From NCBI RefSeq assembly GCF_000421185.1, contig NZ_ATWJ01000001.1, forward strand, positions 1 to 64,000: DNA of 64,000 nucleotides. Direction: 5' to 3'. Below the pieces are notes generated by a model. The model did no database searches, had not been told where the DNA came from, and saw only the letters and a program-made list of their open reading frames with translations. The translations under genes and the position numbers were made by a program. This stretch comes from Ornithinimicrobium pekingense DSM 21552. Its GTDB lineage: Bacteria; Actinomycetota; Actinomycetes; Actinomycetales; Dermatophilaceae. This document shows positions 1 through 64,000 of this stretch, in pieces (the stretch's first letter is position 1; every line of letters starts with the position of its first letter).

Positions 1-79
1 CACCGGGGGCGGCACGACGCGGCAGTAAACAAAATAAACTATGGCATCAATAATCTGACACGCTGTTGAGTTCTCAAGG
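1..79 (-). promoter_or_regulatory. 16S rRNA leader with boxA-type antitermination element
   Basis: On the minus strand this stretch reads CTTGAGAACTCAACAG (about 63-78) followed by an unusually AT-rich tract before the window edge. TTGAGAACTCAA is the boxA-type antitermination signal typical of actinobacterial rRNA leaders, and the AT-rich tract after it is where the 16S processing stem normally lies. The 16S gene itself should start just left of position 1 on the minus strand and is not in the window. The leader follows the two promoters at 140-169 and 250-279. Assignment rests on motif recognition. Confidence 0.8.
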
Positions 80-139
80 ATCGGACGCACACCGCCGTTC
101 CGCCACCTTCAGTGGCTTCCCGTCCGGGGCAACCTCTCC

Positions 140-169
140 AGCCTACCCGATGCTCTGCCCGCCTTCCAA
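140..169 (-). promoter_or_regulatory. rRNA operon promoter, proximal
   Basis: On the minus strand a -35 box TTGGAA (164-169) and a -10 box TAGGCT (140-145) are separated by 18 bases. The following bases GGAGAGGTTGCCCC resemble the start region of actinobacterial rRNA promoters. It fires toward the boxA leader at 1-79. Confidence 0.75.
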
Positions 170-249
170 ATCCGTGTCCGGACCGGGTCGTGGGGGCTTC
201 GCGAGGATTCGCTGGTGCGCTTCCCGCAACTGCGGGGCAGCGAAGAAGA

Positions 250-279
250 ACTATACGCCCCTGCGGACGTGGAGTCCAA
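250..279 (-). promoter_or_regulatory. rRNA operon promoter, distal
   Basis: On the minus strand TTGGAC (274-279) and TATAGT (250-255) are separated by 18 bases. It lies about 110 bp upstream of the proximal promoter, giving the usual tandem rRNA arrangement. The rest of 80-374 shows no gene. Confidence 0.75.
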
Positions 280-374
280 ATCGGCTCCGGGCCCGGGTCC
301 GCCGGCGGCGCCAGCGAGCCTGTCTGCGCAGGTCACAGCCTTCTGCCCGCTGCCCGGCGGCGGCGCGCCGCCCC

Positions 375-1361
375 TCAGCCGGCCCCGGCCTCGACGGTGA
401 TGCCGATCTTGCCGACCAGCTCCCCGCTCTGCATCCGGTGGAGGGCGTCGCGCGTGCGCTCAAGGGGGTAGGTGCTGTCGATCTCGGGGCGCAGCCCCGT
501 GCTGGACACGAAGCGGCACAGCTGGCGCAGCTCGGCCAGGGTGCCCATCGTGGACCCCACCACGCGCAGCTGCCTGAAGAAGATCTTGGTCAGCTCGGCC
601 CTGGCCGGGGCGTCACCCGAGGTGGCGCCGCAGATGACGATGGTGCCGCCGGGGCGCAGCGCGTTGACGGAGTGCGACCAGGTGGCTGCGCCGACGCTCT
701 CCAGCACAGCGTCCACCCGGGCGGGCAGCCGCGCGCCCGGCTCGAAGGAACGCTCCGCGCCCAGTCCCTCGGCGCGGGACCGCTTGGTCTCGTCCCGGCT
801 CGTCACCCAGACGGTCAGCCCGGCGGCCACCCCGAGCTGGATCAGTGCCGTGGCCACTCCCCCGCCGGCGCCCTGCACGAGCACCGTGTCCCCCGGGCGT
901 ACGTCGGCGTTGCGGAAGAGCATCCGGTAGGCGGTCAGCCAGCTCGTCGACAGCGCCGCGGCCTCGACCGCGCTGAGGTGGCCGGGCCGAGGGACCCAGT
1001 GACCGTCCGGCACGACGACCTGCTGGGCCAGGGTTCCCTGGTGCAGCTCGGAGAGCAGGGACCGGCGCGGGTCGAGGGTGATGTCGTCTCTCCACCCAGG
1101 GGTCCCGGCGACGACCGGAAGAACCACGACCTCACCCAGCTCTGGGTGCCGGGCCACGGCGTCGCAGCCCAGGGTCATGGGCAGCCGGTCCTCCGGCAGC
1201 CCCACCCCGCGCAGCGACCACAGGTCGTGGTGGTTGAGCCCGGCCGCGACGACGGGCAGCACCGTCCACCCCTCGCGCTCCTGCGGTGCTGGGCGCTCAC
1301 CGACCACGAGCCCGGACAGCGGGTCCTCGGCGGAGACGGTGGCGGCGTAGGCGGCGAGCAT
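375..1361 (-). CDS. MDR-family NAD(P)-dependent oxidoreductase (zinc-type alcohol dehydrogenase / quinone reductase-like)
   Basis: The 328-residue protein has an N-terminal GroES-like half (around GLNHHDLW, residues 42-49) and a C-terminal Rossmann half with the nucleotide loop VQGAGGGVATA (about 160-170), followed by the conserved LRPGGTIVICG strand. This is the medium-chain dehydrogenase/reductase layout, typical of NADPH:quinone oxidoreductase or crotonyl-CoA reductase relatives. The complete zinc-ligand set of classical alcohol dehydrogenases is not obvious, so a quinone-reductase-like role is more likely; substrate unknown. The ATG is preceded at six bases by TAGGTT (1368-1373), a -10-like box, so the mRNA is probably leaderless and starts from within the end of the truA gene. 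Confidence 0.8.
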   Translation of the reverse strand: MLAAYAATVSAEDPLSGLVVGERPAPQEREGWTVLPVVAAGLNHHDLWSLRGVGLPEDRLPMTLGCDAVARHPELGEVVVLPVVAGTPGWRDDITLDPRRSLLSELHQGTLAQQVVVPDGHWVPRPGHLSAVEAAALSTSWLTAYRMLFRNADVRPGDTVLVQGAGGGVATALIQLGVAAGLTVWVTSRDETKRSRAEGLGAERSFEPGARLPARVDAVLESVGAATWSHSVNALRPGGTIVICGATSGDAPARAELTKIFFRQLRVVGSTMGTLAELRQLCRFVSSTGLRPEIDSTYPLERTRDALHRMQSGELVGKIGITVEAGAG

Positions 1362-1376
1362 GGCCCCAACCTAGCC

Positions 1377-2213
1377 TCAGGTCTCGAGCCGGCGCACGGC
1401 ACGGCTCTCCGCGTCCCGGGCTGCGAGCGCCCGTTCCCCCTGGGGGTAGACGATCTCCTCCAGGCACAGCCCGTGCGCGGCCATCACCTGCACCCCGGGG
1501 TCGCGGTGCCGGGCCTGCAGCACCTGGCCCGGCCACCCGACCGGACGTCGACCCTCCCCCACGGGCACCACGGCCCCCACGAGTGCCCTGACCATGCTGT
1601 GGCAGAAGGCGTCGGCCTCCACCACGCCGACAAGGGTCCCGTCGGCCTCCCGCCGCCACCCGTAGGCCAGCAGCGTCCGCACCGTCGTCGCGCCCGCTCG
1701 GGGCCGGCAGAACGCGGCGAAGTCGTGCAGCCCGGTCAGGGAGGAGGCGGCAGCGTCCATGGACCCCACGTCCAGGGGGCGGCGCCAGACCACCGTGTCG
1801 CGGCGCCGAAGCGGGTCGAGGAGGTGGGGCTGGTCGCAGACGCGGTAGGTGTACCTGCGGCGCAGCGCGGAGAAGCGCGCGTCGAAGACGTCCGGGACCG
1901 GGACCGCGGCCCGGACGACGACGTCGGCGGGCAGGACTCCCCGCAGCCGGCTCACGAGCGCCACCCCCGGGGGGCGGTCGGAGCGGCCCGGCACCGCACC
2001 CCATACCTCGGGCTCGACGTCCAGGTGGCAGACCGACCCCCTGGCGTGGACACCCGCGTCGGTGCGTCCGCCCACGGTCAGCCGAGGAGGGTCCGTGCGC
2101 AGGACGGTGCCGAGCGCGGCCGAGAGCGTCTCCTCGACGGTGCGCAGACCCGGCTGGCGGGCCCAGCCGGAGAAGTCCGTCCCGTCGTAGGCGAGGTCGA
2201 TCCTGATACGCAC
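1377..2213 (-). CDS. truA: tRNA pseudouridine(38-40) synthase TruA
   Basis: TruA converts uridines 38-40 in the tRNA anticodon stem-loop to pseudouridine. The catalytic Asp is D52 in the motif GGRTDAGVHA, and the N-terminus IRIDLAYDGTDFSGWARQ is the family signature. I chose the GTG at 2213 (MRIRIDL), giving 278 residues, because family similarity begins exactly there; the frame stays open 23 codons upstream without resemblance. The gene follows rplQ at the end of the alpha operon, its common position, but the strong hairpin at 2282-2314 separates the two. Confidence 0.93.
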   Translation of the reverse strand: MRIRIDLAYDGTDFSGWARQPGLRTVEETLSAALGTVLRTDPPRLTVGGRTDAGVHARGSVCHLDVEPEVWGAVPGRSDRPPGVALVSRLRGVLPADVVVRAAVPVPDVFDARFSALRRRYTYRVCDQPHLLDPLRRRDTVVWRRPLDVGSMDAAASSLTGLHDFAAFCRPRAGATTVRTLLAYGWRREADGTLVGVVEADAFCHSMVRALVGAVVPVGEGRRPVGWPGQVLQARHRDPGVQVMAAHGLCLEEIVYPQGERALAARDAESRAVRRLET

Positions 2214-2281
2214 CCGTCCATCCTGCCCTGAGGGCGGCCGCCAGGGGCGCCACCCCGGTTCGGGCGTTCCGGTGCACGGCA

Positions 2282-2314
2282 AAGGCCGCTCTCCCCGTCG
2301 GGGAGAGCGGCCTT
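2282..2314. terminator. Perfect hairpin between rplQ and truA
   Basis: Two perfectly complementary 15-base arms (2282-2296 and 2300-2314; AAGGCCGCTCTCCCC and its complement) enclose a three-base loop. It lies 31 bp past the rplQ stop and 68 bp before the truA start. The outer AA/TT pairs and lack of a long U-tract are usual for actinobacterial terminators; it should end most alpha-operon transcription. Confidence 0.85.
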
Positions 2315-2345
2315 CGTCGGGCGCGGCGTCCGGGGACGCCCCGGC

Positions 2346-3020
2346 TCACTTCGAGGTGTTGTCGTCCTCGTCCGCGTCGTCGGCCCCGCCGGAGACCATC
2401 GCGGCCTCGGTGGTGTCCTCGGCGGTCTCGTTGTCCTCGACCTCGGTCACCTCGCCCGCGGCCGCGACGTCGGCGCCCTGCTCGGCGGCAGCGTCGGCGG
2501 CCTCCACCTCGGCCTGGGTCTGGTCGACCTCCGCCTCGTCGGTGGTGGTGGGCTCCTCGGCCGCCAGCTCGGCGTCCGTGATCGGGGCCTCGGACGCCTT
2601 GCGGCCCTTGGCCGCGCGCTTGGTGGCGCCCTCGGCCTGGGTGACGACGGCCTTCTTGGCCACCGGCTCGCGGACGAGCTCGATCACGGCCATGGGGGCG
2701 TTGTCGCCCTTGCGCGGCGCGATCTTGGTGATGCGCGTGTAGCCGCCCTCGCGGTCGGCCATGTCGGGCGCGATCTCGGTGAAGAGGCGGTGCACGACCC
2801 CCTTGTCCCGGACGGTGGCCAGGACGCGGCGGCGGTTGTGCAGGTCGCCGCGCTTGGCGAAGGTGACCAGGCGCTCGGCCAACGGGCGCAGGCGCTTGGC
2901 CTTGGCCTCGGTGGTGGTGATGCGGTCGTGCTCGAAGAGGGCGGTCGCCAGGTTAGACAGGATCAGACGCTCGTGCGCCGGACCGCCGCCGAGGCGCGGG
3001 CCCTTCTTGGGTGCAGGCAT
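2346..3020 (-). CDS. rplQ: 50S ribosomal protein L17 with long acidic C-terminal tail
   Basis: Residues 1-120 are standard L17 (PKKGPRLGG start, [30 protein letters not shown]). The remaining ~100 residues are Ala/Glu/Asp-rich and look disordered, making the protein 224 residues against about 120 in E. coli. Extended L17 is known in Actinobacteria, but the tail's role is not. It is the last ribosomal gene of the alpha operon, 28 bp after rpoA. Confidence 0.95.
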
Positions 3021-3048
3021 TTAGATGACTCCTCGCGTGAAGTAGATA

Positions 3049-4071
3049 TCAGTACTGCTCGTCCTCGACGAACGCGGCGTCGCCCTCGTCGTCGTAGGAC
3101 CCGTCCTCGTAGCTCGCCGCGCCCTCGAACCCGGGCGGGCTGTCCTTGAGCGCGAGGTTCATCTCGGCCAGCTTGTCCTTGACCTCGTCGATGGACTTGG
3201 CACCGAAGTTGCGGATGTCCAGCAGGTCGGCCTCGCTGCGACCCACGAGCTCACCGACGGTGTGGATGCCCTCGCGCTTGAGGCAGTTGTAGGAGCGCAC
3301 CGTCAGGTCCAGCTCCTCGATCGGCAGCGCCAGGTCGGAGGCGAGCGCGCCGTCACCGTTGGACGGCCCGATCTCGATGCCCTCGGCCTCGACGTTGAGC
3401 TCGCGGGCCAGGCCGAACAGCTCGACCAGCGTCTTGCCGGCCGAGGCCATGGCGTCACGCGGGGTGACCGAGTTCTTGGTCTCCACGTCGACCACGAGGC
3501 GGTCGAAGTCGGTGCGCTGCTCCACACGGGTCGCCTCGACCTTGTAGGTCACGGCCAGCACGGGCGAGTAGATGGAGTCGACCGGGATCCGGCCGATCTC
3601 CTGGTCGCCGAACTTGTTCTGGGAGGCCGAGACGTAGCCGCGACCGCGCTCGACGGTCATCTCCATCTCGATCTTGCCCGAGTCGTTCAGCGTGGCCAGG
3701 TGCAGGTCGGGGTTGTGGATCTCCACGCCTGCCGGCGGCGCGATGTCCGCCGCGGTGACCGCGCCGGCCCCCTGCTTGCGCAGGTACATCACGACGGGCT
3801 CGTCGTGCTCGCTGGAGACGACCAGGCTCTTGAGGTTGAGGATGATCTCGGTGACGTCCTCCTTCACCCCCGGGATGGTGGAGAACTCGTGCAGCACGCC
3901 GTCGATGCGGATGCTGGTCAGCGAGGCGCCGGGGATGCTCGAGAGCAGGGTCCGGCGCAGGGAGTTGCCGAGGGTGTAGCCGAAGCCCGGCTCGAGCGGC
4001 TCGATGACGAACCGGGAGCGGTTGTCGGCCACGACCTCCTCGGAGAGGACGGGACGCTGTGCGATGAGCAC
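3049..4071 (-). CDS. rpoA: DNA-directed RNA polymerase subunit alpha
   Basis: This 340-residue protein has the N-terminal dimerisation domain ([20 protein letters not shown] near the start) and a C-terminal domain with [14 protein letters not shown] and [11 protein letters not shown] that contacts UP-element DNA and activators. The start is the GTG at 4071 ([12 protein letters not shown]), preceded by a GGAAAGGAAAG ribosome-binding site; 26 upstream in-frame codons are unrelated. An acidic tail of about 25 residues ends the protein. It lies between rpsD and rplQ as in most bacteria. Confidence 0.97.
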
Positions 4072-4229
4072 TGTTTTCTTTCCTTTCCATGGGCGACCGC
4101 TATATGACGCCCAGTGATGGGACCGGCCTCCCGGCCGGTCGCACGCCATACCTCTGTCCGTACGGCGTGCTGGTGCCCCCGGACAGCCAGGAGCTCGCGC
4201 ACGAGGCGAACCCCTGGCCGTGGGGGTCT

Positions 4230-4244
4230 GGGGGCAGAGCCCCC
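4230..4244. terminator. GGGGGC-AGA-GCCCCC hairpin after rpsD
   Basis: A six-pair all-GC stem with a three-base loop sits just 5 bp past the rpsD stop codon. The 178-bp rpsD-rpoA gap also holds an imperfect inverted repeat at 4141-4170 (GCACGCC...GGCGTGC). Probably partial termination or 3'-end protection, since rpoA must still be expressed. Confidence 0.55.
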
Positions 4245-4249
4245 GGCGA

Positions 4250-4858
4250 TCAGTTCTTCGAGTAGAGCTCGACGATCAGCTGCTCGGTGAGGATCGTGTC
4301 GATCTGCTCACGCGTCGGCAGCTGGTGGATGAGGATCTTCAGCGAGCCGGGCACGACCTTCATCCAGGCCGGGACCGGGCGGTCGCCGAAGGTCTCGCGG
4401 GCGAGCTGGAAGGGGAAGGTCTCGACCGACTGCGGGCGGATCTCGATGATGTCGTACTGCGAGACGCGGTAGGACGGCACGTCGACGCGCTGGCCGTTGA
4501 CCAGGAAGTGACCGTGGGTCACCAGCTGGCGGGCGGCGCGGCGGGTACGGGCCAGGCCGGCACGGTAGACGACGTTGTCGAGACGCGACTCCAGGATGAT
4601 CAGCAGGTTCGCGCCCGTCTTGCCGGGGCGGCGGGCCGCCTCGGCGTAGTAGCGGCGGAACTGCTTCTCCATGACGCCGTAGGTGAAGCGGGCCTTCTGC
4701 TTCTCCTGCAGCTGGGTCAGGTACTCCTTCTCCTGCGAACGGCGACGGCCGTGCTGCCCCGGGGGGAACGGACGCAGGTCGAAGTTCTTGTCGCCGCCGA
4801 CGAGGTCGACCTTGAGCCGGCGGGACTTCTTGGTGATGGGGCCGGTGTAACGGGCCAT
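4250..4858 (-). CDS. rpsD: 30S ribosomal protein S4
   Basis: The 202-residue protein begins [19 protein letters not shown] and carries the S4 RNA-binding domain around [22 protein letters not shown]4 is a primary 16S rRNA binder and, in many bacteria, represses its own operon. There are no cysteines, so this is the zinc-free form of S4. It lies between rpsK and rpoA. Confidence 0.97.
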
Positions 4859-4884
4859 GTTTCTCTCTCCCTACCTTCCGGTGC

Positions 4885-5292
4885 TCAGTTACGACGCTTC
4901 TTGGGCGGACGGACCCCGTTGTGCGCCTGGGGCGTCACGTCGGAGATCGCGCCGACCTCGAGGCCTGCGGCGGTCAGCGAACGGATCGCCGTCTCCCGGC
5001 CCGAGCCCGGGCCCTTGACGAAGACGTCGACCTTGCGCATGCCGTGGTCCATGGCACGACGAGCAGCGGCCTCGGCGGCCATCTGCGCGGCGTAGGGCGT
5101 CGACTTGCGCGAGCCCTTGAACCCGACCTGGCCCGAGGAGGACCAGGCGATGACGGCACCGGTGGGGTCGGTGATCGAGATGATGGTGTTGCTGAACGTG
5201 CTCTTGATGTGAGCCTGCCCGAAGGCGACGTTCTTCTTCTCCTTGCGGCGCACCTTGCGCGCGCCGGCAGCCTGACGGCTCTTGGGGGGCAT
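4885..5292 (-). CDS. rpsK: 30S ribosomal protein S11
   Basis: The 135-residue protein contains the S11 core ([27 protein letters not shown] and [21 protein letters not shown] split across the domain). S11 forms part of the platform at the E site. The ATG at 5292 is chosen because the upstream frame is unrelated and a GCTAGGAG ribosome-binding site precedes it. Confidence 0.96.
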
Positions 5293-5429
5293 GTGGTTTC
5301 TCCTAGCGGAAGAGCAAGAAATCTGGTGTCCGCAGGTCTGTGTCGTGACGGCCGAAGGCCGGTGCCTTGGCCCCGGACCACCGAGCGAGGTGGGTTGTCC
5401 TGGGGAAGGTGAGCACAGATGCGGGGGTA

Positions 5430-5450
5430 GTCGGGGGCAGCGCCCCCGAC
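5430..5450. terminator. GTCGGGGGC hairpin after rpsM
   Basis: A nine-pair perfect stem (5430-5438 with 5442-5450) and three-base loop AGC lies 5 bp past the rpsM stop codon, in the 163-bp gap before rpsK. Same type as the hairpin after rpsD. Confidence 0.55.
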
Positions 5451-5455
5451 CGTGA

Positions 5456-5833
5456 TTACTTGCCGGCCTTCTTCTTGCCGGCGACGGTGCGCTTGGGTCC
5501 CTTGCGGGTGCGCGCGTTGGTCTTCGTGCGCTGACCGTGCACCGGCAGCCCACGGCGGTGCCGCAGGCCCTGGTAGCTGCCGATCTCGACCTTGCGGCGG
5601 ATGTCGGCGGCCACCTCACGGCGCAGGTCACCCTCGAGGCGGTAGCTGCCCTCGAGGTGGTCACGCAGAGCGACCAGCTGCTCCTCCGTCAGGTCCTTGA
5701 CGCGGACGGACGGGTCGACACCCGTCGCCTCCAGCGTCTGCTCGGCGCGGGTGCGGCCCACGCCGAAGATGTAGGTGAGAGCGACCTCGACGCGCTTGTC
5801 GCGCGGCAGGTCGACACCGATGAGTCGTGCCAT
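5456..5833 (-). CDS. rpsM: 30S ribosomal protein S13
   Basis: The 125-residue protein starts [21 protein letters not shown] and ends in the basic tail with [21 protein letters not shown] that reaches the P-site tRNA. S13 also makes bridges to the large subunit. The ATG at 5833 is preceded by CCAAGGAGCACTGCCAC; the 14 codons upstream do not resemble S13. The 223-bp gap to rpmJ (5834-6056) holds no gene I can support. Confidence 0.96.
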
Positions 5834-6056
5834 GTGGCAGTGCTCCTTGGGTCTTGCGAGAGTCTGGTGCAGCACCGGTCCGCATCTTCTGGTGGGCCTT
5901 CGCCCGCGGTCCCCGGCTCTCGCTGCCGGGGGTGACGTCCCGTGTCGACGGGGGTCGGGTGCTGCTTCTTCATGGTCGTGCGTATGGAGTTGTGTCGCGC
6001 TGGGTGCGCTGCTCGCTGCTCGCGAGAAGCCTGCGGCGCGTGCGGTCGCTCTCTGC

Positions 6057-6170
6057 TCAGCCCTGGCGCTGCTTGTGGCGCAGGTTCTCGCAGATCACCA
6101 TGACCCGACCGTTGCGGCGGATCACCTTGCACTTGTCGCAGATCTTCTTCACGCTCGGCTGAACCTTCAT
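6057..6170 (-). CDS. rpmJ: 50S ribosomal protein L36
   Basis: This 37-codon gene encodes [19 protein letters not shown] followed by [18 protein letters not shown]. The CxxC...C...H zinc-ribbon pattern (C11, C14, C27, H32) marks it as the zinc-binding form of L36. It sits between infA and rpsM, its normal position. Confidence 0.95.
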
Positions 6171-6252
6171 GGCCTGCCTGCTTTCAAAGGATCTGGGATG
6201 GACTTGCTGGGCACAGTGACGGACCCCCTTCGACACAGGGGGCCCGGTGGGG

Positions 6253-6474
6253 TCAGCGGTAGCGGAAGACGATCCGGCCGCGAGTCAGGTCGTACGGGCT
6301 GAGCTCCACGACAACCCGGTCCTCGGGGAGGATCCGGATGTAGTGCTGACGCATCTTCCCGGAGATGTGAGCCAGCACAACGTGACCGTTGGTCAGCTCG
6401 ACCCGGAAGTTTGCGTTCGGGAGGGCCTCGACAACCGTGCCCTCGATCTCGATGACGCCGTCCTTCTTCGCCAT
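6253..6474 (-). CDS. infA: Translation initiation factor IF-1
   Basis: The 73-residue OB-fold protein reads [20 protein letters not shown] at its start and ends [16 protein letters not shown]-1 occupies the ribosomal A site during initiation. The ATG at 6474 fits the family length exactly; the ORF is open 19 codons further upstream without similarity. Confidence 0.97.
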
Positions 6475-6504
6475 GTCCTCCACTTTTCGCGTGACTTCAC
6501 TGCA

Positions 6505-6560
6505 TCGGCCCCGACAGGGCCGACGCACCATGCTACGGGACGTGGCAGGGCAAAGGCCAA
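6505..6560 (-). promoter_or_regulatory. Probable infA promoter with leader hairpin
   Basis: On the minus strand TTGGCC (6555-6560) and TAGCAT (6530-6535) lie 19 bases apart between map and infA. Just downstream is a perfect seven-pair hairpin, TCGGCCC-N5-GGGCCGA (6505-6523), in the presumed leader. Both would let infA-rpmJ-rpsM-rpsK-rpsD-rpoA-rplQ be transcribed apart from secY-adk-map. Confidence 0.5.
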
Positions 6561-6565
6561 TCCGC

Positions 6566-7435
6566 TCAGCCGGGAAGGGGGGCGAACGGGGCGCCGCGGG
6601 CCGCGAGCTCGGCCGCTCCCCCGTCGTGAGCCGTCAGCACCCACAGGCCCGCGTCGGTGACGGCGACGGTGTGCTCCCAGTGGGCCGCACGGCTGCCGTC
6701 GGTGGTGACCACGGTCCAGTCGTCGTCGAGGGTGCGCGTGTCGATCGTGCCGAGGGTGACCATCGGCTCGACGGCGAAGGTGGCACCCGAGGGCACCGTG
6801 GGGCCGGCGGAGCCGATCGCGTAGTTGGGCACGCTGGGGTCCATGTGCATCTCCCGGCCGATGCCGTGGCCGACGTAGTCCTCCAGGATCCCGTAGTCCA
6901 GCACGCTGCCCTCCGCGCGCCGGCGCTCCAGCGCCTCCTCGAGCGAGGCCTCGACCGCGTCGCCCACGGCATACAGGCGCTGCCCCGCACGCAGGGCCGC
7001 GAGCCCGTCCCACAGAGAGGTCTCGGTGTCGTCCATGAGGGCCAGGTCGGCGGCCGAGGCCCGGTCACGACCGCCGACGACCAGCGTGATCGCCGCGTCC
7101 CCGTGCCAGCCGTCGAGGATCGCCCCGCAGTCGATGGAGACCAGGTCGCCGTCCTGCAGCACCCGGTCCCCCGGCACCCCGTGCACCACCTCGTCGTTGA
7201 CGGAGATGCACAGGCTGCCGGTGAACCCGTGGTAGCCGAGAAAGCTGGGCAGGGCCCCGGCGGAGCGGATCGCCTCCTCGGCGAGGCCGTCCAGCTCCCG
7301 GGTCGAGACGCCTGCGACGGCGCGCTCGCGCGCCAGGGCCAGGGTGTCGGCGACGACCAGCCCGGCCCCGCGCATGGCGCGCAGCTCGTCTGCGGTCTTG
7401 GACTCGATGCGCGCACGGCGCCGGAACAACGACAT
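6566..7435 (-). CDS. map: Type I methionine aminopeptidase
   Basis: The 289-residue enzyme removes the N-terminal Met from nascent proteins. The five metal ligands of the pita-bread fold are all present: D102 (SIDCG), D113 (WHGDAAIT), H190 (VGHGIG), E223 (VEPM) and E254 (HWEHTVAV). It lies 22 bp after adk in the secY-adk-map cluster. Confidence 0.96.
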
Positions 7436-7457
7436 CAGGTCTGCGGTGGTATGGCGC

Positions 7458-8033
7458 TCAGGCGCGGGAGGCCCGGGAGAGCGCGGCCTCGATCCGGGCG
7501 GTGACGTCCTGCACCGAGCCCATGCCGTCGACCTGGGTGAGCAGGCCCCGCTCCCGGTAGACCGCCGCCAGCGGGGCGGTCTCCTCGGCGTAGATGCGCA
7601 TCCGCTCGCGGATGACGTCCTCGGTGTCGTCGGCGCGTCCCTGCTCCACCGCGCGGGCCAGCAGACGGGAGACGACCTCGTCGGTGTCGACGGTCAGCTC
7701 GACCACCGCGTCGAGAGCGTGGCCCGACCCGGCGAGCATCGTGTCCAGCGCCTCGACCTGCCCGGTCGTGCGGGGGTAGCCGTCGAGCAGGAAACCCTGG
7801 GCCGCGTCGTCCTCGGCCAGCCTTTCGGCCACGATCGCGTTGGTGATCTCGTCGGGCACGTAGCCGCCCGAGGCGGTGATCTCCTTGACCTGCAGCCCCA
7901 GCGGGGTCTGCCCGGCGATGTTGGCGCGGAAGATGTCGCCCGTCGAGATCGCCGGGATGCCGTGGGCCTGCGAGACGAGGGCGGCCTGGGTGCCCTTTCC
8001 GGCACCGGGGGGACCGAGCATGATCAGGCGCAT
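7458..8033 (-). CDS. adk: Adenylate kinase
   Basis: Adk interconverts ATP + AMP and 2 ADP. The P-loop GPPGAGKGT lies at residues 7-15, and the AMP/lid motifs STGDIFR and DGYPRT follow. At 191 residues with no cysteine zinc finger, it is the short-lid form usual in Actinobacteria. Its ATG at 8033 shares one base with the secY stop (TGATG), so translation is probably coupled. The frame is open for 268 further codons upstream inside secY, which is only a shadow. Confidence 0.97.
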   Translation of the reverse strand: MRLIMLGPPGAGKGTQAALVSQAHGIPAISTGDIFRANIAGQTPLGLQVKEITASGGYVPDEITNAIVAERLAEDDAAQGFLLDGYPRTTGQVEALDTMLAGSGHALDAVVELTVDTDEVVSRLLARAVEQGRADDTEDVIRERMRIYAEETAPLAAVYRERGLLTQVDGMGSVQDVTARIEAALSRASRA

Positions 8034-9358
8034 CAGCGGAGGAACCCTTCGTAGTCGTGCTGCTGGAGCTGGGACTCGATCTGCTTCACCGTCTGCAGAC
8101 CGACGCCCACGATGATGAGGATGGAGGCCCCGCCCAGCGGGAAGTCGGTCACCTGCAGCATGTTGAACGCGATGAGCGGGATGAGCGAGAGCACCGCGAG
8201 GTAGAGCGCGCCCGGGGTGGTGATCCGGTTGATCACGTACTCGAGGTACTCGGCCGTGGGCCGACCGGCCCTGATGCCGGGGATGAAGCCGCCGTAGCGC
8301 TTCATGTTGTCGGCCACCTCGGTCGGGTTGAACGTCACCGACACGTAGAAGAACGTGAAGAAGATGATCATCGCCGTGTAGAGCAGCATGTAGACCCAGT
8401 GCGTGCCCTGCCCGGACATGCCCATCGACAGGTAACGGTCGATGAAGGTCACCCATCCCTCGGGCTGCTGCGTCGGGTCGACCGGCCGGTTGAAGTTGGC
8501 GATGAGCTGCGGCAGCATCAGGATCGAGCTGGCGAAGATGATCGGGATGACGTTGGCCATGTTGAGCTTGAGCGGGATGTAGGTCGAGGTCCCGCCGTAC
8601 TGCCGGCGCCCGACCATCCGCTTGGCGTACTGCACCGGGATGCGGCGGCTGGACTGCTCCACGTAGACGACCGCCGTCATGATCGCCAGGCCGAGCAGCA
8701 TGACGATGACGAACGTGGTGACCGACTGCTGGTAGATCACCGACAGCGAGGAGGGGAAGGTCGCCGCGATCGAGACGAAGATCAGCAGCGACATGCCGTT
8801 GCCGATGCCCTTCTCGGTGATGAGCTCCCCCAGCCACATGATCAGGCCGGTGCCCGCCGTCATGGTCAGGACCATCAGCACGAGGGTGCCGACGCCGTCG
8901 TCGGGCATGATCGTCGTGCAGGTGCCGCCGAACAGGCGCGCCGGCTCACGGGCGATGACCACGAGCGTCGAGGCCTGCAGCACCGCCAGCCCGATCGTCA
9001 GGTAGCGGGTGTACTGGGTCATCTTGGTCTGACCCGCCTGCCCCTCCTTCTTCAGCTCCTCGAAGCGCGGGATGACCACCGTCAGCAGCTGCACGATGAT
9101 GGCAGCCGTGATGTAGGGCATGATCCCGAGGGCGAAGACCGACAGCTGCATCATCGCGCCGCCGGAGAAGAGGTTGGCCATCCCCAGGACGCTGCCGGCC
9201 TGGGTCGCGAACTGCTGGCACTGCTGGACCAGCCCGTAGTCGATCCCGGGGCTCGGGACGTGCGTGCCGAGCCGGTAGATCGCCATGATGCCGAGCGTGA
9301 AGAGGATCTTGCGGCGAAGATCCGGCGTCTTGAACGCACGCACGAAGGCGGAGAGCAT
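8033..9358 (-). CDS. secY: Protein translocase subunit SecY
   Basis: The 441-residue protein has the ten hydrophobic segments expected of the SecYEG channel; recognisable motifs are GIDYG, FALGIMPYITAAIIVQLL, NGMSLLIF and the cytoplasmic loop with KRYGGFIPGIRAG. It works with SecE (38260-38505) as the general secretion pore. Expression is probably uncoupled from rplO by the hairpin at 9481-9521. Confidence 0.97.
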   Translation of the reverse strand: MLSAFVRAFKTPDLRRKILFTLGIMAIYRLGTHVPSPGIDYGLVQQCQQFATQAGSVLGMANLFSGGAMMQLSVFALGIMPYITAAIIVQLLTVVIPRFEELKKEGQAGQTKMTQYTRYLTIGLAVLQASTLVVIAREPARLFGGTCTTIMPDDGVGTLVLMVLTMTAGTGLIMWLGELITEKGIGNGMSLLIFVSIAATFPSSLSVIYQQSVTTFVIVMLLGLAIMTAVVYVEQSSRRIPVQYAKRMVGRRQYGGTSTYIPLKLNMANVIPIIFASSILMLPQLIANFNRPVDPTQQPEGWVTFIDRYLSMGMSGQGTHWVYMLLYTAMIIFFTFFYVSVTFNPTEVADNMKRYGGFIPGIRAGRPTAEYLEYVINRITTPGALYLAVLSLIPLIAFNMLQVTDFPLGGASILIIVGVGLQTVKQIESQLQQHDYEGFLR

Positions 9359-9480
9359 TCGGTGGTCCTCCTGTGGTCCCCCGCCGCCCGCTCACGAGCT
9401 GCGAGATGTCGGCGCCGGGGAGCGGGCTTGATCGCAGACGACGATAACACTCGCCGCACTGCGTACGGAACGACGGACGA

Positions 9481-9521
9481 CGTGAGGCCCCGGGTCGCGG
9501 TGCGCGACCCAGGGCCTCACG
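9481..9521. terminator. Hairpin between rplO and secY
   Basis: CGTGAGGCCC (9481-9490) pairs with GGGCCTCACG (9512-9521) and GGGTCGCG with CGCGACCC inside it, with one mismatch and a three-base loop. It lies 24 bp past the rplO stop and ends the spc sub-operon. No strong promoter for secY is obvious in 9359-9480; TTCCGT-N17-TTATCG is a weak candidate. Confidence 0.75.
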
Positions 9522-9544
9522 GCATACGGTGGCGGCCTGGTGGC

Positions 9545-10003
9545 TCAGGCCTCGGTGACGGACCCGCCCGCAGCCTCGATCTTCTCCTTGGCGGAGGCCG
9601 AGAACTTCGTGGCGGTGACGTCGACCTTGACCGCGATGTCGCCCTGGCCCAGCACCTTGACGGGCTGGTTCTTGCGGACGGCGCCCCGGGCCACCAGGTC
9701 CTCGACGGTGACGGTGCCGCCCTCGGGGAACAGCACCCCCAGCTGGTCGAGGTTCACGACCTGGTAGGTGGTCTTGAACGGGTTCTTGAACCCCCGCAGC
9801 TTGGGCAGCCGCATGTGCATCGGGGTCTGCCCACCCTCGAAGGTCTCCGGCACCTGGTAGCGGGCCTTGGTGCCCTTGGTGCCGCGACCGGCGCTCTTGC
9901 CCTTGGAGCCCTCACCGCGACCCACGCGGGTCTTGGCGGTCTTGGCCCCCGGGGCGGGACGCAGGTGGTGGACCTTCAGCGCCTTGGTGTCGCGCTCGCT
10001 CAT
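9545..10003 (-). CDS. rplO: 50S ribosomal protein L15
   Basis: The 152-residue protein has the L15 N-terminal Gly/Lys-rich arm ([21 protein letters not shown]) and the core motif [18 protein letters not shown]. It starts two bases after the rpmD stop, with GGAGG of the rpmD 3' end as ribosome-binding site. Confidence 0.96.
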
Positions 10004-10005
10004 GG

Positions 10006-10191
10006 TCAGTCAACCTCCTCGACGGTCACCAGGTGGGCGACCGTGCGGACCATGCCACGGAACTCCGGGCGGTCCTCCTTGATCACGGTGTCGCCGATCC
10101 GCTTCAGGCCCAGGCTGCGCACCGTCTCGCGGTGCATGTGCTTGGTCCCCACGGTCGACTTGACCTGGGTCACCTTCAGACGGGTCATCAT
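10006..10191 (-). CDS. rpmD: 50S ribosomal protein L30
   Basis: This small protein reads [20 protein letters not shown] then [18 protein letters not shown], the typical L30 ferredoxin-like fold. Two ATGs in tandem (10191 and 10188) overlap the rpsE stop; the first gives the classic ATGA overlap and 61 residues, the second 60 residues. Confidence 0.94.
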
Positions 10192-10847
10192 GCACCTGCC
10201 TTCTCGGCACGCGCGGCGGCGCGGGCCCGCAGCATGGCGGCCGGGGCGACGTCCTCGACGGACTTGCCGCGCCGGGCCGCGACGGCCTCGGGCTGCTCCA
10301 GGCCCTTGAGGGCCGCGACGGTGGCGTGCACGATGTTGATCGCGTTGTCCGAGCCGAGCGACTTGCTCAGCACGTCGTGGATGCCCGCGCACTCCAGCAC
10401 GGCGCGCACCGGACCACCGGCGATGACACCGGTACCGGCGCTGGCCGGCTTGAGCATGACGACGCCGGCGGCGTCCTCACCCTGGACCGGGTGCGGGATG
10501 GTGCCGGCGATGCGGGGGACGCGGAAGAAGTTCTTCTTGGCCTCCTCGACCCCCTTGGAGATCGCGGCCGGCACCTCCTTCGCCTTGCCGTAGCCGACGC
10601 CCACGGTGCCGTCACCGTCGCCCACCACGACGAGCGCGGTGAAGCTGAAGCGGCGGCCGCCCTTGACGACCTTGGCGACGCGGTTGATGGTGACGACGCG
10701 CTCCAGGTACTGGTTGCGGTCGTCCTCGCGGGAGCCGCGGCCGCGGTTGTCGCGGTCACGGTTGTCGCGGCCGCCCCGACGGTTGTCGCGGGCGTCACCG
10801 GCGGTGTTGCTGTCGCCGGAGCCGCGGCGCTGGAAATCACCAGCCAT
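10188..10847 (-). CDS. rpsE: 30S ribosomal protein S5 with Arg/Gly/Asp-rich N-terminal extension
   Basis: The S5 double-stranded-RNA-binding and C-terminal domains run from about residue 45 ([20 protein letters not shown]) to the end. The first ~45 residues are low-complexity ([19 protein letters not shown]) and absent from E. coli S5. S5 lines the mRNA entry channel with S3 and S4. The ATG at 10847 is supported by AAAGAGGAAC upstream. Confidence 0.96.
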
Positions 10848-10878
10848 GGTCAGTTCCTCTTTCCGTTGGTCGGGGTGG

Positions 10879-11253
10879 TCACAGGGACAGTCCGCCCTCG
10901 CGGGCGCCGTCGGCGATCGCCGCGACCCGGCCGGCGTAGCGGTTGCCACCCCGGTCGAAGACGGCCGCGTCGACCCCCAGGGCCTTGGCTCGCTCGGCGA
11001 GGAGCTCGCCGACGCGACGGGCCTTGGCGGTCTTGTCACCGTCGAGCGAGCGCAGGTCGGCCTCCATGGTGGACGCCGAGGCGATGGTCCTGCTCTGGGT
11101 GTCGTCGACCAGCTGGACGAAGACGTGACGCGAGGAGCGGTTCACCACGATGCGGGGACGCTCACCGGTGCCGGTGACCTTCTTGCGCAGGCGCAGGTGA
11201 CGGCGGTTCTTGGCCGCGGTCTTGCTCCGGGCGCGCTTGACGATCTGTGCCAT
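10879..11253 (-). CDS. rplR: 50S ribosomal protein L18
   Basis: The 124-residue 5S-rRNA-binding protein shows [19 protein letters not shown] and the C-terminal [20 protein letters not shown] motif. It is in its normal place between rplF and rpsE. Confidence 0.96.
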
Positions 11254-11256
11254 GGC

Positions 11257-11796
11257 TTACTTACCAGCCTTTCCGACCTTGCGGCGGATGTGCTCACCCT
11301 CGTAGCGCACGCCCTTGCCCTTGTACGGGTCCGGCTTGCGCAGCTTGCGGATGTTGGCAGCGATCTCGCCGACCTGCTGCTTGTCGATGCCCGAGACCGA
11401 GAACCGCGTGGGGTTCTCGACCTGGAAGGTGATGCCCTCCGGGGCCTTGATCGTGATCGGGTGCGAGTAGCCGAGGGCGAACTCGAGGTCGGTGCCCTTG
11501 GCCACGACGCGGTAACCCGTGCCGTGGATCTCCAGCTTCTTGGTGTAGCCGTTGGTCACGCCCTCGACCATGTTGGCGATCAGGCTGCGGGTCAGGCCGT
11601 GCCGCGAGCGCGACTCGCGCTCGTCGTCAGGTCGCGAGACCTGCAGCGAACCGTCCTCGGCCGCCTCGACCGTGATCGGCTCGGCCACGTCGAGCGCGAG
11701 CTGGCCCTTGGGACCCTTCACGGTCACGGTGGCGCCGTCGATGGTCACGTCGACGCCTGTGGGGATGGTGATGGGAAGTCGTCCGATACGAGACAT
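11257..11796 (-). CDS. rplF: 50S ribosomal protein L6
   Basis: The 179-residue protein starts [20 protein letters not shown] and ends with the conserved [16 protein letters not shown] segment. L6 sits near the sarcin-ricin loop and factor-binding site. Three bases separate it from rplR. Confidence 0.97.
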
Positions 11797-11828
11797 CTTC
11801 TACGTTCTCCTTTCGTACTTTCCTCGGA

Positions 11829-12227
11829 TCACCAGACGTAGGCGAGGACTTCCCCGCCTACACCCTTCTCGGCGGCCTGACGGTCGGTGAGCAGGCCGGA
11901 GGACGTGGAGATGATCGCCACGCCCAGGCCGCCCAGCACGCGGGGCAGGTTGGTGGACTTCGCGTAGACGCGCAGACCCGGCTTGGAGACACGGCGCACA
12001 CCGGCGATGGAACGCTCGCGGTTGGGGCCGTACTTCAGGTCGATGAGCAGCGTCCTGCCAACCTCGGCGTCCTCGGAGGTCCAGGAGGCGATGTAGCCCT
12101 CGGACTTGAGGATGTCGGCGATGTTGGCCTTGAGCTTTGAGTACGGCATGGCGACCTGGTCCTTGTGCGCCGAGTTGGCGTTCCGGATCCGGGTCAGCAT
12201 GTCCGCGATCGGGTCGGTCATGGTCAT
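11829..12227 (-). CDS. rpsH: 30S ribosomal protein S8
   Basis: The 132-residue protein ([18 protein letters not shown]...) ends in the typical [10 protein letters not shown]8 binds the 16S central domain and in E. coli represses the spc operon. Two Met codons begin the frame; the first (12227) is used here and the second is equally possible. Confidence 0.96.
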
Positions 12228-12269
12228 GGGGCTTCGTGCCCTTTCTCATCGCGGTTTCGTTCCCCGGGC

Positions 12270-12373
12270 GGGGCGACGGCAGCGCCGTCTCCCCCTTCGG
12301 GGACCGACCTTCGATGTTCCAGGTGGAAAGTGGTCTGTACTTGTGGCTTAGCGTGCCCGGGCGGCTGCCCGGG
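12270..12373. terminator. Two hairpins in the rpsN-rpsH gap
   Basis: A perfect CCCGGGC-GGCT-GCCCGGG hairpin (12356-12373) lies directly after the rpsN stop. A second, GGGG-C-GACGGC / GCCGTC-T-CCCC with one mismatch, is at 12270-12294. The rest of the 146-bp gap before rpsH shows nothing. They may be partial terminators or the S8-binding region; no decision possible from sequence. Confidence 0.5.
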
Positions 12374-12559
12374 TCACCAGCTGGACTTGGTCACGCCGGG
12401 CAGCTCGCCCCGGTGCGCCAGCTCGCGCAGGCAGATCCGGCACAGGCCGAACTTGCGGTAGACCGAGTGCGGGCGGCCGCACCGCTGGCAGCGGGTGTAG
12501 GCGCGCACGGCGAACTTCGGCTTGCGGTTGGCCTTGTTGATCAGCGCGGTCTTGGCCAT
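12374..12559 (-). CDS. rpsN: 30S ribosomal protein S14 type Z
   Basis: This 61-residue form carries the zinc motif CQRCGRP...CRICLRE (C24, C27, C40, C43) and ends KSSW, marking type Z S14 (rpsZ). A zinc-free S14 paralogue used under zinc starvation may exist elsewhere in the genome. It sits in the spc position between rplE and rpsH. Confidence 0.97.
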
Positions 12560-12562
12560 GCG

Positions 12563-13159
12563 TCAGTTCTCCTTGAACGGGAAGCCCAGGCGCTTGAGCA
12601 GCGCCCGACCCTCGTCGTCGTTGGTGGCGGTGGTCACGACCGTGATGTCCATCCCGCGGACACGGTCGATCCTGTCCTGGTCGATCTCGTGGAACATCGA
12701 CTGCTCGTTGAGGCCGAAGGTGTAGTTGCCGTTCCCGTCGAACTGACGGGGCGAGAGACCACGGAAGTCGCGGATGCGCGGCAGCGCCAGCGCGAGCAGC
12801 CGGTCCAGGAACTCCCACATGCGGTCGCCGCGCAGCGTGACGTGCGCGCCGATCGGCATACCCTCGCGCAGCTTGAACTGCGCGATCGACTTGCGGGCCT
12901 TGGTCACCGCGGGCTTCTGCCCGGTGATCGTGGCCAGGTCGCGGATCGCGCCCTCGATCAGCTTGCTGTCGCGAGCCGCCTCACCGACACCCATGTTGAC
13001 CACGATCTTGACCAGACCGGGCACCTGCATGGTGTTGGCGTAGCCGAACTCCTCCAGGAGGGCCGGCTTGATCTCGTCGGCGTAGCGCTGCTTCATCCGC
13101 GGGGTGGCGCGCACGCCCGTCTCCGCGGTCTCGTTCATCGTCTCAGTCATGAGGCTCAC
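12563..13159 (-). CDS. rplE: 50S ribosomal protein L5
   Basis: The protein contains the L5 motifs [37 protein letters not shown] and [10 protein letters not shown]; it binds 5S rRNA and contacts P-site tRNA. The GTG at 13159 overlaps the rplX stop (GTGA) and gives 198 residues; an ATG three codons later (13150) is an equally good start. Confidence 0.95.
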
Positions 13160-13500
13160 AGGTCCTTACCCGAGCGCACCGCGACACGGGTGCGCACCGT
13201 CTTGGTCCGACCCTCGCGCTCCTCGGTCTCGACGCGCGTCTTCACCCGGGTCGGCGTCTTGGTCTCGGGGTCGACCACCATCACGTTGGACACGTGGATG
13301 GGGGCCTCCTGGACCTGGATGCCACCGGTGTTGACGCCGCGGTCGCCGCCGGCGCGGGTGTGCTTGGTGATGCGGTTGACGCCCTCGACCAGGACCCGGT
13401 CGGTCTCCGTGTAGACGGCGATGACGCGGCCCTGCAGGCCCTTGTCCTTACCCGCGATGACCTGCACGAGGTCGTTCTTCTTGATCTTCATCTTTGCCAT
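13156..13500 (-). CDS. rplX: 50S ribosomal protein L24
   Basis: The 114-residue protein has the KOW motif near the N-terminus ([19 protein letters not shown]) and the conserved ITKHTRAG and [16 protein letters not shown]24 initiates 50S assembly. Confidence 0.96.
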
Positions 13501-13503
13501 GGC

Positions 13504-13872
13504 TCAGATCACCTCCGGCGCGAGCGAGACGATCTTCATGAACTTCTTGTCGCGCAGCTCGCGGCCCACCGGGCCGAAGATGCGGGTGCCCCGGGGGTCA
13601 CCGTCGTTCTTGAGGATGACCGCCGCGTTCTCGTCGAAGCGGATGTAGCTGCCGTCGGGACGACGACGCTCCTTGCGGGTGCGCACGATGACCGCCTTGA
13701 CGACGTCGCCCTTCTTGACGTTGCCGCCGGGGATGGCGTCCTTGACGGTGGCCACGATGGTGTCCCCGATGCCCGCGTAGCGGCGACCGGAGCCACCGAG
13801 CACGCGGATGCACAGGATCTCCTTGGCACCGGTGTTGTCGGCGACGCGAAGTCGCGACTCCTGCTGGATCAC
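13504..13872 (-). CDS. rplN: 50S ribosomal protein L14
   Basis: The 122-residue protein has the L14 signature ([34 protein letters not shown] and [14 protein letters not shown]). The start is GTG at 13872. Two hairpins separate it from rpsQ. Confidence 0.96.
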
Positions 13873-13903
13873 TGTTCGTTCTCCTAGGTGTCAGCTGGTT
13901 CTC

Positions 13904-13987
13904 GCCCCGCCTGCTGCGGGGCCGAGCCTGGCCGAACGTCGAAATGTGTTCTGCGTGGGGTACCCGGGGGGCCGAAAGCCCCCCGGG
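13904..13987. terminator. Pair of hairpins between rpsQ and rplN
   Basis: A ten-pair stem CCCGGGGGGC / GCCCCCCGGG with loop CGAAA (13963-13987) lies 6 bp past the rpsQ stop, and a seven-pair GCCCCGC-N5-GCGGGGC hairpin (13904-13922) lies further on. The 121-bp gap contains no gene. They mark a boundary between the S10 and spc sub-operons, possibly a partial terminator. Confidence 0.7.
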
Positions 13988-13993
13988 AAAGTG

Positions 13994-14323
13994 TTACTTG
14001 GCCTTCTCGAGGATCTCCACCACGCGCCAGCGCTTGGTGGCGCTGAGCGGGCGGGTCTCCATGATCAGGACGCGGTCGCCGACGCCGGCGGTGTTGCCCT
14101 CGTCGTGCGCCTTGACCTTGTGGCTCTTGCGCAGGACCTTGCCGTAGAGCGCGTGCTTGACGCGGTCCTCGACGACGACCACGACGGTCTTGTCCATCTT
14201 GTCGCTGACCACGTAGCCCTGGCGGGCCTTGCGGTAGTTGCGGTCACCGCCGTGGCCCAGCGCGGACTCGGTCGGCTCGTGCGCCTCGGTGGTGGTCGCG
14301 GTGCTCTGGGTGTTCTCGCTCAT
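13994..14323 (-). CDS. rpsQ: 30S ribosomal protein S17
   Basis: The 109-residue OB-fold protein carries [20 protein letters not shown] and the C-terminal [17 protein letters not shown] 30-residue Thr/Glu-rich leader precedes the fold. The ATG at 14323 overlaps the rpmC stop by one base (TGATG). Confidence 0.96.
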
Positions 14324-14574
14324 CAGCCCACCTTCTCCTCGCTCTGTGCGGCCTCGCGGCCGATGCCGAGCTCGCGCTCGCGCATCTCGGTGTAGATGCG
14401 TGCGATGTCCTTGCGGACGGCACGCAGGCGGCCGTGGCTCTCCAGCTGGCCGGTCGCGGACTGGAACCGCAGGTTGAACAGTTCCTTCTTGGCCTCGGCC
14501 AGGGCGTCGGCCAGCGGGCCGTCCTCGAGGCCGCGGAGCTGCTCGGGGGTCAGGTTCGCAGAACCAATCGCCAT
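14323..14574 (-). CDS. rpmC: 50S ribosomal protein L29
   Basis: The 83-residue alpha-hairpin protein has [20 protein letters not shown] and [18 protein letters not shown]29 lies at the exit tunnel where trigger factor and SRP dock. One-base overlaps on both sides suggest translational coupling. Confidence 0.96.
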
Positions 14575-14993
14575 CAGATGTCACCACCCTCACGGGAGAC
14601 GAAGCGGGTCTTCATGGGCAGCTTGTGCATCGCCAGGCGCATCGCCTCGCGGGCGACGTCCTCCGACACGCCGGAGAGCTCGAAGAGAACTCGCCCCGGC
14701 TTGACGTTGGCGATCCACCACTCCGGCGAGCCCTTGCCCGAGCCCATGCGGGTCTCGGCGGGCTTCTTGGTCAGCGGGCGGTCCGGGTAGATGTTGATCC
14801 ACACCTTCCCGCCACGCTTGATGTACCGGGTCATCGCGATACGGGCGGACTCGATCTGCCGGTTCGTGACGTAGGCCGGCTCCAGGGCCTGGATGCCGTA
14901 GTCGCCGAAGGCGACGGTGGTGCCGCCCTTGGCCTTGCCGCTGCGCCCCGGGTGGTGCTGCTTGCGGTGCTTGACTCGACGGGGAATCAACAT
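14574..14993 (-). CDS. rplP: 50S ribosomal protein L16
   Basis: The 139-residue protein starts [20 protein letters not shown] and has [19 protein letters not shown], which reaches toward the peptidyl-transferase centre and is the region for known oligosaccharide-antibiotic contacts. It overlaps rpmC by one base. Confidence 0.97.
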
Positions 14994-15874
14994 CAGGACT
15001 GCTCTCCCTCGGTGGTAGCGGGGGCGGCGTCGGCCGGAGCAGCGCTCACCGAGGACTCGGCGGGCTCCGTCGCGGCGGGCGCGCCGGACGGGGCGTCGTC
15101 GCGGCGGGGGCCACGGCCACCACCACGGCGGTCGCCACGGTCACCACGGGGGCCACGGTCACCGCGGTCGCCACGACGGCGGTCACCACGCGGTCCGCGG
15201 TCGCCGGCGGCGGCCTCCTCGCGGGCCAGCTCCTTGGCGGTCAGGTCGCCCTTGTAGATCCAGACCTTCACGCCGATGCGGCCGAAGGTGGTCCGGGCCT
15301 CGTAGAAGCCGTAGTCGATGTTCGCGCGGAGGGTGTGCAGCGGCACGCGGCCCTCGCGGTAGAACTCCGAGCGGGACATCTCCGCACCGCCGAGGCGGCC
15401 GGAGCACTGGATCCGGATGCCCTTGGCCCCGGCGCGCAGCGCCGACTGCATACCCTTGCGCATCGCGCGACGGAAGGTCACGCGCGCGGCGAGCTGCTCG
15501 GCGATGCCCTGGGCGACCAGCTGGGCGTCGACCTCGGGGTTCTTGACCTCGAGGATGTTCAGCTGAACCTGCTTGCCGGTGAGCTTCTCCAGCTCCCCGC
15601 GGATGCGGTCGGCCTCGGCGCCGCGGCGGCCGATGACGATGCCCGGGCGGGCGGTGTGGATGTCCACGCGCACACGGTCACGGGTGCGCTCGATCTCGAC
15701 CTTGGAGATGCCGGCGCGGTCCATGCCCTGCGAGAGCAGGTTGCGGATCGCGACGTCCTCCTTCACGTAGTCGCGGTAGCGCTGACCCGGCTTGGTCGAG
15801 TCGGCGAACCAGCGGCTGCGGTGGTCGGTGGTGATGCCCAGGCGGTAGCCGTTCGGGTTGATCTTCTGCCCCAT
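14993..15874 (-). CDS. rpsC: 30S ribosomal protein S3 with RGD-type C-terminal tail
   Basis: Residues 1-214 are normal S3: [14 protein letters not shown], the KH domain [15 protein letters not shown] and [13 protein letters not shown]. The last ~79 residues form a tail of repeated GDRG/RGDR words followed by an Ala/Pro/Glu stretch, making 293 residues against 233 in E. coli. S3 forms the mRNA entry gate with S4 and S5. The start at 15874 overlaps the rplV stop by one base. Confidence 0.97.
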
Positions 15875-16248
15875 CAGCGGGCACCTCCCTTGGTGGTCGT
15901 CGGCACGGCGCTCACCTTGACGGTGATGTGCGACGTCCGCTTGTTGATGCGGCTGGCGCGGCCCTGGGCGCGCGGCCGGAACCGCTTCATGGTCGGGCCC
16001 TCGTCCACGTAGGCGGCGGAGACCACGAGCGCGGTCTCGTCGAACGCGGTGCCGGTCTGGTCGGCCGAGAACCGGGCGTTGGCGACGGCGCTGTTGAGGA
16101 CCTTGAGCACCGGCTCGCTGGCGCTCTGCGGCGCGAACCGCATGAGCGCGACCGCCTCCGGGACGCGCTTGCCGCGGATCAGGTCCACGACACGGCGTGC
16201 CTTCATGGGCGTCACCCGGACGAACCGGGCCTGCGCCTTGGCTTCCAT
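15874..16248 (-). CDS. rplV: 50S ribosomal protein L22
   Basis: The protein contains [20 protein letters not shown] and [20 protein letters not shown]; its beta hairpin lines the exit tunnel and contacts macrolides. I chose the ATG at 16248 (MEAKAQARF, 124 residues) because GAAGGAAG precedes it at six bases; an ATG at 16278 overlapping rpsS (ATGA) would add ten residues. Confidence 0.95.
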
Positions 16249-16274
16249 GGTGCTTCCTTCGTTGATGGTCGTGC

Positions 16275-16556
16275 TCATCGACGCCGGCCCTTCTTGTCGT
16301 CCTTCTCGTGACCCTTGAACGTGCGGGTCGGAGCGAACTCACCGAGCTTGTGGCCGACCATCGACTCGGTCACGAAGACCGGGACGTGCTTGCGGCCGTC
16401 GTGCACGGCCAGCGTGTGGCCGAGCATGTCGGGGGAGATCATCGACCGGCGGGACCAGGTCTTGATGACGTTCTTGGTACCGGCCTCGTTCTGGGCGTCC
16501 ACCTTCTTGGCGAGGTGGTCGTCGATGAACGGGCCCTTCTTCAGGCTGCGAGGCAT
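16275..16556 (-). CDS. rpsS: 30S ribosomal protein S19
   Basis: The 93-residue protein starts [20 protein letters not shown] and has [22 protein letters not shown]19 is in the 30S head beside S13. Confidence 0.97.
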
Positions 16557-16574
16557 GTCTCGTTAACTCCCTGC

Positions 16575-17411
<837 letters not shown>

Positions 17412-17458
17412 GTTGGTTTGCAGTCCTTAAAGTTCTCGTCCTCGACCTCTCCGGCGCT

Positions 17459-17761
17459 CTACAGCGTGCCGAAGATGTCGATGGAGCCTTCCCGGAGCGT
17501 CACGATCGCGCGCTTGGTGTCCTTGCGGCGGCCCGTCCCGAACCGCGTGCGGCGGGACTTGCCCTGGCGGTTCATGGTGTGGACCGACTCGACCTTGACG
17601 CCGAAGATGTTCTCCACGGCCTTCTTGATCTCGGACTTGTTGGCGCGCGGGTCGACCAGGAAGGTGTACTTGCCCTGGTCCAGCAGCGCGTAGGACTTCT
17701 CGGAGACGACCGGCGACAGCAGGATGTCGCGCGGGTCCTTGTTGAGAGCGGGGGTGCTCAC
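17459..17761 (-). CDS. rplW: 50S ribosomal protein L23
   Basis: The 100-residue protein has [20 protein letters not shown] and [20 protein letters not shown]; it forms the trigger factor and SRP docking site at the tunnel exit. The GTG at 17761 overlaps the rplD stop (GTGA); 31 codons upstream in the same frame are unrelated. Confidence 0.96.
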
Positions 17762-18426
17762 TGGGTGACCTCCTCGGTGGTGCCGGTGCTCCCGGTCGCG
17801 CGCGTCACGTACGCCTCGAGGGCGGCCTGGGTGAAGACCACGTCGTCGGCGCACAGCACGTCGTAGGTGTTGAGCTGGTCGGCGAACAGCACGTGGACCG
17901 CGGACAGGTTGCGCAGGCTGCGCAGCCCGATCTCGTCGGCCCGGTCGATGACCACGAGCAGGTTCGGACGCTCGGTCAGCGCGGTGAGCGCGTTCCAGGC
18001 GGTCTTGGTGGACGGGGCGTCGCCCTCGACCACGGCGGTCAGCACGTGGATGCGGCCGTGGCGCGCCCGGTCGGAGAGGGCACCGCGCAGGGCGGCGGCC
18101 TTCATCTTCTTGGGCGTGCGCTGGGCGTAGCTCCGCGGCTGCGGGCCGTGGACCGTGCCACCGCCGGCGAACTGCGGGGCGCGGGTCGAGCCCTGACGGG
18201 CGCGGCCGGTGCCCTTCTGGCGGTAGGGCTTGGCGCCACCGCCGCGGACCTCGCCGCGGGTCTTGGTGGAGTGCGTGCCCTGACGGGCCGCGGCCAGCTG
18301 CGCCACGACGACCTGGTGGATCAGCGGCACGTTGGTCTGCACGTCGAACAGGTCGGCGGGCAGCTCCACGGTGCCGGCGTCACCGCCGGTCGGCTTGGTG
18401 ATGGTGACAGTCGTCATCTCGTTCAC
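17758..18426 (-). CDS. rplD: 50S ribosomal protein L4
   Basis: The 222-residue protein has the L4 loop [18 protein letters not shown] that lines the exit tunnel. In E. coli L4 represses the S10 operon through its leader. The GTG at 18426 overlaps the rplC stop (GTGA); an ATG at 18417 (MTTVTITKP) is the alternative. Confidence 0.96.
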
Positions 18427-19079
18427 GCCCCCTTGGCAGCCGTGCGGACCAGGACGACGCCGCCGCGGGGGCCGGGGACGGCACCCTTGATCAGCAGCAG
18501 ACCCTTGTCGGCGTCCACGGCGTGGATGGTCAGGTTCAGGGTGGTCTGTCGCACGCCGCCCATGCGGCCGGCCATGCGCAGGCCCTTGAAGACGCGGCCC
18601 GGGGTGGCGCAGCCACCGATCGAGCCCGGCTTGCGGTGGTTGCGGTGCGCACCGTGGGAGGCGGAGACGCCGGCGAAGTTGTGACGCTTCATGACGCCGG
18701 CGAAGCCCTTGCCCTTGGTGGTGCCGGTGACGTCGACGGTCTGGCCGCCCTCGAAGGTCTCCACAGTGACCTCCTGGCCGAGCTGGTACTCGGCCGCGTC
18801 GGCGGTGCGGAGCTCGACGAGGTGGCGGCGCGGCGTGACGCCGGCCTTCTCGAAATGGCCCTTGAGCGGCTTGGTGACCTTGCGCGGGTCGATCGCCCCG
18901 AAGGCGATCTGCACCGCGTCGTAGCCGTCCGTCTCCGCGTTGCGGACCTGGGTGACCACGTTGGGGTCGGCCTTGATCACGGTCACGGGGACCAGGCGGT
19001 TGTCAGCGTCCCAGACCTGGGTCATGCCGAGCTTCTCGCCGAGGACACCCTTGACGCTGCGCGTGGTGGTAGCAGTCAT
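18423..19079 (-). CDS. rplC: 50S ribosomal protein L3
   Basis: The 218-residue protein has [17 protein letters not shown] and the long central loop with [16 protein letters not shown] and [20 protein letters not shown] that approaches the peptidyl-transferase centre. Second gene of the S10 operon. Confidence 0.97.
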
Positions 19080-19095
19080 TGGTCGGTACCGGTCC

Positions 19096-19404
19096 TTACA
19101 GCTTGATCTCGATGTTGACGTCCGCCGGCAGGTCGAGACGCATCAACGAGTCGACCGCCTTGGGGGTCGGGTCGACGATGTCGATGAGGCGCTTGTGCGT
19201 GCGCATCTCGAAGTGCTCGCGGCTGTCCTTGTACTTGTGAGGCGACCGGATGACGCAGAAGACGTTCTTCTCCGTCGGGAGCGGCACCGGGCCGACCACG
19301 GTGGCGCCGGCACGGGTCACCGTGTCAACGATCTTTCGCGCCGAGCTGTCGATGACCTCGTGGTCGTACGACTTAAGCCGGATGCGGATCTTCTGTCCCG
19401 CCAT
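19096..19404 (-). CDS. rpsJ: 30S ribosomal protein S10 (NusE)
   Basis: The 102-residue protein [20 protein letters not shown] heads the S10 operon. Besides its ribosomal role, S10 is NusE, which with NusB binds boxA in rRNA leaders such as that at 1-79. The ATG at 19404 follows about 280 nt of untranslated leader. Confidence 0.97.
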
Positions 19405-19763
19405 CGCTTGTCTGACTCTCTCTCGTCGTCCTACTGAACATTCATGGCCGTCTGCAGCTGGCATCTCGCCGACCCCCGAGGTCGGGCGTGTCGCCCTGTC
19501 CGCGTGGGTGCCCCGTGTCAGGATCGTGCTCACAGGGCTGTCCGACGCCCGGCTGCAGCCGGGGCTTGCGCTGCCATCGCCCGCACCCCCGACCAGCGCA
19601 CAATGGTGCATCTCGGCGCAGTCGTCGGCGCGTGCTGGACGGCTGGTGACGCGCACATGGGTGCGCGCCACGCGTCAAGCAACCTGCCTAGTGTGCCACG
19701 GAACGGGCGAGCCACCCAAATCGGGGCCAGGACCCCCTCCCGCTCCCCCGGCGGGACCCGGCC
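19405..19763 (-). promoter_or_regulatory. S10 operon promoter and long 5' leader
   Basis: This 359-bp gap has no gene. On the minus strand a plausible promoter, TTGGGT (19714-19719)-N18-CACACT (19690-19695), leaves a leader of about 280 nt before rpsJ. The leader contains a perfect 16-base palindrome CCCGGCTGCAGCCGGG (19548-19563). In E. coli L4 acts on the S10 leader; whether this one does is inference from position and length only. The minus-strand bases TGGCACACTAGGCAGGTTGC recall actinobacterial ribosomal-protein promoters. Confidence 0.55.
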
Positions 19764-20318
19764 TCAGGCCTCCTGCTTGATCGCCGAGATCTCGAACTCG
19801 AGGGTCACCTTCTCCGAGATGAGCAGGCCGCCGGCGTCCAGGGGCATGTTCCAGTGCAGCCCGAAGTCGCGCCGGTCCAGCCGCCGGGTGGCCTCGAACC
19901 CGGCACGCAGGTTGCCCAGCTGGTCGCGCTGCACCCCCAGCAGCGCGATCGGGATGGCGACCTGCCTGGTCACGTCACGGATGGTCAGGTCCCCCACCAC
20001 CATGAAGCTGTCCTGGTCGACCTCGTCGACCGTCGAGGAGCGGAAGGTGATGTCGGGGTAGGTCTCGACGTCGAAGAAGTCGGGGCTGCGCAGGTGCTCG
20101 TCCCGCTGGGCGTTGTTGGTGGTGATGCTCGCCGCGGACAGGCGGACCTCGACCGAGGAGGACGCAAGGTCGCCGGCGTCCAGGACGATCACGCCCGAGA
20201 CGTCGGTGAACGTGCCCCGCACGGTCGTGACCATCGCATGTCGCGCCGAGAACCCCACCCGCGTGTGGCCCGGGTCGAACACCCAGGTCCCGCTCAGCGC
20301 CGGGTCGATGTCGGGCAT
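19764..20318 (-). CDS. YceI-family protein
   Basis: The 184-residue protein starts with GTWVFDPGHTRVGFSARHAM, the hallmark of the YceI lipocalin-like fold that binds polyisoprenoids or amphiphiles, and continues with DVETYPDITFRSS and VVGDLTIRDVTR. No signal peptide is visible, so this form is probably cytoplasmic. Its AAGGAGG ribosome-binding site is strong. It sits between tuf and the S10 operon on the same strand but is isolated by the tuf terminator. The precise ligand is unknown. Confidence 0.88.
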   Translation of the reverse strand: MPDIDPALSGTWVFDPGHTRVGFSARHAMVTTVRGTFTDVSGVIVLDAGDLASSSVEVRLSAASITTNNAQRDEHLRSPDFFDVETYPDITFRSSTVDEVDQDSFMVVGDLTIRDVTRQVAIPIALLGVQRDQLGNLRAGFEATRRLDRRDFGLHWNMPLDAGGLLISEKVTLEFEISAIKQEA

Positions 20319-20450
20319 GGCCCCTCCTTGGGCTGCGGCGGCCCCTGCGCGGCCGCCCCTGCGGTCCTGAGCCTACCGCCGCCGCTGCCGCTGCGGGGGG
20401 CCCGCCCGGCGAGCGGCACCGTCGCGACGTCCCGGCCCAGGACGCGACGC

Positions 20451-20495
20451 GGCAGGGCCCCCGCCACCTCGCGAGGAGGTGACGGGGGCCCTGCC
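20451..20495. terminator. tuf terminator hairpin
   Basis: GGCAGGGCCCCCG (20451-20463) pairs with CGGGGGCCCTGCC (20483-20495), and CACCTC with GAGGTG inside, with loop GCGA or similar. It lies 18 bp past the tuf stop and closes the str operon. Confidence 0.85.
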
Positions 20496-20512
20496 GGCCG
20501 GAGACGTCTAGA

Positions 20513-21706
<1,194 letters not shown>

Positions 21707-21803
21707 TGGTGTCCTCCTGTTGGACTGTGTTGTGCGATCGTCACCGGCTGGGTGCCGGCACGACACTACGGGGGTGTTGATGGATGGTGCTGCTCGGGTC
21801 CAT

Positions 21804-21822
21804 CACTCCGCGGGGCGGAGTG
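21804..21822. terminator. Small hairpin after fusA
   Basis: CACTCCG / CGGAGTG with a five-base loop lies 8 bp past the fusA stop in the 124-bp fusA-tuf gap. The stem is moderate, so read-through to tuf is expected. Confidence 0.45.
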
Positions 21823-21830
21823 AGTTCAGC

Positions 21831-23933
21831 TCACTCGCCGCGGACCTTCTTGATGATCTCCTCGGCCACGTTCCGCGGAACCTCGGCGTAGGAGTCAAAC
21901 TGCATGGTGTAGTTGGCGCGACCCTGCGTCTTGGACCGCAGGTCGCCAACGTACCCGAACATCTCGGACAGGGGCACCACGGCCCGGACGATCTTGGCGC
22001 CCGCGATGTCCTCCATGGCCTGGATCTGGCCACGACGGCTGTTGAGGTCGCCGATGACGTCGCCCATGTAGTCCTCGGGCGTGCGGACCTCGACGGCCAT
22101 CATCGGCTCGAGCAGGGCCGGGTCGGCCTTGCGGGCGGCCTCCTTGAAGGCCATCGAGCCGGCGATCTTGAACGCCATCTCCGAGGAGTCGACGTCGTGG
22201 TAGGCGCCGTCCAGCAGCGTGGCCTTGACGCCGACGACCGGGTAGCCGGCCAGGATGCCCAGGTTCATCGCGTCCTGGATGCCCTGGTCGACCGAGGGGA
22301 TGTACTCCTTGGGCACGCGGCCACCGGTGACCACGTTCTCGAAGGTGTAGAGCTCGCCCTCGGCGGTGTCCATCGGCTCCAGGCTGATCTGGATCTTGGC
22401 GAACTGCCCCGACCCGCCCGTCTGCTTCTTGTGGGTGTAGTCGAACTTCTCCACCTTGCGGCGCAGGGTCTCGCGGTAGGCGACCTGCGGGGCGCCCACG
22501 TTGGCCTCGACCTTGAACTCGCGCTTCATCCGGTCCACGAGGATGTCGAGGTGGAGCTCGCCCATGCCGCCGATGACGGTCTGGCCGGTCTCCTCGTCCA
22601 GGCGGACGGTGAAGGTCGGGTCCTCCTGCGCCAGCTTCTGGATCGCGGTGCCCAGCTTCTCCTGGTCGCCCTTGGTCTTGGGCTCGATGGCCACGTGGAT
22701 GACCGGCTCGGGGAAGGTCATCGACTCGAGGATGATCTGCTCGCTCATGTCGCAGAGCGTGTCACCCGTGGTCGTGTCCTTCAGGCCGATGACCGCGTAG
22801 ATGTGGCCTGCGGAGACCTTCTCGACCGGGTTCTCCTTGTTGGCGTGCATCTGGAACAGCTTGCCCAGCCGCTCCTTGCGTCCCTTGGTGGCGTTCATCA
22901 CGGGCTGGCCCGCGGTGATCTCGCCGGAGTAGACCCGGATGTAGGTCAGGGTGCCGAAGAAGGGGTGCGTGGCGATCTTGAACGCCAGCGCCGCGAACGG
23001 CTCCTGGGCGTCCGGGCTACGGGTGATGACCGTCTCCTCGTCGCCGGGCTTGTGACCCTCGGTCGGGGGCAGGTCCAGCGGGGAGGGCAGGTAGGCCACG
23101 ACCGCGTCGAGCAGGGGCTGGACGCCCTTGTTCTTGAACGCCGTGCCGCAGAAGACCGGGTTGACCTCGCCGGCCAGGGTGAGCGCACGCACACCGGCGT
23201 GGATCTCCTCCTCGGTCAGCTCCTCGCCGCCGAGGTACTTCTCCAGCAGCTCCTCGTCGGACTCGGCGACCTTCTCGACGAGGGTGTTGCGGTACTCCTC
23301 CGCCTTCTCCTGCAGGTCCGCCGGGATCTCGACCGTCTCGTAGTCCTCGCCCAGCGCGGTCTCCTTGGGCCACACCAGGGCCTTCATGGTGACCAGGTCG
23401 ACCATGCCGACGAAGTCGGACTCCGAGCCGATCGGCAGCTGCATGACCAGCGGGGTGGCGCCGAGGCGGTCCACCATCGTCTGCACGGAGAAGTAGAAGT
23501 CCGCGCCCATCTTGTCCATCTTGTTGATGAAGCACATGCGCGGGACGCCGTACTTGTCAGCCTGGCGCCACACCGTCTCGGACTGGGGCTCGACACCCTC
23601 CTTGCCGTCGAACACGGCGACCGCGCCGTCGAGGACGCGCAGGTTGCGCTCCACCTCGACGGTGAAGTCCACGTGCCCGGGGGTGTCGATCAGGTTGATC
23701 TGGGTGCCCTTCCAGAAGCTGGTGACGGCGGCGGAGGTGATGGTGATCCCCCGCTCCTTCTCCTGCTCCATCCAGTCGGTGGTCGACGCACCGTCATGCG
23801 TCTCACCCATCTTGTGCTTGACACCCGTGTAGAACAGGATGCGCTCGGTGGTCGTCGTCTTGCCGGCATCGATGTGCGCCATGATGCCGATGTTGCGGAC
23901 CTTCCTCAGGTCCGTCAGGACGTCCTGTGCCAC
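21831..23933 (-). CDS. fusA: Elongation factor G
   Basis: The 700-residue translocase has the GTPase motifs AHIDAGKTT (about 19-27), [17 protein letters not shown] and NKMDKMG, and the domain IV loop with GGSGQFAKI. Start is GTG at 23933 ([12 protein letters not shown]). It lies between rpsG and tuf. Confidence 0.98.
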
Positions 23934-23985
23934 GGTCTCTCTCTCTGCTTGGTCTGCTTAGAAGTCAGGTGTGCCGTGAGGCCGG

Positions 23986-24046
23986 CGGGGGCGGCCCGGG
24001 CGGGCGCTGCGGTGCCGTGCACCGCATACCTGCGCCCGGGCCCGCC
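23986..24046. terminator. Large branched hairpin between rpsG and fusA
   Basis: GGGGCGG-CCCGGGCG on the left pairs with GCGCCCGGGCCCGCCCC (24030-24046) with a one-base bulge, and GCGGTG-N5-CACCGC (24007-24023) forms an inner stem. It lies just past the rpsG stop. As fusA and tuf follow, it is more likely an attenuator or processing site than a full terminator. Confidence 0.55.
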
Positions 24047-24052
24047 CCTCGG

Positions 24053-24523
24053 TCACCAGCGGTAGTGCGCGAACGCCTTGTTGGCGTCGGCCATCTTGTG
24101 GGTGTCCTCACGGCGCTTCACCGCGGCGCCCAGGCCGTTGCTGGCGTCGAGGATCTCGTTCATGAGCCGCTCGGTCATGGTCTTCTCACGACGCTGGCGC
24201 GAGTAGCCGACCAGCCAGCGCAGGGCGAGCGTGGTCGAGCGGTTGGGCTTGACCTCGATCGGCACCTGGTAGGTCGCACCGCCGACACGGCGGGACTTGA
24301 CCTCGAGGGCCGGCTTGACGTTGTCCAGCGCGCGCTTGAGCGTCTGCACGGGGTCGGTGCCGGTCTTGGCACGGCAGCCCTCGAGGGCGCCGTAGACGAT
24401 GCGCTCGGCGGTCGACTTCTTGCCGTCCACGAGGATCTTGTTGACGAGCTGGGTGACCAGCTGGCTGCCGTAGACCGGGTCCTGGATCAGCGGGCGCTTG
24501 GGAGCGGGGCCCTTACGAGGCAT
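24053..24523 (-). CDS. rpsG: 30S ribosomal protein S7
   Basis: The 156-residue protein starts [20 protein letters not shown] and ends [16 protein letters not shown]7 nucleates the 30S head and represses the str operon in E. coli. Its ATG overlaps the rpsL stop (TAATG). Confidence 0.97.
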
Positions 24524-24897
24524 TACTTCTTCTCCTTCTTGGCGCCGTAGCGGGAGCGGGACTGGTTGCGACCCTTGACACCCTGGGTGTCCAGGGACCC
24601 GCGGATGATCTTGTAGCGGACACCGGGAAGGTCCTTCACGCGGCCGCCGCGGACGAGCACGATCGAGTGCTCCTGCAGGTTGTGGCCGACGCCCGGGATG
24701 TAGGCCGTGACCTCGACGCCGCTGGTCAGACGCACACGGGCGACCTTGCGCAGGGCGGAGTTCGGCTTCTTCGGGGTGGTGGTGTAGACGCGGGTGCAGA
24801 CGCCGCGGCGCTGCGGGTTGCCCTTGAGGGCTGGGGAGTTGGTCTTCTTGACCTTGTCCTGCCGGCCCTTGCGGACGAGCTGGTTGATCGTGGGCAC
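24523..24897 (-). CDS. rpsL: 30S ribosomal protein S12
   Basis: The 124-residue decoding-centre protein starts at GTG 24897 ([12 protein letters not shown]). The streptomycin-related lysines are wild type in [13 protein letters not shown] and [12 protein letters not shown], so no S12-based streptomycin resistance is expected. The upstream open frame is unrelated. Confidence 0.97.
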
Positions 24898-25177
24898 TGA
24901 TTCTCCGTCAGTCGAGTGGTCGTGCGGTCCCCCGGCTCGCGCCGGTCTCCCGCTCCTTGGCTTACGCGCGCCACGACCCCGCGAGGGGCTGGGACACGCT
25001 GCTCTCCCCTGCACTTCCCGGCCGGCCTGCCCGTGATGCATGATGAGCCTGCACGGGGTGGGCCGGGCGGACTGCCCGGCGAGAGGTGGGGTCGCGGTCG
25101 GCGGACCGACCGCGAGCATGCGGGACCTAGCCCACACACGGCTCTCCAGACTACCGGCAGGCCGTGGTCCCGGCCAA
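24898..25177 (-). promoter_or_regulatory. str operon promoter and structured leader
   Basis: On the minus strand TTGGCC (25172-25177)-N18-TAGTCT (25148-25153) is a good promoter about 250 nt upstream of rpsL. The leader contains a perfect ten-pair hairpin TCGCGGTCGG-CGGA-CCGACCGCGA (25092-25115) and a CCGGGC-N5-GCCCGG hairpin near 25064-25080. No gene is visible in 24898-25314. S7 or S12 feedback is possible but not shown. Confidence 0.65.
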
Positions 25178-25230
25178 ATCACGGCGGAGGGGCCGCCCGC
25201 GCGACGACGGCAGTCGCCGCCGCCCGACGC

Positions 25231-25274
25231 GCCAGGGGCGGGTATGCCGTGTGCACGGCATACCCGCCCCTGGC
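25231..25274. terminator. 44-bp perfect inverted repeat after rpoC
   Basis: Two perfectly complementary 21-base arms (25231-25251 and 25254-25274) flank two bases. Each arm contains GGCGGGTATGCCGTG or its complement. It lies 40 bp past the rpoC stop and upstream of the str promoter, so it is well placed as the rpoBC terminator, but the symmetry and lack of a T-tract make it unusual. Confidence 0.8.
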
Positions 25275-25314
25275 GGTGGTCACGCGGCCGGACCCTGCGG
25301 CCCGGCCGGATGCG

Positions 25315-29241
<3,927 letters not shown>

Positions 29242-29290
29242 TGTGTGCTTCCTTTTCCTCGGTATGCAGTGAAAAGTTGAGTTAGGAGGT

Positions 29291-29328
29291 GGTCGCCGGG
29301 CGGGGCGGTCGGGCTCCGCCCGGCGACC
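29291..29328. terminator. Hairpin in the rpoB-rpoC gap
   Basis: GGTCGCCGGGCGG (29291-29303) pairs with CCGCCCGGCGACC (29316-29328) across a 12-base loop, 40 bp past the rpoB stop. It would modulate the rpoB:rpoC ratio or mark an RNA cleavage site. Confidence 0.55.
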
Positions 29329-29368
29329 TGACGTTTCGGGAGCAGGCGCTCAGCGCGCCCCCCCCCGA

Positions 29369-32842
<3,474 letters not shown>

Positions 32843-33011
32843 GGATTGGTCCTTCCACGGGCCTGTTGGGCGGCTAGTTCGGGCGACCACCAGCGCCTGC
32901 CTCGGGTGCAGCACGAAGTCGCGGGGTCAAGATCACGTCGGCCGGCGGGGGTGACGTGCGCGTCAACGTTCAGCGGTGAGCGGGAGCAGGTGCAGGGCAG
33001 CGCAAAGCGAC

Positions 33012-33041
33012 AGCATACACATCGCGCGCCCCCAAGTCCAA
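33012..33041 (-). promoter_or_regulatory. rpoB promoter, proximal
   Basis: On the minus strand TTGGAC (33036-33041) and TATGCT (33012-33017) are 18 bases apart, about 170 bp before the rpoB start. The -10 box lies within TGTATGCT, an example of the GTATGC word that recurs in this window. Confidence 0.65.
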
Positions 33042-33143
33042 CCCGCTCGACCGCGCCCCACGTCGGGTGCCTGGTCCTCCTCCGGGCCGCAAGCCCGTGG
33101 TCCGTGGACCGCCACTGCCGTGGGAACTGTTCTGTTCGCAGAT

Positions 33144-33172
33144 ACTGTGCGCCTTTCGGGCCCCCGCGTCAA
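33144..33172 (-). promoter_or_regulatory. rpoB promoter, distal
   Basis: On the minus strand TTGACG (33167-33172) and CACAGT (33144-33149) are 17 bases apart. It lies just beyond the rplL terminator, so rpoBC has its own promoters. A long imperfect GC stem (about 33206-33246) lies between it and that terminator. No gene is visible in 32843-33257. Confidence 0.6.
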
Positions 33173-33257
33173 GCGGACCTGCCGCGACGCCCCGAAACGC
33201 ACCGCGGGCGGGGCCGCGACCAGCTGTGCCGGTGCGACCCCGCCCGTGGCGAGGAGA

Positions 33258-33286
33258 GTCCGGGCCGCGCGGTGCACGGCCCGGAC
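33258..33286. terminator. rplL terminator hairpin
   Basis: GTCCGGGCCG (33258-33267) pairs perfectly with CGGCCCGGAC (33277-33286) across a nine-base loop, 4 bp past the rplL stop. Confidence 0.75.
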
Positions 33287-33290
33287 GGGC

Positions 33291-33683
33291 TCACTTGAGC
33301 GTGACGGTGGCGCCAGCGCCCTCGAGCTGCTCCTTGGCCTTGTTGGCGGCGTCCTTGTCGACCTTCTCCAGGACCGGCTTGGGAGCGCCGTCGACGAGGT
33401 CCTTGGCCTCCTTCAGGCCGAGGGAGGTCAGCGCGCGGACCTCCTTGATGACCTGGATCTTCTTGTCACCGGCCGACTCGAGGATGACGTCGAACTCGTC
33501 CTGCTCCTCCTCGGCGGCGGCGTCGCCGCCGCCGGCGGCCGGCGCACCGGCGGCCGCGACGGCGACCGGGGCGGCGGCGGTGACCTCGAAGGTGTCCTCG
33601 AAGGCCTTGACGAACTCGGACAGCTCGATCAGGGTCATCTCCTTGAACTGGTCAAGGAGCTCCTCGGTGCTCAGCTTCGCCAT
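33291..33683 (-). CDS. rplL: 50S ribosomal protein L7/L12
   Basis: The 130-residue stalk protein has the N-terminal dimer domain ([20 protein letters not shown]), an Ala/Gly hinge (about 45-60) and the factor-binding C-terminal domain ([20 protein letters not shown]). It binds elongation factors as multiple copies on L10. Confidence 0.97.
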
Positions 33684-33761
33684 GGTGGCGTCCTTTCTAC
33701 TTCTTGCCGTGAGTGGCGTGTCGGGGTTGTGCCGGCCGTCGGGTGCGAGGCACCCGGACGG

Positions 33762-34379
33762 TCAGCTGTCGTCGCCACCCTCGGCGGCGTCAGGGGTGGC
33801 CTCGGCGGCAGCCTCGGCCGGTGCGGCGTCGGCGGGTGCCTCGGCCACGGGGGCGGAACCGCCCTGCTCCTCCACCTTCGCGCGCAGCGCGTCGACGACC
33901 CTGGCGGTCTGCGACAGCGGAGCGGCGAAGAGGTAGACGGCCTTGCTCAGGTTCGCCTTCATGGCGCCGGCGAGCTTGGCCAGCAGGACCTCGCGGGACT
34001 CGAGGTCCGCGAGCTTGGTGATCTCCTCGGGGCTCAACGGCTTGCCGTCGAGAACACCCGCCTTGATGACCAGGGCCGGGTTGGCCTTGGCGAAGTCACG
34101 CAGGCCCTTGGCCGCCTCGACCGGGTCACCGGTGACGAAGGCGATGGCCGTGGGACCCACCAGGTGCTCGTCGAGGCCGTCGATCCCGGCCTCGGCAGCT
34201 GCCCGCTTGGTCAGCGTGTTCTTCACCACGGCGTAGGTGGCGTGCTCGCGCATGGAGCCCCGCAGCTGGGTGAGCTGGCTCACCGTCAGTCCGCGGTACT
34301 CCGTGAGCACGGCCGCGCCGGAGCTACGGAACTTCTCCGTGAGCTCGGCAATGGCTGCAGCCTTCTCGGGCGTCGCCAT
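33762..34379 (-). CDS. rplJ: 50S ribosomal protein L10
   Basis: The 205-residue protein starts [20 protein letters not shown] and contains [19 protein letters not shown]; the C-terminal helix that carries L7/L12 dimers is followed by an Ala/Glu/Pro tail of about 40 residues. The ATG at 34379 has GAAGGAGG upstream; upstream codons in frame belong to the leader. Confidence 0.96.
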
Positions 34380-34430
34380 ACTGGCCTCCTTCGTCACGTG
34401 GTGCCGGCTACCCCCGGGTAGACACGACAA

Positions 34431-34530
34431 GAGCCCCGGCGCAGGCGCACGGGGCTCCGTTCTCTGCTCGCGCCGGATCGTCTCCGGCGCCGCAGCGGCT
34501 CGCATCTCACCTGCGCTGGTCGCCCCGTCG
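34431..34530 (-). ncRNA. Probable L10 leader with attenuator hairpin
   Basis: The transcript before rplJ contains a GC stem GCGCCGGAGACGATCCGGCGC (complement of about 34471-34491) and then GAGCCCCG...CGGGGCTC (34431-34457) followed by TTGTCGTGTCT. Placement, paired stems and the terminator-like second hairpin fit the L10 leader family through which L10(L12)4 represses rplJL. The boundaries are approximate. Confidence 0.6.
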
Positions 34531-34597
34531 TGGGAACCTTCGGCCGACGCTTCCTGGGGCTCGTGGCACCAGGGCACGCCGACGACCGGCGGTCATT

Positions 34598-34638
34598 GGG
34601 TATGCGACAAGGCTACGGCATACCCGCGCCTGCCCCAA
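34598..34638 (-). promoter_or_regulatory. rplJL promoter bracketed by a GGGTATGC dyad
   Basis: On the minus strand TTGGGG (34633-34638)-N17-TAGCCT (34610-34615) is a good promoter for rplJL. A perfect dyad, GGGTATGC (34598-34605) and GCATACCC (34618-34625), spaced by 12 bases, brackets the -10 box and may be an operator. Confidence 0.6.
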
Positions 34639-34670
34639 ATCCACGGGGCCGGGCGTCTAGGGTCCCACCC

Positions 34671-35612
34671 ATGGGCATCACCGACGTCAGCGGGGTCCGG
34701 CTCGGGCACGTCACGCTCGACGGCCCCGGCGAGGGCGTCCGCACCGGCGTCACCTGCGTCCTCCCCCACCGCCGGGACCTGCTGGAGCACCCGGTGGTCG
34801 CGGCGGCGCACGTGGTCAACGGTTTCGGCAAGCCGGTCGGGCTGACCCAGGTCGTCGAGCTGGGGGAGATCGAGACGCCGGTGATCCTGACGAACACCCT
34901 TGCCGTCGGCGCCGCGCACGAGGGCGTGGTGCGGTCGGTGCTCGCCCGCTCCCCCGACGTCGGGCGGCCGCGCACCGTCAACCCGGTCGTGCTGGAGTGC
35001 AACGACGGGCGCCTCAACGACCTGCGGGCCCTGGCGGTCCGCCCGGAGCACGTGACGGAGGCGGTCCGCCGGGCAGAGGCCTCCTCCGACGGCGCGCCCG
35101 TGCAGGAGGGGGCCGTGGGCGCGGGTCACGGCATGGTCGCGTTCGGCTGGAAGGGCGGTGTCGGGACGGCCTCGGCCCGGGTCGTCGACGGAGCCCGGGC
35201 CGGCACGCTCGGCTGCCTGGTCCTGACCAACATGGGCCGCCCCGAGGACCTGGTGGTGCACGGTCGGCCGGTGGCCGAGCGTCCGGCCGGCGTCACCCGG
35301 CCCGCCGACGGGTCGGTCATCGTGCTGCTGGCCACCGACGCGCCCCTGGACGCCCGCCAGCTCGGACGCCTGGCCCGCCGCGCGCAGAACGGCCTGGCCC
35401 GCACCGGGGTCCTCACCGACCACGGCTCCGGGGAGCTCGTCCTGGCGTGGTCGACGGCGACGCCGCGGCACCGGCGCGACGGGGACTGGCTCCGGCCCTG
35501 GTTCTGCGCCGTGGCCGACGTGGTGGAGGAGGCGGTGCTGTCCTCGATGCGGCACGCGCGCACGGTGACCGGCCGGGACGGGCTGACGGTGGAGCGCTGC
35601 CCCGCCCTGTGA
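34671..35612 (+). CDS. P1 family (DmpA/BapA-type) aminopeptidase, Ntn-hydrolase fold
   Basis: The 313-residue protein aligns by motif with S58/P1 self-processing aminopeptidases: SGVRLGH near the start, GVVRSVLARSP, and the cleavage/nucleophile site DGSVIVLLATDAPL, where autocleavage between G214 and S215 would free the N-terminal Ser nucleophile. Known members remove N-terminal residues, some from D- or beta-amino-acid peptides; the substrate here is unknown. TAGGGT lies seven bases before the ATG (34658-34663), so transcription is probably leaderless. It is the only plus-strand gene in the first 38 kb, lodged between rplJ and rplA. Confidence 0.85.
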   Translation: MGITDVSGVRLGHVTLDGPGEGVRTGVTCVLPHRRDLLEHPVVAAAHVVNGFGKPVGLTQVVELGEIETPVILTNTLAVGAAHEGVVRSVLARSPDVGRPRTVNPVVLECNDGRLNDLRALAVRPEHVTEAVRRAEASSDGAPVQEGAVGAGHGMVAFGWKGGVGTASARVVDGARAGTLGCLVLTNMGRPEDLVVHGRPVAERPAGVTRPADGSVIVLLATDAPLDARQLGRLARRAQNGLARTGVLTDHGSGELVLAWSTATPRHRRDGDWLRPWFCAVADVVEEAVLSSMRHARTVTGRDGLTVERCPAL

Positions 35613-35652
35613 GCGCGGCAGCTGCCCCGCGCCGGGGTTGGCGCCCTGTGCC

Positions 35653-35666
35653 GGGGAAGCTTCCCC
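35653..35666. repeat. GGGGAAGCTTCCCC palindrome (copy 1)
   Basis: This 14-base perfect palindrome sits in GTGCC-GGGGAAGCTTCCCC-CGC, 40 bp after the aminopeptidase gene. The same core with matching flanks recurs at 40021-40034 inside a longer hairpin, so it may be a dispersed repeat. Confidence 0.6.
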
Positions 35667-35749
35667 CGCGCGAGCCTCCGTCGACAGCATCTGTGACCTC
35701 CACGCGCGATCTGGCGAGGACCGGCGACGCATCGTGGGGCCGGACACGG

Positions 35750-35786
35750 CGACGCCCCCGGCGACCAGTGGTCGTCGGGGGCGTCG
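35750..35786. terminator. Bidirectional terminator between the aminopeptidase gene and rplA
   Basis: CGACGCCCCCG (35750-35760) pairs with CGGGGGCGTCG (35776-35786) and CGAC with GTCG inside, one mismatch between. It separates two convergent genes. Confidence 0.8.
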
Positions 35787-35833
35787 GACGCCGGTCAGGA
35801 AGCGCTCGCTCCGCGCCGGCCGTCAGGTGCAGG

Positions 35834-36547
35834 TCACTCCGCGTCGGCGGCCGCCACGCTGCCCACGCGCGAGGGGTCGAGCGGGATGCCCGGCCCCATC
35901 GTGGTGGCCATGGTCGCCTTGGTGACGTACCGGCCCTTGGAGGCCGACGGCTTCAGACGCAGGACCTCGTCGATGGCGGCACCGTAGTTCTCCACCAGCG
36001 CGGCCTCGTCGAAGGAGGCCTTGCCGATGATGAAGTGCAGGTTGCTGTGCTTGTCGACGCGGAACTCGATCTTGCCGCCCTTGATGTCGGTCACGGCCTT
36101 GGCGGTGTCCATCGTGACGGTGCCGGTCTTGGGGTTCGGCATGAGGCCGCGGGGGCCCAGCACCTTGCCCAGCCGGCCGACCTTGCCCATGAGGTCGGGG
36201 GTGGCGACGACGGCGTCGAAGTCGGTCCAGCCGCCGCCGATCCTCTCGATCAGGTCGTCGGAGCCGACCCAGTCGGCCCCGGCCTCGCGGGCGGCCTCGG
36301 CCTTGTCGCCGTTGGCCAGCACGACGACGCGGGCGGTCTTGCCGGTGCCGTTGGGCAGGTTGACGGTGCCCCGGACCAGCTGGTCGGCCTTGCGCGGGTC
36401 GACGCCCAGACGCAGGGCGACCTCGATGGTCGCGTCGTACTTGGTGGTCGCGGTCTCCCGGGCCAGGCGCACAGCCTCGACCGGGGTGTAGAGCTTGTCG
36501 TCCTCGATCTTCTCGGCGGCGGCCCTGTAAGCCTTGCTGCGCTTCAT
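35834..36547 (-). CDS. rplA: 50S ribosomal protein L1
   Basis: The 237-residue L1-stalk protein has [20 protein letters not shown] at the start and [18 protein letters not shown]1 helps release E-site tRNA and represses the L11 operon in E. coli by binding its leader. The ATG at 36547 is chosen because upstream codons do not match. Confidence 0.97.
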
Positions 36548-36612
36548 GTCTACTCCTCGTGGTGATGGTGGAGCTGTGGTCGGACGGGCCGGCGCAGGCC
36601 CTGCCACAGGTG

Positions 36613-36696
36613 GGGTATGCCGTTCTCCGCGCGGGTGCGTGGGCTCCGGCCACCCCGACCGGCCGTGCCGTCCGCCCGCAGGCGGACGGCATACCC
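36613..36696. repeat. Competing inverted repeats in the rplK-rplA gap
   Basis: GGGTATGCCGT (36613-36623) and ACGGCATACCC (36686-36696) are perfect 11-base complements. The right arm also forms a local 11-pair hairpin TGCCGTCCGCC-CGCA-GGCGGACGGCA (36666-36691). The two stems share bases and exclude each other. The 163-bp gap contains no gene. Confidence 0.75.
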
Positions 36697-36710
36697 GGTG
36701 GTGCGTGTCG

Positions 36711-37139
36711 TCACTCGACGGTGATGCCCATCGAGCGAGCGGTGCCGGCGATGATGCGCTTGGCCATCTCGACGTCGTTCGCGTTGAGGTCCTGCATCTT
36801 CATCTCGGCGATCTCGGTGAGCTGGGCGTCGGTGAGCGTCGCGACCTTGGTCTTGTGCGGCTCGCCCGAGCCCTTCGGGACACCGGCGGCCTTCTTGATC
36901 AGCTCGGCGGCCGGCGGGGTCTTGGTGATGAAGGTGAACGAGCGGTCCTCGTAGACCGTGATCTCGACCGGGATGACGTTGCCACGCTGGGACTCCGTCG
37001 CGGCGTTGTAGGCCTTGACGAACTCCATGATGTTGACGCCGTGCTGACCCAGCGCGGGGCCGACGGGGGGCGCGGGCGTGGCCGCACCGGCCTGGATCTG
37101 CAGCTTGATGAAGCCGGAGACCTTCTTCTTGGGGGGCAT
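36711..37139 (-). CDS. rplK: 50S ribosomal protein L11
   Basis: The 142-residue protein has [36 protein letters not shown] and the RNA-binding C-terminal domain. L11 forms the GTPase-associated centre, is needed for stringent factor activation and is the thiostrepton contact. Confidence 0.97.
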
Positions 37140-37195
37140 GGTGCCTCTTCCTTCTCGTTGTGGGCCGACGCCGTGGGCGATGACCCGGTTGCATC

Positions 37196-37332
37196 CCCCA
37201 GGACGGCAGTCCTGGGGAGGTATGGAGTTGCGCGGGCGCGAGCCCGCTCCCCCGGCGTGCAGCGCCGCCCTCGGGGCGGAGCCCCGTTGCGGGGGGCAGT
37301 CGGGGGGCAGAGCGAAGCGGAGCCCCCCGACC
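37196..37332. promoter_or_regulatory. Array of four hairpins between nusG and rplK
   Basis: In 195 bp there are: CCCCAGGAC-N4-GTCCTGGGG (37196-37217), a GCGGGC...GCCCGC stem near 37226-37246, a CGGGGC-GGA-GCCCCG stem near 37270-37290, and a ten-pair GTCGGGGGGC...GCCCCCCGAC stem near 37300-37332. The last ends 3 bp from the nusG stop and is terminator-like; those nearer rplK could be an L1-responsive leader. No gene fits here. Confidence 0.6.
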
Positions 37333-37334
37333 GA

Positions 37335-38198
37335 CTAGATCTTGGCGACCTGGTTGAACGACAGCTCGACGGGGGTCTCGCGGCCGAAGATCGAGACCAG
37401 CACCTTGAGCTTGTGGCTCTCGGGGATGATCTCGGAGATCGTGGCGGGCAGGGTCTCGAACGGGCCCTCCATGACGGTGACCGACTCGCCGACCTCGAAG
37501 TCGACCTGCGGCTGCGCGGCGGGCGCCTGGCCCTCGCCACCGCCGGCGCTGCGCGCGGCGGGGGTTGCGGCCGGCGTCTCGAAGGTCGGGGCGAGCATGC
37601 TGACGACCTCGTCGATGCTCAGCGGCACCGGCTGGTGGGCGTTGCCGACGAAGCCGGTGACGCCCGGCGTGTGGCGCACGGCCCCCCAGGACTCGTCGGT
37701 CAGCTCCATGCGGACGAGGACGTAGCCGGGCATCCGGACGCGGCGGACCAGCTTGCGCTGGCCGTTCTTGATCTCCGTGACCTCCTCCATGGGGACCTCC
37801 ACCTCGAAGATGTAGTCCTCCATGTTGAGGCTGGTGATCCGGGTCTCCAGGTTGTGCTTGACCCGGTTCTCGTAGCCCGCGTAGGAGTGGATGACGAACC
37901 AGTCGCCGTACTTGCCGCGCAGGACGGTCTTGAACTCCTCGAGAGGGTCGGTGACCGTCTCCTCGGCGGGGGCGTCCTCCTCCGCGTCGTCGTCAGCCAG
38001 GGCCTCGGCCGGCTCGACGCGCACGTCGTCCTCGCCGTAGACCTCGTCCTCGACAGGGTCGGAGCCGGCGTCACCGTCGAAGCGCTCGGCCGCCTCGAGG
38101 TCGGCCTCCGCGACGGACAGGTCGGACTCGTTCGACTCCTCGACGGAGGGGTCGGCGGCGCCGTGGCGCTCGTCGAACTCATGGGTCTGGTCGGACAT
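37335..38198 (-). CDS. nusG: Transcription termination/antitermination factor NusG
   Basis: The 287-residue protein has a ~95-residue acidic N-terminal extension, the NGN domain ([20 protein letters not shown] onward, with [16 protein letters not shown]) and the C-terminal KOW domain ([19 protein letters not shown]). E. coli NusG is 181 residues; acidic N-terminal extensions are known in Actinobacteria. NusG links RNA polymerase to S10 or Rho. It lies between secE and rplK. Confidence 0.96.
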
Positions 38199-38259
38199 GC
38201 CCTACTTCCTGATGGTCTGGCTCGGTGCCTCACGCACCGTGGTGTGCTCGCGGTGGAGG

Positions 38260-38505
38260 TCAGTTCCCGAAGACGAGACCCATCAACCACCGGAAGATCT
38301 GGTCCAGGCCGAACACGTAGCCCATCACCGCGCACACGAACACGAAGACGACCACGGTGTAGGTGATCAGCTCCTGCCGCGTGGGCTGGACAACCTTGCG
38401 CAGCTCGGCCAGGACCTGCTCGACGAAGCTCGCCGGACGGGGCGGCTGACCGGAGCCGGGCTGGCTACGGGCGACACCCTCGGTGTCGTGGGCCGGATTC
38501 GCCAC
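38260..38505 (-). CDS. secE: Protein translocase subunit SecE
   Basis: The 81-residue single-span form has an N-terminal amphipathic stretch ([20 protein letters not shown]) and one membrane segment ([20 protein letters not shown]). It clamps SecY. Start is GTG at 38505 ([10 protein letters not shown]) with GAGGAAGG upstream. Confidence 0.95.
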
Positions 38506-38571
38506 GGGTTGCCTTCCTCGAGCGGGTATGTGGTCACGACCGTCGCGCCGGCGGCGCCGTGGTCGTTCGCG

Positions 38572-38644
38572 CAGGGCATGAGGGACTCGAACCCCCAACC
38601 GCCGGTTTTGGAGACCGGTGCTCTACCAATTGAGCTAATGCCCT
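38572..38644 (-). tRNA. tRNA-Trp (CCA)
   Basis: A 73-nt cloverleaf on the minus strand begins AGGGCATTAGCTCAATTGG. The anticodon arm CCGGT-CTCCAAA-ACCGG gives anticodon CCA, and the acceptor AGGGCAT pairs with ATGCCCT. No CCA end is encoded. tRNA-Trp directly before secE is a common actinobacterial arrangement. Confidence 0.96.
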
Positions 38645-38726
38645 TCACCGGGTGCCCTGTGCCTCTGCTCCGTGCTCCGTCTGCGTTGGGGGCAGGCTTG
38701 CGCACGGTGCGAACACCCGAACAGGC

Positions 38727-38756
38727 AGTCTACGTGAGCCCCGACGCAGGTGCAAA
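38727..38756 (-). promoter_or_regulatory. tRNA-Trp / secE promoter
   Basis: On the minus strand TTTGCA (38751-38756)-N18-TAGACT (38727-38732) lies about 80 bp before the tRNA. Its -35 box almost touches the divergent aspC start, so the two promoters overlap. Confidence 0.6.
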
Positions 38757-38766
38757 GATGGTCCGC

Positions 38767-39981
38767 GTGAGCGACCAGACCCGCACCCGTATCTCCCGGC
38801 GCATCGGCTCCATCGCCGAGTCCGCCACCCTGGCCGTCGACGCGAAGGCCAAGGCGCTGAAGGCCGAGGGGCGCCCGGTCATCGGCTTCGGCGCCGGAGA
38901 GCCCGACTTTCCCACACCCGGGTACATCGTGGAGGCCGCCGTGGCAGCGGCCGCCGACCCGGTCAACCACCGCTACTCCCCCGCCGGCGGGCTGCCGGAC
39001 CTCAAGGCCGCCGTCGTCGCCAAGACGCAGCGCGACTCCGGGTATGCCGTGGAGCCGGCCCAGGTGCTCGTCACCAACGGTGGCAAGCAGGCGGTCTACA
39101 ACACCTTCGCCGCGCTGCTCGACCCCGGTGACGAGGTCATCCTCCCCACGCCCTACTGGACCACCTACCCCGAGGCGATCCGGCTGGCCGGCGGGAGGCC
39201 GGTCGAGGTGTTCGCCGGGGCCGACGCGTCATACCTGGTGACCGTGGACCAGCTCGAGGCGGCACGCACCGACCGCACCAAGGTGCTGCTCTTCTGCTCC
39301 CCCTCCAACCCGACCGGGGCCGTCTACCCGCCGGAGCAGGTCGAGGCGATCGGCCGCTGGGCGCTGGAGCACGGGATCTGGGTGGTGACCGACGAGATCT
39401 ACGAGCACCTGCTCTACGACGGCGCGCAGGCCCCCTCGATGCCGGTCGTGGTCCCCGAGCTCGCCGACACCTGCGTCGTGCTCAACGGGGTGGCCAAGAC
39501 CTATGCGATGACCGGCTGGCGGGTGGGCTGGATGGTCGGCCCCAAGGACGTGATCAAGGCGGCGACGAACCTGCAGAGCCACGCGACCTCCAACGTCGCC
39601 AACGTCTCCCAGCGCGCGGCCGTCGCGGCGCTCAACGGGTCGCTGGACGCCGTCGAGGAGATGCGCACCGCCTTCGACCGGCGCCGCCGCACCATGGTCG
39701 AGATGCTGAACGCGATCGACGGCGTGCGCTGCCCCGTGCCGCAGGGGGCCTTCTACGCCTACCCCTCGGTCGAGGGCGTCCTCGGCAAGGAGATCCGTGG
39801 CCGCCGGCCGCAGACCTCCGCCGAGCTGGCCGCGCTCATCCTGGACGAGGTCGAGGTGGCGGTGGTGCCGGGCGAGGCGTTCGGCCCCAGCGGTTACCTG
39901 CGGCTGTCCTACGCCCTGGGCGACGACAACCTGACGGAGGGCGTGGGCCGCATCCAGTCGCTCCTGGGTGAGGCCCGCTGA
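38767..39981 (+). CDS. Aspartate aminotransferase family, class I/II PLP enzyme
   Basis: The 404-residue protein has the class I aminotransferase layout: [45 protein letters not shown] and the PLP lysine K244 in [13 protein letters not shown]. It probably transaminates aspartate or related amino acids; this type (aspC/aatA) precedes tRNA-Trp-secE in many Actinobacteria. I prefer GTG 38767 ([12 protein letters not shown]), since an AAAGAT box seven bases upstream suggests a leaderless start; an ATG at 38758 would add three residues. Confidence 0.88.
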
Positions 39982-40003
39982 GCCGAGACCGACACGACGC
40001 AGT

Positions 40004-40051
40004 GAAAGTCGCCCGGTGCAGGGGAAGCTTCCCCCGCACCGGGCGACTTTC
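40004..40051. terminator. Bidirectional terminator between aspartate aminotransferase and argG (palindrome copy 2)
   Basis: GAAAGTCGCCCGGTGC (40004-40019) pairs with GCACCGGGCGACTTTC (40036-40051) and the core is GGGGAAGCTTCCCC (40021-40034). A-rich and T-rich ends suit termination in both directions between convergent genes. Confidence 0.88.
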
Positions 40052-40074
40052 GTCGTCACCGGCTCCGGTGGAGG

Positions 40075-41570
<1,496 letters not shown>

Positions 41571-41603
41571 GCAGTTCAGAGAGGTGTCGGTGATCGCGTG
41601 CCG

Positions 41604-42314
41604 CTACTCGTCGCCCTTGAGCTGGAAGCGCTGCAGCCGCCAGCCGGCGGCACCGACCCCGACGACCAGCACGACGACGGCCGCGACGACGGCATACCCC
41701 AGGCCCAGGTCGGCCACCGGCAGGTCGATGTCGGCGACCGGCTCGGTGAGCCGCTGCGTGAAGGACTGGACCGAGACGTAGCGGATGCCGGTCAGCAGCG
41801 AGCCCATCGCCCGCTCCAGGATCAGCGCGTAGACCAGGCCGGCGATCATCCCGTGGCGGGTGGCGGCGGACATGAGCGTGAACAGCGCGGTGTAGAGCAC
41901 GGCCCCGATCGCCCCGGCCGCCGCGGAGCCGAGCACCCAGCGGCTGCTCACCCCGCCGGCCAGGGCCGCCCCGGCCAGGCCACCCGAGCTCAGGACGACC
42001 GACACCCCGGCGGCCGTGAGCCACTTGGAGGCGGCCACGACATACCGGGAGACGGGGGTCGACAACAGGTAGACCACGGATCCGTCGTCGATCTCCGGGC
42101 CGAGCACACCGTTGGCGGCGAGCAGCGCGACCAGCGGCACGACGACCGCCAGGCCGACCTCGACGAGGATGAGCCGCGCGCTGACCGGCTCGCCGGTGAG
42201 CATCCGCACGACGGCGGCGAGCAGCACCAGCAGCGCGGGGAGGGCGACGAGGACCAGGCCGCGGCGCTGGCCGACGAGGCCGCGCAGGGCCAGACGGCTG
42301 ATGGTGGGGTTCAT
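41604..42314 (-). CDS. ABC-2 type transporter permease
   Basis: The 236-residue protein has about six hydrophobic segments (LVLVALPALLVLLAAVV, LAVVVPLVALLAANGVLG, and a final YAVVAAVVVLVVGVGAA). The motif GPEIDDGSVVYLLSTPVSR is typical of ABC-2 permeases of the NatB/YhaP group. It is the last gene of a four-gene operon and overlaps its ATPase by four bases. Substrate unknown; export of a lipid, peptide or drug is the usual role. Confidence 0.85.
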   Translation of the reverse strand: MNPTISRLALRGLVGQRRGLVLVALPALLVLLAAVVRMLTGEPVSARLILVEVGLAVVVPLVALLAANGVLGPEIDDGSVVYLLSTPVSRYVVAASKWLTAAGVSVVLSSGGLAGAALAGGVSSRWVLGSAAAGAIGAVLYTALFTLMSAATRHGMIAGLVYALILERAMGSLLTGIRYVSVQSFTQRLTEPVADIDLPVADLGLGYAVVAAVVVLVVGVGAAGWRLQRFQLKGDE

Positions 42315-43234
42315 GACTGCACCAGGTAGGTGAAGACCGACTCGAGCGACTCGTCGGTGGGGGTGAGCTCACGGACGGTGATGCCGGCCCCGCGTGCGAG
42401 CGTGGGCAGGGCGCGGGCGAAGGCTCCCATGTCGGTGACCTCGACGTGCACCTCACTGCCGCCGGCCGGTGCCTGCAGGCTGACCCCGCGCACGCTGGGC
42501 TGGCCCATGAGGGCGGCGGCCAGGCGACGGTCGTCGCTGCTGCGCACCGTGTAGTGGGTGGGCCGGTCGGTCATCAGCCGGCGGATCGCGCCGAAGTCGC
42601 CGCTGGCCGCGTGCCGCCCGGAGACGACGACCTCGACGTGCCGGGCGATGTGCTCGACCTCCTCGAGGATGTGGCTGGAGAAGAGCACGGTGCGGCCCTG
42701 CTCCCCCATCCGGGTCAGCAGGTCCATCAGGTGCATCCGCTGCCGCGGGTCGACCCCGTTGAACGGCTCGTCGAGCAGCAGCACCTCCGGCTCGTGCACC
42801 AGCGCGCTGGCCAGCTTGGCACGCTGGCGCATCCCCTTGGAGTAGGTGCTGATGGCCCGGTCCGCGGCCTCGACGAGGTCGACCTCCTCGAGCGCGCGCT
42901 GGGTGGCAGCCCGGGGGTCGCGCAGCTTGTGCAGCTCGGCGTTGGCCTGCACGAACTGACGTCCGGTCAGGTAGGCGAAGCTGACCTCCCGCTCGGGGAC
43001 GAGCCCCAGGCGGGAGTAGGTCGCCACGTTGCTCCACACGTCCTCCCCGTCGAGCCGGACGGTGCCGGCGGAGGGTGCGAGGAAGCCGGACATCATCGAG
43101 ATGAGCGTCGACTTGCCGGCACCGTTGGGACCGAGGAGGCCGGTGACACCGGGGCCGATGGTCATCGTGACGTCGTTGACGGCGACGACGTTGCCGTACC
43201 AGCGGCTGACGCGGTCGAGGACGAGCTCGGTCAT
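42311..43234 (-). CDS. ABC-2 type transporter ATP-binding protein
   Basis: The 307-residue ATPase has Walker A GPNGAGKST (about 35-43), signature YSKGMRQRAKLA, Walker B VLLLDEPFNGVDP and switch His in SSHILEE. A ~75-residue C-terminal domain follows, as in the DrrA/CcmA-like subgroup. It pairs with the permease at 41604-42314. All genes of the operon overlap by ATGA. Confidence 0.92.
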   Translation of the reverse strand: MTELVLDRVSRWYGNVVAVNDVTMTIGPGVTGLLGPNGAGKSTLISMMSGFLAPSAGTVRLDGEDVWSNVATYSRLGLVPEREVSFAYLTGRQFVQANAELHKLRDPRAATQRALEEVDLVEAADRAISTYSKGMRQRAKLASALVHEPEVLLLDEPFNGVDPRQRMHLMDLLTRMGEQGRTVLFSSHILEEVEHIARHVEVVVSGRHAASGDFGAIRRLMTDRPTHYTVRSSDDRRLAAALMGQPSVRGVSLQAPAGGSEVHVEVTDMGAFARALPTLARGAGITVRELTPTDESLESVFTYLVQS

Positions 43235-44118
43235 CGTGACCCCTTGCCCCGGTAGCGGCGGACGAGCAGGAGCAGCCCGACGGCGGCTGCGGTCAGCGCG
43301 ACGAGCAGCATGCCGGCGGCGGTCGCCGCGTCGTCCGGCGGAGCCTCGAAGGAGGTGGTGGCCTCACCCAGGCCGTGCTGGACGGCGTCGACGAGCACGA
43401 AGGGCGAGAGCAGTCCCAGCCAGGTGGCGGCGGTCTCCTGGCCCTGCTCGTTGCCGACCTCCTGCAGCACCGCGGTGACGCCGAGGCCGAAGAGCAGGAC
43501 CACGATCGACCCGCCGATCGCCAGCCCGCGGCGCGTCGTGAGGCTGGACACGACGGCTCCGACGGTGGCGAGCAGGACCGCGAGCAGGACGGCGCCGCCC
43601 ATCGCCACCAGCCAGCGCGGCAGCTCCTCGCCCACGTCCGTGCCGGCCGCGAGACCACCGACGAACATGATGACCAGCGGGGTGACGACGAAGGCGAGGA
43701 TGGCCGCCACCAGCGAGGCCCAGCGCACGAGCGCGAAGGTGGCCGGGCCGAGCGGCCGGGCGAGGTAGAGGCTGATGACGCCCGAGCGAAGGTCGCGGGT
43801 GAACAGCACGGGCGCCTGCGCGGCGACGAACATGATGACGAACAGCGATGTCACCTGCTGGTAGCCCGCATAGTTGAGCAGCTCCGAGTCCAGCCCGAGG
43901 AAGCTGATGATGCCCACGAAGACGATGGCCGGCACGAGCGCCATGACCAGCAGGGCGAAGGGCAGCACCTTGGCCTTGCCCGACCTGCCGAAGCCGAAGG
44001 TGGACAGGGCACCGTGCCGCAGCAGGCCGGTGATGATGCCCCACCTGCTCACCCGGGGCCCGCGGTAGGGGCGGTAGCCGATGTCGTGGATGACACCGGC
44101 GCGGTCCTCGGTGGTCAT
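43231..44118 (-). CDS. ABC-2 type transporter permease
   Basis: The 295-residue permease begins with a cytoplasmic segment containing DIGYRPYRGPRVSRW, a motif I recognise from a family of actinobacterial ABC permeases, then about six membrane segments. It precedes the second ATPase/permease pair and follows 44115-45092 in the operon. Substrate unknown. Confidence 0.83.
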   Translation of the reverse strand: MTTEDRAGVIHDIGYRPYRGPRVSRWGIITGLLRHGALSTFGFGRSGKAKVLPFALLVMALVPAIVFVGIISFLGLDSELLNYAGYQQVTSLFVIMFVAAQAPVLFTRDLRSGVISLYLARPLGPATFALVRWASLVAAILAFVVTPLVIMFVGGLAAGTDVGEELPRWLVAMGGAVLLAVLLATVGAVVSSLTTRRGLAIGGSIVVLLFGLGVTAVLQEVGNEQGQETAATWLGLLSPFVLVDAVQHGLGEATTSFEAPPDDAATAAGMLLVALTAAAVGLLLLVRRYRGKGSR

Positions 44119-45092
44119 CGGGCTGCCTCCTCGCGGAAGACGTCCTCGAGCCGGCCGGTCTGCGGCTGCACCCGGACCAGGCCCAGGCCCAGGTCGGCCG
44201 CGGTGTCGCGCACGAGGTCCCGCAGGGCGTCGTGCACGGCGGCCGCCTGCTCCTCGGGTATGCCGTCGCGGCGGTCGGGGTCGATCTCGATCAGCGCCCC
44301 CCGGGCCCGGCAGCTCACACCGCGGGCGGCGAGCGCCTCGCCCATGCGGGCCTGTGCCGGCGTGCCGTCCGGCGCCGCGTCGCCGATGACCTCGACGAGG
44401 ACCACCCCCGTGTCGCCCAGGAAGGACTGGGTCGCCTCGGAGCGGAGCAGGTGGCCGGAGTCCAGGACGACGACGTGGTCGCTGATGCGCTCCAGCTCGC
44501 CGAGCAGGTGGGAGGTGACGAGCACGGGGATCCCGAAGTCGTGGCCGATCCTGCGCACCAGCGCCAGCATGTCGTCACGCGCCGCAGGGTCGAGACCGTT
44601 GGTGGGCTCGTCGAGCATGATCAGCGCAGGGTCGTGCACCAGCGCCTGGGCGAGCTTGGCGCGCTGCTTCATCCCGGTCGAGTAGCCGCCCATGAGCCGG
44701 TAGCGCTCCTCGGCCAGCCCCACGTGGCGCAGGACGTCTGCGGCGCGCTCGCGGGCGGCCGCCGCAGGCAGGCCGGAGACCTGCCCCATGTGCACCACGA
44801 AGTCGATCGCGCGCATGTCCGGCGGCAGGCAGTCGTGCTCGGGCATGTAGCCGACCGCGGTGCGGATCGCCTCACCCTCGGTGCGGATGTCGTGCCCCAG
44901 GACACGTGCGTCGCCGGAGGTCGGGCTGAGCAGCCCCAGCAGGATTTTGATGAGGGTGGACTTGCCGGCACCGTTCGCACCGACGAGCCCGGTCACCCCC
45001 GCGTCGACGTCGATGGTGAGGCCGTCGAGGGCGGCGACGCCGCTGCTGCTGCCGTAGCGTTTCGTCAGCGCCTCTGTCTGGATCACCCCCAT
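44115..45092 (-). CDS. ABC-2 type transporter ATP-binding protein
   Basis: The 325-residue ATPase has Walker A GANGAGKST, signature YSTGMKQRAKLA, Walker B LIMLDEPTNGLDP and TSHLLGE, plus a C-terminal ~100-residue extension. It heads the operon; TAGGGT lies eight bases before its ATG (45101-45106), so the operon mRNA is probably nearly leaderless. Two similar ATPase/permease pairs in tandem suggest duplication. Confidence 0.92.
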   Translation of the reverse strand: MGVIQTEALTKRYGSSSGVAALDGLTIDVDAGVTGLVGANGAGKSTLIKILLGLLSPTSGDARVLGHDIRTEGEAIRTAVGYMPEHDCLPPDMRAIDFVVHMGQVSGLPAAAARERAADVLRHVGLAEERYRLMGGYSTGMKQRAKLAQALVHDPALIMLDEPTNGLDPAARDDMLALVRRIGHDFGIPVLVTSHLLGELERISDHVVVLDSGHLLRSEATQSFLGDTGVVLVEVIGDAAPDGTPAQARMGEALAARGVSCRARGALIEIDPDRRDGIPEEQAAAVHDALRDLVRDTAADLGLGLVRVQPQTGRLEDVFREEAAR

Positions 45093-45189
45093 GACCGATC
45101 ACCCTAGTGAGCGGTGCTGGGCTTTGGCTGGGGTGCAGGCCCCCGTGTCGCGCGGGGGTCAGCCGGCGCGGGATATACATGGAGGCACC

Positions 45190-46314
45190 ATGACCGCCCC
45201 CTCCTCACCCGCCTCCAACGTGACCGGTCGTGCCCTGCACACGCTGCCGAAGGCCCACCTGCACCTGCACTTCACCGGCTCCATGCGCATCACGACGCTG
45301 CGTGAGCTCGCGGACAAGCATGGCCTGCGGCTGCCCCCCGCCCTGACGACGCAGTGGCCGCCCGAGCTGAGTGCCCGGGACGAGCGGGGCTGGTTCCGGT
45401 TCCAGCGACTCTACGACGCGGCACGGGCCTGCGTGCGGGACGAGGCGGACATGCGACGGATCGTGCGGGAGGCCGCCGAGGACGACGCGGCGGAGGGGTC
45501 TCGCTGGCTCGAGATCCAGGTCGACCCGACCTCATACGCCCCGTTCGTGGGCGGCATCACGCCCGCGATCGAGATCGTGCTCGACGAGGCCCGCGCCGCG
45601 AGCGCCGACACGGGCACCCAGGTGGCCGTGGTCGTCGCCGCGAGCCGGATGCGCCATCCGCTGGACGCGCGGACCCTGGCCCGGCTCGCCGCCCGGCACG
45701 CCGGCGTCGGGGCGGGGTCGGTGGTGGGGTTCGGTCTGAGCAACGACGAGCGCCGAGGCATGACCGAGGACTTCGCGGCCGCCTTCCGGATCGCCCGGCG
45801 GGCCGGTCTGGCGAGCGTCCCCCACGCCGGTGAGCTCCTGGGCGCCGACCACGTCGAGGTCGCCCTCGAGCACCTCGCCCCCGACCGGTTGGGACACGGC
45901 GTGCGGTCGGTGGAGGACCCAGAGGTCCTGCGCCGGGTGGTCGAGGAGCAGGTCGTCCTGGAGGTCTGCCCGACCAGCAACGTCGCGCTGGGCGTCTACG
46001 GCTCCGCGGCCGAGGTGCCGCTGCCCCGCCTGCTCGCCGCGGGTGCCCTGGTGGCCCTCGGCGCCGACGACCCGTTGCTCTTCGGCAGCCGCCTCGTCGA
46101 CCAGTACTCCCTCGCACGTGAGGCCCACGGTCTCGACGACGCCGCGCTCGCCCAGCTGGCCCGCGGCTCGATCGAAGGATCCCAGGCACCGCCCGACGTG
46201 CGGGCGCGGCTGCTGCAGGGCGTCGATGAGTGGCTCGGGGAGCCCCAGCGCGCCATGACCGTCGACCGTTCCGCGGTCAGCGGGGCGGTGTGCTCGGCCC
46301 GGGACGCCGTCTAG
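45190..46314 (+). CDS. Adenosine deaminase family protein
   Basis: The 374-residue amidohydrolase carries the adenosine deaminase motifs: zinc histidines in HLHLHFTGSM (H25 and H27), HAGELLG, DRLGHGVR, CPTSNVALG and the Asp pair in GADDPLLFGS. The HFTG in place of the usual HLDG, and SMRITTL, mark a subfamily frequent in Actinobacteria; activity on adenosine or another purine is expected. GGAGG precedes the ATG, and TATACA (45173-45178) is a -10 candidate. Confidence 0.88.
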   Translation: MTAPSSPASNVTGRALHTLPKAHLHLHFTGSMRITTLRELADKHGLRLPPALTTQWPPELSARDERGWFRFQRLYDAARACVRDEADMRRIVREAAEDDAAEGSRWLEIQVDPTSYAPFVGGITPAIEIVLDEARAASADTGTQVAVVVAASRMRHPLDARTLARLAARHAGVGAGSVVGFGLSNDERRGMTEDFAAAFRIARRAGLASVPHAGELLGADHVEVALEHLAPDRLGHGVRSVEDPEVLRRVVEEQVVLEVCPTSNVALGVYGSAAEVPLPRLLAAGALVALGADDPLLFGSRLVDQYSLAREAHGLDDAALAQLARGSIEGSQAPPDVRARLLQGVDEWLGEPQRAMTVDRSAVSGAVCSARDAV

Positions 46315-46336
46315 GGCGGGGATACACGCGCCTCAC

Positions 46337-46485
46337 GTGACATTGGTGCACCACCTGCACCAAAGGGTCGGCTGGTGCACCACCTGCACCAAAGGGTCGG
46401 CTGGTGCACCACCTGCATCAAAGGGTCGGCTGGTGCACCCTGTGTGCCACGGGGTCGGTTGGTGTACGGAGCACGCCAATGTCAC
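46337..46485. repeat. 29-bp tandem repeat array flanked by inverted repeats
   Basis: Three near-identical 29-base units start at 46344, 46373 and 46402 (TGGTGCACCACCTGCACC then AAAGGGTCGGC; only one C-to-T change in unit 3). A degenerate fourth unit starts at 46431 and a partial fifth at 46460. Each unit has the dyad GGTGCA-N5-TGCACC. GTGACATTGG (46337-46346) and CCAATGTCAC (46476-46485) are perfect inverted repeats at the ends. Copies decay toward the downstream gene. Confidence 0.9.
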
Positions 46486-46514
46486 CTGTAGCCGTCCACA
46501 CGTCCCCTCGGACT

Positions 46515-46535
46515 CACGGCTTGTCCACAGCCGTG
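46515..46535. promoter_or_regulatory. DnaA-box-like word inside a dyad
   Basis: TTGTCCACA (46521-46529) matches the high-GC actinobacterial DnaA box exactly and is embedded in CACGGCT-N7-AGCCGTG (46515-46535). A one-end match, CCGTCCACAC, lies at about 46491-46500. They stand between the tandem repeats and the XRE gene. Whether DnaA binds is untested. Nothing else coding is visible in 46315-46580. Confidence 0.5.
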
Positions 46536-46580
46536 CTGCCAGCCGTGGCACCGAGCCGCACCGCCCCGGATGCTCGGCGG

Positions 46581-47066
46581 ATGGGAAAGAGGAGCGGCCT
46601 AGCGGGGGCGCGGCGAGATGTCGGGCTGGCCCTACGAGCACACCGACGGGAACGCGGGGAGAGCCAGCGGGCGTACGCCCGCAAGCGGCGGCTGAGCAGA
46701 GATGTCCTTGTCCGGGCCGAGGTGGATGCCGGCGGGCTGCGTCTCGACGCTGTGATGCAGCTCCTGGAGGGGACAGGGTTCGGGCTCGCCGTTGTCCGCA
46801 CCGACCAAGCACCACCTGCGATCGGGTGGGACCTCACGGACCTGGAGGCGCGGACCCGTCGCGGCAGCCGTTTCCCGGCCCACCGCCAGGTGCGCCGGAG
46901 CGTCCGGGGACCGCTGTGGTGGCACTACCACGAGGTCCTGGGCGGTAGGGGGCTCGGCCCGCAACCGGCGTGGACCGCCGAGGGGTTCATCCCGCCGGAG
47001 GGCACGCGCTACGGCAAGGAGCCACGACCCTACGAGGAGGGCGAGGGGCCGCGCTGGCCCTACTAG
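46581..47066 (+). CDS. Small XRE-like helix-turn-helix protein
   Basis: The 161-residue protein has an N-terminal HTH-like region (RRDVGLALRAHRRERGESQR to about residue 60) and a C-terminal tail rich in Arg, Gly, Pro, Tyr (GPLWWHYHEVLGG, PPEGTRYGKEPRPY) that I cannot assign. The ATG at 46581 is chosen because codons further upstream run into the tandem repeats. It is likely a DNA-binding regulator and the array just upstream is its natural candidate target. Confidence 0.7.
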   Translation: MGKRSGLAGARRDVGLALRAHRRERGESQRAYARKRRLSRDVLVRAEVDAGGLRLDAVMQLLEGTGFGLAVVRTDQAPPAIGWDLTDLEARTRRGSRFPAHRQVRRSVRGPLWWHYHEVLGGRGLGPQPAWTAEGFIPPEGTRYGKEPRPYEEGEGPRWPY

Positions 47067-47074
47067 GACCTGGG

Positions 47075-47089
47075 GGCCCGATTCGGGCC
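47075..47089. terminator. Short hairpin between convergent genes
   Basis: GGCCCG-ATT-CGGGCC lies 8 bp after the XRE gene and 20 bp before the lipoprotein gene's end. Confidence 0.5.
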
Positions 47090-47108
47090 ATGCGGCTCGT
47101 CCCGGAGG

Positions 47109-48026
47109 TCAGTCCCCGGCCAGCGGTCGCAGCGCCGCGGTGATGGTCACGTCCTGCGGGTCGAGCCACGGCGCGACCGTCTCCAGCACCGCGTCGACGG
47201 TGGCACGGTCGGTGACGACCACCTCCACCTCGAGCCGGCCGGAGACCCCGCCTGCCCCTGCGGAGAGCAGGCGCAGCTCCGCGAAGCGGTCGCTGAGCGC
47301 TTCCTGGGCGGCGCGCATCGCGGCCTGGGTCGGCAGGTCCAGCTGCTCGACGCACAGGCCGCCCTTCCAGACCGTCCGCAGCTGGGCGAACGCCGCCTCC
47401 GGGTCGGAGGTGACCACCACGTTGAACAGGCTCGAGCCGTCGGACACCCAGGAGGTCACGTAGCCGTCCAGCCCGTCGAGGGCGACCGCCACGCGCTCCT
47501 GCGCGCCGAGGTCCCCGGACGCCGACCGGTCGCCGTCGATATAGGGGTCCTCGCAGAGCTGCTCGAACGAGACGTCGCCGGGACTGGGCACGGCATACCC
47601 CTCGGGCGGGTCGGCCGAGACGGGCCGAGAGAGGGTGAAGGAGCCCTGGTCGCCTCCCCCGCCGGGGTCGTAGGTACCGACGGCCCACCACGCCGTGTCG
47701 GTCCAGGTGACGCCACCCGAGCGCTGCGGCGCCACGTCGTCCCAGGAGAAGTCGCCCTCGAGCACCGGCCCGCCGCACTGCGGCGGGAGGGACTCCGCGA
47801 CGCCACCGACGCAGATCTCCACCGGCCGGTCCGGCGCCGACTGCATCAGCAGACCGTGGGCCACGAGCTTCTCGCCCGGCTCGACCACGACCGGGCCGTC
47901 AACGTGGTCCGACGAGCCCTGCGACGGCCCGGCTCCCGGCGGATTCGCCGTCGTCGCCCCGCATCCGGAGACAGCCAGCAGTGCGCCGACGAGAGCGGCG
48001 TGCCAGGCGCGAGTGCTGAGCCTCAT
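47109..48026 (-). CDS. Putative lipoprotein of unknown function
   Basis: The 305-residue protein has a lipoprotein signal: basic MRLSTRAWHA, hydrophobic ALVGALLAVS and lipobox VSGC with Cys at residue 22. The rest is Gly/Asp/Pro-rich with two paired cysteines visible (EICVGG...PPQCGG) and LCEDPYIDGD; I recognise no domain. It should be anchored outside the membrane. The neighbouring murB gene is on the same strand 39 bp further on. Confidence 0.72.
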   Translation of the reverse strand: MRLSTRAWHAALVGALLAVSGCGATTANPPGAGPSQGSSDHVDGPVVVEPGEKLVAHGLLMQSAPDRPVEICVGGVAESLPPQCGGPVLEGDFSWDDVAPQRSGGVTWTDTAWWAVGTYDPGGGGDQGSFTLSRPVSADPPEGYAVPSPGDVSFEQLCEDPYIDGDRSASGDLGAQERVAVALDGLDGYVTSWVSDGSSLFNVVVTSDPEAAFAQLRTVWKGGLCVEQLDLPTQAAMRAAQEALSDRFAELRLLSAGAGGVSGRLEVEVVVTDRATVDAVLETVAPWLDPQDVTITAALRPLAGD

Positions 48027-48065
48027 GCCGAGATGACGCGCCGGGGGTGTGGAGGGTTCCGCCGC

Positions 48066-49172
48066 TCAGAGCTCCAGACCGACCAGCACCGGCTCGTTGA
48101 CCAGCCGGACGCCGAACGCGTCCTCGACGCCGTCACGGATCTCCCGTGCCAGGGCGAGGACGTCTCCGGCGCGGGCAGACCCGCGGTTGGTGAGCGCGAG
48201 CGTGTGCTTCGTGGACAACCCCGCGGGCCGGCCGTCACGGGTCGCGTAGCCCTTGCCGAAGCCGGCCCTGTCGATCAGCCAGGCGGCGGAGGTCTTGACG
48301 AAGGAGCCGTCCTCGGCGGGGAACTCCGGCGGCACCGGGCCCTCGACGCCCAGCCTCGCCGCCGCCCGGTCCCGCAGCGACGCCATCTGCTCCCGGGTCA
48401 GGATCGGGTTGGTGAAGAACGAGCCGCAGCTCCAGGTGTCGTTGTCCGGCGCGTCCAGCACCATGCCGCGCTGCCGCCGCTGCTCCAGCACCGCCTCGCG
48501 GGCCTCGCGCAGCGGGACCCTGGCACCGAGCTCGACGCCCAGGCCGGAGGCGAGCGCCGCATACCCGATCGGCTGGGAGAGCTCGGTCGGTCGCAGCGAG
48601 AAGGTGACCGAGAGCACCACGTAGCGTGGTGTCACCGCGCCGGCGGGCGCGTCGGGGCCGAGCATCGACTCCTTGAGCACCGAGTGCCGGTAGGAGAACC
48701 GCAGGTCTGTGGCGAACATCGTGCGCACGCGGGCCTCGGCACGGTCCCAGACCCGCACCCGCGAGATCGTCTGGGCGACCTCCTGCCCGTAGGCACCGAC
48801 GTTCTGCACCGGAGTGGCACCGGTGGCCCCGGGGATGCCGGAGAGCGCCTCGATGCCGGACCAGCCGTGCTCGACGGCGTGGGCGACGACGTCGTCCCAG
48901 ACCTCCCCGGCGGCGACCGTCGCGGTCACTCCCCCGCAGGCGCTGTCGTGCGGCACCTCGATGCCGGTGGTCCGGACGAGCACGACCGTGCCCGGGAAAC
49001 CCTCGTCGGACACCAGCAGGTTGGACCCGCCGCCCACGACGAGCAGCGGCTCGCCCGCCTCGTCGGCCTCGCGCACCGCCTCGATCAGCTCGTCCTCGGT
49101 CGTGGCGGTGACGAGCCTCCGGGGCGGCCCGCCGACCCGCATCGTGGTCAGCTCGGCCAGCGGCCGGGTCAC
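48066..49172 (-). CDS. murB: UDP-N-acetylenolpyruvoylglucosamine reductase MurB
   Basis: MurB reduces enolpyruvyl-UDP-GlcNAc to UDP-MurNAc with NADPH and FAD in peptidoglycan synthesis. FAD-binding motifs TTMRVGGPP, VGGGSNLLVSD and GIEALSGIPGATGATPVQN, and the catalytic Ser region CGSFFTNP, are present in 368 residues. The GTG start at 49172 (MTRPLAELTT) overlaps the upstream hotdog gene's stop (GTGA). The frame stays open far upstream as a shadow. Confidence 0.95.
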   Translation of the reverse strand: MTRPLAELTTMRVGGPPRRLVTATTEDELIEAVREADEAGEPLLVVGGGSNLLVSDEGFPGTVVLVRTTGIEVPHDSACGGVTATVAAGEVWDDVVAHAVEHGWSGIEALSGIPGATGATPVQNVGAYGQEVAQTISRVRVWDRAEARVRTMFATDLRFSYRHSVLKESMLGPDAPAGAVTPRYVVLSVTFSLRPTELSQPIGYAALASGLGVELGARVPLREAREAVLEQRRQRGMVLDAPDNDTWSCGSFFTNPILTREQMASLRDRAAARLGVEGPVPPEFPAEDGSFVKTSAAWLIDRAGFGKGYATRDGRPAGLSTKHTLALTNRGSARAGDVLALAREIRDGVEDAFGVRLVNEPVLVGLEL

Positions 49173-49579
49173 AGGCGGACCACGGCCTGGCAGCGCCCGA
49201 GGACCTTCTGACCGCCGCTGGTGACGGTGAGCTCGAGGGTCTGGGTGCCGGCCTCCTCGTCCACCTTCCGCACCGTCCCCTCCACGAGCACCTCGACGGT
49301 CCCTCCCTCCGGGACGACGACCATGCCGGTGAACTTGGTGGTGCACGACAGGATCCGTCCGGGGTCGCCCCCGACGTAGGCCGTAACGACGTCCATGGCC
49401 GCCCCCATCGTCCACATGCCGTGCGCGATGACGTCGTCCAGCCCCACGGAGCGGGCGACCTCGGCGTCCTGGTGGATGGGGTTCTGGTCGCCGGACGCGT
49501 CGGCGTAGTCGACGAGGCGGGCCCGGTCGACCGTGACCGTCTGGCTCAGGGCCGCGGTGCCGGTGGTCTGCCCGCTCAT
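49169..49579 (-). CDS. MaoC-like hotdog dehydratase, HadB type
   Basis: The 136-residue single-hotdog protein has the hydratase-2 pair D31 and H36 in SGDQNPIHQD and the following AHGMWTMG helix. In mycobacteria HadB is the catalytic subunit of 3-hydroxyacyl-ACP dehydratase and pairs with HadA. The gene starts one base into the stop of 49579-50025 (TGATG). Substrate here (FAS-II or CoA esters) is not shown. Confidence 0.86.
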   Translation of the reverse strand: MSGQTTGTAALSQTVTVDRARLVDYADASGDQNPIHQDAEVARSVGLDDVIAHGMWTMGAAMDVVTAYVGGDPGRILSCTTKFTGMVVVPEGGTVEVLVEGTVRKVDEEAGTQTLELTVTSGGQKVLGRCQAVVRL

Positions 49580-50025
49580 CAGCTCTCCCCCCGCACGACG
49601 ATGGTGGAGGTGACGGTGGTGACCGGCTGCCCGTCGTCGTCGGCCAGCTCCACGCGCGTGGTGACCATGCCGTGGCCGCCCGCCTCGCGGACCCGGTCCA
49701 CGTGCAGCACTCCCGTGAGGACGTCGCCGGCGACGATCGGCCGGTGGTGGGTGAAGCCCTCCTCGCCGTGCACGACCCGGGAGAAGTCGATGCCCGCGGC
49801 CGGGTCCTGCACCAGCTGGGCCTCGCACTGCTGGGCAAGGCGCACCGCGAAGGTCGGTGGGGCGACGACGTCGGGATAGCCGAGCGCCTGCGCGGCCTGC
49901 GGGTCGCGGTGGGCCTCGCCGGTCGAGCCGATCGCGTCGGCGAAGCTGGTGATCTCCTCGCGGCTGACCGTGAACGGGCCGGCCGGCGGGTACTCACGGC
50001 CGGCGTAGTCGGGGTTGAGGGCCAT
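49579..50025 (-). CDS. MaoC-like hotdog protein, HadA type
   Basis: The 148-residue protein MALNPDYAGREYPP lacks the D-x4-H pair of its partner and has VVAPPTFAVRLAQQ, as in the substrate-holding HadA subunit. The ATG at 50025 is chosen where family similarity begins. Order rpmG-hadA-hadB-murB agrees with other Actinobacteria (from memory). Confidence 0.84.
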   Translation of the reverse strand: MALNPDYAGREYPPAGPFTVSREEITSFADAIGSTGEAHRDPQAAQALGYPDVVAPPTFAVRLAQQCEAQLVQDPAAGIDFSRVVHGEEGFTHHRPIVAGDVLTGVLHVDRVREAGGHGMVTTRVELADDDGQPVTTVTSTIVVRGES

Positions 50026-50111
50026 GCGCGCCAGCCTAACCGGGTCGGTGCGCCCGTCCCGGCCGACCGTGCGCGTCCCCGGCGGCGCACGGCATACCCC
50101 GACGACGACGA

Positions 50112-50140
50112 AGGCCGCCACCCGGTGCGGGTGACGGCCT
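50112..50140. terminator. rpmG terminator hairpin
   Basis: AGGCCG-C-CACCCG pairs with CGGGTG-A-CGGCCT across a three-base loop. It lies 17 bp past the rpmG stop. Confidence 0.75.
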
Positions 50141-50157
50141 CGTGGAGCTGACTGCTG

Positions 50158-50328
50158 TCAGCGGGTCTCGCGGTGCGCGGTGTGCTTGCCGCAGCGCGGG
50201 CAGAACTTCGCCATCTCGAGCCGGTCGGGGTTGTTCCGACGGTTCTTCTTGGTGATGTAGTTGCGCTCCTTGCACTCCGTGCACGCCAGGGTGATCTTCG
50301 GACGGACGTCCTGGGACTTGCCAGCCAT
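50158..50328 (-). CDS. rpmG: 50S ribosomal protein L33, zinc-binding form
   Basis: The 56-residue protein reads [20 protein letters not shown] then [20 protein letters not shown]. Its four cysteines (CTEC and CPRC) form the zinc ribbon. It follows tRNA-Met on the same strand. Confidence 0.95.
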
Positions 50329-50380
50329 GGGGCAACCTGCTCTCGAAAGGTGGTGTCTGGTTCGTGCGGGATGTTCTCGG

Positions 50381-50454
50381 TAGCGGGAGCGGGGCTCGAT
50401 CCCGCGACCTCACGATTATGAGTCGTGCGCTCTAACCAGCTGAGCTATCCCGCC
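50381..50454 (-). tRNA. tRNA-Met (CAT), elongator type
   Basis: A 74-nt cloverleaf begins GGCGGGATAGCTCAGCTGG. The anticodon arm CACGA-CTCATAA-TCGTG gives CAT. The anticodon stem lacks the three G:C pairs of initiators and the acceptor end is G:U rather than C/A, so it is the elongator. Confidence 0.94.
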
Positions 50455-50487
50455 TCGGGAGGCGACCCGTGCGGGCCAGCCTGCCAG

Positions 50488-50560
50488 AGCCCCCAAACGG
50501 AATCGAACCGTTGACCTTCTCCTTACCATGGAGACGCTCTACCGACTGAGCTATAGGGGC
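50488..50560 (-). tRNA. tRNA-Thr (GGT)
   Basis: A 73-nt cloverleaf begins GCCCCTATAGCTCAGTCGG. The arm TCTCC-ATGGTAA-GGAGA gives anticodon GGT. The acceptor GCCCCTA pairs with TGGGGGC with one G:U. Confidence 0.95.
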
Positions 50561-50609
50561 GGGCTGTGACCCCACGCATCCGGTGCGGACCCGCGGGCAG
50601 CGAGAAGCA

Positions 50610-50639
50610 ACCTTACACGACGGTGCCGGACACCTCCAA
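50610..50639 (-). promoter_or_regulatory. Promoter of tRNA-Thr-tRNA-Met-rpmG
   Basis: On the minus strand TTGGAG (50634-50639)-N18-TAAGGT (50610-50615), about 50 bp before tRNA-Thr. Confidence 0.65.
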
Positions 50640-50671
50640 AACGGCCTGACCGGCACCGTCGCCAGGGTCGG

Positions 50672-51574
50672 TCAACCGCTTCTGACCTGCATCGACAGGT
50701 GGATCCGGCTGCCGTCGCGGGAGGTGACGGCGAGGGCGCCGGAGCCGTCCCGCACGCCGCCGCGCAGCACCACCGTCGAGGGCAGCAGGATCGCCTTGAC
50801 GAACTGCGCGTCGACCACGTAGCGCTCCGGGAGGCGGGGCTCGACGGCGGCGAGCGCGCGCGCGTGCGTCCACATGCCGTGGGCGATCGCCCGGGGGAAG
50901 CCGAGGGCCTTCGCCGGCAGCGCCCCGAGGTGGATCGGGTTGGCGTCGCCCGCCACCCGGGCGTAGCGGCGACCCAGGTCGGCCGGCAGGCGCCAGGTGG
51001 CCAGCTCGGTCCGCGGTATGTCGTCCTCGCGCCCCCCGGGCGGGGGCGCGGTGCCGTCGCCCTTCCCGCGGGCGAGGTAGGTGCTTCGGCCCTCCCAGAC
51101 GACCTCGTCATCCACCCTCGCCTCGCCGACGAGGTCGACGGTGTGCCCCTTGCGGTGCGGGGCCAGGCGCTCCGCCCACGAGCTGAGCGTGAGCTCCTCC
51201 CCCACCGTGACGGGCCGGTGCAGCGTCATCGTGTTGGCGACGTGCACCAGCCCCATCATCGGGAACGGGAAGTCGCGGCCGGCCATGAGCGCGACCTGCA
51301 GCGGGAAGGTGAGCACGTGCAGCCACGTGGCCGGCAGCCGGTCGGAGAGGACCGATCCGGTGACCTCGCCGTAGTCGGCCAGCCGCCGCACGTCCTGCGC
51401 GACGCCGGTGAGCACCAGCCGCCGGTCGGGCAGGCTCCCCCGGGCACCGGGGCGTCCCGCCGAGGTGGCCAGCCCGGTGACGAAGGACCGCGCGACCGAG
51501 GGGGCGGAGGCGAGCAGCCGGACGTCGAGGTCGGTGGCGGCGGGCCGGCCGGCGGCCGGTGGGGGTGCGCCCAT
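50672..51574 (-). CDS. MaoC-family (R)-hydratase, HtdX type
   Basis: The 300-residue protein has two hotdog halves; the second carries the hydratase-2 pair D210 and H215 in GDANPIHLG and AHGMWTH. It would hydrate trans-2-enoyl-CoA. The layout and its position after a FabG4-type gene match HtdX (Rv0241c) of M. tuberculosis, recalled from memory. It starts two bases after the reductase stop, so it is the last gene of the fadA-fabG-maoC operon. Confidence 0.85.
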   Translation of the reverse strand: MGAPPPAAGRPAATDLDVRLLASAPSVARSFVTGLATSAGRPGARGSLPDRRLVLTGVAQDVRRLADYGEVTGSVLSDRLPATWLHVLTFPLQVALMAGRDFPFPMMGLVHVANTMTLHRPVTVGEELTLSSWAERLAPHRKGHTVDLVGEARVDDEVVWEGRSTYLARGKGDGTAPPPGGREDDIPRTELATWRLPADLGRRYARVAGDANPIHLGALPAKALGFPRAIAHGMWTHARALAAVEPRLPERYVVDAQFVKAILLPSTVVLRGGVRDGSGALAVTSRDGSRIHLSMQVRSG

Positions 51575-51576
51575 GC

Positions 51577-52998
51577 TCAGGCCCCCATCATCAGCTGGCC
51601 GCAGACCCGCAGCGTCCGCCCGGTGACTGCGGCGCTGGCCGGAGAGCTCAGGTAGCAGATCGCCTCGGCCACGTCGAGGGGCGTGCCCGCCTGCTGCAGG
51701 CTGTTGAGCCGCTCGCCCATCGTGCGGGTCAGGAACGGCACCTTGCCCCACATCTCGGTGGCGATGACCCCGGGCGCGACGGCGTTGACCGTGATGCCCC
51801 GCGCGGTCAGCCGCGGCTCGGCGGCCATGGCGCGGACCAGCCCGATGACCCCCGCCTTGGAGGCCGCGTAGTTCGTCTGCCCGCGGTTGCCGGCGAAACC
51901 GGTCGTCGAGGAGACACCGACGATGCGTCCGCCGTCGTCGAGCCCGCCGGGCAGCTCGGGGTCGAGCAGCACGTCGTTGATCCGGATCTGCGCGGCCAGG
52001 TTGACCTCCAGCACGCTGCCCCACCGCTCCTCGTCGAGGTTGACGAGCAGCTTGTCGCGGGTGATGCCGGCGTTGTGCACGACCGTGTGGATCCGGGCGC
52101 CGTCGCCGAAGCGCTGCGCCACGTGCGCGGCGATGCGTCGCCCGGCGTCGGGCGCGGTGATGTCGAGCTGCAGGGCCGTCCCGCCGATGCGGTTGGCGAC
52201 CTGGGCCAGGCCCTGCCCGCCGGCCGGGACGTCGACCGCCACGACGGCCGCCCCGTCCCGGGCGTAGACCTCGGCGATGCTGGCCCCGATCCCGCGCCCG
52301 GCACCGGTCACCACGACGACCTGCCCCTCGAAGGGGCGGGCGGAGGTGACCTCCGTGACCCTGCCCTCCTCGGCGTGACCGACGTGCAATACCTGGCCGG
52401 AGACGTAGGCCGACCGCCCCTCCAGCAGGAAGGACAGCGTCGAGGCCAGGTCGGTCGGCGTGGTCGGGGCGTCGGTGAGCAGGTCCACCCGCACGAGGTT
52501 GGCGGTGGCGCCCTTGCGCAGCTCCTTGCCGACGCTGCGCACGACGCCCTCGATCCCCTGCTGGACCGCCACCGCTGTCGGTCCACCGGCGGTGTCGGGC
52601 TCCAGGCCCACCACGACGACGCGGCCGGAGCCCTCCAGCGCCCTGAGGGCCGGGCGCAGGACACCACGCAGGTCCTCCAGGTCGGCGACGGCGGTGGCCG
52701 CGGTCGCGTCGACGACGACCGCGCCGACCGTGCCGGGGTAGGGGGCGGGCACCTCGCGCGTCCGGCCCTCGTCGTCGGTCTGGCTCACCCGGGTGTGCGG
52801 GGTGTCGACCAGGGCCTCCTCGACCGGCAGCCCGAGCAGCTCCAGCGTGCGGCGCACGAGCGAGGGTGAGCCGCCGGCCGAACCGACGACGACGGCACCC
52901 GTGGGCAGCTCGCGGCCGCGCCGCAGCCTGGCCGCCTGCGGGACGCCGAGCTGCTTGGCCAGCGGGTTGGTGGTCAGCATCTGCATGAGGTCGGCCAT
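51577..52998 (-). CDS. High-molecular-weight 3-oxoacyl reductase (FabG4 type)
   Basis: The 473-residue protein has an N-terminal degenerate nucleotide-fold domain (1-220) and a C-terminal short-chain dehydrogenase domain with TGAGRGIG (231-238), NAG (309-311) and the catalytic S364, Y377 and K381. Usual FabG is ~245 residues; the doubled form matches mycobacterial FabG4 (HMwFabG), which uses NAD(H) on CoA esters. It probably oxidises 3-hydroxyacyl-CoA in beta-oxidation or does the reverse step. Confidence 0.88.
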   Translation of the reverse strand: MADLMQMLTTNPLAKQLGVPQAARLRRGRELPTGAVVVGSAGGSPSLVRRTLELLGLPVEEALVDTPHTRVSQTDDEGRTREVPAPYPGTVGAVVVDATAATAVADLEDLRGVLRPALRALEGSGRVVVVGLEPDTAGGPTAVAVQQGIEGVVRSVGKELRKGATANLVRVDLLTDAPTTPTDLASTLSFLLEGRSAYVSGQVLHVGHAEEGRVTEVTSARPFEGQVVVVTGAGRGIGASIAEVYARDGAAVVAVDVPAGGQGLAQVANRIGGTALQLDITAPDAGRRIAAHVAQRFGDGARIHTVVHNAGITRDKLLVNLDEERWGSVLEVNLAAQIRINDVLLDPELPGGLDDGGRIVGVSSTTGFAGNRGQTNYAASKAGVIGLVRAMAAEPRLTARGITVNAVAPGVIATEMWGKVPFLTRTMGERLNSLQQAGTPLDVAEAICYLSSPASAAVTGRTLRVCGQLMMGA

Positions 52999-53000
52999 GG

Positions 53001-54302
53001 TCAGCACCCTTCCAGGATCGCGACGACGCCCTGGCCGCCGGCGGCACAGATCGAGACGAGGCCACGGCTGCCCGGGCCCTCCTCGGCGAGCAGCTTGGCC
53101 ATCGTGGCCACGATCCGCCCGCCGGTGGCGGCGAAGGGGTGGCCCGCCGCCAGCGAGGAACCGTGGACGTTGAGCCGGCTGCGGTCGACGGCGCCGAGCG
53201 GGGCGTCCAGCCCGAGCCGGTCGCGACAGAACTCCTCGGACTCCCACGCCGCGAGGGTGGCGAGCACGGTGGAGGCGAACGCCTCGTGGATCTCGTAGAG
53301 GTCGAAGTCCTGCAGCGCCAGGCCCTGGCGCTCCAGCAGGCGGGGGACGGCATACGCCGGGGCCATGAGCAGGCCCTCGTCGCCGGAGACGTAGTCGACC
53401 GCGGCGACCTCGGCGTCGACGAAGCGGGCCAGCACGGGCAGGTTGCGCTCGGCCGCCCACTCCCGGCTGCCCAGCAGCACCAGGGCCGCCCCGTCGGAGA
53501 GCGGCGTGGAGTTGCCCGCCGTCATGGTCGCGCCCTCGCCCTTGCCGAAGACCGGCGACAGCGTGGCCAGCTTCTCCACGGACGTGTCGGGCCGCAGGCC
53601 CTGGTCCCGGGAGAGCGTCAGGAAGCCGGTGGCGAGGTCGTCGAAGAAGCCGGAGTCCCAGGCGCGGGCAAGGTTGTGGTGGCTCGCGGCGGCCAGCTCG
53701 TCCTGCGCCTCGCGGGTGATCCCCCACTCCTTGGCGGTGCGCGCCTGGTGCTCGCCCATCGACAGGCCGGTGCGGGGCTCGGCGTTGCGGGGGGACTCGG
53801 GCGCCAGGTCGCCGGGGCGGATGCCGGCGAGCGCCTTGACGCGCTGCATCGGCGTCCTCGCGGCGTTGGCGCGGATCAGCGCCTTGCGCAGGCCCTCGCC
53901 GACGGCGATCGGCGCGTCGCTCGCGGAGTCGACGCCGCCGGCGATGCCGGAGTCGAGCTGGCCCAGCCTGATCTTGTTGGCGACCTGGATGACCGTCTCC
54001 AGGCCGGTGCCGCAGGCCTGCTGCAGGTCGTAGGCGGGGGTGGTGGGTGCCAGCGCCGATCCCAGGACGGACTCGCGCGTGAGGTTGAAGTCGCGGGAGT
54101 GCTTGAGCACCGCGCCCGCCGCCACCTCACCGACCTGCTGGCCGGCCAGCCCGAAGCGGGCCACCAGGCCGTCGAGGGCGGCGGTGAGCATGGCCTGGTT
54201 GGACGCGGCGGCATACGCCCCGCCGGCCTTGCCGAAGGGGATCCGGTTGCCGCCGACGACGACGGCGTCGCGGGATGTCGGCGAAGTGGTCTGGTCGGAC
54301 AA
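53001..54302 (-). CDS. Acetyl-CoA C-acyltransferase (thiolase), FadA2/FadI type
   Basis: The 433-residue thiolase has the nucleophile C97 (QQACGTG), H388 in GHPFAATG and C419 in ICAAGGQG. The GSSLAAGHPFAATG variant and the long C-terminus are features of FadI-like enzymes. It cleaves 3-oxoacyl-CoA to acyl-CoA and acetyl-CoA. The start is a TTG at 54302 (MSDQTTSPTSRD) with AGGAG upstream. It heads the minus-strand operon. Confidence 0.92.
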   Translation of the reverse strand: MSDQTTSPTSRDAVVVGGNRIPFGKAGGAYAAASNQAMLTAALDGLVARFGLAGQQVGEVAAGAVLKHSRDFNLTRESVLGSALAPTTPAYDLQQACGTGLETVIQVANKIRLGQLDSGIAGGVDSASDAPIAVGEGLRKALIRANAARTPMQRVKALAGIRPGDLAPESPRNAEPRTGLSMGEHQARTAKEWGITREAQDELAAASHHNLARAWDSGFFDDLATGFLTLSRDQGLRPDTSVEKLATLSPVFGKGEGATMTAGNSTPLSDGAALVLLGSREWAAERNLPVLARFVDAEVAAVDYVSGDEGLLMAPAYAVPRLLERQGLALQDFDLYEIHEAFASTVLATLAAWESEEFCRDRLGLDAPLGAVDRSRLNVHGSSLAAGHPFAATGGRIVATMAKLLAEEGPGSRGLVSICAAGGQGVVAILEGC

Positions 54303-54363
54303 GCGAGGCTCCTAGGGGTGTGCCCGGCGCCCGGCGGCGACGGTCGGGAGGTATCCGGTACCG

Positions 54364-54403
54364 ACTGTAGCCGATACGGCTCGTACGCGGTACCCTGTCC
54401 GGC
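54364..54403. promoter_or_regulatory. Divergent fadA/tetR promoters with a dyad
   Basis: The minus -10 is TACAGT (54364-54369) and the plus -10 is TACCCT (54391-54396), the latter seven bases before the TetR ATG (leaderless). Between them AGCCG-ATA-CGGCT (54369-54381) is a small perfect dyad overlapping the fadA -10, and GGTACC occurs on both sides (about 54356 and 54389). Likely TetR operator. Confidence 0.55.
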
Positions 54404-55117
54404 ATGACGCCCGCCTCACCGCTGACCGGCACGACCGGAGCCGTGCGCGACGGCCGCGACATGCGCTGGGAGGCGCACCGCACCCAGCGGCGCCGCCAGC
54501 TCGTCGAGGCGGCGCTGCGCGCGATCCGCCGGCACGGCGCGGGCGTCGGCATGGACGAGATCGCGGCCGAGGCGGCCACCAGCAAGACCGTGCTCTACCG
54601 GCACCTCGGGGACCGGGCGGGTCTCTACCGCGCCGTCGTGGCGGCCGTCGACGAGACGATCCTGGCGGACCTGTCGCAGGCGGGGTCGGGCGGCGGGGAC
54701 GTGGTGGAGCGCATCGGCCAGATGGTCCGCTCCTACCTCGGCCTCGTCGAGCGCGACCCGGAGATCTACCGGTTCGTGGTGACCCGGCCGCTGGAGACCC
54801 CGGAGGGGGACGCCGGCGACCCGGTACACCGCATCACCGACCGCATCGCCGACCAGCTCACCGACGCCCTGCGCGACCACCTCCGAGGCGTCGGCGCCGA
54901 CGCCGACCTGCTGGCCCCGGTGTGGGCGCACGGCATCGTCGGCATGGTCCGCAACGTCTCCGACACCTGGCTGGCCAGCCGCGCCGACGGCCGGCCGCAC
55001 CTCGGCGCCGACGAGGTCACCGGGGCCGTGGTCGCGCTGATCCGCCCCGCCCTCTCCCGCCCCGACGCCATACCTGCACCAGCACAGCCCACCGCACCCT
55101 CCGGAGGACGACGATGA
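54404..55117 (+). CDS. TetR family transcriptional regulator
   Basis: The 237-residue protein has the TetR HTH at about residues 50-70 (MDEIAAEAATSKTVLYRHLGD), preceded by helix RQLVEAALRAIRRHG. The C-terminal ligand domain is typical of actinobacterial lipid-type TetRs. It overlaps the acyl-CoA oxidase gene (ATGA) and is divergent from the thiolase operon, so it probably controls both, with an acyl-CoA as ligand. Confidence 0.88.
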   Translation: MTPASPLTGTTGAVRDGRDMRWEAHRTQRRRQLVEAALRAIRRHGAGVGMDEIAAEAATSKTVLYRHLGDRAGLYRAVVAAVDETILADLSQAGSGGGDVVERIGQMVRSYLGLVERDPEIYRFVVTRPLETPEGDAGDPVHRITDRIADQLTDALRDHLRGVGADADLLAPVWAHGIVGMVRNVSDTWLASRADGRPHLGADEVTGAVVALIRPALSRPDAIPAPAQPTAPSGGRR

Positions 55118-57144
55118 CCACCCAGAGCCCGACCCACTCCCCCGCCGTCCAGACGGACGTGCCGCTGCCCGCCGCGGCGACCGAGGCCGCCACCCAGGTG
55201 GCGACGAGGGAGCAGATCACCGACCTCGGCGAGGGCCTGCGGCACGCCACCGGGGGCCGCTACGGCCCCGTCCGCGACCTGGCGCGGGCGAGCGTGCCCG
55301 CCGACCTGATGGTGCGCGACCCCTCCCTGTCCATGCCGGAGGCCCGCGAGTGGACCCGCCAGGCCCTGCGCCGCCTCGTCGGGCTCGGCATGGCGGGCAG
55401 CGGTTTCCCGGTCGCGCAGGGCGGCCTGGACGACCCGGGCCGCTCGTGCATCGACTTCGAGATGACGGCCCACGGCGACCTGTCGCTCACCGTGAAGTCC
55501 GGGGTCCACTTCGGCCTCTACGGCGGCGCCGTCACCGCCCTGGGCAGCACCTGGCACCACGAGCGCTTCATCCCCGCCAACCTCTCGTTGGAGCAGGTCG
55601 GCTGCTACGCCATGACGGAGTTCGGGCACGGCTCCGACGTCGCCTCGCTGGAGACGACCATCACCTACGACCGGGACAGCGACGAGCTGGTGGTCCACTC
55701 CCCCACGCCGTCGTCGGTCAAGACCTACATCGGGGCCGCGGCCGAGGACGCGCACATCGCCACCGTCTACGGCCAGCTCGTCGTGGACGGCACCTCCCAC
55801 GGCGTGCACGTCGTGCTCGTGCCGCTGCGCGACGAGGCCGGCGCCGCGCTGCCGGGCGTGACGCTCGGCGACAACGGCTCCAAGGGCGGGCTGCTCGGCG
55901 TCGACAACGGCACCATCCGCTTCGAGCAGGTGCGGGTGCCGCGCTCGATGCTGCTCGACCGCTACGGCGGGATCGACGACTCCGGCGCCTACGTCTCCGA
56001 CATCGAGAACGACAACAAGCGCTTCTTCACCATGCTGGGCACGCTGGTCCGGGGACGGATCTGCGTGGCCGCGGGCGCGGCGGTCTCGGCGCGCAAGGCG
56101 CTGTCCGTCGCGACCCGGTATGCCGTGCGCCGGCGCCAGTTCGGGGCCCCGGACCGCCAGGGCGAGGTGGTGCTGCTGGACTACCTGGCCCACCAGCGCA
56201 AGCTGCTGCCGGCGATCGCGACGTCCTACGCCCACATGTTCGCCCTCAACGAGATCGTCGAGCGCCTCCAGGAGCTGCACGAGGCGCCGGAGAAGGACCA
56301 GGTCGCCCAGCGCGAGCTGGAGACCCGTGCCGCCGGCCTCAAGGCCGTGATCACCCGGTTCGCCAACGACACCAACCAGGTCTGCCGCGAGGCGTGCGGC
56401 GGCGCCGGGTACATGGCGGAGAACGGCCTGACGGTGCTGCGCCAGGACGCCGACGTCTTCGCCACCTTCGAGGGCGACAACACCGTCCTGCTGCAGCTGG
56501 TGGCCAAGGGCCTGCTCACCGGGTACAAGGAGACGTGGGGCGACCTCGACATGCGGGGCATGGTGCAGTTCGCGGCGCGCTCGATCGGGGGCCAGTTCGT
56601 CGAGGCGACCGCGGTCCGTCCCCTGGTGGACCGTCTCGTGGCGGCCGCGGCCCGCCGCTCCGAGGACGAGACGCTGCTGGAGCGCGGCTGGCACCTGTCG
56701 ATGTTCGCCGACCGGGAGAAGCACGTGCTGGAGACCCTGGCCAACCGGTTGCGCAAGGCCAAGGACGGCGACGCCTTCGAGGCCTTCAACAACGCCCAGG
56801 ACCACGTGCTGCTCGCCGCCCGGACCCACATGGACCGCGTCGTGCTCGAGGCGTTCGTGGCCGGCATCGACGCCCTGGAGGAGGGGGAGGTCCGCGACGC
56901 CCTCGAGCGGCTGTGCACCCTCTACGCGCTCAACTCGATCGAGGCCGACTCCGGCTGGTTCCAGGCGCACAACCGGATGTCCGCCGCCCGCGCCAAGGCG
57001 GTCACCGCGCAGGTCAACAAGCTCTGCGGGGAGCTGCGGCCGGTGGCCGTCGAGCTCGTCGAGGGCATGGGTGTGCCCGAGGCGTGGCTGGGCTCGGCGA
57101 TGCTGACCGAGCCCGAGCGCTGGACGCCCGGCTCGGCGGACTGA
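55114..57144 (+). CDS. Acyl-CoA oxidase-like flavoprotein
   Basis: The 676-residue protein has an acyl-CoA oxidase/dehydrogenase fold: CYAMTEFGHGSDVASLETT binds FAD and matches the oxidase signature, RRQFGAPDRQGEVVLLDY follows, and the catalytic Glu E453 is in TFEGDNT. The length and this motif favour the oxidase family (electrons to O2 giving H2O2) over FadE dehydrogenases of ~400 residues, though FadE5-type enzymes have related layouts. With the divergent hydratase, reductase and thiolase it completes beta-oxidation. Confidence 0.85.
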   Translation: MTTQSPTHSPAVQTDVPLPAAATEAATQVATREQITDLGEGLRHATGGRYGPVRDLARASVPADLMVRDPSLSMPEAREWTRQALRRLVGLGMAGSGFPVAQGGLDDPGRSCIDFEMTAHGDLSLTVKSGVHFGLYGGAVTALGSTWHHERFIPANLSLEQVGCYAMTEFGHGSDVASLETTITYDRDSDELVVHSPTPSSVKTYIGAAAEDAHIATVYGQLVVDGTSHGVHVVLVPLRDEAGAALPGVTLGDNGSKGGLLGVDNGTIRFEQVRVPRSMLLDRYGGIDDSGAYVSDIENDNKRFFTMLGTLVRGRICVAAGAAVSARKALSVATRYAVRRRQFGAPDRQGEVVLLDYLAHQRKLLPAIATSYAHMFALNEIVERLQELHEAPEKDQVAQRELETRAAGLKAVITRFANDTNQVCREACGGAGYMAENGLTVLRQDADVFATFEGDNTVLLQLVAKGLLTGYKETWGDLDMRGMVQFAARSIGGQFVEATAVRPLVDRLVAAAARRSEDETLLERGWHLSMFADREKHVLETLANRLRKAKDGDAFEAFNNAQDHVLLAARTHMDRVVLEAFVAGIDALEEGEVRDALERLCTLYALNSIEADSGWFQAHNRMSAARAKAVTAQVNKLCGELRPVAVELVEGMGVPEAWLGSAMLTEPERWTPGSAD

Positions 57145-57248
57145 CCCGCCACGCCGGAAGGGGGTACCGGCCGGGACGCACGCAGGTCTACCGTCAACTC
57201 GTGACCTCGTGGTCGTCCAGACCCGGGGCACGGGGACCGGGAGGAACC

Positions 57249-59198
57249 ATGCGAACGTCATACCTCGTCGCGCTGTCCGTCTCCGGGGTGCTGGCCGCCA
57301 GCGCCCTGCCACCCGCCGTCGCAGCCCCGGCCGGCACCCCCGAGGACGGCGCACCCGCCCCGACCGAGGCCACGGCCGAGAAGGTCGCCTCGAAGGTGCA
57401 GCGGCCCCAGGGCCCCAACCCCTACCTCGCCCTGCTGCCCGACGGCGGGCAGACCGCGGACTACGGGGCCTGGACGGCATACATGGCCGCGCAGGCCCAC
57501 GTCCGGTCGCTGCAGCGCCAGAGCACGGTCACCACCTTCGAGGCGCAGCAGCAGGGCCGCCAGCCACGCGGCCCGCTGGTCTACCAGGAGCTCGAGGCGG
57601 AGGGTGTCCGCGGGGGCAACGACACCCTGGCCACCGCAGAGCGGGTCCGCGGACTGGGCACCGACCGTCGGGAGAGCGCCGCGGCGCAGGTCCTGGGCTG
57701 GCTGGCGTCGACGGAGGGTGAGGTCGCCGTCCTGCCGCCGAACGCCGAGGACGACGGGTCCATCCCGCTCGCCCGGGACACCGGTGTCGGTGAGACGGTC
57801 AGCGCGGTCACCACGACCGGGACCGTGGGCGACGGACCGCACGGCTCTGCCGGCACCGGCACGGGCGACCTCGACGCCTACGCGGTCTCGGGGCTGGCCG
57901 GGCAGGTGCTGACCGTCGACATCGTCACCCCCGAGGGGGACCTCGACCCCATGCTGCTGCTCTTCGACGCGGAGGGACAGCTGGTGGGCTTCAACGACGA
58001 CACCGCGGAGGGCCTCGACAGCCGCCTCACGCTCGGGGTCCCCGCCGACGGGACGTACTACGCGTTCGTCGCCGGGTTCCCCACCTTCCCGCTCGACCCC
58101 TTCGACAGCGCCAGCGGTGACGGGGCGGGGTCGGAGGGGCCCTACGAGCTGAGCATCACCCAGGTCGAGCAGGACACCGACGTGTTCGCCGTCGACCTCG
58201 AGGAGGGCGACGTCCTCGGCCTGTCGGTCTCCGGGAGCGCGACCGTCCTGGACGTCCTCGAACCGGACGGCACGCTCGTGCACGGCTCGGAGCAGGACGC
58301 GAGCTTCATCTACCCGTTGGCCTCGCCCCTGCCGGGTGGGGGCAACGCCGTCAACGACCACGTCGCGGACGTGGACGGCCGTCACTACGTCGCCGTGCGC
58401 GGCACGGGAGGCGCCTACGACCTGACGGCCGAGGTCTACCGCCCCGGGCTCGAGGGACAACGGCGCGAGCAGACGCTGTTCCTCGACTTCGACGGCGCAC
58501 GGGTCAACACCGCGATCTGGGGCGGGCCGGGCGTGCGCCAGCTGAGCCCGCTCACCTCCTTCCTCGACGACTGGGGACTGTCGCAGGCGGACTACAAGCC
58601 CCTCGTGCGCGAGATCGTCGCGACCGTGCGGGAGAACCTCGAGCGCGACCTGCGGCGCAGCGGCCTGGACGAGGACGTGGAGATCCGGATCCGCAACAGC
58701 CTCCAGCACCGCGACCCCTTCGGGCAGGACAACGTCAGCAGGGTCGTCGTCGGGGGCACGATCGCGGAGTCGGGTGTCGACACCATCGGCATCGCGCAGT
58801 CCATCGACCCGGGCAACTTCGACCAGGAGGAGACGGCCCTGGTGCTGCTCGACGTCCTCAGCAGCGACCCCGACGTCTTCGGCGACGCCTCGCTCAACTT
58901 CTACCTCGCGCCGCAGAGCGACAGGGTCGGCTTCGTCGGCCAGGCCATCGGCAACGTGACCAGCCACGAGGCGGGCCACTTCTTCGGCGACTGGCACGTC
59001 GACCAGTTCAACGACGTGCTCAACCTGATGGACCAGGGCGGCAACTTCCCGCTGCTCTACGGCGCCGGCCCGGACGGGGTGGGTGGCACCGCGGACGACC
59101 CGGACGTCGACTTCGGGGAGGACGTGTTCGTGCCCAACGAGGGTTTCCGCGGCGTCCAGGACACCCTCACCCGCGTCGCTGCCGTCCTGCCGGACTGA
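57249..59198 (+). CDS. Secreted metzincin-like metalloprotease with PPC-type domains
   Basis: The 649-residue protein has a signal peptide (residues 1 to about 26; VALSVSGVLAASALPPAVAA). The zinc site H573-E-A-G-H577-F-F-G-D-W-H583 matches the metzincin HExxHxxGxxH pattern, with a Met-turn candidate M594 in NLMDQG. Two upstream beta domains (about 200-280 and 300-395; DLDAYAVSGLAGQVLTVDI and DTDVFAVDLEEGDVLGLSV) resemble bacterial pre-peptidase C-terminal (PPC) domains. It should be exported and act on extracellular protein. GGGAGG precedes the ATG; a weak -10 TACCGT is near 57189. Confidence 0.8.
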   Translation: MRTSYLVALSVSGVLAASALPPAVAAPAGTPEDGAPAPTEATAEKVASKVQRPQGPNPYLALLPDGGQTADYGAWTAYMAAQAHVRSLQRQSTVTTFEAQQQGRQPRGPLVYQELEAEGVRGGNDTLATAERVRGLGTDRRESAAAQVLGWLASTEGEVAVLPPNAEDDGSIPLARDTGVGETVSAVTTTGTVGDGPHGSAGTGTGDLDAYAVSGLAGQVLTVDIVTPEGDLDPMLLLFDAEGQLVGFNDDTAEGLDSRLTLGVPADGTYYAFVAGFPTFPLDPFDSASGDGAGSEGPYELSITQVEQDTDVFAVDLEEGDVLGLSVSGSATVLDVLEPDGTLVHGSEQDASFIYPLASPLPGGGNAVNDHVADVDGRHYVAVRGTGGAYDLTAEVYRPGLEGQRREQTLFLDFDGARVNTAIWGGPGVRQLSPLTSFLDDWGLSQADYKPLVREIVATVRENLERDLRRSGLDEDVEIRIRNSLQHRDPFGQDNVSRVVVGGTIAESGVDTIGIAQSIDPGNFDQEETALVLLDVLSSDPDVFGDASLNFYLAPQSDRVGFVGQAIGNVTSHEAGHFFGDWHVDQFNDVLNLMDQGGNFPLLYGAGPDGVGGTADDPDVDFGEDVFVPNEGFRGVQDTLTRVAAVLPD

Positions 59199-59205
59199 CC
59201 GCGGC

Positions 59206-59256
59206 GTCCCACGGTCCCGTGGGACTGTCGAGCATGTCGGCACTCCCACGGGACCG
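59206..59256. terminator. Bidirectional terminator with alternative stems
   Basis: CGGTCCCGTGGGA (59212-59224) pairs with TCCCACGGGACCG (59244-59256). The left arm also folds locally as GTCCCACGG-TC-CCGTGGGAC (59206-59225). It lies between two convergent genes. Confidence 0.75.
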
Positions 59257-59266
59257 GGCGCCCCCG

Positions 59267-60025
59267 TCAGGCCAGGGCGGCGTCGGCGATGACCTCGGCC
59301 AGCCGCCGCGGCTCGCTCCACATCGGCCAGTGCCCCGTCGGCAGGTCGATCATGGTGAGGTCGCGGTAGTCCGGCAGCGCCGCCAGGAAGTTGCCGCCCT
59401 CCTCGGCCCAGGCACGGTAGTCCTCGCTGGACCAGGACGTGGCCACGAGGGTCATCGGCACGTCGTGCCGGCGGTCGTCCGAGAGCGACACCGGCTCACG
59501 CAGCGCCGCGCCGGGCTGCGGCACCGCCCGGTGGCGGAAGGTGCGCAGCTGCTCGTCGGTCAGCCCGCGCATGGAGCCCTGCGCCAGCTCGTCGTCCCAC
59601 TGCGCCGTCACGGGGTGGTCGTCCCCGTCGAACCCGGCGTCCATCGCGAACCCCTCGCCCGCGGGCGCGGTGTCGACCCACACCACGTGGGCGACCTGGT
59701 CGACGTGGCGGTCCAGGGCCACGGTGGCGGGCGCGGCCGCACCGCTGTGGGCCACCAGCACGACGCGCGAGCCCTCGGGCGCCGTCGCGACCGCGTCCTC
59801 GACCGCGCGGACGTGGTCCTCGAGCGTGACCGCCCCCCGGTCGGGGTGGTCGGGCTCGAGGCCGGGGAGGGTGAGCGCCGTCGCGGTCAGGCCCCGCTCG
59901 CGCAGGTGCGGGAGGACGTCGTCCCAGGCCCAGGCGCCCAGCCAGAAGCCGGGGACGAGGACGACATGGGTGGGGCGGGCCGAGGCGTCGCGGGAGGTGA
60001 CCTGGTCGGGTGAGGAGTGCGTCAT
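59267..60025 (-). CDS. Alpha/beta hydrolase
   Basis: The 252-residue protein has the oxyanion region LVPGFWLGAWAWDDV, the nucleophile S94 in VAHSGAA, and the catalytic His H232 in TGHWPMW. This is the esterase/hydroxynitrile lyase-like branch of alpha/beta hydrolases; the substrate is unknown. It is divergent from a WYL regulator, which may control it. CAGGCT lies six bases before the ATG, consistent with a leaderless mRNA. Confidence 0.82.
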   Translation of the reverse strand: MTHSSPDQVTSRDASARPTHVVLVPGFWLGAWAWDDVLPHLRERGLTATALTLPGLEPDHPDRGAVTLEDHVRAVEDAVATAPEGSRVVLVAHSGAAAPATVALDRHVDQVAHVVWVDTAPAGEGFAMDAGFDGDDHPVTAQWDDELAQGSMRGLTDEQLRTFRHRAVPQPGAALREPVSLSDDRRHDVPMTLVATSWSSEDYRAWAEEGGNFLAALPDYRDLTMIDLPTGHWPMWSEPRRLAEVIADAALA

Positions 60026-60046
60026 ACCCCGAGCCTGCCGGGGAAT

Positions 60047-60065
60047 GCGGACAGCAACGGTCCGC
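60047..60065. promoter_or_regulatory. Inverted repeat in the hydrolase/WYL divergent gap
   Basis: GCGGAC-N7-GTCCGC is a perfect dyad in the 62-bp intergenic region (60026-60087), centred between the two divergent starts. It is a candidate operator for the adjacent regulator. Confidence 0.5.
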
Positions 60066-60087
60066 GACCCGGTGGCAGGGTAGGGGC

Positions 60088-61053
60088 ATGAGCGATCCCA
60101 CGGCGCGCGTCCTGCAGCTGCTCGGGCTCCTGCAGGCCAGGGCCATGTGGACGGGCGAGGAGCTGGCGGAGCGGCTCGGCGTCACCACCCGCAGCGTGCG
60201 CCGCGACGTCGACCGGCTGCGCCGGCTGGGCTACCCGGTGCGGGCCAGCACCGGCCTGGGCGGGGGCTACCAGCTGGGCGCCGGGGGCAAGCTGCCGCCG
60301 CTGCTGCTGGACCCCGACGAGGCCGTCGCGGTCACGGTGAGCCTGCGGGTGGCGGCGGGCGGCTCGGTGACCGGTGTCGAGGAGTCGGCGCTGCGCGCGC
60401 TGGCCAAGCTCGACCAGGTCCTGCCGGCCTCGCTGCGCGGTGAGGTCGAGGCGATCAGCCAGGCCGTGGTGGCCGTCGAGGGCGTCTCCGTGCCGGTCGC
60501 GGCGGCCCTGCTCAGCACCGTCGCCCGTGCCTGCCGCGACCGGGTGCTGCTGGACTTCGCCTACCGCGACCGGGCCGGCGGGCGGACCACCAGGCGCGTG
60601 GAGCCCTACCGGGTCGTGACGATGGGTCGGCGCTGGTACCTGCTCGCGCACGACAGCGGCAAGGACGACTGGCGCTCGTTCCGCCTCGACCGCGTCGACG
60701 CCGACACCGTCCACGCGACGACGTTTCGCTTCACACCGCGCCCGGCGCCGGACCCGGTGGAGTACGTCCGCCAGTCCGTGCTGCGCTCCCCCTACAGGTA
60801 TGTCGCACGGCTGCGGCTCCACGCGCCGCTGGACGACGTGGCGGGCAGGGTCCCGCAGAACGCCGGCGCCCTGACCGACCTGGGCGACGGCACCTGCGAG
60901 CTGGAGACCGGCGCGGAGACGCTGGACTACCTGGCGATCGAGACGCTGTGGCTGGGGGTGCCCTTCGAGGTGCTCGACCCGCCCGAGCTGCGGGACAGGG
61001 TGCGGGAGCTGGCGGGCCGGCTGCACGAGGCAGCCGGCCCGGCCGACCCCTGA
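60088..61053 (+). CDS. HTH- and WYL-domain transcriptional regulator
   Basis: The 321-residue protein has an N-terminal winged HTH (about 5-62; EELAERLGVTTRSVRRDVDRL), then a WYL domain with W183-Y184-L185 in RRWYLLAHDS and a WCX-like C-terminal part. WYL domains sense nucleic acid or small ligands. It is divergent from the hydrolase gene and probably regulates it and itself. The ATG at 60088 (MSDPTARVLQ) is chosen; CAGGGT lies six bases before it. Confidence 0.88.
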   Translation: MSDPTARVLQLLGLLQARAMWTGEELAERLGVTTRSVRRDVDRLRRLGYPVRASTGLGGGYQLGAGGKLPPLLLDPDEAVAVTVSLRVAAGGSVTGVEESALRALAKLDQVLPASLRGEVEAISQAVVAVEGVSVPVAAALLSTVARACRDRVLLDFAYRDRAGGRTTRRVEPYRVVTMGRRWYLLAHDSGKDDWRSFRLDRVDADTVHATTFRFTPRPAPDPVEYVRQSVLRSPYRYVARLRLHAPLDDVAGRVPQNAGALTDLGDGTCELETGAETLDYLAIETLWLGVPFEVLDPPELRDRVRELAGRLHEAAGPADP

Positions 61054-61063
61054 CCGCAGGGGC

Positions 61064-62287
61064 TCAGCCCCCGGCGGCCTCGGTGACGACCTCGGTGAGG
61101 GCGTCGGTGATGACCTTCAGCTCCTCTGCGGTGATGGTCAGCGGCGGGGCCAGGCGGATCGTCGAGCCGTGGGTGTCCTTGGCCAGGACGCCCTTCCTGG
61201 CCAGCCGCTTGCAGGCCTCCTTGCCGCTGAGCAGGTCGGGGTCGATGTCGATGCCGGCCCACAGGCCGCGGACGCGGACCTCCTGCACGCCCTTGCCGAT
61301 GAGCGCCTCCAGGGACTCGCGGAACTGGCCCTCGAGGGCGGCGGCGTTCTGCTGGTGCTCACCGGTGGCGAGCAGGTCGCAGACCGCCTTGCCGACAGCT
61401 GCGGCCAGCGGGTTGCCGCCGAACGTCGAGCCGTGGGTGCCGGGGGTGATGACCTCCATGACCGCCGTGTCGGCGGCGACGGCCGAGACCGGCACGATGC
61501 CGCCGCCGAGCGCCTTGCCCAGGGTGTAGATGTCGGCCTCGACGTCCTCGTACTGGCAGGCCAGGGTGGTGCCGACGCGGCCCAGGCCGGCCTGGATCTC
61601 GTCGGCGATCATCAGCACGTTCGTGCGGGTGCACAGCTCGCGCAGGCCGGGCAGGAAGCCCTCCTTGGGGATCTTCACGCCCTGCTCGCCCTGGATCGGC
61701 TCGACGAGCACCGCGACGGTGTCGTCGTCGATCGCGGCCTCGACGGCGGCCAGGTCGCCGTAGGGCACCGACTCGAAGCCCTGGGTGTAGGGGCCGTAGT
61801 GGTCGCGGGCCTCGGGGTCGTCGGAGAAGGAGATGATCGTCGTGGTGCGGCCGTGGAAGTTGCCGTCCATGACGATGATCTTGGCCCGCTCGGCCTGGAC
61901 GCCCTTGACGAGGTAGCCCCACTTGCGGGCGATCTTCAGCGCGGTCTCGACCGCCTCGGCGCCGGTGTTCATCGGCAGGATCATGTCCTTGCCGACGAGC
62001 TCGGACAGCGCCTGGCAGAACGGGCCCAGCTGGTCGTTGTGGAAGGCGCGGCTGGTCAGCGTCGACCGGTCCAGCTGGTCCTTGGCCGCCTGCACCAGCG
62101 CCGGGTGGCGGTGGCCGAAGTTGAGGGCGGAGTAGCCCGACAGCGCGTCGAGGTAGCGGTTGCCCTCCACGTCGGTGACCCAGATGCCCTCGGCGTGCTC
62201 GACCACGACCGGCAGCGGGCTGTAGTTGTGGGCGGCGACCTTGTCCTCGAGGTCGATGAAGTCCTGGTTGGTGGTCAGCTGCGTCAT
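61064..62287 (-). CDS. rocD: Ornithine--oxo-acid transaminase
   Basis: The 407-residue class III PLP enzyme converts ornithine and 2-oxoglutarate to glutamate semialdehyde and glutamate, linking arginine catabolism with proline and glutamate. Marks: DALSGYSALNFGHRHP, D229-E230 in IADEIQ and the PLP lysine K258 in YTLGKALGGG. The ATG is preceded by TAGGAT at six bases (62294-62299), so it is probably leaderless. It ends 10 bp from the end of the convergent WYL gene. Confidence 0.93.
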   Translation of the reverse strand: MTQLTTNQDFIDLEDKVAAHNYSPLPVVVEHAEGIWVTDVEGNRYLDALSGYSALNFGHRHPALVQAAKDQLDRSTLTSRAFHNDQLGPFCQALSELVGKDMILPMNTGAEAVETALKIARKWGYLVKGVQAERAKIIVMDGNFHGRTTTIISFSDDPEARDHYGPYTQGFESVPYGDLAAVEAAIDDDTVAVLVEPIQGEQGVKIPKEGFLPGLRELCTRTNVLMIADEIQAGLGRVGTTLACQYEDVEADIYTLGKALGGGIVPVSAVAADTAVMEVITPGTHGSTFGGNPLAAAVGKAVCDLLATGEHQQNAAALEGQFRESLEALIGKGVQEVRVRGLWAGIDIDPDLLSGKEACKRLARKGVLAKDTHGSTIRLAPPLTITAEELKVITDALTEVVTEAAGG

Positions 62288-62293
62288 GCGGTC

Positions 62294-62367
62294 ATCCTAG
62301 GGGTGAGGCGGGGCAGGGCCGCACGGCCACTACGCGTAGTCATGCGGGGTCGCGCAAAAGTATGCGC
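62294..62367 (-). promoter_or_regulatory. rocD promoter region with two dyads
   Basis: TAGGAT (62294-62299) is the -10 box. ACTACGCGTAGT (62329-62340) is a perfect 12-base palindrome at about the -35 position, and GCGCA-N6-TGCGC (62352-62367) lies further upstream. Operator(s) for an arginine/ornithine-responsive factor are plausible. Confidence 0.5.
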
Positions 62368-62385
62368 CATCTCCGGGGGCGCGGA

Positions 62386-63738
62386 TCAGCTCACGTCGAG
62401 CGCGTCGCCGGCCTGCTCGGGCAACAGCAGGTATGCCGCGAGCGCACCGAGGGCGAAGGTCGCCCCGAAGATCGCGAAGAGGCCTGCGTCGCCCCACCAG
62501 CCGAGCACGACCGGCACCGACAGCGGCGCCACGACGGAGGCGATCCGCCCGAAGCCGGCGGCGGCGCCCGCGCCCGCGCCGCGGATCGTCGTGGGGTAGA
62601 TCTCCGGGGTGACGGCATAGAGGGCACCCCAGGCACCGAGGTTGAAGAAGGACAGCGCCATGCCGGCGGCGAGCACCTGCCCGGTGCCGTCCGCCAGCCC
62701 GAAGAGCCCTGCCGAGGCGGCCGAGCCGAGCAGGAAGGTCGCCAGCGTCACGCGCCGGCCCCAGACCTCGACGAGGAAGGCGGCCACGGCATACCCGGGG
62801 AGCTGGGCGAGGGTGATGACCAGCGTGTAGCCGAAGGAGCGCACCAGGTCGTAGCCCTGGGCGTAGAGCAGGCTGGGCAGCCAGATGAACGCCCCGTAGT
62901 AGGAGAAGTTGACGCAGAACCACACCAGCCAGATGCCCGCGGTGCGGCGACGGTAGGCCGGGGACCACAGCTGGCCCGGCGTGCGCGGGGCGGCCGCGGC
63001 GACGGGGCGGCTCGGCTGCGGCTCGACCCCCGCGGACGCCTCGAACCGGCGGACCACCGCCTCGGCCTCCTCGACGCGGCCCCGCCGCTCCAGGAACAAC
63101 GGCGACTCGGGCAGCCCCCACCGGATGACCACCGCCCACAGCGCCGGGACCAGGCCGATGGCGAAGGCCCAGCGCCAGCCCTCCTCGAAGCGGGGGACGA
63201 CGAAGAAGCCGATGAGCGCGGCCAGGACCCACCCGACCGCCCAGAACGACTCGAGCGCGACGACCATCCGGCCGCGGATCCGCGTGGGCGACAGCTCGCT
63301 GACCAGCGTGGAGGCCACGGGCAGCTCGGCCCCCAGGCCGATGCCGACCAGGAAGCGCAGGACCAGCAGCGCCGCCAGGCCGGTGGCCAGCGCCGAGGCC
63401 CCGGTCGCCAGGCCGTAGACGAGCAGGGTGACGGCGAAGACCGTGCGGCGCCCGTAGCGGTCGGCCAGGAGCCCGCCGAAGGTCGCGCCGATCGCCATCC
63501 CGACGAAGCCGATCGACAGCAGCCAGGACTGCTCGGTCGGCGACAGGCCCCAGGACGTGGCGATCGCGAGACCGACGAAGGAGATAAGGCCCACGTCCAT
63601 CGCGTCCAGGGCCCACCCGGTGCCCGCGCCGAGCAGGGTGCGCGTGTGCAGGCGCGTGAACGGCAGCCCACCCATCCGCTCGGGGCGGGTGGGCAGCCGC
63701 CGCTGGTCGGTCCGCTCCCCGGCGGGCGTCGACGCCAC
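62386..63738 (-). CDS. MFS transporter
   Basis: The 450-residue protein has about 12 membrane segments, a DxxGRR motif in the 2-3 loop (LLADRYGRRTVFA), SELSPTRIRGRM in the 4-5 loop, and a central loop between helices 6 and 7. The pattern (LDAMDVGLISFVGLAIA and NFSYYGAFIWLPS) resembles the organic-acid/niacin-type MFS permeases; the substrate is unknown. The start is GTG 63738, one base after the upstream gene's stop; ATG 63675 (MGGLPFTRLH) is an alternative. Confidence 0.83.
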   Translation of the reverse strand: MASTPAGERTDQRRLPTRPERMGGLPFTRLHTRTLLGAGTGWALDAMDVGLISFVGLAIATSWGLSPTEQSWLLSIGFVGMAIGATFGGLLADRYGRRTVFAVTLLVYGLATGASALATGLAALLVLRFLVGIGLGAELPVASTLVSELSPTRIRGRMVVALESFWAVGWVLAALIGFFVVPRFEEGWRWAFAIGLVPALWAVVIRWGLPESPLFLERRGRVEEAEAVVRRFEASAGVEPQPSRPVAAAAPRTPGQLWSPAYRRRTAGIWLVWFCVNFSYYGAFIWLPSLLYAQGYDLVRSFGYTLVITLAQLPGYAVAAFLVEVWGRRVTLATFLLGSAASAGLFGLADGTGQVLAAGMALSFFNLGAWGALYAVTPEIYPTTIRGAGAGAAAGFGRIASVVAPLSVPVVLGWWGDAGLFAIFGATFALGALAAYLLLPEQAGDALDVS

Positions 63739-63739
63739 C

Positions 63740-64000
63740 TCAGCGGTAGTTGGTGAACTGCAGGGCCACGTCCAGGTCCTTGCCCTTGAGCAGGCGCTGG
63801 ACCTCCTGCAGGTCGTCGCGCGACTTGGACGTCACCCGCAGCTCCTCGCCCTGGATGGTCGGCTTGACGCCCTTGGGCCCCTCCTCGCGGATGATCTTGG
63901 AGATCTTCTTGGCGTTCTCGCTGGAGATGCCGGACTTCAGCGCCGCCTCGAGGCGGTACTCCTTGCCCGAGATCCGCGGCTCGCCGTCGTTGCTGTAGTC
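63740..64000 (-). CDS. YajQ-family protein, 3' part
   Basis: The last 86 codons on the minus strand encode [40 protein letters not shown] and the ending VALQFTNYR, the C-terminal half of YajQ (DUF520), a family with reported nucleotide and cyclic-di-GMP binding. The gene continues past the window's right edge. One base separates it from the MFS start, so the two are likely co-transcribed. Confidence 0.9.

What the first reader, a model, noticed from the sequence alone, without database searches (positions are those of the whole stretch)
46337..46535. 29-bp tandem repeats with terminal inverted repeats and a DnaA-box word upstream of an XRE-type gene
Three near-perfect plus two decaying 29-base direct repeats, each with the dyad GGTGCA-N5-TGCACC, sit between perfect 10-base inverted repeats (GTGACATTGG/CCAATGTCAC). 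Immediately after come TTGTCCACA within a dyad and a partial second copy, then a small HTH protein. Direct repeats beside DnaA boxes recall iteron origins or DnaA-titration sites, while dyad-bearing tandem units beside an HTH gene recall a cooperative operator. No family I know matches the whole locus, so it may be a small regulatory or replicative module.
Basis: partly seen in the sequence, partly recalled or inferred. Interest (0 to 1): 0.7.

Follow-up and report, generated by a model that had tools for sequence, protein, structure and literature searches.

The report
Regulator gene with dispersed DNA-repeat arrays
A small bacterial gene-regulator sits behind a strip of repeated DNA palindromes that also appears, in each lineage's own sequence dialect, at other places in the genome, which suggests that the protein and its repeats have changed together.

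Summary
The repeat is real and larger than reported. Window 46335-46487 is a capped array: cap ACGTGACA, five 21-bp dyads at 29-bp period, inverted cap. It belongs to a dispersed family in Ornithinimicrobium/Serinicoccus with 1-9 units, mostly at gene 3' ends (49 dispersed elements: 22 convergent, 17 co-directional, 3 divergent, 6 inside called ORFs, 1 unresolved).

All 16 orthologues of the downstream XRE gene have such an array upstream (13 of 16 also by script), followed by a pair of DnaA-box-like words 29-31 bp apart. The dyad differs between lineages. Dispersed arrays mainly share the dyad of their own genome's XRE-linked array (10 of 11 genomes by word count; in the eleventh the linker confuses the count). 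The two XRE positions that best track dyad class are 40 and 41, at the start of the recognition helix. Many paralogous XRE genes also have upstream capped palindromes.

Best reading: the XRE protein recognises the dyads, autoregulates, and has a REP-like dispersed set of sites. Binding is inferred, not shown. An iteron origin is not supported; an RNA role is less likely.

The parts
46335..46342 (+). left cap ACGTGACA (terminal inverted repeat)
   Evidence: the same left cap bounds the two single-unit elements on contig 11 of this genome and recurs across the genus
46343..46371 (+). unit 1 (21-bp dyad 46343-46363) plus 8-bp linker AGGGTCGG
   Evidence: 8 of 8 dyad pairs complementary
46372..46400 (+). 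unit 2 plus linker
   Evidence: 7 of 8
46401..46429 (+). unit 3 plus linker
   Evidence: 6 of 8, one G.T and one A.C
46430..46458 (+). unit 4 (diverged) plus linker
46459..46479 (+). unit 5 (diverged)
46480..46487 (+). right cap TGTCACCT (inverted copy of the left cap, outer two bases imperfect)
46492..46500 (+). first DnaA-box-like word CCGTCCACA
   Evidence: pair present in 16 of 16 orthologues, with degenerate words in several
46521..46529 (+). second DnaA-box-like word TTGTCCACA, 29 bp after the first
46581..47066 (+). XRE-type HTH protein, 161 aa (start codon not certain; homology begins near residue 12)
   Evidence: weak Pfam HTH matches in 5 of 10 aligned relatives but none for this member itself; AlphaFold model mean pLDDT 80.7; Foldseek top matches HipB and C.Esp1396I, E about 0.04, TMt 0.58-0.69, none at E 0.001 or better
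45091..46314 (+). upstream gene, adenosine deaminase (add); neighbour, not part of the module
   Evidence: PF00962, E 4e-93

Best explanation
An XRE-type DNA-binding protein and its cognate repeat. The protein binds, as a dimer, the 21-22-bp dyads of a capped tandem array. The array upstream of its own gene is its multi-site operator (autoregulation), and the gene is also preceded by a conserved pair of DnaA-box-like words. In Ornithinimicrobium/Serinicoccus the capped array has been copied, REP-like, to between one and about thirteen detected further sites per genome, mainly at gene 3' ends. There the XRE-bound arrays most likely act as nucleoprotein insulators or read-through barriers rather than promoter operators. 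The dyad and the XRE recognition helix have changed together between lineages. Shown by sequence: architecture, linkage, dispersal, lineage-specific dyads, helix correlation, 3'-end bias. Inferred: binding, autoregulation, the insulating role and the copying mechanism.
For: 16 of 16 XRE orthologues have the array directly upstream. Caps recur as inverted pairs at quantised spacing (26 plus multiples of about 28-30). Dispersed arrays use mainly the dyad word of the XRE-linked array in 10 of 11 genomes with both by raw count; in G007 the linker TGAGTCAA adds a second word, but the arms agree. XRE positions 41 and 40 score highest for separating dyad classes; D41 is present in the 7 TTGGTGC-class proteins and in none of 9 others. 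In 9 XRE-linked arrays read on the XRE strand, inner-arm mismatches are G.T 15 and A.C 16, so there is no RNA-strand bias, as expected for a double-stranded DNA site. Dispersed elements are convergent 22 to divergent 3, against 13 to 18 for other gaps (Fisher p 7e-4). Strong inverted repeats stand upstream of paralogous XRE genes too: score 14 or more in 7 of 16, against 2 of 175 control stretches.
Against: No binding data. The dyad classes follow phylogeny, with only six classes. Position 124, outside the HTH, separates the classes almost as well as 40 and 41 (0.82 against 0.83). G023 has capped elements but no XRE hit (fragmented assembly of 570 contigs), and G005 keeps one degenerate element at a conserved site without the orthologue. 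One of three dispersed arrays in G016 (L227) has a different, TTGGC-type dyad. G003 gave no paired dispersed element. A 29-bp period puts successive sites off the same helical face. The caps, the most invariant part, are not explained by the XRE helix. Many counted elements are orthologous to each other and so not independent, and the home-made gene caller labels the same homologous site differently in different species (L185/L187/L188 co-directional, L201 divergent). In about 10% of two genomes with only a paralogue, no dispersed copies of its palindrome were found.
Confidence: 0.5

Rival explanations
1. REP-like selfish repeats (MITE-type) with terminal inverted repeats GGGGACGTGACA, spread by an unlinked transposase in trans. 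The XRE gene is a host regulator that has taken one copy as its operator, or is simply a favoured neighbour.
For: Near-invariant caps, variable n, presence/absence between species (array in G009 and G018, none in the G014, G007 and G019 stretches that hold the conserved right-hand gene), same-class arrays at homologous sites across species and no dispersed site shared between dyad classes, 3'-end bias as described for REPs (passages of PMC3733652).
Against: The array is beside the XRE gene in 16 of 16 orthologues, and capped palindromes stand before many paralogues; the helix-dyad correlation. No target-site duplication was seen where sites were compared, but no clean empty site was obtained and the other flank is not conserved at the G009/G018 site. 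No transposase was identified, but none was sought genome-wide.
Confidence: 0.27
2. RNA element: the arrays are transcribed hairpins (bidirectional terminators, mRNA 3'-end stabilisers, or an RNA antitoxin as in type III toxin-antitoxin loci).
For: Strong inverted repeats; 3'-end and convergent placement; array upstream of a 161-aa ORF as in type III toxin-antitoxin loci (recalled).
Against: No excess of G.T over A.C mismatches in the 9 XRE-linked arrays scored; no U-tract terminator in 46200-47200; only a modest excess of folding with DNA parameters, z -1.98, 6 of 200 shuffles as good (RNA folding was not run); Rfam's only hit in 46000-47200 is a below-threshold eukaryotic snoRNA; the protein is an HTH fold.
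Confidence: 0.14
3. Iteron-type replication origin or DnaA-titration site.
For: Direct repeats beside two DnaA-box-like words.
Against: The words go with the XRE gene, not with the arrays; array sites in the two genomes compared show no common position relative to the parS cluster; no Rep match; no homologue in the plasmid or phage collections.
Confidence: 0.04

Closest known systems
REP / REPIN repeats with RAYT transposases
   Same: Dispersed short palindromes, each genome with its own sequence class, tied to a gene beside the same palindrome, mostly between co-directional and convergent genes (passages of PMC2817692 and PMC3733652).
   Different: Paired caps at both ends plus tandem units with fixed 28-30-bp period; the linked protein is an XRE helix-turn-helix protein, not a tyrosine transposase; the array is upstream of the gene, and a second copy downstream was not seen in the window.
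Palindromic operators of autoregulated XRE regulators (HipB, restriction-modification C proteins)
   Same: Closest fold by structure; dyad upstream of the regulator's own gene; XRE regulators as dimeric, often autoregulatory palindrome binders (start of abstract of PMC12565409).
   Different: Up to nine tandem dyads between inverted caps; dispersed copies at gene ends; no toxin or restriction partner was recognised among the neighbouring ORFs read, though they were not all scanned.
Iteron origins
   Same: Tandem repeats and DnaA-box-like words beside a small DNA-binding protein gene.
   Different: Dispersed on the chromosome, no Rep match, the words are not linked to the arrays.
Type III toxin-antitoxin loci (recalled)
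   Same: Repeat array upstream of a small ORF.
   Different: No RNA signature found; the ORF is an HTH protein; arrays also occur alone.

Membership tests
REP/RAYT | GTAG or CGTC tag at one end of the palindrome | tested here: inconclusive
   The ends of the elements listed are ACGTGACA-type caps on both sides; the letters CGTC occur in the outer stem (TGTCACGTCCCC) and in the Serinicoccus cap ACGTCACA, but paired and at both ends. No separate tag scan was run.
REP/RAYT | cognate tyrosine transposase beside the repeat | tested here: not met
   the linked gene is an HTH protein with no transposase match; a genome-wide search for a RAYT was not run
REP/RAYT | dispersed, genome-specific palindrome class with 3'-end bias | tested here: met
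Autoregulated XRE with palindromic operator | XRE-type HTH fold | tested here: met
   (weak scores, consistent fold)
Autoregulated XRE with palindromic operator | conserved dyad upstream of its own gene | tested here: met
   16 of 16 orthologues
Autoregulated XRE with palindromic operator | protein binds the dyad | not testable with these tools
   only indirect: positions 40 and 41 track the dyad class
Iteron origin | Rep initiator gene | tested here: not met
   the linked protein has no Rep match; no homologue in plasmids or phages
Iteron origin | autonomous replication | not testable with these tools
   none
Type III toxin-antitoxin | ToxN-like endoribonuclease fold | tested here: not met
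   the matched part is an HTH fold; the C-terminal part has no match
Type III toxin-antitoxin | structured repeat RNA | tested here: inconclusive
   no strand bias in pairing; no expression data
MITE | terminal inverted repeats | tested here: met
   caps
MITE | target-site duplication | tested here: inconclusive
   none seen at the sites compared, but no clean empty site was obtained
CRISPR array | unique spacers between repeats | tested here: not met
   8-bp recurrent linkers, no spacers; cas genes were not searched for

The most novel reading that the evidence does not exclude
A categorically new kind of genome-resident system: a family of XRE-type proteins, each paired with its own capped palindrome array, in which the protein takes part in copying or maintaining the arrays across the chromosome. 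When the recognition helix changes, the old set of sites is lost and a new set is seeded from the array beside the gene. This would be a REP-like repeat population run by a regulator rather than by a transposase.
Probability: 0.2. Interest if true: 0.88.

Novelty: new variant of a known kind. Interest (0 to 1): 0.7.

Why it matters
The best-known dispersed palindromes with a cognate gene are tied to a transposase. Here the cognate gene is a small HTH regulator, and several dyad 'dialects' exist side by side in one genus with matching changes at two residues of the recognition helix. That makes protein-DNA co-evolution directly testable by swapping a helix or a dyad. It also offers a way to ask what protein-bound arrays at gene ends do, and how a repeat population turns over when its reader changes specificity.

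Tried and rejected
Operator of a classical regulon: rejected as the sole role because dispersed arrays are rare in divergent (promoter) gaps. RNA hairpin reading: tested by mismatch type per strand in 9 XRE-linked arrays, no signal (the same count in dispersed arrays, 30 to 29, is uninformative because their strand is arbitrary); U-tract terminators none; Rfam nothing above threshold. Chromosome-position marker: parS lies near coordinate 0 in G009 and G014; cap positions show no common pattern (G009: six of ten at 0.38-0.47 Mb from it, the rest to 1.94 Mb; G014: 0.24 then 1.16-1.83 Mb). Covariation outside the caps: weak. Target-site duplications: sites compared were too diverged to read; one G018 single-unit element lies in a linker inside an ORF. 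Plasmid or phage origin of the XRE gene: no match. The 73 viral stretches with the cap pattern were not analysed. Dispersed copies of paralogue-type caps: besides one 241-bp pairing that looks like chance, only the gene-linked copy in 400 kb each of G012 and G005, inconclusive. Literature (listings and starts of abstracts; passages of PMC2817692 and PMC3733652) showed no description of this family; most subscription journals are not held.

Rows dropped and missed: five false pairings (L068 1493-1754, L137, L143 1389-1576, L153 1312-1524, L240 1539-1744) and two rows (L097, an unrelated order-level hit; L125, the same element as L075) were left out of the 62-element set (13 XRE-linked, 49 dispersed). 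Three XRE-linked arrays (G011, G029, G030) were read by eye because their caps fell outside the script's pattern. Three further capped arrays of G018 (L242, L243, L245), seen, are not in the set; cap pairs of G023 on small contigs were not all fetched. So all element counts are minima.

Full report
WHAT IS THERE. The five 29-bp repeats lie between inverted caps: ACGTGACA, then five 21-bp dyads joined by 8-bp linkers (AGGGTCGG or GGGGTCGG), then TGTCAC. The length fits exactly: 6 + 4 x 29 + 21 + 6 = 149 bases for 46337-46485. Tandem Repeats Finder ranks it first of 18 rows in the window. Between the array and the HTH gene lie two DnaA-box-like words, CCGTCCACA and TTGTCCACA, 29 bp apart.

A FAMILY IN THE GENOME. 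The same kind of caps bounds other elements in the window's own genome: two single-unit palindromes (contig 11, 299958 and 305144), a three-unit array (contig 7, 151872) and a two-unit array with one recognisable cap (contig 11, 307472). The XRE protein has a single match there at E 0.001.

A FAMILY IN THE GENUS. The close named relatives are Ornithinimicrobium and Serinicoccus. In 58 genomes (the window's own included) the cap word ACGTGACAYYGG was counted; in several it occurs as inverted pairs at quantised distances (G009: 26, 56, 86, 115-116, 146), with control counts of 0-3 per genome (the list of places was capped, the counts were not). The seven genomes with an XRE orthologue of the TTGGTGC class have 4-29 cap words; the 16 genus genomes without an orthologue have 0-4, except G023 with 11. 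Units are about 21 or 22 bp, period 28, 29 or 30, n = 1 to 9.

LINKAGE TO THE XRE GENE. The orthologue (E below 1e-55) is in 15 of 31 genus genomes, counting the window's own, and in none of 27 others, where one weaker relative was seen (G031). With O. cerasi this makes 16, and all 16 have a capped array just upstream (by reading; 13 of 16 also by script), although the neighbouring gene is not the same in all (add in some; a tRNA-Gly and dcd side in others, the gene names recalled from sequence). Two TNRTCCACA-like words follow. With spacing fixed at 28-31 the best pair has 3.4 mismatches over 18 bases on average against 8.4 in shuffled sequence, and P is 0.015 or less in 16 of 16 (mononucleotide shuffles). 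With spacing left free from 10 to 80, the best pair includes a spacing of 29-31 in 16 of 16 and is only such in 12 of 16. Several words are degenerate.

DIALECTS AND CO-CHANGE. The dyad is TTGGTGC in seven genomes, GGGTC-type in G003, GCTTCC in G016 (O. tianjinense), TTGCCC in G024, GGYTCA in O. cerasi and TGAGTC-type in five Serinicoccus-like genomes, which also have caps of the ACGTCACA type. In 10 of 11 genomes with both kinds, the commonest word of the dispersed arrays is also that of the XRE-linked array; in G007 the linker TGAGTCAA raises the TGAGTC count (7 against 6), but the arms are TTGGTGC. One of three G016 elements (L227) departs. The search words alone do not produce this: one search looked for the TTGG type in all genomes and allowed both GG and GC types; but TGA-type caps were sought only in five genomes. 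Among aligned XRE positions, 41 and 40 separate dyad classes best (0.83 each; then 124 at 0.82, and 0.73), and D41 is present in all 7 TTGGTGC-class proteins and in none of 9 others; a few N-terminal positions also differ but are aligned in only one or two others. In the model these residues open helix 40-48, the second helix of the HTH; that such residues contact DNA in XRE proteins is recalled. Classes follow phylogeny, so this is suggestive, not proof.

DISPERSED SITES. Of 49 dispersed elements, 22 lie between convergent genes, 17 between co-directional genes, 3 between divergent genes, 6 inside called ORFs and 1 is unresolved; other gaps of 40 bp or more in the same loci are 13, 54 and 18 (Fisher convergent against divergent p = 7e-4). 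Genes were called with a home-made codon-usage caller trained on the window; it missed the XRE gene at its first threshold and labels one Serinicoccus homologous site co-directional in three species and divergent in a fourth. Flank comparison groups dispersed elements into nine clusters of homologous sites, all within one dyad class (for example L121, L155, L051, L150 in four genomes; L185, L187, L188, L201 in four Serinicoccus-like genomes), with n differing (5 against 2 at L145/L158). No dispersed site is shared between classes in this set: the best cross-class flank match is 65 bits, against more than 150 for cluster members. At one site present in G009 and G018, the G014, G007 and G019 stretches that hold the conserved right-hand gene show no such element there; the left-hand flank is not conserved in them, so rearrangement is possible.

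DNA OR RNA. In the inner arm positions of 9 XRE-linked arrays read on the XRE strand, G.T and A.C mismatches are equal (15 and 16), so there is no sign of selection for a folded transcript (the GCTTCC, TTGCCC and TGAGTC arrays were not in this count). No U-tract terminator was found in 46200-47200.

PARALOGUES. XRE relatives with the same C-terminal motif in Phycicoccus, Nostocoides and other Ornithinimicrobium genomes often have capped palindromes or arrays upstream, with other caps, dyads and periods (L133 period 25; L084 three units; single palindromes in L079, L080, L082, L085, L087). In 420-bp upstream stretches, inverted-repeat scores of 14 or more occur in 7 of 16 paralogues and 6 of 16 orthologues, against 2 of 175 control stretches (the 420-bp limit cuts off several orthologue arrays, and the window's own stretch scores only 10). 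L083, L135 and L136 showed no clear element. TNRTCCACA pairs at 28-31 bp reach P of 0.05 or less in 12 of 14 paralogues against shuffles.

MECHANISM. I commit to a DNA-level reading: XRE dimers occupy the dyads, cooperatively in an array, repress or tune their own promoter, and sit at gene ends elsewhere, where the simplest use is a barrier against read-through. The caps, more constant than the dyads, are probably read by something else: another part of the protein or a second factor. How arrays are copied is open. REP-like behaviour is supported by placement, genome-specific classes and turnover; REP membership is not, because the linked gene is not a transposase.

LIMITS. Nothing here shows binding. 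Homologous elements inflate the counts. Whole-genome searches were capped and three capped G018 arrays (L242, L243, L245) were missed by the set, so element numbers are minima. A transposase was not sought genome-wide.

Noticed in passing
   Followed up: no
L324 9033-9166 and L326 7901-8091 against L327 8199-8235: In a linker inside an ORF that resembles an ABC-transporter gene (by eye), G009 and G019 have a different repeated motif (CGACCGAGCGCGT...) where G018 carries a single-unit capped palindrome.
   Followed up: partly
   Followed up: partly
L139 4014-4050: A contig of an uncultured Propionibacterium MAG has a single-unit capped palindrome (ACGTGAGC...GCTCACGT) about 3 kb from a partial XRE relative.
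   Followed up: no
L135: A contig labelled Desulfovibrio MAG encodes a 55% identical XRE relative with TCCACA words but no array in the 600 bp upstream; possibly a binning error.
   Followed up: partly
L227 1500-1594 (G016): A three-unit capped array with a TTGGC-type dyad in a genome whose other arrays are GCTTCC-type; may be a relic of an earlier dialect.
   Followed up: no
window 46337-46423: Rfam's only hit in 46000-47200, SNORA76 (21.9 bits, gathering score 37), is taken as a chance match of a eukaryotic snoRNA model to the repeats.
   Followed up: yes
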